Positions 1 through 51,309 of a stretch of 51,309 nt of DNA are shown here, in pieces. The notes under the pieces are model-generated. The model searched no databases, was not told the DNA's origin, and saw only the letters and a list, made by a program, of their open reading frames with translations. Made by a program: the position numbers and the translations under genes. The stretch spans positions 1 through 51,309 of the forward strand of contig CAJQKT010000064.1 in the NCBI GenBank assembly GCA_905478995.1, read 5' to 3'. Origin of the DNA: an uncultured Pseudomonadales bacterium (GTDB lineage Bacteria; Pseudomonadota; Gammaproteobacteria; Pseudomonadales; UBA7434). How positions within the stretch are numbered: position 1 is the stretch's first letter; each line of letters opens with the position of its first letter.

Positions 1-824
1 ATGTTAAAGATAATATTTTGAACTGGGATGCCGTTATGTTCAGCTTATACGGCTTAGATCAGTCAAATTTTGGTGATTTATATGAAGCCTGGCTGGCAAG
101 AGTACACCCAGACGACAGGGCTTACGTTGACGAGGAAATGCAGGCGGCTCTTAAAAATGAGCGCGAATATTGCCCTGAATTTCGTATTTTATGGCCAGAC
201 AATTCTGTGCACTATATTAAAGCAGTGTCGAAAGCTTCTTTCGACGAATCAGGCAATGCAATACGTGTTGTAGGTGTCAACTACGATATTACTGAGCAAA
301 AAAATCTTCAAATGCGTCTTGATAAGGAGGCTTCGTATGATCAGCTCACACAATTGCCTAACCGGCGATTAATTAACGATAGGTTGAAACAAGCTATCGC
401 TTTCAGTGATCGTAATAAGAAAAAAATTGCTGTGCTCTTTATCGATTTGGACGGATTTAAAGAAGTCAATGACACCTGCGGCCACCAAGCGGGCGACTGG
501 CTATTAAGGGAGGTGTCTATGCGCATTCGGGCATGCGTGCGCGCAACCGATACGGCTGGACGCTTAGGGGGTGATGAATTTGTAGTGATTCTCCCGGCGA
601 TCTACGAAAGCGCAGAGAATATCGCCGAGAAAATACGGAAAACGCTAGCAGCGCCTTTTGAAAGGACTAATGAAAAAGCACTGCACATCTCATCCAGTAT
701 TGGCGTAGCCATCTACCCTGACCATGCACACAGCCAGGCTTTATTAATTGAGCGCGCCGACCAGGCAATGTATGAAGCCAAAAAGAAAGGCCGCAATAAC
801 GTTGTGGTCTTTAGCGACATATAA
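1..824 (+). CDS. PAS-GGDEF diguanylate cyclase, 5' end missing
   Basis: Likely makes cyclic di-GMP from two GTP. The reading frame is open to the left edge (frame of position 3) with no stop, so the first in-frame start-like codon (TTG at 18) is probably internal and the N terminus lies outside the window. Counting from that TTG, residues 1-95 are the end of a PAS fold closing with a PAC-type segment (YDITEQKN), and residues 105-265 are a GGDEF domain. The active-site motif GGDEF is intact at 184-188, and an RxxD inhibitory site (RATD, 175-178) sits five residues before it, so the enzyme is probably active and product-inhibited. The PAS ligand is unknown. No neighbouring operon partner can be seen. 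Confidence 0.9.
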   Translation, partial: VKDNILNWDAVMFSLYGLDQSNFGDLYEAWLARVHPDDRAYVDEEMQAALKNEREYCPEFRILWPDNSVHYIKAVSKASFDESGNAIRVVGVNYDITEQKNLQMRLDKEASYDQLTQLPNRRLINDRLKQAIAFSDRNKKKIAVLFIDLDGFKEVNDTCGHQAGDWLLREVSMRIRACVRATDTAGRLGGDEFVVILPAIYESAENIAEKIRKTLAAPFERTNEKALHISSSIGVAIYPDHAHSQALLIERADQAMYEAKKKGRNNVVVFSDI

Positions 825-843
825 CATTGACCGCGTGGAAACT

Positions 844-859
844 AATTAATCGATTAATT
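844..859. repeat. Perfect 16-bp palindrome downstream of the PAS-GGDEF gene
   Basis: AATTAATCGATTAATT is its own reverse complement. It lies 20 bp after the stop codon of the PAS-GGDEF gene in AT-rich DNA. It could be a protein-binding site or a weak hairpin. No T-run follows, so it is not a standard terminator. Function unknown. Confidence 0.35.
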
Positions 860-991
860 CTTCGCTATGAAAAATTAAAGTCAGTTATAAATATTGAAAG
901 ATAATCAAATTTTTCGATTACAGTATTTTTATCCTTTGTAAAATACCTGAATACGGCCGCTAAGTATCTCTCCTGAATCCAAAAAATTTCG

Positions 992-1156
992 CTAGCGAAT
1001 ATCGTCATGTACCTTTGCAACGATACGTAGCGGGCCGCCACTACCGCCGCAAATTTTGACGGGCAGAGCTACTACGTAAATTCCGGTAGCCGGCAACTCA
1101 TGAAAATTAGCTAGGTTTTCAAAAGCCGGCACATATAGCGATGGCTCGCAGCCATC
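992..1156 (-). pseudogene. 3' remnant of a cyclase-family (kynurenine-formamidase-like) gene
   Basis: Read on the minus strand, this gives 54 codons and a TAG stop. They resemble the C-terminal end of the bacterial putative cyclase / kynurenine formamidase family, whose last strand region typically reads ENLxNLxxLP, then ALPxKxxGGxGxPxR. Here I see ENLANFHELPATG, ALPVKICGGSGGPLR and IVAKV in that order and spacing. There is no start codon and no metal-binding HxGTHxD segment upstream. Immediately upstream lies the end of the neighbouring diguanylate cyclase gene in another frame, so the 5' four-fifths of the gene is gone. The fragment looks like the scar left when the neighbouring gene replaced the rest of a cyclase gene. 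Family assignment is from motif memory only. Confidence 0.6.
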
Positions 1157-2228
1157 ATTGTTTACCCAAAAGCCCTATTGCAGGCATGGTTTGATTTCTA
1201 CCCGCATCTTTAGCCTCATACAGATATTTATCGGCGCACTTAATAATCTCATCTAGAGCTTGATCGCCATTTTTTTCTGCGACGCCCATACTCACCGTAA
1301 TGGCTATACCGATATCTCCGACGCTAATTATCTGGTCTTGCAATGCTAAATGTATTTTTTGGGCAAGCATTGTGGCATTTTGCGCCGAGGTTTGGGGCAA
1401 AACAAAAAGAAATTCTTCACCGCCCCATCGAGCGACCGTATCTTGCTCGCGGACTAGCGTTATAAATATCTCTCCAAGACGAACTAATACCGCGTCTCCA
1501 GCATCATGCCCATATTGATCGTTAACCTTTTTAAAATGATCGACATCACACAAGATAATGGACATCGGTTGCTGATTACGCGTCATACGGCGCTGCTCTT
1601 GCTGCATTACAGTTAGGGCACCCCGCCGGTTACAAAGTTTAGTTAGCGGATCAGTGCGGGCTAGATGCTCGTATCGTCTACTCGCCTGCAACGTATCATT
1701 ATGTGATTGTTGAATAGAATATTCATAACAAGCCGACAAAAATGTCACTGTCATAAAGGCCAAAATGAGGCGTAGCTCAAATGCACCGGCATAGCTAGCG
1801 CGACTAAAAACGTCGGGAGGTAGAAAAAAAATAAGGCATGTAATTGCAAGGAAAATTGAGACCTCAATCAGTCCTCGCTTGAGCCCATGAAGAAATAACG
1901 AAACAGGCGGAACAAGAAATATCCATAGTGGCCCGGTGCTTTCAAAGCCTCCCGAATAAACGAGAAAAATCATCAGCGCGTGTAGCGAGTACACGATGAC
2001 CGCCGCCGAAACCGAGTAGTCTTTTTGCAGCTTGTGGATACGGTACGCGGCAAAGTAGATCATTGAGGCAGCAATTAGAGAGAGGCTCAATGCCAAATTT
2101 CCTGCAAAAAAGGAGGTAACGCCAAGGATGCCGGTAAGCGTCATGCCAACAAATGAAAATAGATCCACCACCCGCGCACGCCTATCTATCGGGTTGTTGG
2201 CTTCTATTATATCTTTACCTAGTAGCAA
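1155..2228 (-). CDS. Membrane-anchored diguanylate cyclase (GGEEF)
   Basis: Cyclic di-GMP synthase with an N-terminal membrane module. Residues about 20-180 are strongly hydrophobic and contain roughly five to six membrane segments. A GGDEF domain follows from about 190 to 350. The catalytic motif is GGEEF (269-273), with an inhibitory RxxD (REQD, 260-263) five residues before it, so activity with feedback inhibition is expected. The start is TTG, chosen because GAGG stands 8 nt upstream and no ATG fits. The last codons overlap the start of the cyclase-gene remnant at 992-1156. The hydrophobic module resembles unclassified 5-7TM sensor regions, whose signal I cannot predict. It stands alone on this strand. 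Confidence 0.88.
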   Translation of the reverse strand: MLLGKDIIEANNPIDRRARVVDLFSFVGMTLTGILGVTSFFAGNLALSLSLIAASMIYFAAYRIHKLQKDYSVSAAVIVYSLHALMIFLVYSGGFESTGPLWIFLVPPVSLFLHGLKRGLIEVSIFLAITCLIFFLPPDVFSRASYAGAFELRLILAFMTVTFLSACYEYSIQQSHNDTLQASRRYEHLARTDPLTKLCNRRGALTVMQQEQRRMTRNQQPMSIILCDVDHFKKVNDQYGHDAGDAVLVRLGEIFITLVREQDTVARWGGEEFLFVLPQTSAQNATMLAQKIHLALQDQIISVGDIGIAITVSMGVAEKNGDQALDEIIKCADKYLYEAKDAGRNQTMPAIGLLGKQ

Positions 2229-2394
2229 AAATTTGCCTCATACCTGCGCGCTCAGTGGACTTTTGAAGGGGTAGGATCTCCCTCCCAAGGGTACAACATC
2301 TAAGTATAGTCCATGGCTGCCACAGCAGATTATTTTCGCGAGGACCTTTCAATCACTGCTGACATTGAAACATCAAAGACTCTATTCATGCAGC

Positions 2395-2421
2395 AGCAAA
2401 GCTGTCTTGTACAGCAATGCT
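2395..2421. repeat. Inverted repeat upstream of diguanylate cyclase gene
   Basis: Arms AGCA-AA-GCTGT and ACAGC-AA-TGCT are separated by CTTGT. They make nine paired positions with a small internal mismatch. The site is about 170 bp upstream of the minus-strand diguanylate cyclase gene, so an operator role is possible. It is not a LexA box, because the CTGT/ACAG spacing is 5 rather than 8. Confidence 0.35.
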
Positions 2422-2497
2422 TGATTTTGCTAGCGCTCAAGGCTGCCGCCCGGTATTGATTAAATAGAGCAAATCAAAGCAGCTACTCTGCTAGACG

Positions 2498-2511
2498 ACT
2501 GTTTTAACAGT
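2498..2511. repeat. Short inverted repeat downstream of gcvP
   Basis: ACTGTT-TT-AACAGT is a six-base perfect inverted repeat about 30 bp past the gcvP stop codon on the minus strand. It could slow or end transcription of gcvP, but no T-run follows it, so the terminator assignment is weak. Confidence 0.3.
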
Positions 2512-2541
2512 AATTATTAAACATAGGCACTTCGCCCAACC

Positions 2542-5500
2542 TTAACGGTAATCTTCAATAGACGGGCAAGAACAAACTAGATTACGGTCACCATGCACGT
2601 TGTCGACCCGCCCCACAGGCGAGAAGTATTTACTCACCCGCAAGCCAGGCAATGGATAAACTGCATCAGTTCGCGAGTAAGCATGCGGCCAGGTATCGGC
2701 CATCATCTGCTCTGCTGTGTGCGGCGCATTAACCAACGGGTTATCCTCTAACGACCATTCGCCACTGGCCACCCGCTTTATCTCAGCTCTAATACTGAGC
2801 AAAGCCTCACAAAAACGATCTAGCTCAACCAGTGATTCGCTTTCAGTAGGCTCAATCATCAACGTTCCCGCCACCGGAAAAGACATGGTAGGCGCATGAA
2901 AACCATAATCGATTAAGCGTTTAGCAACATCTTCAACAGAAATACCTGTCGCCTCTTTCAGCGGCCGTAAATCAATGATGCACTCATGTGCAACCAAACC
3001 TTGCTCGCCTGTATAAAGTACGGGGTAAGCCTCGCACAAACGCATGGCAATATAGTTGGCACTCAAAATAGCTGCTTCGGTCGCTTGGCGCAGACCTTCA
3101 CTACCCATCATGGAAATATACATCCAACTAATTGGCAAAATACTCGCCGAGCCAAAAGGCGCCGACGAAATAACTGGCGCTGTTATATCAGTCGATGCGT
3201 TCACTGCATTGCTCGGCTGACTTGCCATTGTTGGTAAAAATGGCGCAAGGTGCGCCTTGGCTGCAACCGGGCCCACGCCCGGACCACCGCCGCCGTGTGG
3301 AATACAAAACGTTTTGTGCAAATTTAAATGCGAGACATCGCCACCAAATTCACCGGGCTGACACAAGCCCACCATAGCATTGAGGTTGGCGCCATCAACA
3401 TAAACCTGCCCGCCGTGACGATGCACAATATCGGTCACTTCACGAATATGCGCCTCGAAAACACCATGGGTTGAAGGATAGGTCACCATAACAGCGGCAA
3501 GATGCTTGTCATGCTCCGCGGCCTTTAATTTCAGATCATCTATGTCGATGTTGCCATCTTCATCACAGTTGACCACCACTACTCGCATACTGCACATTTG
3601 TGCTGAGGCCGGGTTAGTGCCATGTGCAGACTGGGGGATAAGGCAAATGTTGCGCTCCGTTTCACCACGACTACGATGATAACCCGCAATGGCCAAAAGT
3701 CCTGCAAACTCACCCTGAGAGCCCGCGTTAGGTTGCAACGAAACCGAATCGTAACCAGTGCAAACAGCGAGCATCGACTCAAGCTCAGCAACCATTTCCC
3801 GATACCCAACGGTTTGTGCCTCGGGTGCCAGCGGATGGATATTAGCAAACTCCGGCCAACTGACCGGAATCATCTCACTGCTAGCATTGAGCTTCATTGT
3901 GCACGACCCCAAAGGAATCATGGTGCGATCGAGCGCCAAATCCCGATCGGCCAAACGGCGCAAGTATCGCAGCATTTCTGTTTCGGTATGGTATCGAGAG
4001 AACACTGGGTGACTTAATATCGCATCGCTTCTATAAACCGAAGCATTCAACTTCAACGGACAGTCAGCAAGAACACTCTCGTAGGTACCAAACTGCTGTT
4101 CAGGCAGAAAAATATCCCACAGCGCAGACACCTCAGCCTCAGATGAACATTCATCAAATGCGATCCGCACTTGCGCACCATTCACCTTATGCAAATTTAT
4201 CTTAGCCGCCCAGGCACGCTGCATAATCGCATCGGTTGCCTCCCCAGCAATCACCGTAACAGTGTCGAACGAACTGACATTAGCGAGCACGAGGCCACCG
4301 CTAGCAATGCCTTGAGAAAACACATGTGCCCGCTCATGAATGCGCGCAGCGATGGCACGCAAACCTTGCGGACCATGATAACAAGCGTACATAGATGCCA
4401 TAATGGCCAACAACGCCTGCGCAGTACAAATGTTAGAAGTAGCCTTCTCGCGGCGAATGTGCTGCTCGCGCGTTTGTAACGCAAGCCGATAAGCCGGCTT
4501 GCCATGCTGATCAATCGAGACACCGACCAACCGGCCAGGCAATGAGCGCTGGTATTTGTTGCGGGTTGCCATATAAGCAGCATGCGGCCCGCCAAAACCC
4601 ATAGGCACGCCAAATCGCTGCGTACTGCCTATGGCCACATCGGCGCCTAACGAACCGGGCGATTTAAGCAACACTAAAGCCATAATATCGGCGGCCATAA
4701 TCACCAGCGCCTTGCGCTCATGCGCAGCTTCAATTGCATCTGCAAATAAACGCACCTCACCAGAACAACCCGGGTACTGCAGCAGCACGCCAAAATAATC
4801 AAGGCCTTCTTGATCCTGCTCGGGATCACCAATAACCAAATCAAACCCAGCTGCCTCTGCACGCGTTTTAACCACAGCTATTGTTTGCGGAAAACAATCT
4901 TGATCAACAAAAAAAGTGTTAGATTTGTTTTTTGCGCAGCGCTTAGCCAGTGTCATAGCTTCGGCCGCCGCAGTACCTTCATCCAACATTGAAGCATTGG
5001 CAATTTCTAGCCCGGTGAGATCACCAACCATAGTTTGGAAATTAAGTAACGCTTCAAGCCGACCTTGTGAGATTTCCGGCTGATAAGGCGTGTAAGCTGT
5101 ATACCACGCAGGATTTTCCAAGACATTACGCTGAATAACTGTAGGCGTTAGTGTTTCGTAATAGCCCTGCCCAAGCATAGAGCGATAAACGCTATTCTTG
5201 TTAGCCAAACTTTTTAATCGAGCAAGCGCCTCGCTCTCACTTATCGCACCTGGCAATGCAAGTGGTTCACGCTGATAAATGGCAGCTGGAACGACCGCCT
5301 CAATGAAAGCATCCATCGAACTATAGCCCAGCGCCTCGAGCATCGGCGCCCCATCGCTATGCGCATCAAGACCGATGTGCCGATGAATAAATTCGCTGTT
5401 TTGCACTGCGCTGCGGGAGATATTAGCCTGATCGTTTTTTATGATAGGGTCGATAAGTTTTGATGATATAGCGCTCATAATTGTTTGCGTCTCAACAGCA

Positions 5501-5586
5501 GGTTCTTGAGATGAAGGCGAGGATCGAGAAACAAGCGGGTCGCTAGCTTGATTTAAAGGAGCTTCAGTTAAAGTGGCATCTGACAT
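2542..5586 (-). CDS. gcvP: Glycine dehydrogenase (decarboxylating), P protein
   Basis: PLP-dependent P protein of the glycine cleavage system. It decarboxylates glycine and passes the aminomethyl group to the lipoyl arm of H protein. The two homologous halves of a single-chain GcvP are present. The PLP-binding lysine lies in LNLHKTF (Lys758), followed by the glycine-rich [11 protein letters not shown] loop. Length is 1014 residues, longer than the usual 950-960, because of about 60 extra Ser/Pro/Thr-rich residues before the family start (EFIHRHIG at about 66). An in-frame ATG at codon 37 is an alternative start. I kept the first ATG because it lies only 6 bp after the gcvT stop. gcvT and gcvP form one operon, but the H-protein gene often found between them is absent. 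Confidence 0.95.
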
Positions 5587-5592
5587 AACGTT

Positions 5593-6750
5593 TTAATCCC
5601 GAATTCTTTTATAGTTGTGCGCAATAAAGGGCATGCCGCATCGACTCAATGCCTGCTTCTTACCGCGCACAACCGCGTAATATTCTGTATCTTGATTGCT
5701 CAGTGCAGCGGTTTCGATGTAGGCCATAACAATTGAACCATCTAAGCTTGGCGCAAAACCGCCACTAGTAACATGCCCCACACGCCCACCGTGCTGATTA
5801 ACAACCTCTGCACCTTCGCGCACAGGCACTCGACCATCCACAGTGAAGCCTGCACGTTTTTTATTAGGCCCAGTATTCATTTGCTCAAAAATAATAGCTG
5901 CACCCGGAAAACCCCCGGCTTTGCTGCCGCCGGCGCGACGCTTTTTATCAATGCTCCAGCTCAAGCCAGCCTCAACAGGCGTTGTTTCAACATTCAAGTC
6001 ATGCCCATACAGACACAAACCCGCCTCAAGGCGCAATGAATCACGCGCGCCCAAGCCTACCCACTCTACCTCAGATTGCAGCAACAACTCGCTGGCAAAC
6101 AAAGTTGCAAAATCATTGGGCAGCGATATTTCAAAGCCATCTTCACCGGTATAACCCGAGCGTGAAATATACATATCGACTAAGTTGTCATCGAACGCTA
6201 ACTGCACGCTCAAGCCTTGCATAAATCCAAGCTGCGCAACCTGTTCGGCAATATCAGGCAGTACAGCGACCAATACCGCCTCAGCGCTCGGACCCTGAAG
6301 AGCTAGCAACGATTGCTCCTCAAAGTAGTCGACATCAACGTCCGCTGACAAATGTTTTTTTAGATGCGCTATGTCGTCATGCTTACAACCGGCATTAACC
6401 ACCAGCATAAAATCGACTGGGCTGCGCCGAACCACAATCAGGTCATCTAAAATACCGCCGACTGGATTGGTAAAAAACGTATAGCACAAACCGTCCACCT
6501 CAAGAGCCTCAAGGTCGACGGGCAGTAAACGCTCAAGCTCGGCAGCTGCATTTTCGCCACTGACCAACACCTGCCCCATGTGCGACACATCAAACAGCCC
6601 CACCTGGCTGCGAGTATGTAAGTGCTCGGCTTTTATACCCACATATTGAACAGGCATGGCGTAACCTGCAAATGGCACCATACGTGCCCCCGCATCAACA
6701 TGCAGAGAATATAATGCGGTTTGGGCTGGATCGACGGTCATGTTGGACAT
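5593..6750 (-). CDS. gcvT: Aminomethyltransferase, T protein of glycine cleavage
   Basis: Transfers the one-carbon unit from aminomethylated H protein to tetrahydrofolate and releases ammonia. The sequence carries the GcvT folate-binding fold. Recognisable segments include LHVDAGARMVPFAGY near the start, LFDVSHMGQ, and YTGEDGFEI, followed by the C-terminal barrel. Its 385 residues are slightly longer than the typical 360-370. Two ATGs are possible (6750 and 6741), with no strong ribosome site for either. It is the first gene of the gcvT-gcvP pair (6-bp gap) and is divergent from a LysR gene, a common arrangement for a regulator of its neighbour. I see no glycine riboswitch in its short leader. 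Confidence 0.95.
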   Translation of the reverse strand: MSNMTVDPAQTALYSLHVDAGARMVPFAGYAMPVQYVGIKAEHLHTRSQVGLFDVSHMGQVLVSGENAAAELERLLPVDLEALEVDGLCYTFFTNPVGGILDDLIVVRRSPVDFMLVVNAGCKHDDIAHLKKHLSADVDVDYFEEQSLLALQGPSAEAVLVAVLPDIAEQVAQLGFMQGLSVQLAFDDNLVDMYISRSGYTGEDGFEISLPNDFATLFASELLLQSEVEWVGLGARDSLRLEAGLCLYGHDLNVETTPVEAGLSWSIDKKRRAGGSKAGGFPGAAIIFEQMNTGPNKKRAGFTVDGRVPVREGAEVVNQHGGRVGHVTSGGFAPSLDGSIVMAYIETAALSNQDTEYYAVVRGKKQALSRCGMPFIAHNYKRIRD

Positions 6751-6825
6751 AGAGTATTGGGTAGCAGCGATAGCTGGCGTTAGTGGGGTTAGGCGAAGAT
6801 TTTAACGCCCAAACGGTCATTTGTT

Positions 6826-6852
6826 AAATAAATACTTGTGATAAACTTATTT
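6826..6852. promoter_or_regulatory. Candidate operator in the gcvT/lysR divergent region
   Basis: AAATAA (6826-6831) and TTATTT (6847-6852) form an inverted repeat with a 15-bp centre, in the AT-rich part of the 180-bp gap between divergent gcvT and the LysR gene. LysR-type regulators often bind AT-rich inverted repeats between themselves and a divergent target. A TATAAT-like hexamer (6852-6857) adjoins it. Suggestive only. Confidence 0.3.
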
Positions 6853-6871
6853 ATAATTTAAATATCTAGAC

Positions 6872-6900
6872 TGGCGCTCAACGAATGGCGCTAAGCCATT
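6872..6900. repeat. TGGCGCT direct repeat with nested hairpin
   Basis: TGGCGCT occurs at 6872-6878 and again at 6886-6892, a 14-bp period. The second copy is part of the perfect hairpin AATGGC-GCTAA-GCCATT (6884-6900). It lies 30 bp before the LysR start and may be part of its 5' leader or an operator. Confidence 0.35.
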
Positions 6901-6929
6901 AAAAGCAGCCTTTAGGGTACGCCAGCACA

Positions 6930-7790
6930 ATGCGAAATCTTTCGATAGACTCTTTGCGAGCTTTTGTAGTCACAACAGACCTTGGCTCGGTAACCAATGC
7001 CGCCGACCAACTAGGACGATCACAACCGGCCACGAGCCTGCAAATTAAAAAACTCGAAGAGACGCTGGGTAGCGAATTACTCATGCGCTTCAACCGCAAG
7101 CTCACACTTTCATCGCAAGGCAGCATCGCCTATGAATACGCCAAAGAAATTCTCGCGCTCAATGACCGACTCTTAGCTGAATTTTCTCGCACGGAACTCG
7201 CTGGCCAAATACGCCTGGGCATACCCAGTGAGTTTGCCACCACCCTGCTGCCCAAAATTGTTGGTCGATTTGCAGCGGCCTACCCCAATGTGGCGCTAGA
7301 GGTCTTTAGCGACTTAAGCCGCAATTTACTCTCCGAACAACAGCGAGAGCAATATGACCTGATTTTAGCCTTACATGACAAACCCTCAGCAACACGCCGA
7401 GGGCTGATTCGTTCTGATGAGCTGGTTTGGGTGGGCAGCCATGAGCATCGCATCGATCGGCAGCAAAGCATCCCGCTAGTGCTGGCCCAAGATGGCTGCC
7501 TCTATCGAAAGCGCGCCCTGCGCTCATTAGACAAAATGAAACGTCCCTGGCGGATCATTCATACCAACCCCGATCTGTCGGGCATTCAAGCCGCTATTCA
7601 AGAGGGCCTTGGGGTTACGGTCCTGGCAGGCAGCACCGTGCCAGAAGAGCTATTAGTCCTTGGCAAGGGCAGCAATCATGAAGGCTTACCAGAATTGGGC
7701 TCCATCGACATCAGTCTTCAATACGAAAAACGCAGTGCCTCCGAAGCCACCGAACGCTTAGCCGGCTTCATCAAATCGAGCCTGGTATGA
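6930..7790 (+). CDS. LysR-family transcriptional regulator
   Basis: Residues 3-62 are a LysR winged helix-turn-helix (LRAFVVTTDLGSVTNAADQL, then SQPATSLQIKKLE). Residues about 90-285 are a shortened periplasmic-binding-like effector domain. Total length 286 is close to the family norm. It is divergent from gcvT, and its last codon overlaps the start of the GST-like gene by 4 bp (ATGA), so the two are likely co-transcribed and translationally coupled. LysR proteins commonly control an adjacent divergent operon and themselves. Plausible targets are gcvTP, the GST-like gene, or both. The effector is unknown. No strong ribosome-binding site was found before the chosen ATG. Confidence 0.9.
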   Translation: MRNLSIDSLRAFVVTTDLGSVTNAADQLGRSQPATSLQIKKLEETLGSELLMRFNRKLTLSSQGSIAYEYAKEILALNDRLLAEFSRTELAGQIRLGIPSEFATTLLPKIVGRFAAAYPNVALEVFSDLSRNLLSEQQREQYDLILALHDKPSATRRGLIRSDELVWVGSHEHRIDRQQSIPLVLAQDGCLYRKRALRSLDKMKRPWRIIHTNPDLSGIQAAIQEGLGVTVLAGSTVPEELLVLGKGSNHEGLPELGSIDISLQYEKRSASEATERLAGFIKSSLV

Positions 7791-8509
7791 ACACTATGGA
7801 AAAATCTGCCCCATTGAATGGCGAATCATCCACACAATCTTCAGGCAGTGCGCCAAATCTACCCATACTCTATTCATTTCGACGCTGCCCTTACGCCATG
7901 CGCGCACGCATGGCAGTATCATACGCGGGCCTAAAGGTTGAGCTAAGAGAAATAGAACTAAAGAATAAACCGAGCACTATGCTCGAACTATCATCCAAAG
8001 GCACGGTGCCCATACTGGTACTACCCGACGGGCAGCTAATTGAAGAGAGTCTCGATATTATGCTCTGGGCTCTAAGTAAAAATGACCCAGAAGATTGGCG
8101 TCAAATAGAAGCGGCCGCAAACCAAAAAGAATCAGCTGCCAACATGGCTGATCTCATTGCTTTTAATGACGGAGAATTTAAGTACTGGCTAGATAAGTAT
8201 AAATATGCCGATCGACATCCTGAGCATATGCCTGAGTATTACCGCACACAGGCGCTATCATTTTTAAGTCGGCTTGAAGAACTGCTAAGCCAGAACGATT
8301 TTTTGCTGGGCAACTCTATCAGCCTAGCTGATATCGCAATCATGCCCTTCATAAGACAATTCGCATCAGTTGACTCAAACTGGTTTGAGCAGATTAACTA
8401 CCCATTACTTCAACAATGGCTAAATATTTTTTTAACTTCGAATTTATTTAGCCGCATCATGCAAAAATACAAGCCTTGGCAAACACAAGATGCCCCAACC
8501 GTCTTTTAA
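7787..8509 (+). CDS. Glutathione S-transferase family protein
   Basis: Two-domain GST fold. Residues about 26-105 form a thioredoxin-like domain with RRCPYAMRARM, where Cys34 is the likely redox or thiol residue, followed by KGTVPILVLPDG containing the cis-Pro and EESLDIMLWAL, which binds the glutathione gamma-glutamyl group. Residues about 115-235 are the helical C-terminal domain. The CPY signature is like that of glutaredoxin-2 and omega-type GSTs, so thiol transfer or dehydroascorbate reduction is more likely than classic conjugation. The N-terminal 24 residues are Ser/Gly-rich and not part of the fold. It overlaps the LysR gene by 4 bp and is followed by a strong terminator, so the pair is a complete transcription unit. 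Substrate unknown. Confidence 0.85.
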   Translation: MNTMEKSAPLNGESSTQSSGSAPNLPILYSFRRCPYAMRARMAVSYAGLKVELREIELKNKPSTMLELSSKGTVPILVLPDGQLIEESLDIMLWALSKNDPEDWRQIEAAANQKESAANMADLIAFNDGEFKYWLDKYKYADRHPEHMPEYYRTQALSFLSRLEELLSQNDFLLGNSISLADIAIMPFIRQFASVDSNWFEQINYPLLQQWLNIFLTSNLFSRIMQKYKPWQTQDAPTVF

Positions 8510-8514
8510 AAAAC

Positions 8515-8551
8515 AAAAAAAACCGCAGCACTCATTGGCAGCGGTTTTTTT
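8515..8551. terminator. Bidirectional Rho-independent terminator
   Basis: A-rich tract and AACCGC (8515-8526) pair with GCGGTTTTTTT (8541-8551) around a 14-nt loop. The run of Ts on one strand and As on the other lets it serve both the GST-like gene (plus) and pntB (minus), which converge here. Confidence 0.8.
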
Positions 8552-8599
8552 GGATTAGACGTTCAGCTAGGCATGGCTCGATAGCTTTACACTACGCTC

Positions 8600-9991
8600 T
8601 CAATCAAATGCTTTAACCAAGTTACCCAACATCTCTTTGGCATCACCAAACAACATACGTGTATTTTCTTTAAAGAATAAAGGATTATCAATTCCAGCAA
8701 AACCCGAAGCCATTGAACGTTTAAGCACAAATACCGTACGCGCCTTATCAGCATTAATGACCGGCATGCCATAGATAGGGCTTGACTCAACCTCTCGGGC
8801 TGCGGGATTCACCACATCATTGGCACCAATGACTAACGCCACATCAAACGTTTCAAGGCGCGGATTAACCTGATCCATTTCTAACAGCAAATCATAGGGA
8901 ACATCAGCTTCTGCGAGTAAAACGTTCATATGACCCGGCATCCGCCCAGCAACAGGGTGGATAGCATAAACCACCTCTACACCATTGCCTTCGAGTATTG
9001 TCTGCAACTCCTTAACGGCGTGTTGAGCCTGTGCAACGGCCATCCCATAACCAGGAATAATAACCACGCTGGCGGCCGCCTCAAGTATATAGTAGGCATC
9101 ATCAGCAGTAATTGGATTAACCTCGCCCTGCTCCACAACTGGACCGGACACTTTTTTGACCACACCAAAACCGGAAAACAATACATTGCGCAACGAGCGA
9201 TTCATCGCCTTACACATAATATTGGTGAGGATAAGGCCGCTTGCGCCAACCAACGAGCCGGCCACAATTAACAAGATATTGCCAATAGCAAAACCGGCAG
9301 CCGCAGCGGCCACCCCCGATAAACTATTGAGCAAGGCGATAACTACCGGCATATCTGCACCACCAATAGGCAGTACAAACATAACACCCAGCACTAGCGC
9401 TAAAGCAACTGCCAGATAGAGCCAATTTTGATTAGTTGGATCAAGAATAAATAACACCGCGCAGGCAAGAACTGCTAGCAAGATCAGACCATTTATAATG
9501 CGCTGACCATCATACATAAATGGTCGCCCCGAAATCCGCTCGCTCAACTTGCCATAAGCCAGTAGCGAACCGGTAAATGTGAGACCACCTATTAAAATTG
9601 AAACAAACACCGTCACCAATGTGAACAGAGGCACCGGGGCAGTTGTGTCAGCTATCGACAGTGCCATAGCAAGCGCAGCCCAACCAACCATTAAGCTGGC
9701 CAAGCCACCAAAACCATTAAACAATGCGACGAGTTCTGGCATACCAGTCATGGCAACTTTACGAGCCGCCACAGCTCCAACCAATGCGCCCAGCACAATG
9801 CCAAGGGCAATATATTCATAAGCAATAATTTTTTGATCGAGCAACGTCACAACAACGGCGATAAACATACCCGCTGCCGAAATCAAATTGCCACGCCGGG
9901 CAGTGTCGGGCGACCCCAGCAACTTAAGTCCAAAAATAAAAAGAACCGCAGACGCCACATATACCAAATTGATAATAATTTCGGTCGACAT
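8600..9991 (-). CDS. pntB: NAD(P) transhydrogenase subunit beta
   Basis: Membrane subunit of the proton-translocating transhydrogenase, which uses the proton gradient to reduce NADP+ with NADH. The first ~265 residues carry about eight to nine hydrophobic helices (GNLISAAGMFIAV and GLIL-type segments). From about residue 290 comes the NADP(H)-binding domain III with GYGMAVAQAQ, RMPGHMNVLLAEA and VIGANDVVNPAA, all typical. Its 463 residues match the family. Its start overlaps the end of the alpha-2 gene by one base. Order alpha1-alpha2-beta makes a tight three-gene operon on the minus strand. It ends at the shared terminator at 8515-8551. Confidence 0.96.
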   Translation of the reverse strand: MSTEIIINLVYVASAVLFIFGLKLLGSPDTARRGNLISAAGMFIAVVVTLLDQKIIAYEYIALGIVLGALVGAVAARKVAMTGMPELVALFNGFGGLASLMVGWAALAMALSIADTTAPVPLFTLVTVFVSILIGGLTFTGSLLAYGKLSERISGRPFMYDGQRIINGLILLAVLACAVLFILDPTNQNWLYLAVALALVLGVMFVLPIGGADMPVVIALLNSLSGVAAAAAGFAIGNILLIVAGSLVGASGLILTNIMCKAMNRSLRNVLFSGFGVVKKVSGPVVEQGEVNPITADDAYYILEAAASVVIIPGYGMAVAQAQHAVKELQTILEGNGVEVVYAIHPVAGRMPGHMNVLLAEADVPYDLLLEMDQVNPRLETFDVALVIGANDVVNPAAREVESSPIYGMPVINADKARTVFVLKRSMASGFAGIDNPLFFKENTRMLFGDAKEMLGNLVKAFD

Positions 9992-10284
9992 TAGCTTTCA
10001 CCGCCCTGTTTTTTCTTTTTAAACATCGCCAACATACGATCCGTAACAAGATATCCGCCAACCACGTTAATGGTTGCAAATGCCACTGCAAGTGTCCCGA
10101 GGATGGTCGCCAACGACTGGTTGGCAGAGCCTGCAGACGCTAGGGCACCGACCAATGTGATACCCGATATCGCATTAGAACCAGACATCAAAGGTGTGTG
10201 CAGCGTTGATGGGACTTTGTTAATCAGTTCGAAGCCGAGAAAAATCGACAACACAAAAACAAAAGTAAGAAAAATAATCTCCAC
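9991..10284 (-). CDS. pntAB: NAD(P) transhydrogenase subunit alpha-2 (membrane part)
   Basis: Short membrane subunit corresponding to the C-terminal part of the fused E. coli PntA. I place the start at GTG 10284 rather than at the longer upstream frame, because GGAGGAG (10291-10297) stands 6 nt before it. This gives 97 residues starting MEIIFLTFVFVLS. Three hydrophobic segments and the conserved stretch VPSTLHTPLMSGSNAISGI are visible. It lies directly after the alpha-1 gene (1-bp gap) and overlaps pntB by one base. This split arrangement is known from Rhodospirillum and pseudomonads. Confidence 0.93.
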   Translation of the reverse strand: MEIIFLTFVFVLSIFLGFELINKVPSTLHTPLMSGSNAISGITLVGALASAGSANQSLATILGTLAVAFATINVVGGYLVTDRMLAMFKKKKQGGES

Positions 10285-10285
10285 G

Positions 10286-11425
10286 TTAGCCTCCTCCGCT
10301 GCGTAAATTGGCAATGACTTGATTAACGATTTCTTGCTGATGCGTAATCACACAACCAATTAAATCGTTCTCAAAATCAAGCACCACTTTTTGCTCATCT
10401 TTACTCCAGAATTCTTCAACAAGGTTATAAAGATTACTGGAATACATTTGCGATGCATCGCGCGCCACTTCATTGGGCCAGTTGCCCGTACCCACAATAT
10501 TGACGCCATTCACGCTAACCACTTCACCGGGTACTGAGCCCTCTACATTGCCGCCAGTTTCTGCCGCCATATCAATCACAACGCTACCGGCTCGCATACC
10601 AGCAACAAATTCTTTTGGCACAATAACCGGGGGCTTGCGCCCAAACACCTGGGCCGTAGTGATTACGGCATCAGAGTTAGCAATCACTTCTTTTTGCGCC
10701 TCACGCTGTATTTGCAACTGCTCGGCGGTTAACTCCTTAGCGTAACCGTCTTTGGTTGAACCGGTTTCGCCTAAATCGATCTCGAGGAATTTAGCCCCTA
10801 CGGAATGAACCTGCTCGGCCACTTCGCTTCGGGTATCAAACGCTGTAACTTGCGCGCCTAATCTTTTCGCCGTAGCAATCGCTTGCAGCCCGGCTACACC
10901 TGCGCCAATAACGAAAACCTTAGCTGGCTTGAGGGTGCCTGCCGGGGTCATCATCATAGGTAAGATTGATGGCAAATAGGTAGCGGCCTTCAAGGCCATC
11001 ACATAACCAGCCAAATTGGCTTGAGAACTTAAGGCATCCATTTTTTGTGAGCGAGTGGAACGAGGAATCATCTCCATGCTAATGGCGCTAATATTTCGCT
11101 CACGCATGGCATCGATGATGGCCGTTTCATTAAATGGGTCAAGAAAGCTCACGTGAATACAGCCTGGCTGTAACAATTCGATATCTGCAAGCTCGGGTTT
11201 TCTGACGCGCAACACCATCTGAGCACTCGCAAGTAGCGCAGAGCGATCATCAACCAAGCTCGCGCCAGCAGCTTGGTATTCCTTATCAGAAAAACCGGCC
11301 GCTGCGCCCAGACCACTTTCAACGCTCACTTGCGCGCCGATCTGCACAAGCTTTTTAACCGATGCGGGAATCAGCGCTGCACGCTTCTCTCCATAAGCGG
11401 TCTCTTTGGGAATAGCTATTAACAT
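10286..11425 (-). CDS. pntAA: NAD(P) transhydrogenase subunit alpha-1 (NAD-binding part)
   Basis: Soluble NAD(H)-binding domain I of the transhydrogenase. It starts with the alanine-dehydrogenase-like IPKETAYGEKRAALIP and contains the Rossmann motif VIGAGVAGLQAIATAKRLGA at about residues 171-190. The mobile-loop and base-binding region (IDMAAETGGNVE) follows. At 379 residues it matches the split-form alpha-1 and lacks the membrane helices of the fused enzyme, which are encoded by the next gene. First gene of the operon. The long non-coding DNA upstream (11426-12131) should contain the promoter, which I could not pinpoint. Confidence 0.95.
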   Translation of the reverse strand: MLIAIPKETAYGEKRAALIPASVKKLVQIGAQVSVESGLGAAAGFSDKEYQAAGASLVDDRSALLASAQMVLRVRKPELADIELLQPGCIHVSFLDPFNETAIIDAMRERNISAISMEMIPRSTRSQKMDALSSQANLAGYVMALKAATYLPSILPMMMTPAGTLKPAKVFVIGAGVAGLQAIATAKRLGAQVTAFDTRSEVAEQVHSVGAKFLEIDLGETGSTKDGYAKELTAEQLQIQREAQKEVIANSDAVITTAQVFGRKPPVIVPKEFVAGMRAGSVVIDMAAETGGNVEGSVPGEVVSVNGVNIVGTGNWPNEVARDASQMYSSNLYNLVEEFWSKDEQKVVLDFENDLIGCVITHQQEIVNQVIANLRSGGG

Positions 11426-11769
11426 ATAAATATCACTACCCTATCGTTTTCCTGAAGCGTTCGTTGGATGCCATCAATCAATCTTTGCGAGTCTTAACTC
11501 TCAGGCATCACATTGTAAGATACACCCAATGCACACCTACAGCGCTCACTCGAACAGACTACTTGCACCGTTTATTGGAGCAACAATTAATCTCGCTAGC
11601 TGGCCGCCGATAGTGAGTGCTACGGCATTGTAGTAATCACTCCTGGTTTAACTGATTAGCCGTGAACTAAAGATTCATCAGCATGGGACATTAAAAAACA
11701 CTATATTCGGCCGACACCGAGCACAAACAGCCAGCTACTTTTGGCTCGGATAGTTTCAAACTCAATCCA

Positions 11770-11798
11770 TTGTACAAAAAAAATAATAAAATTACACA
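11770..11798 (+). promoter_or_regulatory. Candidate sigma-70 promoter in non-coding gap
   Basis: TTGTAC (11770-11775), a 17-bp A-rich spacer, then TACACA (11793-11798). Sequence match is moderate but spacing is ideal. It points toward the possible small frame at 11856. Confidence 0.3.
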
Positions 11799-11855
11799 AT
11801 AGAAATTTTACACTGTTAACTTCACAAAATACGGAGGCTGGTTAAAGGTATAGAG

Positions 11856-11957
11856 GTGAGTCGCTACGTGAAGAAGAACCGTATGAAGCGCCGCAGCTAT
11901 TTTAGCATAATATATGACGAATTTTTACAGTGCGAAGGTCGAGGAAAGAATCGATGA
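11856..11957 (+). other. Possible 33-residue basic small protein
   Basis: A GTG codon preceded by AAAGG opens a 33-codon frame ending in TGA. The predicted peptide is rich in Lys and Arg in its first half (KKNRMKRR), followed by a short hydrophobic stretch (YFSIIY). An internal ATG at 11883 could also start it. It has a candidate promoter 60 bp upstream. A frame this short can arise by chance, and the region could equally be an untranslated RNA. Confidence 0.2.
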
Positions 11958-12131
11958 GAATAATGCTTCTGGCGCTTACAAATTAAGAACGGGAGGCCTC
12001 GCCAACGCGAGACTGAGCGGGTACTAAGAAAAAGGACAAACCGCGCCCTAGCAAAGCGAATGAACAACTTTGGTGGAGCTTAAATTTAAGTAAAAAAACA
12101 GGAAAGCTAGTGCTAATACAACCGGCAAATG

Positions 12132-12323
12132 CTAAGACGCTCTTTCGCCTCGTCGATCATTTTTCCGGCGATCTACAGGCAAGTCGGCAGGCTGCTGCTG
12201 CCTTCTACGATCAGAACCTTCTCGCTCTTCAAGTGCCTCAGTAATTTGGTCAAACACGTCCGCTGCAGGCTTTTGCTCGCCGCTAGTGTCTTTGTCTGTT
12301 CCTGCAACTATTGACATAACCAT
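12132..12323 (-). CDS. Small hydrophilic protein with DRR motifs
   Basis: A 63-residue, highly charged protein of unknown function. The first half is acidic (DKDTSGEQKPAADVFDQITEA) and the second strongly basic, with repeated Asp-Arg-Arg clusters (SDRRRQQQ, VDRRKNDRRGER). A G-rich sequence precedes the ATG, and a second ATG follows two codons later. The opposite-strand frame over the same DNA is Leu/Ser-rich and less protein-like, so I prefer this strand. Similar DRRxxxRR tails occur in small proteins and linkers of marine gammaproteobacteria (recollection, unverified). No partner is apparent. It could be spurious. Confidence 0.5.
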   Translation of the reverse strand: MVMSIVAGTDKDTSGEQKPAADVFDQITEALEEREGSDRRRQQQPADLPVDRRKNDRRGERAS

Positions 12324-12597
12324 GTGAAACGCCCCGCCTAGTAGTGCTTCTCTGCACAGCTAATTAAACCACTGAACAAAGAACAATTTTATTTGAATAT
12401 GTAAAGCTCATTAAGCTTAGCCCACGCACACAATATTGCCAGCGCAGCCTAGGCCCATTAACCAATCAATTCATCAGCTAATCAAAGCCCTTAGACATGG
12501 CAAGTTCGCGCCCCTGCTAAAGGTTTCGCCCCGCTCCCGCGCAAAATAGACCCTAAAAACACGTGACTAGCTGGCCTAGCCAAATGAGCTGTCGCCG

Positions 12598-13299
12598 CTA
12601 ACCGGCGGCACCCGCTGAAAGCGCGGCCACTGGCTTAGCGCTGCGTTCAAGCTCGATAAGAAAGTTGACCACTTCCAGCATGCCCGCTTGGCTAACGCCC
12701 TTGCCGGAAGAAACCCGATATTTACCATTAACCACTACCTCTGGCGTACCTTGCGACAAGTAATTTTTGCGCAGACGCTTCTCGGCCTTATTGACCTTGC
12801 TCGTGGTGCCAAACGATTTATAGAGCTTGTCAAAATCCTCAGAACTCACCCCGTAGCGAGCGAATACCGCAGCAAATTTTTTCTGATCATTCAGACTGCG
12901 ATTTTTAATTAATAAGTTAAACAAGTCGATATGCACTTCGTGCGGCAGGTCTAATGCCTCGGCAACATAGTACAAGGCCGCATGGGGACGCATTTGTTTA
13001 CGCCACACCGCTGGCGTGCGGGCAAAGGCCACATCATCGGGCATGCTTTTTTGCCAGGCCACAATCAAAGGCTCAAAATCTTTACAGTGGCCGCAGCCAT
13101 ACCAAAAAATCTCCATCACCTCAATTTTGTCATCAGCCACAACCTTTATTGGCTCTGGCAGCACTTGATAATGCTCACCCGCAATATACTTGGGAATGGC
13201 CATAGGCTGTGCCTGAGCACCTACGACGACCAAGCAAGCGACCATTAAAACAGCCAATGACCGAGCCAACCTTTGCAGCGATGAAAGCAATAATGTCAT
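12598..13299 (-). CDS. dsbA: Periplasmic thiol:disulfide oxidoreductase DsbA
   Basis: Introduces disulfide bonds into exported proteins, which LptD encoded at 37.5 kb also needs. I use ATG 13299. The residues before it in the longer frame begin with TTG and lack a better ribosome site. Residues 1-31 are a signal peptide ending AQA-Q. The thioredoxin-fold active site is C69-G-H-C72, and the conserved cis-Pro lies in GTPEVVV. The family's usual dipeptide is Pro-His (CPHC), so CGHC, as in protein disulfide isomerase, is atypical. Length 233 is normal. It follows the cytochrome c4 gene (minus strand, 58-bp gap), a neighbourhood also known in pseudomonads. Confidence 0.93.
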   Translation of the reverse strand: MTLLLSSLQRLARSLAVLMVACLVVVGAQAQPMAIPKYIAGEHYQVLPEPIKVVADDKIEVMEIFWYGCGHCKDFEPLIVAWQKSMPDDVAFARTPAVWRKQMRPHAALYYVAEALDLPHEVHIDLFNLLIKNRSLNDQKKFAAVFARYGVSSEDFDKLYKSFGTTSKVNKAEKRLRKNYLSQGTPEVVVNGKYRVSSGKGVSQAGMLEVVNFLIELERSAKPVAALSAGAAG

Positions 13300-13357
13300 A
13301 AACAAAAAACCCTAGGTGTTGTTGTTAATTATCTTGAGAATGAAAAAATCCGCCAAA

Positions 13358-13975
13358 TTAGCGGCGCAAACCTTCAATATAGCTGGCTACGGCTTTGATT
13401 TCATTTTCGTTCATTCGTTCCGCAATGCCTCGCATCACTCGGCCACCGCCATCATTCATGCGTCGACCTTCGGCAAAGTGGCGCAGTTGCTGGGCAATAT
13501 AGTCCGCGTGCTGGCCGGCAATCATGGGGTAGCCGGCAGGACCATTACCTGCTCCAGCTGGGCCGTGGCAACCGGTACAAGCAGCGATGCCTCGCTCATG
13601 GTTACCGTTGCGGTATATTTCTCGCCCTAACTCGGCCAATTCAGGCTTAGCTGTTCCGGCAGTTTGGGTTTGACCTGCAAAATAGGCTGCGATGTTAGAC
13701 ATATCGGTAACCGTCAGATTGTCCAACTGCCCCGTCATGATGGCTATATCGCGCGCGCCACTTTTGATATCTTTTAGCTGCTTGAGCAAATATTTTTCGC
13801 TTTGGCCGGCCAATTTAGGGTTGGCTGGCGAGGCACTGTTACCATCTTTACCATGACAGGCTGAGCAACTAGCAATGAGCTGCTGTCCAGCTTGCGCGTC
13901 ACCACCTGCCTGCGCCACCGAGATACCGCCTGCCGCTGTACAAAGTGCGATTAAAATTATGCGAAAAAGATTCAT
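13358..13975 (-). CDS. Diheme cytochrome c4
   Basis: Periplasmic electron carrier toward terminal oxidases. Start ATG 13975 gives 205 residues with a signal peptide (1-23, ending AQA). Upstream in-frame codons lack signal-peptide character. Two heme-binding motifs are visible: CSACH (37-41) and CTGCH (133-137). Each sits in a cytochrome-c domain of about 90 residues, with Met80 and a later Met as likely axial ligands. The duplicated layout and length match cytochrome c4. It precedes dsbA on the same strand and is divergent from engB, as in Pseudomonas. Confidence 0.93.
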   Translation of the reverse strand: MNLFRIILIALCTAAGGISVAQAGGDAQAGQQLIASCSACHGKDGNSASPANPKLAGQSEKYLLKQLKDIKSGARDIAIMTGQLDNLTVTDMSNIAAYFAGQTQTAGTAKPELAELGREIYRNGNHERGIAACTGCHGPAGAGNGPAGYPMIAGQHADYIAQQLRHFAEGRRMNDGGGRVMRGIAERMNENEIKAVASYIEGLRR

Positions 13976-14399
13976 AGGTCGATCCATTACTGTTAACGTC
14001 AAGTTTTATAACCAGATGAGCGCTACTCGCAGCCCTAGGCCAAGAGAGCAATCGTGAACCGCGGATTTTAACATCTTCACCGAATTGGAAGTCCAGTGAT
14101 ATTGCTGTACATTTTGCGTCGGACTGAAATACATACGCATGCTGCGATAGATTAGCGCAGCTTACATCATCACGCAAAATCAACCGGCTAGACAAACCAA
14201 GCCACTTTAACCGGCAGCGCCGAACAACCAGCTGAGCTCGAGCTCCAAAAGTTCATCGCGCCACTAAAAAGTAGTAATTACAGGCTTGCAACTCACGAGT
14301 GTGGTAAGTTGGCCCCCGCATTGTTATACCTCATCGAGCCGCCTTACCGCTCTCAAAGCCATTATTAGAACACCATCACTCGACCGAAAACTGCTCGTT
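13976..14399. other. Divergent promoter region between cytochrome c4 and engB
   Basis: About 420 bp with no gene I can support. It should hold the promoters for both divergent genes. Minus-strand frames here and across the cytochrome start are Ser/Arg-rich and look random. No inverted repeat or terminator stood out. Confidence 0.5.
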
Positions 14400-15122
14400 A
14401 TGAATATGAATAAGCCGGACACAAAAGACAAAGCCGCAGGCTCTGAAGACCAGCCGCCTATACATAAATCTCTAGACGCACTTGGCACAAACCCGAGCGC
14501 CGCGAAACTACAGGGTTATTTCCAATCGGCCACTTACATAACCAGTGCCGCCAAGGTCTCGCAATCGCCTGCCGACACGGGATTAGAAGTGGCTTTTGCG
14601 GGCCGCTCTAATGCAGGAAAATCTAGCGCCATTAATCGCGTCAGCAGCCAAAAAAAGCTCGCACGCACCAGTAAAACACCAGGCAGAACACAGCTGTTAA
14701 ATTTCTTTGGGCTAAACGATGGTCAAAGACTGGTAGATTTACCGGGCTATGGCTTTGCCAAAGTGAGTATTGCGAAAAAACTTGAATGGCAAAAGCAAAT
14801 GCAAAAGTATTTGGAGCATCGTGACTCGCTTGTGGCGCTCATACTTCTCATTGATAGCCGCCATCCACTGCAAGACTTCGATCAGATGATGCTCGACTGG
14901 GCCAAGACCTACGAAATGCGCTGCCACATATTACTGACCAAGGCCGACAAACTGTCACGCAGCGCAGGCAAACAAGCACTATTTGCAGTAGAGAAATCAA
15001 TCAACAAACACCCACTCACAACGGTTCAACTTTTCTCGGCCACGAGTGACGAGGGGTTGGTCGAGGCGCGAAGAGTGATTTTTGCGCAGCTGCATCCACC
15101 TGTTACCACATCGGCAACGTGA
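14400..15122 (+). CDS. engB: Ribosome-biogenesis GTP-binding protein EngB/YihA
   Basis: Essential GTPase for ribosome assembly. Start chosen at ATG 14400. The frame extends further upstream but without family similarity. This gives 240 residues, with about 40 extra hydrophilic residues at the N terminus. GTPase motifs are in order: G1 GRSNAGKSS (68-76), a G2-like threonine in KTPGRTQ, G3 DLPGYG, and G4 TKADKL. It lies divergent to cytochrome c4 and converges on the lipoprotein gene. Highly conserved family, assignment firm. Confidence 0.95.
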
Positions 15123-15185
15123 TCAGATTTATACCTAAGAGGTTATGGCTTCTAATGTAGCCGGCGGAACTACCAAAACAATTTT

Positions 15186-16370
15186 CTATGGGCTAGGTAT
15201 TAAAAAACCACCCAGCACTTGACTCCAACTAGTGGGCTCAAATAAACCTCCAGGCGCAAGAAGACCAATGCCGCTGGTATCAACCACAGCATCAGTGACA
15301 ACCTCGCCGCCGGGTTGCGCCCGAACTAAACCAGCGGTCCCATTGCCCCCCACAATAGCAATCGCGCCCGTTTGGGGGTAGCTATTAGCTCGACCAAAGA
15401 GCGTTTGATCTGCACTTGCGGGATCAGGGTAGCCTATAGTTTGAAACTCTAAACGCGCTGCATCAGCAGCACTAGAAAAGATCACGCCATTCAATACGGT
15501 ATTGTAATTGCCTTCGACAAAAACGCCGCTGGCCGGATTGAGTTCACGCTCAACTAAATCAAAAGTAAGATCTAAAGGCGCCGTCAATATTATAGCGTCT
15601 AAGCCTGCCAGAGTAACGCTACCACTTTCAAATGTTGCTCGATTTATTGTGTCATTAGTAAATTCAAGATCAAAGCCAACTGTACCGCTTTGCACGGTAT
15701 CACTAGAAATACCTGCATCAACCTGGTAATTATAAAAGGTGGCAAGTCCAACTAGCCGCCGTGGAATAGAACTAATATCGGACTCCCCCGTAAAGGTAAA
15801 CTCGATAATGCCACTTAAACTCGTTGGTACATTCGCGGCAACAGTCTCCGTTCTACAACTTCCATCAACAACGTAAGAAAACACTATTTGATCGCCATCC
15901 GACAGTGCATCATTACTGTCAAGATCTCTAAATTCAACACCTGCTTCGGGGAGCAACGGATCAAATGGAGGTTGCACCGAGTCGATCACGCTGCACGAAA
16001 AATTGTCGTAAGGATCAAGAGGTAAACCAGCCTGATTAGATTCAGCAAATTGCTCATCAAGGTTTACCGGTATCAAACTTGCCAGTGCAGCAGGCAAAGT
16101 GAGATCGGCAGCCGGAGGCGTGGAATAAAGGAACGGTTTTAAAGTACGATATATTTCAGCAGTTACCATATTCAGCGATGCCAGTTGCTCTGCGCTCGCG
16201 CGAACATTGTCGATACTAAGCGCCAATAACTCAGTATTTACTAAGCTGCCACCACCGGCAGCTTCGCCATCACCAGCATCAGTACCATCATCCCCTACCG
16301 AACTCGACTTATCGCAACCATAAGCACTTACTAAAAAAAGCACCGAACACAGTATTCGTTTTACAGGCAT
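15186..16370 (-). CDS. Hypothetical lipoprotein, acidic
   Basis: Unknown function. Start ATG 16370 is supported by GGAGA 5 nt upstream, whereas the longer upstream frame has no such site. Residues 1-18 form a lipoprotein signal peptide with lipobox SAYGC (Cys19). A Gly/Asp/Ser-rich linker follows (about 20-47), then a roughly 340-residue, beta-rich, acidic domain without Lys-rich patches. The stretch DLDSNDALSDGD (around residue 150) resembles the calcium-loop-like LSxGD motif seen in repeats of other gammaproteobacterial lipoproteins, and two cysteines flank it. Expected at the outer membrane. It converges on engB and has no obvious operon partner. Confidence 0.75.
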   Translation of the reverse strand: MPVKRILCSVLFLVSAYGCDKSSSVGDDGTDAGDGEAAGGGSLVNTELLALSIDNVRASAEQLASLNMVTAEIYRTLKPFLYSTPPAADLTLPAALASLIPVNLDEQFAESNQAGLPLDPYDNFSCSVIDSVQPPFDPLLPEAGVEFRDLDSNDALSDGDQIVFSYVVDGSCRTETVAANVPTSLSGIIEFTFTGESDISSIPRRLVGLATFYNYQVDAGISSDTVQSGTVGFDLEFTNDTINRATFESGSVTLAGLDAIILTAPLDLTFDLVERELNPASGVFVEGNYNTVLNGVIFSSAADAARLEFQTIGYPDPASADQTLFGRANSYPQTGAIAIVGGNGTAGLVRAQPGGEVVTDAVVDTSGIGLLAPGGLFEPTSWSQVLGGFLIPSP

Positions 16371-16617
16371 AATTTTCTCCAAAATTGCCAAGCAACAATC
16401 CCAAGAAGCGAGATCGAGCGCTTCATTTTTGACAATGTGGTCAACGCGAATATTGGCCTTTGGACTCGATTGATTAAACGCTTCATACCACAGCAGCTCA
16501 GGCTACAGAATATAGTCTTGATTCACCACTATTTTTATGGGCCGTTAATAATCAACAACGGCCGACCAAATCGAATGCCGTTGCCGCTAGCAAAAATAGT
16601 GCGCAAAGGCTGCTTTA

Positions 16618-17298
16618 CTAACGCGAACGAGACGACTGGCTCGAACTAACAAAAACCTCAACCCGCCTATTCAACGCCCTACCTGCTTCGGTTGCATTCG
16701 ACTCGCGTGGCTCATACTCACCTCGCCCCTCGACACTCAAGCGGTAATCAGCCACGCCCTCGCCTACTAAATATTCCTTCACTGCACGCGCGCGGCGCTC
16801 CGACAGTGCCTGATTATATGACTCAGAACCCGTTGAATCAGTGTGGCCGATGATGCGAGCCGTAGAGTCGTATTTCTCTAGCACCCCAGCCACTTTATTT
16901 AAGCTGCGAGTAAACGATGGCTTCACACTCGCCTCATTAAAACCGAAGGTCACTTCATTATCGAACGTCAACTTGAGCAGGTCGTCTTTGACGCGCTGAA
17001 TTTCAATATCCGAATTGCGTTGCTCGGCCTCAAGAGCCGCACGAAAAGCTTCCTCCTGCTTGTCCATATGGTTGCCAATGCCGGCACCAGCAGCAGCACC
17101 TATCACGGCACCGGCAATCACACCGCGATCGCGATTACCGTCATCATCGAGCTGACCACCAATAACCGCTCCAGCAACCGCGCCCATCACGGCGCCAAGA
17201 GCAGTGTTATTACGATCGGCCTGGCCATTAGTGCCGGTAGATTGTGTGGCGCAGCCAGTCATGGCGGCGCAGATTAACAAAGGATAAATTTTTTTCAT
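16618..17298 (-). CDS. OmpA-family lipoprotein with glycine-zipper domain
   Basis: Outer-membrane lipoprotein likely anchored to peptidoglycan, similar in layout to E. coli YiaD. Start ATG 17298 has GGAGA 7 nt upstream and gives 226 residues. Lipobox TGC places the modified Cys at 16. A glycine zipper follows (AVMGAVAGAVIGG, then GAVIGAAAGAGIGNHMD), then a short charged helix. An OmpA C-terminal domain follows from about residue 110, with HTDSTGS and LSERRARAVKEYL, which bind diaminopimelate. The tail is Ser/Arg-rich. Monocistronic. Function beyond envelope integrity unknown. Confidence 0.88.
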   Translation of the reverse strand: MKKIYPLLICAAMTGCATQSTGTNGQADRNNTALGAVMGAVAGAVIGGQLDDDGNRDRGVIAGAVIGAAAGAGIGNHMDKQEEAFRAALEAEQRNSDIEIQRVKDDLLKLTFDNEVTFGFNEASVKPSFTRSLNKVAGVLEKYDSTARIIGHTDSTGSESYNQALSERRARAVKEYLVGEGVADYRLSVEGRGEYEPRESNATEAGRALNRRVEVFVSSSQSSRSR

Positions 17299-17505
17299 GA
17301 TGGTATCTCCAGAAATGGCAACCAAACCGGCAGGTCAAAATAAATACAATGGATCTGCTCGACGTTTGTTTTTAAACATTAATTAGCATACTCATTATTA
17401 CAACCTGAATATAGAAAAGGACTGCACAAATAAGCGCTGAACTAATGCAGCAGAGCGATGTAAGCCACTTGGCTTTTTAACATAAAAATTTATTTACTCA
17501 ATTTC

Positions 17506-17533
17506 TTGCAAAATCACTGTATGGATATACACT
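17506..17533 (+). promoter_or_regulatory. Predicted promoter of the SOS-box gene
   Basis: TTGCAA (17506-17511) and TACACT (17528-17533) with a 16-bp spacer make a plausible sigma-70 promoter. The -10 overlaps the LexA box at 17532-17547 and a degenerate second box, as expected for a repressed SOS promoter. Confidence 0.45.
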
Positions 17534-17547
17534 GTATTTAAATACAG
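17532..17547. promoter_or_regulatory. LexA (SOS) box
   Basis: CTGTATTTAAATACAG is a perfect palindrome matching the gammaproteobacterial LexA consensus CTGT-N8-ACAG with an AT-rich centre. It is extended to ACTG...CAGTA on the flanks. A degenerate second box, CTGTATGGATATACAC, abuts it at 17517-17532. It is 86 bp upstream of the ATG at 17633. Confidence 0.8.
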
Positions 17548-17632
17548 TAATTGAGCGCAGCCTGTAAACTTATTTTTGCATGCTTGCGTATCATCGATTA
17601 ATACGGCCCACCATTACCCGCGAGATAAGCTC

Positions 17633-18154
17633 ATGTACTCAACCGCTCAAGCCACCTTCGTAAGCGCAACGCGCACAAACACGCGTAGTCCAATGACCGC
17701 TCAGCCTTTAACTGTTAATTACAAGCAAGTGGATTACGCCGCCTTTAGGCACGCCATTGACCACCCAAGCAACAAGCGCCACAGTAGCACCCAACAGCAC
17801 GTATTACAGCAACAAAAAGAAATTTTAATAGCCGCTAGTGATAACAGCGTGCTAGCAAAGATGAGTCAGCCTCACGTTGATCGTCACGGCGAGGTACATG
17901 AAGTGCGCTACTTTTTGCCAGTAACCGCTTGCAAACTGCCAGCATATGCCCAATTGTCGCTTAAATTAACTCAACTGCTACGTAGCTCGCGCGCGCTAAT
18001 GCGAAAATGTGTTGCCCTGCGTCAGTCCGCTGCATGGCCTACATGGGCTAGTAATCCCCATACCGCTATTCGTCAACTCGCCAGCAACGGCAATACTCGC
18101 CAACACCTGACCCAAGATGAGCCATGCTGGACTACGATTCGCCTTACCGCGTAA
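17633..18154 (+). CDS. Hypothetical protein, probable SOS-regulated gene
   Basis: No family recognised. ATG 17633 is chosen because GAGATAAG stands just upstream. An in-frame TTG at 17576 would add 19 residues. The 173-residue product is basic, with no signal peptide or membrane segment. It opens with a Ser/Thr-rich 30-residue stretch. A central part is Gln/His-rich (STQQHVLQQQKEILIAASD), and a helix-like region with alternating Leu/Arg follows (YAQLSLKLTQLLRSSRALMRK). It is rich in His and Gln overall. A LexA box overlaps its probable promoter, so induction by DNA damage is expected. It does not look like SulA, ImuA, DinI or a polymerase subunit. It stands alone, so a role in the SOS response is inferred from regulation only. 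Confidence 0.6.
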   Translation: MYSTAQATFVSATRTNTRSPMTAQPLTVNYKQVDYAAFRHAIDHPSNKRHSSTQQHVLQQQKEILIAASDNSVLAKMSQPHVDRHGEVHEVRYFLPVTACKLPAYAQLSLKLTQLLRSSRALMRKCVALRQSAAWPTWASNPHTAIRQLASNGNTRQHLTQDEPCWTTIRLTA

Positions 18155-18527
18155 GTTTTATTGACGTAATTACCTCACAGGTGCAGAACGAAAACTCACC
18201 GAACATAGAGAACACCGCCTAAGAAAAATTAGCCTTAGTGCAAACCATTAGGAGCCACTTTTCATCCTATATCAAACGCCAGTGAATTTATTATAGAGCG
18301 GCCATTCAAATAAGAATGGTTAGTGAAAAAACGTAATCTAACCCTCTTTATATTCTTTTGTGCAGCCTTTCCAATAATGCTTTGGTGAAATGGCTCTCAG
18401 TTTCGTCAATTCTTTACAGAATCGCTCCAACAAATCTACGAAGTAATCGGGAATGTTCTAGACTCTAAATTATCGGGGCATGCAACAGACCATTGGCCTC
18501 GACACCCAGATTGCATTAGAGGTTTCC
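18155..18527. other. 373-bp intergenic region
   Basis: No gene recognised. It contains one clear hairpin, CCATTC-AAATAA-GAATGG (18302-18319), about 150 bp after the SOS-box gene, without a T-run. The promoter of the small gene at 18528 should lie here. Confidence 0.45.
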
Positions 18528-18767
18528 ATGAGTTCCGAGCTGTTATCAAACGCTGTATCCAACACCACACGTGAGCCACTTAGTCAGATATTGCAACGCT
18601 GCTTTCACAAGCGCAAAAGCGGGTGGTTTGTGCAGCACAGCGAAAAAAATTCAGCTGGCCCGTTTGCAGACAAAGCAGACGCCCAGATGGCTATGCTCTA
18701 TTACAGCGCAAGAACACTGTGGCCCAGTGAGAAACAGTTACGCGAGTTCGCTCGCAACGGAAAATAA
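18528..18767 (+). CDS. Small conserved-looking protein, unknown function
   Basis: A 79-residue protein starting at ATG 18528, which has GAGG 5 nt upstream. A longer frame begins at 18480. After about 20 polar residues it shows a compact motif: SGWFVQHSEKNSAGPFADKADAQ, read in two parts as GWFVQ and AGPFADKADAQ, followed by a helix with LYYSARTLWPS. An aromatic strand, then GPF and an Ala-rich helix, is reminiscent of small DUF6316-like proteins of pseudomonads and relatives. This is a recollection, not a verified match. No signal peptide. It stands alone between the SOS-box gene and yrfG. Confidence 0.6.
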   Translation: MSSELLSNAVSNTTREPLSQILQRCFHKRKSGWFVQHSEKNSAGPFADKADAQMAMLYYSARTLWPSEKQLREFARNGK

Positions 18768-19067
18768 GCGCTTCACACAAGGCTCTCCGCCACACAGGCT
18801 CAAATGTCTCGCCAATCCTTGCCCTATATTTCTAAAGGATTCAACAAAACCAGCTTACATTCGCTGACCGAAACTATCTTTAGCCGAAGCTTTGAGCCGT
18901 TCATATAACTCATGTGGTTTTTCACCCCGCAACATCATCAAAGCCACTTATTACCCGGCTAGCGATCTTTAGCTGACAATAATTATTACTCAAAGTCCCC
19001 AGAAAAAATAATTCTCTAAGTGCCCAGCAACCATCACTGTTATGATTAGGTTTCATACTGCCTCCTG
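18768..19067. other. 300-bp intergenic region upstream of yrfG
   Basis: AT-rich in its second half, presumably the yrfG-hslR-hslO promoter region. No convincing promoter pair, operator or small gene was found. Confidence 0.4.
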
Positions 19068-19760
19068 ATGAGTAAGTCATTGAAAAATATAATCAACTGG
19101 AACGAAGTGGAAACGGTGCTGTTCGATATGGACGGCACCTTGCTCGACTCGCACTACGATAATTATTTTTGGCAAGAGCACCTGCCTGCCCACTATGCTC
19201 GCCTGCACAATGTAGAGCTGATGGTTGCACAGCAACTATTGCACGACAAAGTTATGGCCAGAAGCGGCGAGCTTGAATTTTATTGCATTGACTACTGGAG
19301 CGAACAACTGGGCTTTGAGTTAATGCCTATCAAAACTGAAATAGAGAATCGAATACAATTTTTACCTGGCGCCAAAGCTCTCCTTCACTATCTCGACACT
19401 CTGCCACTTACCAAAGTGCTGGTTACTAACGCACATCGCAAAACACTCGACCTAAAAAATCGCGCCACTTCTATATGTAGCTATGTTGATGCCTCGTTTG
19501 CCTCACATGATTTCGGACTTCCCAAGGAACATACAAGGTTTTGGCCGGCTTTTGCTAATGCCTTCTCATTTGACCCTGCTACAACGGTGTTCGTTGACGA
19601 TAATCCGGCTGTTTTGGCCATGGCCAGTCAATATTCGATTGCTCATTGCATCATGCCCTTGCAGCCTGACTCAAAAAAACCAATCCGCTCATCTTTACAA
19701 ATTCCCGGCACACTCGAAGTCGGCTCACTGCATGAACTGCTGCACGGCACGAGCCAATGA
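19068..19760 (+). CDS. yrfG: HAD-family GMP/IMP nucleotidase YrfG
   Basis: Haloacid-dehalogenase-fold phosphatase, expected to hydrolyse purine nucleoside monophosphates. Motif I is FDMDGTLLDS (Asp20 nucleophile, Asp22 acid), followed by the family stretch YDNYFWQEHLPAHYA. Motif II is VTNAHRKTL, and motifs III/IV include a lysine in FGLPKEH and VFVDDNPAV. The 230 residues match E. coli YrfG. Its stop overlaps hslR by 4 bp, and the order yrfG-hslR-hslO-pckA is the same as in E. coli. Start ATG has no strong ribosome site, and an upstream alternative was not found. Confidence 0.92.
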   Translation: MSKSLKNIINWNEVETVLFDMDGTLLDSHYDNYFWQEHLPAHYARLHNVELMVAQQLLHDKVMARSGELEFYCIDYWSEQLGFELMPIKTEIENRIQFLPGAKALLHYLDTLPLTKVLVTNAHRKTLDLKNRATSICSYVDASFASHDFGLPKEHTRFWPAFANAFSFDPATTVFVDDNPAVLAMASQYSIAHCIMPLQPDSKKPIRSSLQIPGTLEVGSLHELLHGTSQ

Positions 19761-20173
19761 GCACGTCAATACCTAACGACGACAAGCCCATAAGAATTGA
19801 TAAATGGCTGTGGGCTGCGCGATTTTTTAAAACGCGCAGCTTAGCCAAGCAGGCTATTGAAGGCGGCAAGGTTCATTATAATGGTCAGCGAGTGAAAACG
19901 AGTAAAGCGGTCGAACTTGGCGCAGAAATAAAGGTGCGCTGCGGCTGGGACGATAAAATAGTGTTAGTGCTGGCACTCTCAGACCAGCGCCGCAACGCTA
20001 CAGAAGCCAGTAAACTTTACAACGAAACAAGCGCCAGCATCGCTAGTCGCGAGGCACATGCCGCCGAACGCAAGGCCATCCGCGGTTCAGCACCCGAATT
20101 TTCGAATCGGCCTAGCAAAAAACAGCGCCGCCAGATTCATCGCTTTAAACAAACCGGAACGCCCGATGATTGA
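19757..20173 (+). CDS. hslR: Heat-shock RNA-binding protein HslR (Hsp15)
   Basis: Binds stalled 50S subunits carrying a nascent chain. Residues about 12-75 form an S4 RNA-binding domain (RIDKWLWAARFFKTRSLAKQ and GGKVHYNGQRVK). A long basic helical tail follows, ending KKQRRQIHRFK. The 138 residues match the family. It overlaps yrfG by 4 bp and hslO by 8 bp, so the three are likely translationally coupled. Confidence 0.93.
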   Translation: MSTSIPNDDKPIRIDKWLWAARFFKTRSLAKQAIEGGKVHYNGQRVKTSKAVELGAEIKVRCGWDDKIVLVLALSDQRRNATEASKLYNETSASIASREAHAAERKAIRGSAPEFSNRPSKKQRRQIHRFKQTGTPDD

Positions 20174-21248
20174 CGAAAAACCGCCTGCAAAACCAGCCCC
20201 TCATGCAGAAGCGAAATCGGAGCTTAGCAAAACCGATTACTTGATGCGCTTTCACTTTCAGCACTTAGCAATACGCGGCGCTGTCGTCAAACTCAACAAC
20301 AGCTATGTAGAGGCGTTGAACGGTCGAGACTACCCGGCAGTTGCGCAAACCTTGTTGGGCGAGTGCCTGGCCGCCACTTTGTTAATGGCGGCCAACTTAA
20401 AAACCTCTGCGCGCCTGTCACTTCAAGCGCGCGGGGCGGGTCCACTAGGCTTGCTAATGGCCGAGACAAGCCTATCCAAATCAACATCACTAACCGCTGA
20501 GCAGCCCGACACTTTGCACCAAACACTAAGAGCACTGGCAAGAATCGACACCGAACACGCTGAGGCGGACGCTTTAGAAGAACAAGATGCCGACTTACAA
20601 AGCTTATTGGGCAAAGCGCAACTAGCTATTACGATGGAGCCATTGGCAGGCGAGCGCCATCTTGAAAATCAATCGCCCAACGCTACCGCCTCTGAGGACT
20701 CCACTCAAAATCAAGCGCATGCAGGAAGGCGACACGAGCGTTATCAGGGAATTGTTAGCCTTGATGATCCCGACTTAGATACCTGTTTAGAAAACTATTT
20801 TTTGCGTTCGGAACAGCTCCCTACATTTTTGAAGCTCTATGCGCAGGGTGACCAAGCCGCCGGTATTCTTATACAAAAAATCCCAACAAGTGCAAGCGCC
20901 GCAGGTCTTCAGCCAGTAGACAATGACAGTTGGCAGGAAGTAACCATCTTGGCCAGCTCGCTTAAAAATGAAGAACTTATCGGATTGCCTGCAAACGAAA
21001 TTCTGCACCGGCTCTACCATCAGCATGATTACCATACGTCTCCACCTCAAGCCGTAGCGTTTGCCTGCAGCTGCTCGGCTAACCGCACCGGAGCCGCACT
21101 CATGCACATCGACTCTCGAGAAATTGAAGATATTTTAGCGGCGGATGGGGAGATTGTAATGGACTGCGAATTTTGCAGCGCACGCTATCGCTTCGACCGC
21201 AATGCCATAGACAAACTCAACACCGACCAAGATGACACCCGCCACTAA
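20166..21248 (+). CDS. hslO: Redox-regulated chaperone Hsp33
   Basis: Cytoplasmic holdase activated by oxidation. I start it at ATG 20166, overlapping the hslR stop. The upstream frame lies inside hslR. The C-terminal zinc switch is intact: CSC in ACSCSANR and CEFC near the end. At 360 residues it is about 70 longer than E. coli Hsp33. Extra material appears in two places: after LLMAET (about 20 residues) and between AGER and RYQGIV (about 28 residues, Gln/Asn/Ser-rich). The second splits a strongly conserved GERYQG motif and repeats part of it (RHERYQG). Both look like surface-loop expansions. pckA follows 150 bp downstream. Confidence 0.92.
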   Translation: MIDEKPPAKPAPHAEAKSELSKTDYLMRFHFQHLAIRGAVVKLNNSYVEALNGRDYPAVAQTLLGECLAATLLMAANLKTSARLSLQARGAGPLGLLMAETSLSKSTSLTAEQPDTLHQTLRALARIDTEHAEADALEEQDADLQSLLGKAQLAITMEPLAGERHLENQSPNATASEDSTQNQAHAGRRHERYQGIVSLDDPDLDTCLENYFLRSEQLPTFLKLYAQGDQAAGILIQKIPTSASAAGLQPVDNDSWQEVTILASSLKNEELIGLPANEILHRLYHQHDYHTSPPQAVAFACSCSANRTGAALMHIDSREIEDILAADGEIVMDCEFCSARYRFDRNAIDKLNTDQDDTRH

Positions 21249-21401
21249 AAGCCAGTTTAACGCGAAAAAGTAACGCTTCGACGCATACTACTCTCCGCTT
21301 TTTTCTGTCAGACTATCGCCCTCGCTAAGTAGATCCTTAGCAACCTTCCCAACACCTCAAAGAAATTAAGCAGTAATACCTACCCATATAGGCCCCAAAC
21401 A

Positions 21402-22967
21402 ATGAATTCCCCGAAGTCAGAGCAACCTACTATCCACGAAAACCTTAGCGCAGAAGAGCTGATTAAGCATGCAATTGAACACGGTGAAGGCACCATCGCA
21501 AGCAACGGCGGGCTTCTAGTCACCACAGGTATTCGAACAGGCCGCTCACCCGCCGACCGCTTCATTGTCCAAGAGCCATCCACTCAGGACTCCATCGACT
21601 GGGGGGCGGTTAATCGCCCATTTGACGCAAACCAATTTGACGCACTGTGGCTGAGAGTCGCCGATTATTTAGCACTGCGCAACCAATACAAAGCTCGACT
21701 GCATGTTGGCGCCGATAAAGAATATTACATACCCGTCAACGTTCAAACAGAAACCGCATGGCAAAGCCTATTTGGGCGCAATATGTTCATTCGCGTTGAT
21801 GAAGAGAGCTACAATCCAAAAAGTAAAGAAGAGTGGTCAATATTAAATGTAGCCAGCTTTGTTTGCGTGCCTGAGCGCGATGGCACCAATAGTGATGGCG
21901 TAGTCATTATTAATTTTGCCAAGCGTAAAGTTTTATTAGCCGGTATGCGCTACGCCGGCGAAATGAAAAAAGCCATGTTTTCCGTACAAAACTTCCTGCT
22001 TCCTGAAAAAGACGTTTTACCGATGCATTGCTCGGCTAACGTTGGCGAGAAAGGCCAGACAGCATTATTTTTTGGGCTCTCTGGCACGGGGAAAACCACA
22101 TTGTCGGCAGACCCTGAGCGCTACCTAATTGGCGATGATGAACATGGCTGGGGCAAAGGGACGGTATTCAATCTTGAGGGTGGCTGCTATGCAAAAACCA
22201 TCAATCTAAGTCAAAAAAATGAGCCCGTTATTTGGGATGCCATTAAGCGAGGCGCTATTTTAGAGAACGTCGCGGTCGATGAAAACAACACCCCCGATTA
22301 TGATGAGACCTCGCTCTCTGAAAACGGACGCTGCTGCTATCCACTAGAGCATGTTGCAAAACGAGTTATCGAAAACCAAGCCGGTGAGCCCAAGGTAGTG
22401 ATTTTTTTAACCTGCGACGTAGCAGGTGTGCTACCTCCGGTATCTGTGCTTAGCAAAGAGGCGGCCGCCTACCACTTTTTAAGCGGCTACACCGCTAGAG
22501 TCGGATCAACCGAGCTAGGCGGTGATGACGGAATACAACCGGCTTTTTCTACCTGCTTTGGCGCTCCGTTTATGCCGCGCCCAGCGGGTGACTACGCCGA
22601 ACTGTTAATGAAACGAGTAGAAGAGTTTAGCAGTCAGGTTTACTTAGTTAATACAGGTTGGACAGGCGGCTCAGGCGGGCCTGGTGGTGAGGGCAAGCGC
22701 TTTAGCATACCGGTTACACGAGCCATAATAGCCGCCATTCAAAAAGGCGATTTACTAGGCGCAAAAACCGAACAGCTTGATATGTTAAATCTAGCCATAC
22801 CCATCGATGTTCCGGGTGTAGACCCCATGTTACTCAACCCCCGCAATACCTGGTCGGACCATGCCGCCTACGACTTACAAGCCCGCAAGCTTGCCCAGCA
22901 ATTCATAAAAAACTTTAGCACTTACGATGTAAGCCAGAACATTATTGCAGCCGGGCCTCAACTTTAG
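21402..22967 (+). CDS. pckA: Phosphoenolpyruvate carboxykinase (ATP)
   Basis: Gluconeogenic conversion of oxaloacetate and ATP to PEP and CO2. The P-loop GLSGTGKTT (about 226-234), the metal-binding DDEHGW, the substrate loop [10 protein letters not shown] and NTGWTGG are all present. At 521 residues it is close to the 513-540 range of ATP-type enzymes. It follows hslO by about 150 bp, as in E. coli. The leader has no clear CRP site. A hairpin with stem GGTAGCTA/TAGCTACC lies about 90 bp beyond the stop. Confidence 0.96.
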
Positions 22968-23444
22968 TTTATATTGACTCCACAGGCTCCGCACTCGTCG
23001 AAAACGTCTACAAAATGTGACCCAAGCGGCACAGCACCCATTGAATGTTTTCGGCTTGGTAGCTAGGCTAGCTCGTGGGTTAGCTACCCAACTCCACCCT
23101 ACCTCCTATGAGGCTTTTACCGCTTAATAAGACATGCTGTTTCGGTGCTTAATGTGTGCGGATAGACACAACTTATACTATGCTTAATTCCGTATATAGG
23201 GTTAGGGCGGCCATCATCCCACGCCCCAATAAAACGCCACTGATTGCAAAGAAACATGAACCACCGACAACAGACCGCTCTGAATACCATTTAAATTAGA
23301 GCACAAGCCACATTTAAACGCTGGGCTTTGACTGATTAAACATGGACATTCATAGGACTCATTGCAAGACGACCAAAGCCAAGCAATATATGGCTTCGGC
23401 GCAAGCCCCCAAATGAATTAGCTGAGAGTGTAAAACATTTTTGT
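22968..23444. other. 477-bp intergenic region with a strong hairpin
   Basis: No gene found. It contains an 8-bp perfect inverted repeat, GGTAGCTA (23058-23065) and TAGCTACC (23081-23088). TTGACT upstream of the HD-GYP start (around 23327) may be a -35 element, but no good -10 pairs with it. Confidence 0.45.
23058..23088. repeat. Inverted repeat downstream of pckA
   Basis: GGTAGCTA and TAGCTACC pair over a 15-nt loop that itself contains CTAGCTCG. It may end or stabilise the pckA transcript, but no T-run follows, so it is listed as a repeat rather than a terminator. Confidence 0.45.
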
Positions 23445-24704
23445 ATGTTACATAAAATAACGGCCTTAGCCACAAACGGTATAGAAAAAACCCGCATGCA
23501 CAGTAGTGACCTCAAGCTAGGCATGTTTGTTAAAGAGCTCGATCGCCCCTGGGTAGATTCGCCGTTTACAATTCAAGGGTTCATCATTCGCAATGAACAT
23601 CAGCTGCAACAACTACAATCTCTTTGTAACTATGTCTATGTTGATATCACACGCGATAGCTCGGCTAATCGGTTAAGCCATGGCGCCAAACCCAACCAAA
23701 CAATCGATCACAGCGCCTCCAAAAGCTTCAGTGCCAACCTAGATGATGCCAAAAACATACACAGCAAAGCTAAAGCAGTCGTCAATGATATGTTCAACGA
23801 TTTTCGCGCTGGCAATATATTTCAAGTCGACGCTATGCGCGATGCCGTAGGAGAATGTGTAGACAACATCATTGCCAACCCCGACTCTATGCTGTGGCTG
23901 AGCATGATAAAAGATAAAGATGAATATACAGCCGAGCATAGTTTGAATGTAGCGTTACTCAGTATCACGCTAGGGCGCGCAGAAGGATTGCAAGAACAAG
24001 ACCTTCAAGACTTGGGCCTATGCGCCATGCTACATGATGTGGGTAAAGTAAAAATACCCGATGAAATCCTTAACAAAGAAGGCCAACTTAACGATGCTCA
24101 GTTTGCCGTAATGAAAATGCATACGGTGCATGGTAAAAAACTATTGCTAGGCAAAAAAGGTTTGCCCGATGCGGCCGTTGATATTGCCCTGTCGCATCAT
24201 GAAAAAATGGATGGCACCGGCTATCCTCGCGGACTAAGCGAACACGAAATCCCTTACCTAGTTAAAATTGTCGCTATAGCTGATGCCTATGATGCAATGA
24301 CAAGCGGACGCGTCTATAGCGTAGCCAAACCGGCTGCAGAGGCACTCAAATTACTTTTAAAAAGCAAAGATTCGCATCATGATGGCGAGCTATTAAATAA
24401 ATTTATCAGTTGCATCGGAGTTTATCCAATTGGCAGCATCGCCGAACTCAACAGCGGTGAGATTGGCATAGTGCTTCCGTCTGATAGCGAAAATAATTTA
24501 CAACCTATTATTCTTGTCTTGCGCGATGCAAACAAAAGCGAATGTAGTCCGCATTATATTGATATAAGCATCGATAAGCGCGCAGATACTGGGCGCCCCT
24601 ATATGATACGTGCACTGCATCCTGACGGCAGTTTTGATATTCGATTAGCCGACTATAACGATGCAAAATTACTGGACCCTAAGAATACTGTCTCTAATTT
24701 TTAG
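23445..24704 (+). CDS. HD-GYP domain protein, probable c-di-GMP phosphodiesterase
   Basis: Likely degrades cyclic di-GMP. Residues about 18-160 match the DUF3391 module often found before HD-GYP (DLKLGMFVKELDRPWVDSPF, then QGFIIRN). The HD-GYP domain spans about 165-330. It contains H197-D198 in LHDVGKVKIPDE, H251-H252 in SHHEKMDGTGYP, and DAYDAMTS, so the metal ligands and GYP motif are intact. A C-terminal 80-residue extension follows. The start is uncertain: ATG 23445 is used, but ATG 23496 (MHSSDLKLG) fits the family start better. It complements the two diguanylate cyclases at the left end of the window. Confidence 0.9.
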   Translation: MLHKITALATNGIEKTRMHSSDLKLGMFVKELDRPWVDSPFTIQGFIIRNEHQLQQLQSLCNYVYVDITRDSSANRLSHGAKPNQTIDHSASKSFSANLDDAKNIHSKAKAVVNDMFNDFRAGNIFQVDAMRDAVGECVDNIIANPDSMLWLSMIKDKDEYTAEHSLNVALLSITLGRAEGLQEQDLQDLGLCAMLHDVGKVKIPDEILNKEGQLNDAQFAVMKMHTVHGKKLLLGKKGLPDAAVDIALSHHEKMDGTGYPRGLSEHEIPYLVKIVAIADAYDAMTSGRVYSVAKPAAEALKLLLKSKDSHHDGELLNKFISCIGVYPIGSIAELNSGEIGIVLPSDSENNLQPIILVLRDANKSECSPHYIDISIDKRADTGRPYMIRALHPDGSFDIRLADYNDAKLLDPKNTVSNF

Positions 24705-24842
24705 CAGGCATAAAAGCCACTACTAAGCTCAATAAAGCCAAGTCAGAAAGAAAAAACGTCTCACCTCGCGTATAGTGTTAATACCCTGCATAATTGGGAA
24801 TAACGATCCCCTTTGCCTCATAAAATTCGTGAGACGCTGTCA

Positions 24843-25526
24843 ATGAGCACACAAAAAAACGACCAAACTGCTGCCCTATCGAGCCTTGACCGGCTTATCT
24901 TGGGAGTCGACCGCGCGGTGAAAACACTTAGCTCGGGCAGTACTAAACCGCAACGCCCATCTCCAGCTGAATCATATCCTGCAGCCATAAACGGTGCGCC
25001 TGACATGGAATATAAGCCCGAGCTTCAGCAGCATATTAGTGGGTTAATGCGCATTAACCATACTGGTGAGGTCTGTGCTCAAGCCCTCTACCAAGGCCAA
25101 GCCATTACCGCTAGAAATTTAACAACTCGCCTATCGATGCAAGAGTCTGCTGACGAAGAAGGTGATCATCTCGCGTGGTGCGAACAGCGATTGCAACAAC
25201 TCGACAGTCGCACCAGCTACCTCAATCCGCTTTTTTATGCACTATCTTTTGGCATCGGTGCGCTCGCCGGTGCCGCCGGTGACAAATGGAGTTTAGGGTT
25301 TATAGCCGCAACTGAAGAGCAAGTGTGCCAGCACCTGCGCGAGCACTTAGAACAGGTTCCGGAGCATGATGTAAAAACTCGCGCCATACTTGGACAGATG
25401 CTTGAGGATGAAGAACATCATGGCCAGAAGGCACTAGACGCGGGAGGAGTAAACTTTTCGCCACTACCTAAACAATTCATGACGGCCGCCTCAAAACTAA
25501 TGACGCGTACAACTTATAGATTATGA
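24843..25526 (+). CDS. coq7: 2-nonaprenyl-3-methyl-6-methoxy-1,4-benzoquinol hydroxylase (Coq7)
   Basis: Di-iron hydroxylase for the last ring hydroxylation of ubiquinone. I start at ATG 24843. The upstream in-frame TTG adds ten residues without support. After about 60 variable residues come the ferritin-like iron ligands: E in [28 protein letters not shown] and EDEEHHG. One hydrophobic patch ([16 protein letters not shown]) may associate with the membrane. Length 227 is somewhat longer than the usual 215. It lies near osmC and crp as in P. aeruginosa, but the speD gene known there in between is missing. Confidence 0.94.
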
Positions 25527-25559
25527 TTAATAATTTGTAACGGCGCGATCAAGCCTCGG

Positions 25560-25985
25560 TTAAACGCCCTTAGACAGCGGCGGATGATAAATTAACTGAA
25601 CTAATGTACCAGCAGGATCTAAACAGTAAAAACTTCGCGCGCCATCTCGATGCGTCCGCGGCGCCGATTTCATTTGCACGCCCTCCTGCTGTAAATAGGC
25701 ATACCATTCATCAACTGACGCTGAGTGATCGATAATAAAACCAATGTGATCCAAGCGCTGATTGATCCCAACACCACCAACCTTCAAGTCGGGACTATGG
25801 TGCAAAGCGAGGTTATCACTGCCTGACGTCAGATAAACGTTGCTCGAATCTGGTTGCCACTCTATTTCCATCCCTAAAAGATCAATATAAAAATGCCGCG
25901 CGCTATCGAGATCCGGCACAAACAATGCGATATGCCGCATACCCGCAGTAGTGCCGGGACGCACAAGAGAAGCCGTATCGTTCAT
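25560..25985 (-). CDS. VOC family protein (glyoxalase/bleomycin-resistance fold)
   Basis: A 141-residue vicinal-oxygen-chelate protein. Two beta-alpha-beta-beta-beta units are visible. The first begins GMRHIALFVPDLDSARHFY, and the second includes LDHIGFIIDHSASVDEWY and ends with DPAGTLVQLIY. Possible metal ligands are His18, the His in LDHIG and a Glu/Asp late in the chain. The ribosome site GGAAAA is 8 nt before ATG. The substrate cannot be predicted. The family includes glyoxalases, dioxygenases and resistance proteins. It sits between coq7 and osmC, where P. aeruginosa has speD. Confidence 0.8.
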   Translation of the reverse strand: MNDTASLVRPGTTAGMRHIALFVPDLDSARHFYIDLLGMEIEWQPDSSNVYLTSGSDNLALHHSPDLKVGGVGINQRLDHIGFIIDHSASVDEWYAYLQQEGVQMKSAPRTHRDGARSFYCLDPAGTLVQLIYHPPLSKGV

Positions 25986-26044
25986 ACTATTTTTTCCAAC
26001 TTATTGTTTATTAATGATCATGCGTTGAAAGGTTCATCTGCCTC

Positions 26045-26467
26045 TTAAGCAACAGGCTCAACAACATATTCGTGCGTTACCTCAACGCCAGCTTGCTCCA
26101 TCAATATCGATGCTGAACAATATTTTTCGACTGACAATTTAATAGCTCTACGTACATGCGTATCTTTCAGATTGTTCCCACTAACCACAAACCGCATATG
26201 AATCCGCGTAAACACTGCTGGGACGGTATCGGCACGCTCTGCCACCAACTCGGCACGGCACGCGACGACGTCTTGGCGCCCTTTACTAAGCATCGACATG
26301 ACGTCAAAAGACGCGCAGCCCCCCATACCCATCAGTAACATTTCCATAGGCCGTGGCCCACGATTTTCACCACCATGATCTGGCGGGCCATCCATTTGCA
26401 CCTCATGCCCCGATCCCGATGTCGCCGCAAAACTTGCGGCCCCTGTCCAGTTGATAGTCGCCTTCAT
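26045..26467 (-). CDS. yhfA: OsmC-family protein (YhfA-like)
   Basis: A 140-residue OsmC/Ohr-fold protein. The peroxidatic-type Cys is in MGGCASFDVM (around 52) and the second Cys in EKYCSAS (around 116). The family phrase PRPMEMLLMGM is present. The close match in length and the position divergent from crp are those of E. coli YhfA. Peroxide reduction or thiol chemistry is likely but not proven. It shares the 230-bp regulatory region with crp, including a CRP box, so CRP may affect both. Confidence 0.88.
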   Translation of the reverse strand: MKATINWTGAASFAATSGSGHEVQMDGPPDHGGENRGPRPMEMLLMGMGGCASFDVMSMLSKGRQDVVACRAELVAERADTVPAVFTRIHMRFVVSGNNLKDTHVRRAIKLSVEKYCSASILMEQAGVEVTHEYVVEPVA

Positions 26468-26607
26468 AAATACTTACCCACTTATACTCCAACCAATTGA
26501 ATTATATTGTATTGTAATCGATTCTCGACAGTCGAGTAGTCGCTCTTTAAGCTGCGTAAAGCTGATAGTTATTGACCAATTGCGTTGCATGTCACATTTT
26601 TCATAAG

Positions 26608-26623
26608 CGTGACTTGTATCACA
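26608..26623. promoter_or_regulatory. CRP-binding site in the osmC/crp divergent region
   Basis: CGTGA-CTTGTA-TCACA fits the CRP consensus TGTGA-N6-TCACA in nine of ten core positions. It lies 73 bp upstream of the crp ATG and about 140 bp from the osmC start. Autoregulation of crp through a site in this region is known from E. coli. Here it is inferred from the sequence. Confidence 0.7.
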
Positions 26624-26695
26624 GCCAAAATAGACAATACTCAATGTAGGAATCGACGGTTTCTTTTATCACTATTTGATAATGGTTGTTGTATT

Positions 26696-27388
26696 ATGCA
26701 TGCTCACACGTTAAACGCCTCAACATCAATTGCTTCAAAAGGAAATGGAATTGTGGCTCTCGCCCCACTAACACCTCATATTCAGCACGCCGAAGAACTT
26801 ATCAGTAACAGCCATCGGCGTCGCTATCCCAGCAAAAGTACTATTATTTACGCCGGCGATACCTCGGACACGCTTTATTACATCATTAAAGGCTCAGTCA
26901 CTGTTGCGATTGAAGATGATGAAGGTAAAGAAATGATTGTTGCCTACCTTAATGAGGGCGGCTTTTTCGGTGAAATGGGTTTGTTTGAACAAGAAGACTC
27001 GCGCAGTGCCTGGGTGCGTGCCAAAACGGAATGTGAAGTTGCGGAAATTAGCTTTGCAAAATTTCATGAGTTATCGCAGCAGTACCCCGACCTACTTTAT
27101 TCAGTCGGCAAGCAAATGGCTACACGCCTACGTAAAACCACGCGTAAAGTTGGCGATCTGGCTTTTTTAGATGTGACGGGGCGAGTCGCCGGAACATTGC
27201 TAGAGCTGTGTAAAGAGCCTGATGCCATGACGCACCCCGATGGTATGCAAATCAAAATCACACGACAAGAAATCGGCCGCATCGTTGGATGTTCGCGCGA
27301 AATGGTGGGTCGAGTACTGAAAGACCTGCAAGAGCAGGGCCTGGTTCATGTCAAAGGCAAAACGATGGTAGTGTACGGAACCCGCTAG
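26696..27388 (+). CDS. crp: cAMP receptor protein CRP/Vfr
   Basis: Global cAMP-dependent regulator. I start at ATG 26696. The longer upstream frame would run through the CRP site. The 230-residue product has a cyclic-nucleotide-binding domain (about 25-140, with [13 protein letters not shown] and [10 protein letters not shown] and RSAWVRAKT, the phosphate-binding cassette). The long dimer helix follows, then a helix-turn-helix ([20 protein letters not shown]). The order of features and the recognition helix match CRP/Vfr. It has about 20 more N-terminal residues than E. coli CRP. It is followed by a strong terminator and divergent from an osmC gene, as in E. coli. Confidence 0.96.
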
Positions 27389-27413
27389 AGCGTTGAAGTA
27401 ATAAGTCAGTAAT

Positions 27414-27447
27414 AAAAAGGCCCAGTTAACACTGGGCCTTTTTTGTT
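27414..27447. terminator. Rho-independent terminator of crp and the SDR gene
   Basis: AAAAGGCCCAGT-TAAC-ACTGGGCCTTTTTT is a 12-bp perfect stem with a 4-nt loop, with T-runs on both strands. It serves crp (plus) and the converging SDR gene (minus). Confidence 0.92.
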
Positions 27448-27454
27448 TTCGCCA

Positions 27455-28273
27455 TCATGCTTTGCGATATTTATTTTTGTTGCGCCGGCCAATGGCGTAC
27501 AATCTATCACGCAAACCACGTCGCAAGCTCGGCATAAGATAACTAAGCGTTGTCAATTTACCACCCAGCCAAGGCATCGAAATTTCAAGCCGCTCACCGC
27601 GCGCAAGGCGCACAATATTAACCGCGACCTCCTCAGCACTACTCATAGGTTGCGAATACACAATATCTTCAACCTCATCAATATGATCCATAATAAAGCC
27701 TGTATCTATTGGTCCAGGCGACACCACGCCAACCGCAATCCCCAATTCACGCACCTCATCAGCAACACCGTAAGTAAAACTACGTAGACCCGCCTTGGTC
27801 GCCGCATACGTTGCCGCGCCCTGCAGCGGCGCCCTGCCAGCCAATGACCCCACATTAACCACTGCACCGGTACCTAGCTGCTGCATACCAGCTAACACTT
27901 TAGCAGTGAGGTAAAGCGGCGCCCGCAAATTCACATCCACCATGGTCGCAATATCTTCAGCGGATCGAACGCGAACATCGCCTCGATGATGGAGGCCAGC
28001 ATTGTTAATAAGAACCTGTACAGGACCAAATCGCTCAACAACACTCGCGAGCATCGCATCGCAGGCTTGCAAATCTGCAACATCAGCACACACAGTCAAC
28101 ACTTCCGTTTGCTGACTCAATTCACCAGCAATTGCACTCAACGCCTCTTCACCTCGAGCAACTAACGCCAGACGCGCACCTAAGCGGGCAAATTCTCTAG
28201 CGCACGCAGCGCCAACGCCAGCCGAAGCCCCAGTAATTAATACGGTGACATTCTTGAATGATTGCGTATTCAT
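27455..28273 (-). CDS. Short-chain dehydrogenase/reductase
   Basis: Classical SDR of 272 residues. The NAD(P) motif TGASAGVGAACA is near residue 14-25, NNAG near 89-92, the catalytic Ser is in NVGSLAGR, and YxxxK is YAATKAG. The basic-residue position after the second strand (VARGEE) favours NADP. The C terminus is basic, ending KNKYRKA, which could contact membrane or nucleic acid. The start has GGAATAA upstream. Substrate unknown. It precedes the thioesterase-type gene on the same strand, so they may act together on a lipid-like substrate, but this is speculation. Confidence 0.88.
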   Translation of the reverse strand: MNTQSFKNVTVLITGASAGVGAACAREFARLGARLALVARGEEALSAIAGELSQQTEVLTVCADVADLQACDAMLASVVERFGPVQVLINNAGLHHRGDVRVRSAEDIATMVDVNLRAPLYLTAKVLAGMQQLGTGAVVNVGSLAGRAPLQGAATYAATKAGLRSFTYGVADEVRELGIAVGVVSPGPIDTGFIMDHIDEVEDIVYSQPMSSAEEVAVNIVRLARGERLEISMPWLGGKLTTLSYLMPSLRRGLRDRLYAIGRRNKNKYRKA

Positions 28274-28333
28274 TTATTCCGTCCAATTTTATTTTTTTCA
28301 CGATTTATGTGAGTCGAACAAGGTTATGCAAAA

Positions 28334-28789
28334 TCAATCCTGTGGAACTTGATATTTTTTAAGCACTGAAATTTCATTATCCGGAATATCAGCACGGCAA
28401 TTGTTAATGAAGTCATATCGCACCATGCGTGCCTCAGCCTCAGCAGCCACGCACGCTAATTGATTACTGTAGATCAAGTGCCGCAAAATGAATTGATTGG
28501 CTTCAATAACAAGCACGCCCGTCGCAACCAGCAGGGTGTCGGGAAAGGTTAGCGGAACTTTAAACTTACAGCTAGTTTCTGCCAACGCAAAACTCTCCTT
28601 GAGCTCGCCGCCATACTCAACACCCAATTGCGAGTAAATTTCATTAAACCACCGCAGCCTCGCACTTTCGGCATAATAAAAATAACGCTTGTTATTAACA
28701 TGTTGCATAGCATCCATATCGCCCCATTCAACATCTTTTTCAAAGATGTTTTTATAATTCAATAGTGCTGTTGGACATTCAGATATCAT
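28334..28789 (-). CDS. Acyl-CoA thioesterase, 4HBT type
   Basis: Hotdog-fold thioesterase of 151 residues. The active-site segment WGDMDAMQHVNNKRYFYYAE contains the conserved Asp of the 4-hydroxybenzoyl-CoA thioesterase class, followed by the usual long helix. AGGTTGTAA provides a ribosome site before ATG 28789. Substrate chain length cannot be told. It lies 60 bp upstream of the SDR gene on the same strand, so co-transcription is possible. Confidence 0.85.
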   Translation of the reverse strand: MISECPTALLNYKNIFEKDVEWGDMDAMQHVNNKRYFYYAESARLRWFNEIYSQLGVEYGGELKESFALAETSCKFKVPLTFPDTLLVATGVLVIEANQFILRHLIYSNQLACVAAEAEARMVRYDFINNCRADIPDNEISVLKKYQVPQD

Positions 28790-28863
28790 TTACAACCTAA
28801 AGATAACCTTACGAAAATTTTCGTATTTATTGATATAAATTATTTGCCTAACTATCTAATCAT

Positions 28864-29661
28864 CTACGAACTAAACAAACGCCGAAGCTCTTGGCCCGGC
28901 TCTTCGGCGCGCATAAAAGCCTCGCCCACCAAAAAGGTATTCACCTCATGCTTGCGCATGGCATTCACATCATCGACTGTATGAATACCGCTTTCAGTCA
29001 CAACAATTCGATCATCCGGGATATGAGCCAGCAAATCGTAAGTGGTTGCCAAGCTGGTGGAAAAGGTATTCAAGTCACGGTTGTTAATGCCCAGCAACGT
29101 ATTATCAAGGCGCAATGCACGCAGCAACTCGCCGTGGTCATGAACCTCAACCAATACATCTAGACCTAACCGTCTTGCACATTGATCCAGTGTTTGCATT
29201 TGCGCATCATCCAGCGCCGCAACGATGAGTAAAATGCAATCAGCACCCATAGCACGAGCTTCATAAACTTGGTATTCATCAATAATAAAATCTTTACGAA
29301 TAACCGGCAGCGAACAGGCAGCTCGAGCTTGCTGAAGATAGGCATTCGCTCCTTGGAAAAAATCAATGTCGGTCAGTACTGAGAGACACGCAGCACCCCC
29401 ACTTTCGTAACTCACGGCAATCTGGGCCGGATCGAAATCCTCACGGATAACACCTTTACTAGGCGATGCTTTTTTCACTTCAGCAATGACTGCTGACTGT
29501 GAGGCAGCGAGCTTCCGTTGGATAGCTGTCACAAAACCACGCGGCTCAGTTTGCAAAGCAATATCATCCATCAAAGCTTCCATGCCACGCTGAGATTTAC
29601 ACGCGGCGACTTCTTGCAGCTTACGATCAAGAATTTTTCTTAAAATAGTTGGTGTTTGCAT
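28864..29661 (-). CDS. trpC: Indole-3-glycerol phosphate synthase
   Basis: Converts CdRP to indole-3-glycerol phosphate in tryptophan synthesis. A (beta/alpha)8 barrel of 265 residues with [11 protein letters not shown] (catalytic Lys), a DIDFFQG loop, and VTESGI near the end. I start at ATG 29661 ([11 protein letters not shown]), which matches family N termini. A GTG overlapping the trpD stop (29673) is an alternative. It is a monofunctional enzyme, unlike the TrpC-TrpF fusion of enteric bacteria, and is last in the trpE-G-D-C order. Confidence 0.95.
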
Positions 29662-29672
29662 TATATTTTCCA

Positions 29673-30731
29673 CTACTCTCCTGCCGAGGCCATAGCAACA
29701 CTTACACTAGCCAATTCCTTAAGCTTTTCACCTGCACGCCCTGAAGCAATAATATCCTGAGCTATTGCAACGCCTTGTGAAAGATCATCAGCCACACCAG
29801 CGACATAAATTGCCGCTCCTGCGTTAAGCGCGATAATATCGCCCGCCGCATGTGCGCTCGCTGTTTTCTCGCCGGCAGACAAAGCCGCACGGATTAATTT
29901 AAGGCTAGCCTGAGCGTCATCGACAACAAGTTGTTTCAGGTCTCCAACGTTGATACCAACTTCGGTTGGCACCAGATCATATTCGGTAATTTCGCCATCA
30001 CGCAGCTCCGCAACATGAGTAACTCCTGCAATACTTATTTCGTCTAATCCATCAGCAGAGTGAACAACCATAACATGATGACTACCCAAAGACTGAAGCA
30101 CCTCAGCAATAGGTCGCAGCAAATCGAGACTATAAACACCTAAGACCTGATTCTTGACGCCTGCAGGATTTGTCATAGGACCTAACATATTAAATATAGT
30201 GCGAGTGGCCAGCTCCTTGCGCGGACCAATGGCATGCTTCATAGCACTGTGATGCTGAACGGCAAACATAAAGCCCACACCGACTTGCTCAATACAACGT
30301 GCCACCTGCGCGGGGCTCAATGACAAATCAACTCCAGCGGCTTCAAGTAAATCTGCCGAACCGCTAGAACTGCTTACCGAACGGTTGCCGTGCTTAGCCA
30401 CATGGCAACCGGCCACTGCCGCAACCAAAGCGCTGGCGGTAGAAACATTCAACAAACTGGCGCCATCCCCCCCGGTACCGACAATATCCACCATATTATC
30501 GGCAACCACCTGCACAGGCGTAGCTAACTCACGCATCACCCGGGTAGCTGCAGCAATTTCAACGACTGTCTCGCCCTTCATACGCAGCGCCACTAAAAAA
30601 CCAGCAATTTGTGCTGGGGTAGCTGCACCTGTCATGATTTGCTGCATAACCGATTGCATTTCAACACCCGACAAATCTCGACGCTCAATCACTGCATTAA
30701 TAGCTTGCTGTATTGTGATGGTTTGACTCAT
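29673..30731 (-). CDS. trpD: Anthranilate phosphoribosyltransferase
   Basis: Joins anthranilate to PRPP. The 352 residues include the PRPP-binding stretch [17 protein letters not shown], the [18 protein letters not shown] region and the [18 protein letters not shown] segment typical of TrpD. It lies 67 bp after trpG and 12 bp before trpC, consistent with one operon. It is a separate protein, not fused to trpG as in E. coli. Confidence 0.96.
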
Positions 30732-30798
30732 TTAAAAATAAACCTCTCTTGAATTGTTCTCTGCAGGGCATCGCCGCATTACAAAAAACACACGTGGA

Positions 30799-31380
30799 TC
30801 AACAACCTTTTAAAAAATTATCAAGCAACTCATGGCCGTAATTCGTTAGAATCGATTCGGGATGAAACTGCACACCTTCGACTGCCAACTCTTTATGCCG
30901 CAAGCCCATAATTTCATCAAACGAACCATCCTCATGCTGCGTCCACGCGGTAATTTCAAAACACTCGGGCAACGACTCTCTTTCTACCACTAAGGAATGA
31001 TAACGGGTGGCTGAAAAAGGAGATTCAATACCAGAAAAAACGCCCGTTCCATTGTGGTAAACCAAGGATGTTTTACCATGCATAACTTCGCGCGCACGGA
31101 CAACTTTACCGCCAAAGGCCTGGCCAATACTTTGGTGGCCAAGGCAAATACCTAACAATGGAATCACGCCGGAAAACTTCTCAATAACTTCAAGTGATAT
31201 GCCAGCCTCATTAGGTGTGCAAGGTCCAGGCGAAATAACAATGTGCTTGGGCGCTAGGACCGCAACATCATCACACCGAATTTCATCATTACGTAACACT
31301 TGAACTTCAGCACCCAATTCACCCAAATATTGCACCACGTTATAGGTAAAGGAATCATAATTATCGATCATCAATAGCAT
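30799..31380 (-). CDS. trpG: Anthranilate synthase glutamine amidotransferase component
   Basis: Supplies ammonia to TrpE. A class I glutamine amidotransferase of 193 residues. The nucleophile Cys is in [10 protein letters not shown], the catalytic His and Glu are in QFHPES near the C terminus, and [10 protein letters not shown] opens the chain. In this family one TrpG/PabA protein can serve both tryptophan and folate synthesis. A good ribosome site (GGGAGG) precedes ATG. It follows trpE by 14 bp. Confidence 0.95.
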
Positions 31381-31394
31381 GTCAGAGCACCTCC

Positions 31395-32930
31395 CTAACC
31401 TATATTCTTGTTTACGTTAACTTGCTGACTAGCAATCGCTGCAGCCCTAAACATTGCGCGTGCTTTATTCATGGTTTCCTCCCACTCAAGCTCCGGAACC
31501 GAGTCAGCAACAACACCACCGCCTGCTTGTACATAAAGCGTCTCGTCCTTTATCACCGCGGTACGAATTGCAATAGCGGTATCCATATTGCCCTGCCAGC
31601 TTAAATAACCAACAGCACCCCCGTAAATACCGCGCTTAACTGGCTCTACTTCATCAATAATTTCCATAGCTCTAATTTTAGGTGCACCACTTAATGTACC
31701 CGCCGGCAACGTTGCGCGCAAAACATCGATAGAACTTAATCCGCTACGCAGCTTTCCTATAACGTTAGAAACAATATGCATTACATGAGAGTAGCGCTCT
31801 ACAACCATTTTATCAGTCAACACCACTGAGCCAATTTCAGCCACTCGACCTGCATCATTTCGACCTAAATCAATCAGCATGAGGTGTTCGGCAATTTCTT
31901 TGGGGTCTGCCAGCAAGTCACGCTCAAGCGCCAAATCCTCGGCTTCGGAACTGCCACGCCTACGCGTACCGGCAATTGGCCTCACCGTCACTTCACCGCC
32001 CTCTACTCGCGCCAATATCTCTGGCGAGGATCCCACTATATGAAAGTCGCCCAAATCTAAAAAATACATATAAGGCGAGGGATTAAGACTGCGTAACGCA
32101 CGGTATAAATTAATCGGGGGAGCGGAAAAAGGCGCACTCATTCGCTGCGAAGGCACCACCTGCATAACGTCGCCAGCTAGTGTGTAATCTTTAATTTTTT
32201 CAACCACCACATGGTAGTCAGCCTGTGTAAAACCCGATGAAAAATCACTCTCTTGCAATGCACCCGCAGCCACGCCATCGTTAGCAGTCGTTGCCAGCTG
32301 GTCCAATATAGGATGAGCATGCTGTAATTCCTGCGCAATAGCTATTAAGCGTTGCTGGCCCTGCGCGTAACGTTGCTGCAATTCAGCTTCGGACTGCGCC
32401 ACATCAACGTCAATATGAGTAACAATATGGATTTTGCTGGCTAAATTATCAAACACCAACACATCATCAGTCAGCATTAATAAAATGTCGGGTGTGTTTA
32501 ACTCATCAGGCGGAGTGGACATTTTGAGTCGAGGCTCAACATAGCGCACTGTGTCGTAGGCAAAATAGCCGACAAAGCCTCCAAAAAAAGCCGGCAAATC
32601 TGGCAAATCTGGTACAGAGTAACGCTGCTGAAACTGCTCTACAAAATCCAGAGGGTCGGCCATTTTCGTGTGCTCTAACTCACGACCAGCCGATTCGACA
32701 GATATCTCCTCACCAAAGACCTTGAGCACAACCTTGCAGGGCAGCCCAATAATCGAGTAACGGCCCCATTTTTCGCCACCCTGAACCGACTCAAACAAAA
32801 ATGAATAAGGCCCAGTAGCGAGTTTAGCGTAAGCGCTAACTGGCGTATCTAAGTCAGCCATCACTACTTGCGTAAGCGGAATGCGGTTATAGCCTTCTTG
32901 CGCCAACGCATAAAATTGTTGAAATTGCAT
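31395..32930 (-). CDS. trpE: Anthranilate synthase component I
   Basis: Makes anthranilate from chorismate. The 511 residues have the N-terminal tryptophan-binding element ([16 protein letters not shown], like the LLES feedback motif) and the chorismate-binding domain with [29 protein letters not shown] and [13 protein letters not shown]. First of the trpE-G-D-C set on the minus strand. I found no Trp-codon-rich leader with attenuator in the long region upstream. The gph gene that usually separates rpe from trpE is missing. Confidence 0.96.
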
Positions 32931-33573
32931 AGTACTTCCGAAGAATATCGATGAAACGGTCGGGGCTTAGCATAGACAGTGTTTCAGCCACGCACACAGC
33001 CCAGCGGCAAGCTAACTGCGGATTGGCCATCGCCAGCTGCCGACCTGCCACACGCAGTGCACACTGATAAGCGCATGGCATTTGTTACCCAATTTTTGTT
33101 TACAAGCCATTGCTCTCTAGCCAGGGAGGTTGAATTTACCGTTTGAGACAGCGCTCATTAACGAGCGAGTAGTCTATTGTAGCCCAGCACAGCCAGCAGA
33201 CAAAGCGCTGCCCTGAGCGATCGCCTGAAGACCTGCAAGCGCTTATCAGATCATAGAATGAAGGAGTGAAAGGTTTTAGCAGCATGTCGCTGAATCTGTT
33301 ATTAACAGCTAAATTCCAAGAATAAGGCTGATGCGCCAAAGATAAAGACGCAAGTTTCAAGTCATGCGAGAACAAAAAACCCACCCCAAATGACATTTTT
33401 GCTTGAAAAACAGACAAGTCTCGTGTAGTTTACTTATCAACTACGAGTAGTTCGGTGAATTACACAGCCTAGTGTTGTCTAATTGTATGTCCTGGAGGAG
33501 CCGCAACTAAGATCGTAGCCAGGCTCTCCCCCGAGCCGCTCCTTTATCTCCCTAACACTGCCTTCAACGCTTA
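32931..33573. other. 643-bp gap between rpe and trpE, gph absent
   Basis: The phosphoglycolate phosphatase gene gph usually sits here in pseudomonad-like genomes. No HAD-phosphatase motif (DxDGT) is recognisable in any frame. The longest frame, 33136-33417 minus, looks random in amino acids. Two small hairpins are present: one at 33420-33447 and GGCTC-TCCCCC-GAGCC around 33522-33537. The trp promoter must lie here or run through from rpe. Confidence 0.5.
33420..33447. repeat. Inverted repeat in the rpe-trpE gap
   Basis: CTCGTGTAGTT and AACTACGAG pair over an 8-nt loop (with a two-base bulge). It could be a transcript processing or pausing structure. There is no adjacent T-run on either strand. 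Confidence 0.4.
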
Positions 33574-34242
33574 TTAAGCCTTACCCAACTCTAATCGCAT
33601 TTGCGCAATGGCGCTGGCGTAATCGTCACTATTAAAAATGGCTGAGCCTGCCACGAAAGTGTCAGCTCCAGCCGCCGCAATTGCAGCAATATTGTTGATC
33701 CCAACACCCCCATCAACCTCAAGACGTATTTCGCGATCAACCGAATCGATAAGCTCACGCGCTTCAGCCAGCTTGGATAAGGTAGACGGAATGAATGATT
33801 GACCACCAAAACCTGGATTGACCGACATCAATAGCAGCATATCGATTTTATCCATCACGTAGCTCGCCGCATCAAGCGTGGTGGCTGGATTAAATACGAG
33901 GCCCGCTTTACAGCCTGCATCACGAATTAATTGCAGCGATCGGTCCACATGCTGACTGGCCTCAGGGTGAAAAGTAATATAAGTTGCACCCGCATCAGCA
34001 AAATCACCGATAATGCGGTCGACCGGACTCACCATAAGGTGCACATCAATGGGGGCAGTCACGCCATATTGTCGCAATGCCTTGCAAACCATTGGGCCAA
34101 TTGTCAGATTGGGGACATAGTGATTGTCCATAACATCAAAATGAATAATATCTGCTCCAGCAGCGAGCACATCGTCCACTTCCTGCCCTAAACGTGCAAA
34201 ATCGGCTGACAATATCGATGGGGCAATTTTATAATCAAGCAT
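33574..34242 (-). CDS. rpe: Ribulose-phosphate 3-epimerase
   Basis: Pentose phosphate pathway epimerase. ATG 34242 ([15 protein letters not shown]) fits the family start and gives 222 residues. Signatures [22 protein letters not shown], and LEVDGGV with the later GSAIF are all present, giving the metal and phosphate ligands. It is divergent from the DUF3530-like gene. In relatives it heads rpe-gph-trpE, but gph is missing here. Confidence 0.95.
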
Positions 34243-34305
34243 AAGTAGGCAACCTAATAAAGTTTTTGGATAACGCTGTTCAATAGACTTCGGCAAATCA
34301 TCCTA

Positions 34306-35517
34306 ATGATATATCTAACTCAACCTCTAGAGCATCGCTCATTTATGTGCCTTACAACCCAAACACCAGCCGCACCACATTCACCCCAACAGCAACAGGA
34401 GTGGGCGCGCCCTTGGGTTCAGCGTTATAACCTCACCTATAGCCATACTCACCTGCAATTTTACGCACAAATCGCGCTCCTCTACAGGCGATTAATTCAC
34501 GCCATCAAACCATTTTCGCCCACCTTTCATAGCGCTAGTTTATTGCTCCTGACACTGCTTACTGCCGCAAATTGTTACAGCCAACCCGATGAAGGCGAGG
34601 CACAAACATCCGCCGATGATAGCGTCGCCAACGATACCCGTGTGATTCAAAGAACTGTGCCCGCGCCAGAACAAGAGTGGATGCAGGCCTACATGGGCGA
34701 TGAAAACAGCAACAACGCCTCCAACAACATAATTAGCAACAAAGACGCCGGCGCTATGTGGCTGGGAGAGGGCAACGAAGCTTTTATTGGGCTATTTAAT
34801 CCTGCTGCAACGCCCTATCAAATGAGTGTGCTGCTGCTCAGCAGCAAGCCGTCGAAGTTAACGCAAACCAACATCTTTCGCCAACTCTATCTCGACCTAC
34901 CTTTATACGGCTGGTCAACGCTTAACATATTGCTGCCAGCCACGCTCTTAACGCCGGAGTTACCCGAGCGAGTGATTGGGCCAGGTGGTTTAATGCCCAC
35001 AAGCGCAAACAATGAAGCGGAAACGCCCGATAAGGCATCCGAATCGACGGCTGCAGCGCCGCCCAGCGAAGGTGACGCAGCAACCACCAATATAGCGCCA
35101 CCTAGCGCAACTGATATAGCCGCACAGCGCATTCAAGCCGGTAACCAATGGTTACTAGATAAAGGGGCTGGCTCACTTACGATTATTGCTGACGAAAACA
35201 CTCTGCAGTGGGCCATTGACGCGAGCATTGCCAATACCGCTACAACAAGTGGCCTGGTTCTTTGGAAATTGGCTCTGGATGAACTCAATGCCGGAGCCTT
35301 AACTGCTCTGCGGGAAAGTCGCGTCTCTATTCTCGATGTAATAAGTGAGCAATCTAAACCGCGCGAATTGCTCGAGCGCAAACAAACTTTTGCACGCGCA
35401 GGCTTCACCAACGACTACCGGTATATTATTGTGCCCGCAGGCGATGTAGACATTACCTATACTCATACCAGCAAAAGAATTCGACACTGGCTCAATACAG
35501 AGTTTAAAAAATTCTAG
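34306..35517 (+). CDS. DUF3530-like alpha/beta-hydrolase-type exported protein
   Basis: Probable exported or membrane-anchored protein of 403 residues. An unusually long N-terminal part (about 75 residues, Gln/His-rich) precedes a hydrophobic segment (SASLLLLTLLTAANC, about 77-91). This could be a signal-anchor or, if a later start is used, a signal peptide with a lipobox-like TAANC. The rest includes LYLDLPLYGWSTLNILLP and a QWLLDKGAGSLTII segment, as seen in DUF3530 proteins of pseudomonads, which are related to alpha/beta hydrolases. An Ala/Pro/Glu/Ser-rich insertion (about 230-270) interrupts the domain. The classical hydrolase GxSxG is not apparent. Function unknown. Confidence 0.75.
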   Translation: MIYLTQPLEHRSFMCLTTQTPAAPHSPQQQQEWARPWVQRYNLTYSHTHLQFYAQIALLYRRLIHAIKPFSPTFHSASLLLLTLLTAANCYSQPDEGEAQTSADDSVANDTRVIQRTVPAPEQEWMQAYMGDENSNNASNNIISNKDAGAMWLGEGNEAFIGLFNPAATPYQMSVLLLSSKPSKLTQTNIFRQLYLDLPLYGWSTLNILLPATLLTPELPERVIGPGGLMPTSANNEAETPDKASESTAAAPPSEGDAATTNIAPPSATDIAAQRIQAGNQWLLDKGAGSLTIIADENTLQWAIDASIANTATTSGLVLWKLALDELNAGALTALRESRVSILDVISEQSKPRELLERKQTFARAGFTNDYRYIIVPAGDVDITYTHTSKRIRHWLNTEFKKF

Positions 35518-36246
35518 TTAGCCAAGGCGGCTATTCAACAATTCAAATCGCTCAATAGTGCCGACATCTTCCCAGTCACCGGCATAGTACTCACCAATCA
35601 CACGACCGGCCTCAATGGCTTTTTGCAGCAAGGGCAGCAGCGGCAAGCGACCCGGCTCTAAGCCTGCAAACAAATGCTTAGACAAAACAGATAACCCAGA
35701 AAATGTCAGCAACTCGCCCGGCGCTTGCAGGGCAACTTGCCCGTGGCTGGTGCTTGAATGCGGCAAATAAAAGTCACCGTGCGATTTAAAGTCCGGCGTA
35801 TCGATCATCACTAAATGTGCCAGATTATCACCTAGCTCTTTATTTACGAGCGCCTTTAAATGATAGTCAGTCCACACATCGGTATTCACCACAATAAAAT
35901 CATCGCAATCTGAGCATAGCAATGGCAGCGCTTGAAGAATCCCCCCCGCTGTTTCCAAAGCACCACCGGCCTCAGAAGAGTAATGGATCGATAAGCCATA
36001 GCGCGACCCATCACCCAGCGCAGCAATAATTTGCTCACCTAGGTGCGCATAATTAATAACAACCTCTTCAACACCGGCCTCAACCAAACTAGACAAATGA
36101 TGCTCGATAAGCGCTTTTCCAGCCACTTTAACTAACGGTTTTGGTATATGGTCAGTGAGTGGTCGCATACGCTCGCCACGCCCTGCGGCCAACAAAATAG
36201 CCTTGCGTATTTTTTTAAACGAAGGGCCCTTCATCACTTGGGACAT
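35518..36246 (-). CDS. murU: N-acetylmuramate-1-phosphate uridylyltransferase MurU
   Basis: Forms UDP-MurNAc in the peptidoglycan recycling route that bypasses de novo synthesis and gives fosfomycin tolerance in pseudomonads. A nucleotidyltransferase fold begins AILLAAGRGERMRPLTDHIPKP, with VVNTDVWTD and a C-terminal YYAGDWEDVGTIERF. Start used: ATG 36246, overlapping the end of amgK. GTG 36258 and ATG 36234 are alternatives. The pair amgK-murU overlaps, so coupling is likely. It sits next to lptD, as in Pseudomonas. Confidence 0.92.
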   Translation of the reverse strand: MSQVMKGPSFKKIRKAILLAAGRGERMRPLTDHIPKPLVKVAGKALIEHHLSSLVEAGVEEVVINYAHLGEQIIAALGDGSRYGLSIHYSSEAGGALETAGGILQALPLLCSDCDDFIVVNTDVWTDYHLKALVNKELGDNLAHLVMIDTPDFKSHGDFYLPHSSTSHGQVALQAPGELLTFSGLSVLSKHLFAGLEPGRLPLLPLLQKAIEAGRVIGEYYAGDWEDVGTIERFELLNSRLG

Positions 36247-37247
36247 AGCTCCAACCACTTTATCACTTGGGCTCTCTGCGGCTGCAGTTCAGCATAGCGT
36301 GACATTACATCTCGCACGTAGCCTGAAAACTGCGGCAGCAGCTCTAGGTAGCCTGACTTTTCATCACGATAATACAACCTTGAAAAAATCCCAATAATCT
36401 TTAAATTACGCTGCAAACCCATCAAATCGCAATAACGCAGCCATTGCTCAGACTGCAACTGAGGCGCCAAGCTAGGCCGAGCCTGCTCGACCCATTGCTC
36501 AATCTCTTCACGCGACCAACTCACATAACGATCCCACAACCACGAAGCCAAATCATAACTGGCCGGGCCGAGCACGGCGTCTTGAAAATCAATGATGCCT
36601 AGCTCGCCGTTATTGAGCACTTGCAAATTACAGCTATGAAAATCGCGGTGCACAAAGCATTGCGGCTGACTACTCGCCACCTCAACAAGTAGATCACAAA
36701 GGCTATCCCACAGCACCCGCTCATCAACCGCTAAAGTATGTCGGCAATGCCGCTGAAGAAACCAATCGGTAAACAGGTCCAACTCGCTACGCAGGCTAGC
36801 CCCATCCAACACAGGCAAGCCCTGAGTGCCCACGCGCGACATACCTTCCAACAGCGGCAAGATTTGTTCAAATAAAGATTGCCCCGGGGTATTCGATAAA
36901 TGCTGCTTCAGCATGCAGTCACCAAAATCCTCAATTAACAAAAAGCCAGCCTCGAGGTCTTGGGCATAAATGCTGGGAACACGGAGATTCGCGGCCCGTA
37001 TTTTATGGGCAACCGCAACAAAAGTAGCGGCGTCCTCATGCTCAGGCGGAGCGTCCATGACAATATAACTGTGTTTGTCGGCGGTTAGCCGGAAGTAACG
37101 TCGAAAACTCGCATCGCCCGCTATCATGACCCAGCTTGATGCAATATCGGCCAGCGCAACTTGGCGCTCGAGTATGGCCACCTGCGCGACAGCCCACTCC
37201 TTCAGCAATGGCATTCTATTTTTATAAGACAGTGTTTTGCTCTCCAC
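36234..37247 (-). CDS. amgK: Anomeric MurNAc/GlcNAc kinase AmgK
   Basis: Phosphorylates N-acetylmuramate at C1 for recycling. An aminoglycoside-phosphotransferase-like fold. The catalytic loop VHRDFHSCNL has the Asp, followed by IDFQDAVLGPASYDLASW with the metal-binding Asp. The 337 residues match the family. The start is GTG 37247 with a G-rich stretch upstream. ATG 37214 is a shorter alternative. It overlaps murU by 13 bp (by my start), which suggests translational coupling. Confidence 0.92.
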   Translation of the reverse strand: MESKTLSYKNRMPLLKEWAVAQVAILERQVALADIASSWVMIAGDASFRRYFRLTADKHSYIVMDAPPEHEDAATFVAVAHKIRAANLRVPSIYAQDLEAGFLLIEDFGDCMLKQHLSNTPGQSLFEQILPLLEGMSRVGTQGLPVLDGASLRSELDLFTDWFLQRHCRHTLAVDERVLWDSLCDLLVEVASSQPQCFVHRDFHSCNLQVLNNGELGIIDFQDAVLGPASYDLASWLWDRYVSWSREEIEQWVEQARPSLAPQLQSEQWLRYCDLMGLQRNLKIIGIFSRLYYRDEKSGYLELLPQFSGYVRDVMSRYAELQPQRAQVIKWLELCPK

Positions 37248-37496
37248 CCAGCCCCCAATTTACCCCTGACACTTAATTGCAGCCCTTTCGCCCCGCCCGT
37301 GCAGACCCCGTGACATTGAGTATGGGGCAAAAACACAACCGTTAGCTTAGATTAGCGTCGCATTATGCTTTATCATCAAAAGTTCAAGCATAGGGTCGCA
37401 GGGCTTTACGAGTCTCGCGCCGCCAGATAACAACCATTATCACCGCGCAAACCACACCAAGCATGGTACTGAATCTCGCCATCAAGGGTCAAAAAA

Positions 37497-40169
37497 TTGC
37501 CGCTACAAATAACAACCTTCGCTTTGCTTATTCGCCGCGCGCCAAGCAAAGCTCTATCTTGCACCGCGGCAAGCTTGGCGTGCGCAGGGCTGATGGGCGT
37601 TACACCTATGGATGTGCTCGCTAAATCTGTTATTGCGCAAACAAAATCGCAGCACGCCCAAACCGTTTGGCATTGCACTGATGAGTCTGATGGCACGGCG
37701 CTTACGCGTATTTGCCAACCAGAAACTGCCGCACCAAAGACCGAGCCAGCCGCCCCAGTACCCGTTGCGACGCCAGACTCCCCTGCAAGCTATCCGTCGA
37801 ACGATGCGCCAATCACCACAGTGGAGTTAATCGTTCCTGCGTCCAGCGACTCAGCTAAGCCGACCCTGCCCGTTGATGGCCCATCAGCCCAAGCGGCGGC
37901 TATACCGGCAAACCCTTGCAGCCAAGGCTCGGCACCGGCCACCGCGCGGACAACGCAAAATTCACTGGATCTCAGCAGTACTTTACCTGTTGCGGCCAGC
38001 GCTGAAGAAGTCGCTATTCAAGATACGGTCGCACAGTTTGATGGCAATGTAGAATTTGTGCGCGGCGACGCAACGCTACTGGCCAACCAAGCCATTTATA
38101 ACCGCGAATCACAGTTTATTGAACTGCGCGGCGACGTCGTGGCTAGCACGCCGTTTGCAATGGTGTATGGGAGTCGCGCCGAGATCAATTTACTCGACAA
38201 CTCCAGTTATATTGAAGAAGCCACTTATCAACTCAATGCCGATGGCATGCGGGGCTCCGCCAATAGCGTAAGCATTGATCCCAGCAAACGCGTCAAAATC
38301 GAGCAGGGCTCTTACACGCGTTGCCCAGCCAGCAACAAAGTCTGGCAAGTGCAAGCCAAAACCCTCAATCTAGATCCGCAAAGTGGCCAAGGCGTTGCTA
38401 CTAATGCCCAATTAAAGATTTATGATGTGCCCGTTTTTTACCTCCCCTATGCGCGCTTTCCCATTGGCGATCAAAGGCAATCGGGCTTATTGTTTCCACG
38501 CCTGGCAGATACCAACTCAGGCGTTGATTTTGCAGTGCCCTACTACCTCAACTTGGCCACCAATATTGACGCCACCCTCATACCCCGTTACAAAGAAAAC
38601 AGTGGTTACCTCACGGAAGCGACACTGCGCTGGCTCAATCCTTTTGATGAATGGGAGCTCAATACAGCCTATTTAGATCGCGATGAGCAACTTAACGACA
38701 GTCGATGGCTCGTTGATATTAAGGAAATTGGCGCAACTGATAGCGGTTTTAGCTCCGCAATTAATTTCACCAAAATCAGTGACATTGACTACCTGCGCGA
38801 TCTCGACACCACCAGTCTCTCTGTCAACCGAGCCACCCATCTGAGCCAGCAAGCACGCCTTGCTTATGACAATACGCGCTGGTCAGTTGGCGCCAGTGTT
38901 CAGCAATATCAAACTATTGATATCAATCTTGATAATGAGCAGCGCCCCTATGAAACCCGGCCTGAACTTTGGGTTAACTATCAAACGCTACCGCAGCCCT
39001 TTACCATTGGGGCCAAAGCCGAACTGCGCCTTGCGTCTTATGAACACGTTGATTTAGTCGATGGAGACCGCGGCTATGGCAATATAGAATTTGAGCTCCC
39101 TATGCGCTGGGCTGGATTAACACTAACACCGACGTTGGGCATACAACATCTCGATTACCGCCTGTCTGCCGACAGCACCACCGATAATACTCAAAATAAC
39201 AACCCTTCTTTTACTGCCAGCTACGGCTCCCTAGATATGCAAACGGTTTTTGAAAAACCAATCTATCGCGGCAACACTCTGACAAAAATCAATACCATAG
39301 AACCGCGCTTACGTTACTTTTATCGCGGTATCACTAGCAATAAGACCGAGCAACAAAATACACCACTGCTTGATAGCGATTGGTTAACCGTCGACAAGAA
39401 CCTGTTACACCGAGATTCGCGCTATAGCGGCTATGACGTGTTGGAAGACAGTAACCAACTAGCAGCTTCTATCACGCGTAAAAGCTATAACAGTCAAGGC
39501 TTGCAACGCACGGCACTTACCATTGGCCAATTATTTTATTTTCAAGATATGCTCAGCAATGGCAGCGACCTGACGAACTCTTTTGCCAATGAGCCCCCAG
39601 CGTCCAATAGCTCGAGCAGGCACTCGGCACTCATCGCTGAAATTGAAGTTGCAGGCCCCAGTCGCAGCGGCTTATACAGCATCGGCTCGTTACAATGGGA
39701 TAGCGAACAAAACCAGGTCGAGTATGGCGCTTGGAGCTTGCGCTATCGCTCACCTGCCGGTGGCAACGTTCAACGGGGCATCAGCGTGGCCAACCTTGGC
39801 TATCGGTACCGTAAAAACAACATCAATCAGCCTCAACTCACTCGCGATATTGAACAAGTTGATGCAAGTGTGGTCTCTGCTATCAATAGTCAGTGGGGGA
39901 TGCTAGGTCGCTATCAGTATGATCTTGCCAATCACCGCAGTATTGAAACGTTGGCGGGCTTACAATTTAATGACTGCTGCATACAGTTGCGATTGGTTTA
40001 CCGCGATGGGGTAATATATGAGCCTAACGCAACACTCAGTGACAGCTTGACCAATCCGGAACGAGACCGCAGCATTTATTTTCAAATCGAGTTTAAAGGC
40101 CTAGCTGGTGTAGGTCGCGCACTCGAAAACGTACTTGAGGAATCTATTTTTGGCTACCGTGCCCCATAA
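37497..40169 (+). CDS. lptD: LPS-assembly protein LptD
   Basis: Outer-membrane beta-barrel that inserts lipopolysaccharide with LptE. TTG 37497 is the only start in the frame, preceded by AAGGG 8 nt upstream. A signal peptide covers about 1-43. A Pro/Ala/Ser-rich linker (about 85-150) precedes the LptA-like domain (about 165-310, starting VQFDGNVEFVRGDATLLANQ), and the C-terminal barrel fills the rest. Disulfide-forming cysteines are visible: C276 (TRCPAS) and the adjacent pair C827-C828 (NDCCIQL). These match the E. coli pattern, with the first partner among Cys in the N-terminal linker. Length 890 is normal for pseudomonad-like LptD. It overlaps surA by 35 bp. Confidence 0.95.
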   Translation: MPLQITTFALLIRRAPSKALSCTAASLACAGLMGVTPMDVLAKSVIAQTKSQHAQTVWHCTDESDGTALTRICQPETAAPKTEPAAPVPVATPDSPASYPSNDAPITTVELIVPASSDSAKPTLPVDGPSAQAAAIPANPCSQGSAPATARTTQNSLDLSSTLPVAASAEEVAIQDTVAQFDGNVEFVRGDATLLANQAIYNRESQFIELRGDVVASTPFAMVYGSRAEINLLDNSSYIEEATYQLNADGMRGSANSVSIDPSKRVKIEQGSYTRCPASNKVWQVQAKTLNLDPQSGQGVATNAQLKIYDVPVFYLPYARFPIGDQRQSGLLFPRLADTNSGVDFAVPYYLNLATNIDATLIPRYKENSGYLTEATLRWLNPFDEWELNTAYLDRDEQLNDSRWLVDIKEIGATDSGFSSAINFTKISDIDYLRDLDTTSLSVNRATHLSQQARLAYDNTRWSVGASVQQYQTIDINLDNEQRPYETRPELWVNYQTLPQPFTIGAKAELRLASYEHVDLVDGDRGYGNIEFELPMRWAGLTLTPTLGIQHLDYRLSADSTTDNTQNNNPSFTASYGSLDMQTVFEKPIYRGNTLTKINTIEPRLRYFYRGITSNKTEQQNTPLLDSDWLTVDKNLLHRDSRYSGYDVLEDSNQLAASITRKSYNSQGLQRTALTIGQLFYFQDMLSNGSDLTNSFANEPPASNSSSRHSALIAEIEVAGPSRSGLYSIGSLQWDSEQNQVEYGAWSLRYRSPAGGNVQRGISVANLGYRYRKNNINQPQLTRDIEQVDASVVSAINSQWGMLGRYQYDLANHRSIETLAGLQFNDCCIQLRLVYRDGVIYEPNATLSDSLTNPERDRSIYFQIEFKGLAGVGRALENVLEESIFGYRAP

Positions 40170-41463
40170 AATTTCACGCAGCTTGCGTGCCTTGCAAAAC
40201 CGCAGCCGGCTTTTTTGTTTGGTGTCGGCACTTATATTTTGCAATATTAGCTATGCCGAATACCAACTACTAGATCAAATCGTCGCAATCGCTGAAGATG
40301 ACGCTGTATTGGCAAGCGACGTACGAAGCAAAATGCAGCAAATTAAAAATACGCTTGCCCAGCGTGGCGCCACCTTACCGCCCGACAACATTTTGTATGA
40401 GCAGGTACTCGAGCGCGCCATTATCGATTCATTGCAACTACAACGCGCCTATAAAAGCGGCATGCGCATATCTGACCAAGAGCTCAACGAAGCCATGGAG
40501 CGCATTGCCGCGCAAAATCGTGTGTCGTTACAACAATTCAGGCTGCTGCTCGAGCAACAAGGACAGTCTTACGTAGCCGCCCGCGAACAAACTCGAAAAG
40601 AGATGCTGCTTCGCAATATTCAACAGCGCAGTGTCATGCGCAAAATTAACATTACTGAAAGTGAAGTTGAAAACTTTCTCAATTCAGAGCAAGGCCGCAC
40701 ACTACTAGAGCCAGAATATAATATTGACCATATTTTACTTCCGATTGCCGCTGGCGCTAGTGCAGCCGAAAAACAAAGCGCTTTGCAAAATATCACTGAG
40801 CTGCAAGCGCTCGCCGCAGATGGGAAATTCATTGATATCAAGCAGCAAATTACTGCTGCCGGCGCCCAGCATGCGCCATTAGGTTGGCGAACACTGGAAG
40901 CCGTGCCATCACTATTTGAAACTACCGTAAGCGAACTTACCGCGGAGGTCGTCAGCGACCCCATCAGCAGTGATAGCGGCTTGCATCTGATAAAAATCAT
41001 CTCTCAACGCGGCGGGGTACAACAATCTAACATCGAAACACTTGTGCGGCATATTTTGATCAAACCCAATGAAATCCGCAATGAAGACGAAGCCAGCGAT
41101 TTAATTCTAGAAATTAGACGCCAGCTCGATGAAGGCGAGTCATTTGCGGCGCTGGCCAAACAATATTCTGACGATCCGGGCTCCGCACTAGCCGGCGGTG
41201 AACTCGGCTGGAACCAGCCAGGCAAACTTGTACCCGCCTTTGAGGCCATGATGGATATCACACCCATTGGCGAAACCAGCCAACCGTTCGAGTCACTTTT
41301 TGGCTGGCATATTGTGGAAGTTATCGACCGTAGAGAAAAAGATTTTTCTACCGAACGCGCCCAGCAGCGTGCTCGCATGGCAATTGCCGAAAATAAATAT
41401 GACGACGAACTCAACAACTGGCTCCAGCAATTGCGTGACGACTCGTTTGTCGAAATCAAATAA
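40135..41463 (+). CDS. surA: Periplasmic chaperone and prolyl isomerase SurA
   Basis: Escorts outer-membrane proteins such as LptD. After a signal peptide (ending SYA), the N-terminal chaperone domain runs to about residue 185. Two parvulin domains follow (about 190-300 and 305-405). The second carries RHILIKPNE, FAALAKQYSDDPGSALAGGELGW and the final FGWHIVEV, the active isomerase pattern. The start is uncertain: TTG 40135 is used. GTG 40159 would give a cleaner signal peptide. It overlaps lptD by 35 bp, so it is likely expressed with it, in the well-known lptD-surA-pdxA-rsmA-apaG-apaH order. Confidence 0.95.
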   Translation: MRNLFLATVPHKISRSLRALQNRSRLFCLVSALIFCNISYAEYQLLDQIVAIAEDDAVLASDVRSKMQQIKNTLAQRGATLPPDNILYEQVLERAIIDSLQLQRAYKSGMRISDQELNEAMERIAAQNRVSLQQFRLLLEQQGQSYVAAREQTRKEMLLRNIQQRSVMRKINITESEVENFLNSEQGRTLLEPEYNIDHILLPIAAGASAAEKQSALQNITELQALAADGKFIDIKQQITAAGAQHAPLGWRTLEAVPSLFETTVSELTAEVVSDPISSDSGLHLIKIISQRGGVQQSNIETLVRHILIKPNEIRNEDEASDLILEIRRQLDEGESFAALAKQYSDDPGSALAGGELGWNQPGKLVPAFEAMMDITPIGETSQPFESLFGWHIVEVIDRREKDFSTERAQQRARMAIAENKYDDELNNWLQQLRDDSFVEIK

Positions 41464-41540
41464 TCATTCAAACTTTTGCGTGATTTATTTAGCCGCCTGC
41501 TGAACCAAATAGAGTCTGCCCCTTACCGAGCTTACGATCC

Positions 41541-42569
41541 ATGAGTACAGCACTGCCAACCATTGCCATCACACCGGGAGAGCCTGCCGGTATTGGCCCA
41601 GATCTTTTGGTGCAGTTAGCGCAACTGCCGCATCACGCCCAATTAGTTGCTTTTGCTAATGCCGACCTGCTCGCTGACCGAGCCAAGCGACTGAGCCTAC
41701 CCCTTGAATTAACCTCTTTTAATACTGATTGCCGACAAGCTAGCACGGGGCAGGGAAAGTTATCTATTGTTGAAAGTGATCTTGCTGTCATTCCACAACC
41801 AGGGCAAGGCACTGCGGCTAGCGCATCCTATGTCATCAATACACTTGATCAAGCTATCGAGCACGCCAAGCGGCAACAAGTCGATGCGTTAGTCACGGGG
41901 CCGATCAACAAACATTTAATCAATACAGGCACATCAACTACGCAGCACTTTACTGGTCACACCGAGTATCTTGCACAGCAAACGGCAACGCCGCGTGTTG
42001 TGATGATGCTAGCCGCCGAAAATCCGCCGCATTTACCGCAGCCATTGCGCGTTGCACTGGCGACCACGCACCTGCCTCTGCGTGACGTTCCTGCTGCCAT
42101 CACCTACGAGACCATTGAGCAAACACTTATTATTTTGCATCAAGCACTTATTGAACAATTTAGTATCGCGCAACCCCGTATATTAATTTGTGGGCTCAAC
42201 CCTCATGCCGGCGAGCAAGGGGATTTAGGTAGCGAGGAAATAGACGTTATTCAGCCATGTATAGAAGCACTACGAACCCAGGGTTTCGATCTTTCCGATG
42301 CTATGCCAGCCGACACGCTTTTTACTTCGCACCACTTAAATCAGGCCGATGCTGTACTCGCTATGTATCATGATCAAGGACTACCCGTACTCAAATCCCA
42401 TGGCTTTGGCGAGTCTGTCAACATTACACTGGGCCTGCCATTTATTCGCACTTCGGTTGACCATGGCACTGCATTCGATTTAGCTGGTACTGGACGCGCT
42501 AATATTGGCAGCTTACAAGCCGCCATTGCCTGCGCCATTAACCTGAGCGCCAAGCGATATGAACACTAA
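41541..42569 (+). CDS. pdxA: 4-hydroxythreonine-4-phosphate dehydrogenase
   Basis: Vitamin B6 biosynthesis step forming the precursor of pyridoxine phosphate. The N terminus ITPGEPAGIGPDL, the metal-binding HFTGHTEYLA and THLPLRDVP segments, ICGLNPHAGEQG, and YHDQGLPVLK are all as in PdxA. The 342 residues are close to the E. coli enzyme. It ends 11 bp inside rsmA, so the two are probably coupled, as in E. coli. Confidence 0.95.
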   Translation: MSTALPTIAITPGEPAGIGPDLLVQLAQLPHHAQLVAFANADLLADRAKRLSLPLELTSFNTDCRQASTGQGKLSIVESDLAVIPQPGQGTAASASYVINTLDQAIEHAKRQQVDALVTGPINKHLINTGTSTTQHFTGHTEYLAQQTATPRVVMMLAAENPPHLPQPLRVALATTHLPLRDVPAAITYETIEQTLIILHQALIEQFSIAQPRILICGLNPHAGEQGDLGSEEIDVIQPCIEALRTQGFDLSDAMPADTLFTSHHLNQADAVLAMYHDQGLPVLKSHGFGESVNITLGLPFIRTSVDHGTAFDLAGTGRANIGSLQAAIACAINLSAKRYEH

Positions 42570-43449
42570 ACCTGTGTCAGTCAACTCGCATCGCGCGCGC
42601 AAGCGCTTTGGGCAAAATTTTTTACACGATGAAAATATCATTGCGCGTATCGTACGAGCAGTGACTCCACGAGCAGGTGAACATCTGGTTGAAATAGGTC
42701 CAGGGCAAGGGGCACTCACCCAACCCTTGCTTGAAGCTCTCGGAGAGGCCGGGCAACTAAGCTTAATTGAGATCGATCGTGACTTGGTGTCCATTCTAGA
42801 AAAAACGTTTGCGCGAACAACTAACGTCAAGCTAATACAAGCCGACGCCTTATCGTTTGATTTTTTACCCTTGGCCACTAACAAACAACCACTGCGCATT
42901 GTTGGTAACTTGCCCTACAATATTTCAACCCCGCTGCTGTTCCATCTTTTGCAACAGAATTTAGACCACCAGCAGGCAGGACAAATAGTTGGTGATAGCA
43001 GTGCGGCGCGAAGCGATTCGGCACAGGGTGCCGCACCCTTATTTAGCGATATGCATTTTATGCTGCAGCAAGAAGTCGTACAGCGTATTTGCGCGGAACC
43101 TGGCAGCAAACAGTATGGCCGTCTCAGCGTCATGACTCAATATTTTTGCCAAACTGAATCGCTTTTTACTGTACCACCCAGCGCTTTCTCACCCCAACCC
43201 AAGGTGCTCTCGGCAATCGTGCGTTTAATGCCCCACCAGCAACAGCCCCATGTTGCACACAACAACAAGACTTTTGCAGCCGTAGTAAAAACAGCTTTCG
43301 CGCAACGACGAAAAACATTAAAAAATAATTTACGTGCGTTAATTGTCGACTCTGCACTGCGCGATTTAGACATTGATCCCGGCGCACGCGCTGAAACACT
43401 GCCATTGGCTGACTTTGTGGCCATTAGTAATGCAATTGATGCAAGCTAA
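42559..43449 (+). CDS. rsmA: 16S rRNA dimethyltransferase RsmA (KsgA)
   Basis: Dimethylates two adenines near the 3' end of 16S rRNA. The SAM-binding motif is VEIGPGQGALTQ (about 42-53), the catalytic NLPYNIS is present, and QYGRLSVMTQYF and SAFSPQPKV are typical. Length is 296, about 20 longer than E. coli, because a polar insertion (Asp/Ser/Ala/Gly-rich, about residues 140-165) separates LLFHLL and DMHFMLQ, segments that are nearly adjacent in E. coli. The start overlaps pdxA by 11 bp. Confidence 0.94.
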   Translation: MNTKPVSVNSHRARKRFGQNFLHDENIIARIVRAVTPRAGEHLVEIGPGQGALTQPLLEALGEAGQLSLIEIDRDLVSILEKTFARTTNVKLIQADALSFDFLPLATNKQPLRIVGNLPYNISTPLLFHLLQQNLDHQQAGQIVGDSSAARSDSAQGAAPLFSDMHFMLQQEVVQRICAEPGSKQYGRLSVMTQYFCQTESLFTVPPSAFSPQPKVLSAIVRLMPHQQQPHVAHNNKTFAAVVKTAFAQRRKTLKNNLRALIVDSALRDLDIDPGARAETLPLADFVAISNAIDAS

Positions 43450-43487
43450 CCCGAAACCTTATCACTAGTACGGCATAATTAAATCTT

Positions 43488-43889
43488 ATGAACACTGAAA
43501 CAACTGAAAGCAGCGAATGGCAAAAAAATATTGAGATCGCGGTTGCTCCGCGTTATCTCGCCGAGCAATCTAGTCCCGAACAAGCCGAATATGTATTTGC
43601 CTACACCGTTGAGGTGAGCAACCTTGGCAGCGAGCCCGTTCAATTGCTCTCGCGCCACTGGATCATCACCGATGGCAATAACCATGTGCGCGAAGTTGAG
43701 GGCGAAGGTGTCGTTGGCGAGCAACCCCATATACCGCCAGGCACAACTTATCGCTATAGTAGCGGTGCCATATTGGCCACGAACACTGGGACTATGGAGG
43801 GCGGCTACACCATGCGCGCTGAATCAGGATTAGTATTTGACGCCATCATTCACCCCTTCGGCCTAATACACCCAAGCGCCCTGCATTAA
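43488..43889 (+). CDS. apaG: ApaG protein
   Basis: Small fibronectin-type-III-like protein, sometimes called CorD, with no firmly known role. Its conserved order YVFAYTVEVSNLG, LLSRHWIITD, VRGEGVVG-like (EVEGEGVVGEQP) and SGAILATNTGTMEG is clear. The 133 residues match E. coli (about 125). It stands between rsmA and apaH, the conserved place, with a 90-bp gap before apaH. Confidence 0.94.
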   Translation: MNTETTESSEWQKNIEIAVAPRYLAEQSSPEQAEYVFAYTVEVSNLGSEPVQLLSRHWIITDGNNHVREVEGEGVVGEQPHIPPGTTYRYSSGAILATNTGTMEGGYTMRAESGLVFDAIIHPFGLIHPSALH

Positions 43890-43980
43890 GAGTCCGAGGC
43901 AATGAAGGGGTTTTGCAGCTGTATAAAATCCAAACCAACAACAAATAGCTAAATATTAATGACCAATATTCAGAGAATTT

Positions 43981-44793
43981 ATGTCTGTATATGCAGTCGG
44001 TGACATCCAAGGTTGCTACCGAGAATTAATGGAAGTGTTAGATCAAGTCGCTTTCAACCCCTCGCACGATCAACTGTGGGCAGTAGGCGACCTTATAAAT
44101 CGAGGCCCCGACTCCAAGGCCGTATTACGCTTTTTATATGACAACAAACAGGCCGTGCGCTGCGTATTAGGCAACCATGACTTGCATTTTCTGGCTGTTT
44201 ATCATGGCGAAAGAAAAGCCCGACGTAACGACACCTTTGAAAAATTACTAGCTGCATCACATTGCGATGAGTGGATAAACTGGCTGCAACAGCAGCCGCT
44301 ATGCTGGCATGATGAAACGCTCAACTACACCATGGTGCATGCAGGCATCGCACCCCAGTGGACACTACAAGATGCCCTTCGCTACTCAGCTGAAGTTCAG
44401 GCTGTCTTACAGAGTCAGCACGCCTCTGAATTTCTGCAGCATATGTATGGCAACGAGCCCAACGCTTGGAGCGACGACCTTAAAGATGAAGCTCGGTTAC
44501 GTTGCATCACCAATTACTTTACCCGCATGCGCTTAGTTGATGGCAGTGGTGCACTCAATCTAGACTACGCCAATGATTTAGCGCAAGTGCCTGATGGCTA
44601 CTACCCCTGGTTTTTACACCCACAGCGCGCCGCCACCGAGCAGAGGATTATCTTTGGTCATTGGGCCGCGCTAGACGGGTACGTCAACAACCATAATTTA
44701 TTCGGCCTAGACACCGGCTGTGCATGGGGTCGGTCACTAACACTGATGCAGCTCGAGTCTCACGATCTTTTTTTGGCGCAGGCCCAAAGTTAA
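43981..44793 (+). CDS. apaH: Symmetrical diadenosine tetraphosphatase
   Basis: Hydrolyses Ap4A to two ADP. Calcineurin-like phosphoesterase motifs in order: GDIQGCYRELM, GDLINRGPDS, GNHDLHFL, and a late FGHWAAL. Length 270 is close to E. coli. It ends 4 bp before cca. It may also decap Np4A-capped RNA, as the E. coli enzyme does. Confidence 0.95.
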   Translation: MSVYAVGDIQGCYRELMEVLDQVAFNPSHDQLWAVGDLINRGPDSKAVLRFLYDNKQAVRCVLGNHDLHFLAVYHGERKARRNDTFEKLLAASHCDEWINWLQQQPLCWHDETLNYTMVHAGIAPQWTLQDALRYSAEVQAVLQSQHASEFLQHMYGNEPNAWSDDLKDEARLRCITNYFTRMRLVDGSGALNLDYANDLAQVPDGYYPWFLHPQRAATEQRIIFGHWAALDGYVNNHNLFGLDTGCAWGRSLTLMQLESHDLFLAQAQS

Positions 44794-44797
44794 GCTT

Positions 44798-46024
44798 ATG
44801 CAAATTTATAAAGTTGGCGGCGCTGTCCGCGATGAATTACTTGGACTTAAAGTCGTTGAGATAGACTGGGTGGTGGTAGGCGCCACACCTAAGCAAATGC
44901 TTGAGCTGGGCTATCAACAGGTTGGCAAAAACTTTCCAGTCTTTTTACATCCTGAGACGAAAGAAGAATATGCACTTGCTCGCACCGAGAAAAAAATTGC
45001 CTCAGGCCACACTGGTTTTAGCATTGATGCGAACCCTAACGTCACCCTCGAAGAAGATTTGTCGCGCCGTGACCTCACCATCAATGCTATTGCTCGCGAC
45101 GCCGGTGGCCGCTTAATCGACCCCTATGGGGGCATCGACGATCTCAACCAAGGCTTACTAAAGCATGTTTCGCACGCATTTGTCGAAGACCCTCTTCGCG
45201 TTTTACGTGTGGCTCGGTTTCATGCCAAGCTGCATCATTTAAACTTTACCATTGCCGATGAAACGTTTGAAATCATGAAAGCCATCAGCGGCTCAGGTGA
45301 ACTCGAAACTTTACCGGGCGAGCGAATTTGGCGTGAATTTGAAAAAGGCCTGAAAGAACAGTCGCCACATAAGTTTATTGAAACACTCTATCGCTGCAAT
45401 GCCCTTGAAGTCTTAATACCATCACTGGATCGACGCTGGCATCATGCCGATAACATGCGTGAAGTAATAGAAAAGATTGGTGAGCGAACACTAGCGGGAT
45501 TATCGTATGCAGCCAAAACAAACGCCTCTGGCGTGGTGCGCTGGGCGATTTGCTGTCATGGCTTAGCCCAAGATCTACAACCTAAAAACATTGCCTCACA
45601 AAAAGTACACGATGCAAAAAATGTGGGCCTTGAAGTAGAGCGAATATGCAAAAAAATGCACACCCCCAACGAACACGCACGCATCGCCACGCTTAGTGCC
45701 AAGTACATCATGTTAATTATGCAAGCCAAGACAGCGAGGCCGGATGCGATCGTGCAGCTGCTAGATGCCTGCGATGCATGGCGCAAACCCGAGCAATTTG
45801 GGCTGCTACTACAAGTGGCCGAGAGCCTGCTGGCGACACACTCAGATCAAGCAAAAAATGGCGCCGCGTCTATTACATTTTTACGTCAGTCGCTCAGCGC
45901 CTGCCAAAAAATTAATGCGCGGGAGTTTGTAAACAACGGCTTACAAGGAGAAGCAGTAGGGGCTGCCATTGCTAACGCACGCAAAATAATCGTGGCCGAC
46001 TTAAAAAAACAATTTAATCACTAA
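44798..46024 (+). CDS. cca: CCA tRNA nucleotidyltransferase, altered catalytic residues
   Basis: Adds or repairs the CCA end of tRNA. Start, length (408) and order match E. coli Cca. The head GGAVRD and the template-selection residues in EDPLRVLRVARF are intact, and RRDLTINA is present. Two things are odd. The catalytic pair, normally Asp21-x-Asp23, reads Glu21-Ile-Asp23. The C-terminal HD domain, active as a phosphohydrolase in E. coli, has lost its motif: CHD is CHG (H254-G255), the GIHT region reads NMRE, and the later FHD is KYI. Polymerase activity with Glu may remain; HD activity is probably lost. It follows apaH by 4 bp. Confidence 0.93.
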   Translation: MQIYKVGGAVRDELLGLKVVEIDWVVVGATPKQMLELGYQQVGKNFPVFLHPETKEEYALARTEKKIASGHTGFSIDANPNVTLEEDLSRRDLTINAIARDAGGRLIDPYGGIDDLNQGLLKHVSHAFVEDPLRVLRVARFHAKLHHLNFTIADETFEIMKAISGSGELETLPGERIWREFEKGLKEQSPHKFIETLYRCNALEVLIPSLDRRWHHADNMREVIEKIGERTLAGLSYAAKTNASGVVRWAICCHGLAQDLQPKNIASQKVHDAKNVGLEVERICKKMHTPNEHARIATLSAKYIMLIMQAKTARPDAIVQLLDACDAWRKPEQFGLLLQVAESLLATHSDQAKNGAASITFLRQSLSACQKINAREFVNNGLQGEAVGAAIANARKIIVADLKKQFNH

Positions 46025-46084
46025 TAATCGACCGGCAAGATATCCCACCGAACACCACCTAAAGCGCAACCGATAAAGCTTGCA

Positions 46085-46441
46085 TCAATTACGAAGAAAT
46101 TCGCATGTAATCCCTGCACAACTTGCATTGGCTATGGCTTGTGGCTTTCTAACGGTGAGCATTAGCTTACCAATAGGAGGGAATTGTTGAATTAGATATT
46201 CGCCCAAACAATGCAATAGCGACTCTAAGAGTAAGGAGGTCGACTCTTTCACAAACGATTCAATGCAAACCGCTACCGCTGCGTAATCAAGCGCATCGAC
46301 AATTTCATCCGATGTTGCAACGGCAGCAACATCAACATCCATCACTACATCAAAAATAAGTAGCTGTTCAACTTCGCGTTCCCAATCACAAATACCAATG
46401 ACGGTTTCAACCTGTAAACGTTCGATAAAAATAGTAGCCAT
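46085..46441 (-). CDS. folB: Dihydroneopterin aldolase
   Basis: Folate biosynthesis enzyme, 118 residues from ATG 46441. An upstream TTG-type start adds five. It has the family head IFIERLQVETVIGICDWEREV, a central DALDYAAV and the C-terminal LTVRKPQAI. Most FolB proteins keep a Lys in the L-x-V-x-KP segment, and it is present here (RKP). It lies 51 bp downstream of tsaD on the same strand. The plsY gene often found between them in this neighbourhood is absent. Confidence 0.92.
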   Translation of the reverse strand: MATIFIERLQVETVIGICDWEREVEQLLIFDVVMDVDVAAVATSDEIVDALDYAAVAVCIESFVKESTSLLLESLLHCLGEYLIQQFPPIGKLMLTVRKPQAIANASCAGITCEFLRN

Positions 46442-46491
46442 AGTACGAAGTAACAACCTCTATAAAGAATAATGTGAACAGCAAGCTCGAC

Positions 46492-47520
46492 TTAGAGCGG
46501 TGCTAAATCAGTAAGCGGCCAGCGCGGGTGAACATCAATGGCGAGCGATTCGCATTGCCCAGCGTCTAATCGCCTTGCGCCAGCTAAGGCGATCATTGCT
46601 CCATTGTCGGTGCAGTATTCAGGCCGCGCATAAAACAATTGGGCATTATTTTTTTTGGCCATTGTTTCCAGCTCTACACGCAAAATGGTATTGGCGCTTA
46701 CGCCGCCAGCAATCACGAGCCGCGAGCGATTCGTTTGCTGCAGTGCTCGCTTACATTTAATCGACAACGTGCTCACAACCGCCTGCTCAAAGGCATGAGC
46801 AATATCGGCACACGTTTGCGGATCCAACTCGCCCGCTGCATTGGACTCGGCTCGAATAACATTTTTAGCAAACGTTTTAAGCCCGCTAAAACTAAAGTCC
46901 AAGCCTGGCCGATTGACCATAGGTCGCGGGAATGTAAAACGACCCGGATTACCCTGCTTGGCCAATTGCGCAATTTGCGGCCCACCCGGATAAGGCAAAC
47001 CGAGCAACTTGGCGGTTTTATCGAAGGCCTCACCGGCCGCATCATCAACCGATTCACCGAGCAAAGCATAGTGACCAATGGCTTGCACATCGACCAATTG
47101 GGTATGACCACCCGACACCAGCAAGGCAACAAAAGGAAACTCTGGTGGATTATCCTCAAGCATAGGTGCCAGCAGGTGGCCTTCCATGTGATGAACGCCC
47201 ACCGCAGGAACACCCCAGCCCATAGCTAGCGAGCGCCCCAGTGAAGCCCCCACTAATAAAGCACCAATCAAGCCCGGCCCAGCGGTGTAAGCAACACCAT
47301 CTATCTGCTTGGCAGTAATACCGGCCTGCTGCATCAGCGCTTCAATCATAGGCAAAGTTTTCACAATATGATCACGCGAAGCCAGCTCGGGCACGACGCC
47401 ACCGTACTCAACATGCAATTCAATTTGGCTATGCAGCGCGTCGGCTAACAAGCCTCGCTTTGTGTCGTACAAAGCAATGCCTGTTTCATCACAAGACGTT
47501 TCAATACCGAGAACTAACAT
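46492..47520 (-). CDS. tsaD: tRNA threonylcarbamoyladenosine transferase subunit TsaD
   Basis: Catalytic subunit for the t6A modification of ANN-decoding tRNAs, essential in most bacteria. The N terminus [11 protein letters not shown], the metal-binding HxxxH in HHMEGHLL (H111, H115), [11 protein letters not shown] and the C-terminal CTDNGAMIA all match. Length 342 is normal. First gene of the tsaD-folB pair on the minus strand. In E. coli it faces rpsU directly, whereas here a lipoprotein gene and a repeat array lie between. Confidence 0.96.
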
Positions 47521-47606
47521 TGGATCGTAACCATAGTGACTATTGGTTTAAATTACATATCACGATGTGACATCGTTAAGCGATTTAGTGCGCGTTAAAA
47601 ACTCAA

Positions 47607-48098
47607 TTAAGGCGCGCCTGCGGTGTTGAGTCGGGTCACGCGATAAGTACCGCCTTGCGACAATAACTTGACCTCATCGCCCGCAACAATCGGAGCCGCC
47701 TTAGGGTCAAATGCCTGCACGACCGAGATCACATCGCCTTTGTCCAGCCGGATAGTATATTCGCGACCGTTAGCACGCGTTGCAGCTTCCTCTAATTTTG
47801 CACCAACAACAGCGCCCACCGCGCCCGCCAGCACTGCAGCAATCTCTCCGCCTGCGCCGCTGCCTGTACTACCACCGGCTATACCGCCAACAGCACCACC
47901 AACAAGTCCGCCAGCGCCACTTTTGGTACCTTCTATAGTTATTTCAGTTACCTCTATCACTTTTCCAATTTGAACTTGCTGCACCGTGCGGGCCTCACCG
48001 CGCGAATAACTAGTGCCGGTTTGCGTAGCCGGAACGCAACCCAACAGAGTGAAGACCAGTACCGCCCCAAGCAGTCGATTTACAGAACTCACGAACAT
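47607..48098 (-). CDS. Glycine-zipper outer-membrane lipoprotein, SlyB-like
   Basis: A 163-residue lipoprotein of the SlyB/Pcp class. Lipobox TLLGC puts the lipid-modified Cys at 21. A variable stretch with VQIGKVIEVTEI follows. A glycine zipper (about 58-100) resembles the 2TM motif, with GGLVGGAVGGIAGGSTG and LAGAVGAVVGAKLEE. A short C-terminal domain ends in GDEVKLLS. The ribosome site AGGAGAG precedes ATG. Similar proteins act in envelope stability. It is divergent from rpsU, with the 21-bp array between. Confidence 0.87.
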   Translation of the reverse strand: MFVSSVNRLLGAVLVFTLLGCVPATQTGTSYSRGEARTVQQVQIGKVIEVTEITIEGTKSGAGGLVGGAVGGIAGGSTGSGAGGEIAAVLAGAVGAVVGAKLEEAATRANGREYTIRLDKGDVISVVQAFDPKAAPIVAGDEVKLLSQGGTYRVTRLNTAGAP

Positions 48099-48324
48099 AG
48101 AACTCTCCTATTTTTTAAACGCTTAAAAATAAACAGCCCAACATCAAAAGCCAGCTAGGACATACCATTAATTGTAGCGGCCATTATTGCAAAATCGGGG
48201 CGCCGCCGCGCTAATTGGCACCGGCATTTGTTAAGATCGTTACAATGCACACTCAACGAGCGCAAGAACACTGGGCAAACATTTACCAAGCCCTGTAATG
48301 GTGATTCAGCGTTTGCTACGACCG

Positions 48325-48469
48325 CTCAAGGCTGATTCTGGGTAGGTCAAGACTGCCCATCCAGCCCAAGGCTAAAGTCATCCGACTCAAGGCAGTTTAA
48401 TCCCAGCTCAAACCTTCTTAAGGGCAGCTCAAGGCTACTTCAGGGCGGCTAAATGCCATTTGGAGCCAG
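48325..48469. repeat. Degenerate tandem repeat, about 21-bp unit, seven copies
   Basis: CAAGGCT-like cores occur at 48327, 48348 (CAAGACT), 48367, 48388 (CAAGGCA), 48409 (CAAACCT) and 48430, with a weaker seventh at 48451. Spacings are 21, 19, 21, 21, 21 and 21 bp. Six of the seven units begin C/G-T-C-A-A or close to it, and most end in a CCAG/GCAG-like stretch. The spacing equals two turns of B-DNA, so a protein could bind all cores on one face. As codons (minus strand) it reads a seven-residue pattern with no start codon. A matching GCTCAAGGCTG is at 2435. Confidence 0.75.
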
Positions 48470-48608
48470 CTTTGTGCAAAAACGCCAAGACTTAGGGCAA
48501 ACCGGCTTTGCATTTAGGCGGCAAGGTGTTTAGAATTGCGCCCCCACGCGAGTAGGCTGTTTATTAAACCTCAGTCACGATGCGTAGGAACGAAATTAAG
48601 CACATGTA

Positions 48609-48637
48609 TTCAGAAGTGCTAAGCTACTGAATAATAT
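48609..48637 (+). promoter_or_regulatory. Predicted rpsU promoter
   Basis: TTCAGA (48609-48614), a 17-bp spacer and TAATAT (48632-48637) give a good sigma-70 match. Transcription would start near 48644, leaving a leader of about 33 nt before the rpsU ATG. Confidence 0.5.
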
Positions 48638-48676
48638 ATATTTTTCACAAAAAATTACTACGGTCAAAACGATACG

Positions 48677-48892
48677 ATGCCACAAGTTAAAGTCAAAGAT
48701 AACGAGCCCTTCGATATAGCCCTAAGACGCTTCAAGCGCTCTTGCGAAAAATCAGGCGTAATTGCCGAAGTTAGACGTCGTGAATTTTATGAAAAACCCA
48801 CGTCTGTGCGAAAGCGTAAAGCTGCTGCCGCTGTAAAGCGTCACCAGAAGAAAGTAGGCCGCGACATACGCTCGCGCGTGCGCCTTTACTAG
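48677..48892 (+). CDS. rpsU: 30S ribosomal protein S21
   Basis: Translation initiation protein of the small subunit, 71 residues and nearly identical in pattern to E. coli S21: [34 protein letters not shown] and the basic end RSRVRLY. It starts the conserved rpsU-(yqeY)-dnaG-rpoD macromolecular synthesis cluster. A strong terminator follows at once, so dnaG is partly uncoupled. Ribosome-binding site not obvious. Confidence 0.97.
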
Positions 48893-48914
48893 GTAGCTAG
48901 TAACACCGCTTAAT

Positions 48915-48950
48915 AAAAAGCCCGGCTTACTAGCCGGGCTTTTTCGTTTT
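48915..48950 (+). terminator. Rho-independent terminator of rpsU
   Basis: AAAAAGCCCGGC-TTACTA-GCCGGGCTTTTT is a 12-bp stem with a 6-nt loop followed by a T-rich tract ending at 48950. It lies 22 bp past the rpsU stop, and reads as a strong attenuator or terminator ahead of yqeY-dnaG. Confidence 0.92.
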
Positions 48951-49108
48951 ACACAAGCCACCATTGAAATAATGATGAACCATGCCCACTCGACTCCCCA
49001 GCGTGAGTGGACAGCTGAAGATAATCTCGCGCTACTTCCTTGCAAAGGTTAAGGAGATTCCATCAACAGGGTATACTGAACCTGATAGGACAATAATGGA
49101 GCCACACC

Positions 49109-49561
49109 GTGAGCAAATCAGAAAGTAAAATTATTATCGAGCAAGCCATGAAAACCGCGATGCGCGCCAAAGACAAAGAACGCTTAGGCACCATCAGGCT
49201 CATCTTGGCAGAGATTAAACGAATAGAAGTGGACGAGCGCATAGATTTAGATGGTCCGGCCATTATTGTATTGCTAGACAAGATGCTTAAGCAGCGCAGA
49301 GATTCAATCTCTCAGTTTGAACAAGCTGGCCGCGATGATCTAGCCAACAAAGAAGCCAGCGAAATTGAAGTTATCCAATCCTTTCTGCCCGCTCAACTTA
49401 GTGATACAGAAATCAGCCAGCTAATTGATGACGCCATAGCGCAGAGTGGCGCACAAGGCATGCAGGACATGGGCAAAGTGATGGGCTTGCTTAAACCCCA
49501 ACTACAAGGTCGCGCCAACATTGGCCAGGTAAGCGGCGATATCAAAAAACGGCTTGCGTAA
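49109..49561 (+). CDS. yqeY: GatB/YqeY domain protein
   Basis: A 150-residue helical YqeY protein, related to the tail domain of the GatB amidotransferase subunit, likely tRNA-binding. Start is GTG 49109, with GGAG 8 nt upstream. The conserved stretches KERLGTIRLILAEIKRIE, MLKQRRDSISQF and EIEVIQSFLPAQL are clear, and the C-terminal GDIKKRLA is typical. Inserted between rpsU and dnaG, a common arrangement in pseudomonads. Confidence 0.93.
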   Translation: MSKSESKIIIEQAMKTAMRAKDKERLGTIRLILAEIKRIEVDERIDLDGPAIIVLLDKMLKQRRDSISQFEQAGRDDLANKEASEIEVIQSFLPAQLSDTEISQLIDDAIAQSGAQGMQDMGKVMGLLKPQLQGRANIGQVSGDIKKRLA

Positions 49562-49711
49562 AATGTCGTGTGTAATCACCACGCACTGCGCAAGTCCTAC
49601 AGGGTCTTAATCGCCCCTCTCAACATTGCGCGCACCCAAAATATTAGAGGGCGCATCACGTTGAGCATAACGCGCAAAATACTTTAAACGTACAACTACT
49701 ATCAGAGCGCA

Positions 49712-51309
49712 ATGGCAGGTTTAATTCCACAAAGCTTTATTGACGATCTGCTTGATCGCGTCGATATTGTTGAAGTTATCGATCGCCGCGTCACGCTGAA
49801 AAAAGCTGGACGAAGCTACAAAGCCTGCTGCCCTTTTCACAACGAAAAAACTCCTTCATTTAATGTAAACCCCGACAAACAGTTTTACCATTGCTTCGGC
49901 TGTGGCGCAGGCGGTAATGCCGTCGGGTTTTTAATGGACTACGAAAACGTTGATTTCCCTGCTGCTGTCGAAGCTCTAGCCGCACAAGTCGGCATTGAAG
50001 TACCGCGTGAAGCCATTAGCGACCAGCAACAGCAGCGGCAAAAAAAATCGCAATCTATTTTCGATGTGTTGAATTTTGCCAGCCACTTTTTTCAAACACA
50101 ATTGCGCAAGCATCCCAATAAAGATATTGCAGTTTCTTATATTAAAAATAGGGGACTAAGCGGAGAAATTGCTCGCGATTTTGCCTTAGGCTTTGCTCCA
50201 CCCGGCTGGGATAATCTAATAAATGCTGCGAAAAAAGCAGGATTTTCGACATTTCAAATCCAACAGCTTGAAGCCGGCGGTATGCTAGTCAAAAAAGAAA
50301 ACGGCCAGTATTACGACCGCTTTCGAGACAGAATTATTTTTCCCATTCGTGACAATCGGGGGCGCATTATTGCTTTTGGTGGTCGCGTTTTAGGTGATGA
50401 CAATCCTAAATATCTCAACTCGCCCGAAACTGATGTATTTCATAAGCAACGAGAACTTTACGGCTTATATGAAGCGCGAAAAAATAACGCTCAATTAGAA
50501 TATTTAATTTTGGTAGAGGGCTACATGGATGTGCTTGCTCTTTTCCAGCACGGCGTGAGCAACTCATTAGCTACGCTGGGCACGGCTAGCAATATTCTTC
50601 ACCTAGAAAAAATATTTCGTCATACCGGCAAACTAGTGGTCTGTTTTGATGGCGACGAGGCTGGTAAAAAAGCTGCGCAACGCCTTTTAGAAACAGCGCT
50701 GCCGGCCATGCGCGATGGCCGAGAAATATTATTTTTGTACTTACCCGCCGGCGAAGACCCCGATAGTTTTATTCAACAGCAAGGCAAGGCCGCTTTTCTT
50801 TATGCTGTAGAAAAGGCCGTACCGCTAGAGCAAGAATTATTTAATATGGCCGAACAAGGTATATCGTTAGACAGTGAGGCAGGCAAGGCACGCTTTGTCA
50901 GCCAAGCGCTGCCACTACTTAAACAACTGCCCGACGGTGTATTTAAGCAGCGCATGCTCAACCAGTTAGCCGATCGGGTAGAGGTCACCGCTGATTTCAT
51001 TGCTCAGCAACTAGCGCAACTAAAAGCGGCAAAACAGCATCCATCGCAAGCTACCCCCAACACATCAAGCTCAAGTTCTGCCGCAACAACCGCGCAGGCC
51101 AAGCTTAGCGGCTTAGGCACCAAACAAAGCGAGCCAAGTGCAGCGGACTCGAAACCGGCAGCCACACCCAGCGAAGCAAACCGCAGCAAAGCTAACGAGA
51201 CGCAAACACCGGTTATTTGGGCGCTGTCGACCCTGCTGCATTTTCCCGAATTTGCTAACGAAGTGGAATTTTCAGCTACGCTTGTCGAGGGGCAATCAGT
51301 TGAAGGTGC
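49712..51309 (+). CDS. dnaG: DNA primase, 3' end cut by the window
   Basis: Synthesises RNA primers for replication. About 532 codons are seen. The zinc-binding site is C40-P-F-H43 with C61-x-x-C64, exactly as in E. coli. The TOPRIM core has VEGYMDV and a later FDGDEAGKKAA. An Ala/Ser/Thr-rich linker (about residues 440-500) precedes the C-terminal helicase-binding domain, which is cut off by the window edge. Start ATG 49712 fits the family N terminus (AGLIPQSFID). The gene lies behind rpsU and yqeY. No frameshift is seen. Confidence 0.96.
   Translation, partial: MAGLIPQSFIDDLLDRVDIVEVIDRRVTLKKAGRSYKACCPFHNEKTPSFNVNPDKQFYHCFGCGAGGNAVGFLMDYENVDFPAAVEALAAQVGIEVPREAISDQQQQRQKKSQSIFDVLNFASHFFQTQLRKHPNKDIAVSYIKNRGLSGEIARDFALGFAPPGWDNLINAAKKAGFSTFQIQQLEAGGMLVKKENGQYYDRFRDRIIFPIRDNRGRIIAFGGRVLGDDNPKYLNSPETDVFHKQRELYGLYEARKNNAQLEYLILVEGYMDVLALFQHGVSNSLATLGTASNILHLEKIFRHTGKLVVCFDGDEAGKKAAQRLLETALPAMRDGREILFLYLPAGEDPDSFIQQQGKAAFLYAVEKAVPLEQELFNMAEQGISLDSEAGKARFVSQALPLLKQLPDGVFKQRMLNQLADRVEVTADFIAQQLAQLKAAKQHPSQATPNTSSSSSAATTAQAKLSGLGTKQSEPSAADSKPAATPSEANRSKANETQTPVIWALSTLLHFPEFANEVEFSATLVEGQSVEG

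Follow-up and report, generated by a model that had tools for sequence, protein, structure and literature searches.

The locus and its LexA operators

Which protein does this uncultured Pseudomonadales bacterium keep behind a near-perfect LexA box, and what would it do after DNA damage? SOS regulons vary between lineages, and their non-homologous small effectors are often missed by annotation. In the window (the whole stretch of 51,309 nucleotides analysed here), the original prediction had claimed a LexA-consensus palindrome at 17532-17547, a second, degenerate box at 17517-17532 overlapping it by one base, a TTGCAA-N16-TACACT promoter overlapping the box, and behind them an open reading frame (ORF) for 173 residues at 17633-18154. 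It had taken the product for an undescribed SOS protein that matches no known SOS family, possibly a division or repair inhibitor, and had named three checks that the sequence allows, namely a search for homologs by profile methods, the conservation of the LexA box upstream of these homologs, and support for the reading frame.

The sequence bears out every element of this layout, including the start, stop and length of the ORF. The downstream box, CTGTATTTAAATACAG (box 2, 17532-17547, plus strand), is a perfect palindrome agreeing with the consensus at 8/8 positions, has the flanks ACA.../...TAATT (that is, CACTG...CAGTA) and is the sole exact CTGTN8ACAG match in the window. The upstream box, CTGTATGGATATACAC (box 1, 17517-17532, plus strand), is degenerate and agrees at 7/8 positions; base 17532 is common to both, being the last of box 1 and the first of box 2. 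Both boxes are overlapped by the promoter-like element TTGCAA (17506-17511)-N16-TACACT (17506..17533, plus strand), which was read from the sequence and is not called by a generic sigma-70 scan, and the distance from the tandem boxes to the ATG at 17633 is 85 bp. Matches to CTGTN8ACAG with one mismatch occur 14 times in the window versus 14.1 times expected from shuffles. Such degenerate matches are therefore meaningless on their own, and the weight has to be placed on the perfect box and on its conservation.

Throughout the bacterium's own genome (2.55 Mb), the exact pattern CTGTN8ACAG occurs 24 times versus 9 times for a reversed control pattern. Exact boxes with all-A/T cores are found only before recA (CTGTTTAAATATACAG; the identity of RecA was confirmed), before imuA-imuB (CTGTATATTTATACAG) and before the window gene, and the other exact sites inspected are mostly intragenic with G+C-containing cores. 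One exact box, CTGTATTAGCCAACAG (L029:986-1001, contig C88), lies upstream of a moaB-like gene at a distance of about 160 bp; its core is less A/T-rich, and it is probably a chance site. LexA itself is encoded in the genome (matches to PF01726 and PF00717), has a DNA-binding domain of the gammaproteobacterial kind and carries the NAAEEHLKALARKG helix; its gene (L024, C26:6000-13000) is preceded by two degenerate tandem boxes, 127 and 110 bp upstream and 17 bp apart.

A conserved gene family

The gene (17633..18154, plus strand) has a close relative in another uncultured Pseudomonadales genome (L002), whose protein is 87% identical to the window protein without any indels. Of the 62 nucleotide differences between the two genes, 40 are at third codon positions, and dS is 0.395 and dN 0.068 (ratio 0.17), by which measure the ORF is a real gene under purifying selection, and the reading frame is thus supported. 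Profile searches, which were protein-based and used no DNA, covered 390 genomes of the order. A profile built from six homologs of the genus found matches in 33 of these genomes, and a profile of the core found the family in 34, with 23 of the latter outside the window genus and at least six GTDB families of the one order represented. Homologs by profile methods thus exist.

The homologs within the genus are distant (about 22-28% identity) and occupy the same genomic slot, in the order divergent glycine-zipper/OmpA lipoprotein gene, tandem boxes, family gene, DUF6316-like gene and HAD phosphatase gene. In the window, the lipoprotein gene lies at 16618-17298 on the minus strand and shares the intergenic region with the SOS gene, and the small DUF6316-like gene lies downstream at 18531..18767 (start possibly 18480) on the plus strand. 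The window copy of the latter is below Pfam detection, while its relatives in L041 and L066 match PF19837 (DUF6316). In two GTDB families HMM matches link the DUF6316-like gene to the family gene, at the loci of the window genus (f1) and at those of f13, and its presence next to the family in f13 too is an independent sign of common descent.

The members share a core of about 65 residues with the motif F-x-x-V-x-Y-x-x-F-R ... T-x-I-Y-D ... A-I-x-x-A-A-x-I-D-x-x-G-x-x-x-P-x-x-Y-F-x-R, in which F, G and Y are invariant and A and D nearly invariant. Members outside the genus are mostly short (67-123 amino acids), and N- and C-terminal extensions are present in genus members. A short member and the window protein have the same strand-helix-four-strand (beta-alpha-beta4) core in their AlphaFold2 models, although the alignments behind the two models have sequences in common. 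In the window protein the core comprises residues about 30-98 (17720..17926, plus strand), modelled with pLDDT mostly about 90, and is followed by a predicted long helix (residues 104-133; 17942..18031, plus strand; AlphaFold2 model and alignment), part of the C-terminal extension that is seen in the window genus only. No catalytic motif is recognisable in the conserved domain, and GRAVY is negative in all members, which are hydrophilic overall.

Two sets of weaker matches lie beside the family. Genome G001 holds a second match (C112:15119-15250, an open frame of 84 residues, E 7e-9), which is possibly a paralog. Outside the order, small proteins in L068 (1465-1782) and L069 (1342-1680) have the core's first half (YxQFRQL...GAEIIITDN) in common with the family; matching the first half of the profile only and having no LexA box, they were not counted as members, and they are possibly distant relatives outside SOS control.

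Conservation of the operators in relatives

At ten loci of the same genus both boxes are kept in the 15-bp register with one base of overlap, and box 2 agrees with the consensus at 8/8 or 7/8 positions. TCTTGCAAAA and TATACACTG are invariant in all ten, and the arrangement TCTTGCAAAA-N2-ACTGTAT-N3-TATACACTG is essentially invariant within variable surroundings. Outside the genus, an exact CTGTN8ACAG precedes the matched region at a distance of at most 300 bp in 17 of the 19 members examined versus 0.07 expected from shuffles, a count which, like that of the C-terminal tails below, is drawn from related genomes, so that p-values overstate independence. These 17 members cover five GTDB families (f9, f11, f13, f45 and f47), and each of the remaining two members has two boxes that agree at 7/8 positions. 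In most members outside the genus the boxes are tandem or triple, spaced about 15-49 bp apart. Moreover, LexA was found in 21 of the 22 family-bearing genomes searched, and boxes of the same type precede lexA in most of those whose lexA locus was read. The LexA box is therefore kept upstream of homologs within and beyond the genus, which supports the assignment of the family gene to the LexA regulon; the operators are recognised by sequence and conservation, and repression by LexA would follow from them.

Search for known relatives

Neither the window protein nor its family has any meaningful match in Pfam, NCBIfam, PHROGs or PADLOC; Pro-MCH, DUF5928, CENP_C_N, TPP1, phrog_29267 and GajA were below the cut-off or weak. 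The lack of a match to known SOS families, as it had been claimed, thus holds in these four libraries. By sequence, PDB yielded just hyaluronidase/hyaluronate lyase and an antifungal protein at E 0.5 or worse, and a fold search of PDB gave no match with E below 0.001 and no fold that names a target. The best match in BFVD is a protein from Bacillus phage AR9 whose function is unknown (E 0.005), and the family has no match in phages and plasmids. No prior description of the family was found in the literature searched, in which most subscription papers were absent.

Among the genes that LexA regulates in P. aeruginosa are some whose function is unknown, PA0922 for example (PMC8944484; PMC1250226). 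These hypothetical proteins, as well as DdrR of Acinetobacter, are small uncharacterised damage-response proteins of the same order, and they are likened to the family by description. No PA0922-like divergent family member was seen at the Pseudomonas-like dinB loci examined, and the family has no match in the genomes of group f20, whose dinB and sulA mark them as Pseudomonas-like. Considering that no library model covers the protein, that its LexA boxes are conserved and that its ORF is under selection, the earlier view of an undescribed SOS protein is supported from sequence. Conserved LexA operators here point to an entire family for which Pfam, NCBIfam and PHROGs have no model, and which is very probably a family of small soluble LexA-controlled effectors with transient action, undescribed in the libraries queried.

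The C-terminal tail and a proposed mechanism

C-terminal Ala and Ala-Ala tails are typical ClpX signals. The window protein ends in WTTIRLTA (18128..18151, plus strand), a conserved, degron-like tail with terminal Ala. A C-terminal Ala is found in 26 of 30 members versus 21 of 193 background ORFs, and Ala-Ala in 14 of 30 versus 4 of 193; the tails in the genus end in LTA, unlike the classical LAA.

We propose that in the undamaged cell LexA would occupy the two operators, which overlap by one base and lie across the promoter, and would keep the gene silent. RecA-driven cleavage of LexA would then switch the gene on. Since no catalytic motif is recognisable, the beta-alpha-beta4 domain would most likely act by binding a partner. 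By analogy with known degrons, the Ala-ending C-terminus suggests rapid removal of the protein by a ClpXP-type protease once the damage is repaired, for which RecN of E. coli is a precedent among SOS proteins (PMC10714372).

Division checkpoint or another role

What such a presumably short-lived protein would do can be approached from the distribution of SulA. The SulA profile (PF03846) has matches in 162 of the 390 genomes of the order; many of these are ImuA, as judged from long frames and from the loci L099, L135 and L136, and dozens are SulA-length, for example in the lexA-sulA arrangement of L100. In the 34 family-bearing genomes no stand-alone SulA was detected, and the PF03846 matches there are ImuA only. 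Three genomes, G019, G041 and G079, had apparent SulA matches (L099, L136 and L135) that appear to be ImuA, judged by their sequence, length and position; the family is present in G019 and G041. Likewise, the SulA profile has no match in the window protein, in its relatives (Pfam) or in its own genome, and no sulA-like ORF was recognised after lexA in this genome or in the family-bearing genomes inspected. SulA absence follows phylogeny, so that the zero overlap across GTDB families, for which we estimate from the SulA-profile table about eight families on each side out of 47, is not significant.

Like SulA of E. coli and Pseudomonas, the family protein is small, soluble, under a LexA box and presumed short-lived, and it could take the place that is vacant in genomes without SulA. 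It differs from SulA in that SulA has a known recognition by Lon whereas the family has the Ala-ending tail, and in that the family gene is not adjacent to lexA (in this genome the gene is on C64 and lexA on C26). The division inhibitors YneA, SidA and SosA are likewise lineage-specific, small and SOS-induced. However, inhibitors of the YneA type are small membrane proteins (PMC6051672), unlike the hydrophilic family members. We assume that the likeliest role, at about 35%, is that of a checkpoint which transiently holds back division or replication in SulA-less lineages. The earlier idea of a division or repair inhibitor fits, as a hypothesis, the absence of SulA and the degron-like tail. The more specific proposal of a new checkpoint family which replaces SulA, is silenced by tandem LexA operators and is cleared by ClpXP via its Ala tail is a tentative one, and the family is a candidate for how SulA-less bacteria pause after DNA damage.

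Ranked second, the protein might instead modulate RecA, LexA cleavage or a repair/translesion complex in the manner of DinI, RecX or RecN, a possible though doubtful role. The small size and solubility of the protein, its SOS control and its degron-like tail would suit this role, and the strongest sibling boxes in the own genome are those of recA and imuA-imuB. RecN of E. coli, too, has several SOS boxes, three in number, together with recognition by ClpXP at its C-terminus (PMC10714372); it is, however, a large SMC-like ATPase, whereas the family has a small core without ATPase motifs. Against such a modulator, neither DinI nor YebG was matched in Pfam by the eight members scanned, the family is confined to the 34 of 390 genomes, and at the loci read its gene is not linked to recA, lexA or imu.

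The third-ranked reading, in which damaged cells would make a protein that binds DNA or belongs to the nucleoid, is improbable. Within the genus the members have a strongly basic character (pI about 9-11; charges from +4 to +21), and in both models UBP (9eff), an archaeal nucleoid protein bound to DNA, ranks first or second among the structural alignments. However, this alignment (Z 4.3-4.4, 2.2-2.6 A over 51-58 residues) is tied with unrelated chains and falls in the range of noise (Z below 5), and the members of f47, the largest group, range from acidic to weakly basic (pI 5.8-9.5), so that strong basicity is not a property of the family. Finally, that the boxes arose by chance, as the chance level of degenerate matches in the window might suggest, or act solely on the divergent lipoprotein gene across the shared intergenic region, the ORF being no SOS gene, is hardly credible, because other GTDB families keep the box before the family gene despite a different neighbour and the ORF is under purifying selection.

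As a separate observation on LexA boxes in the order, the Pseudomonas-like genomes L127 and L128 carry umuD-umuC-like pairs behind the exact boxes CTGTACATACGTACAG and CTGTATGAATGTACAG.
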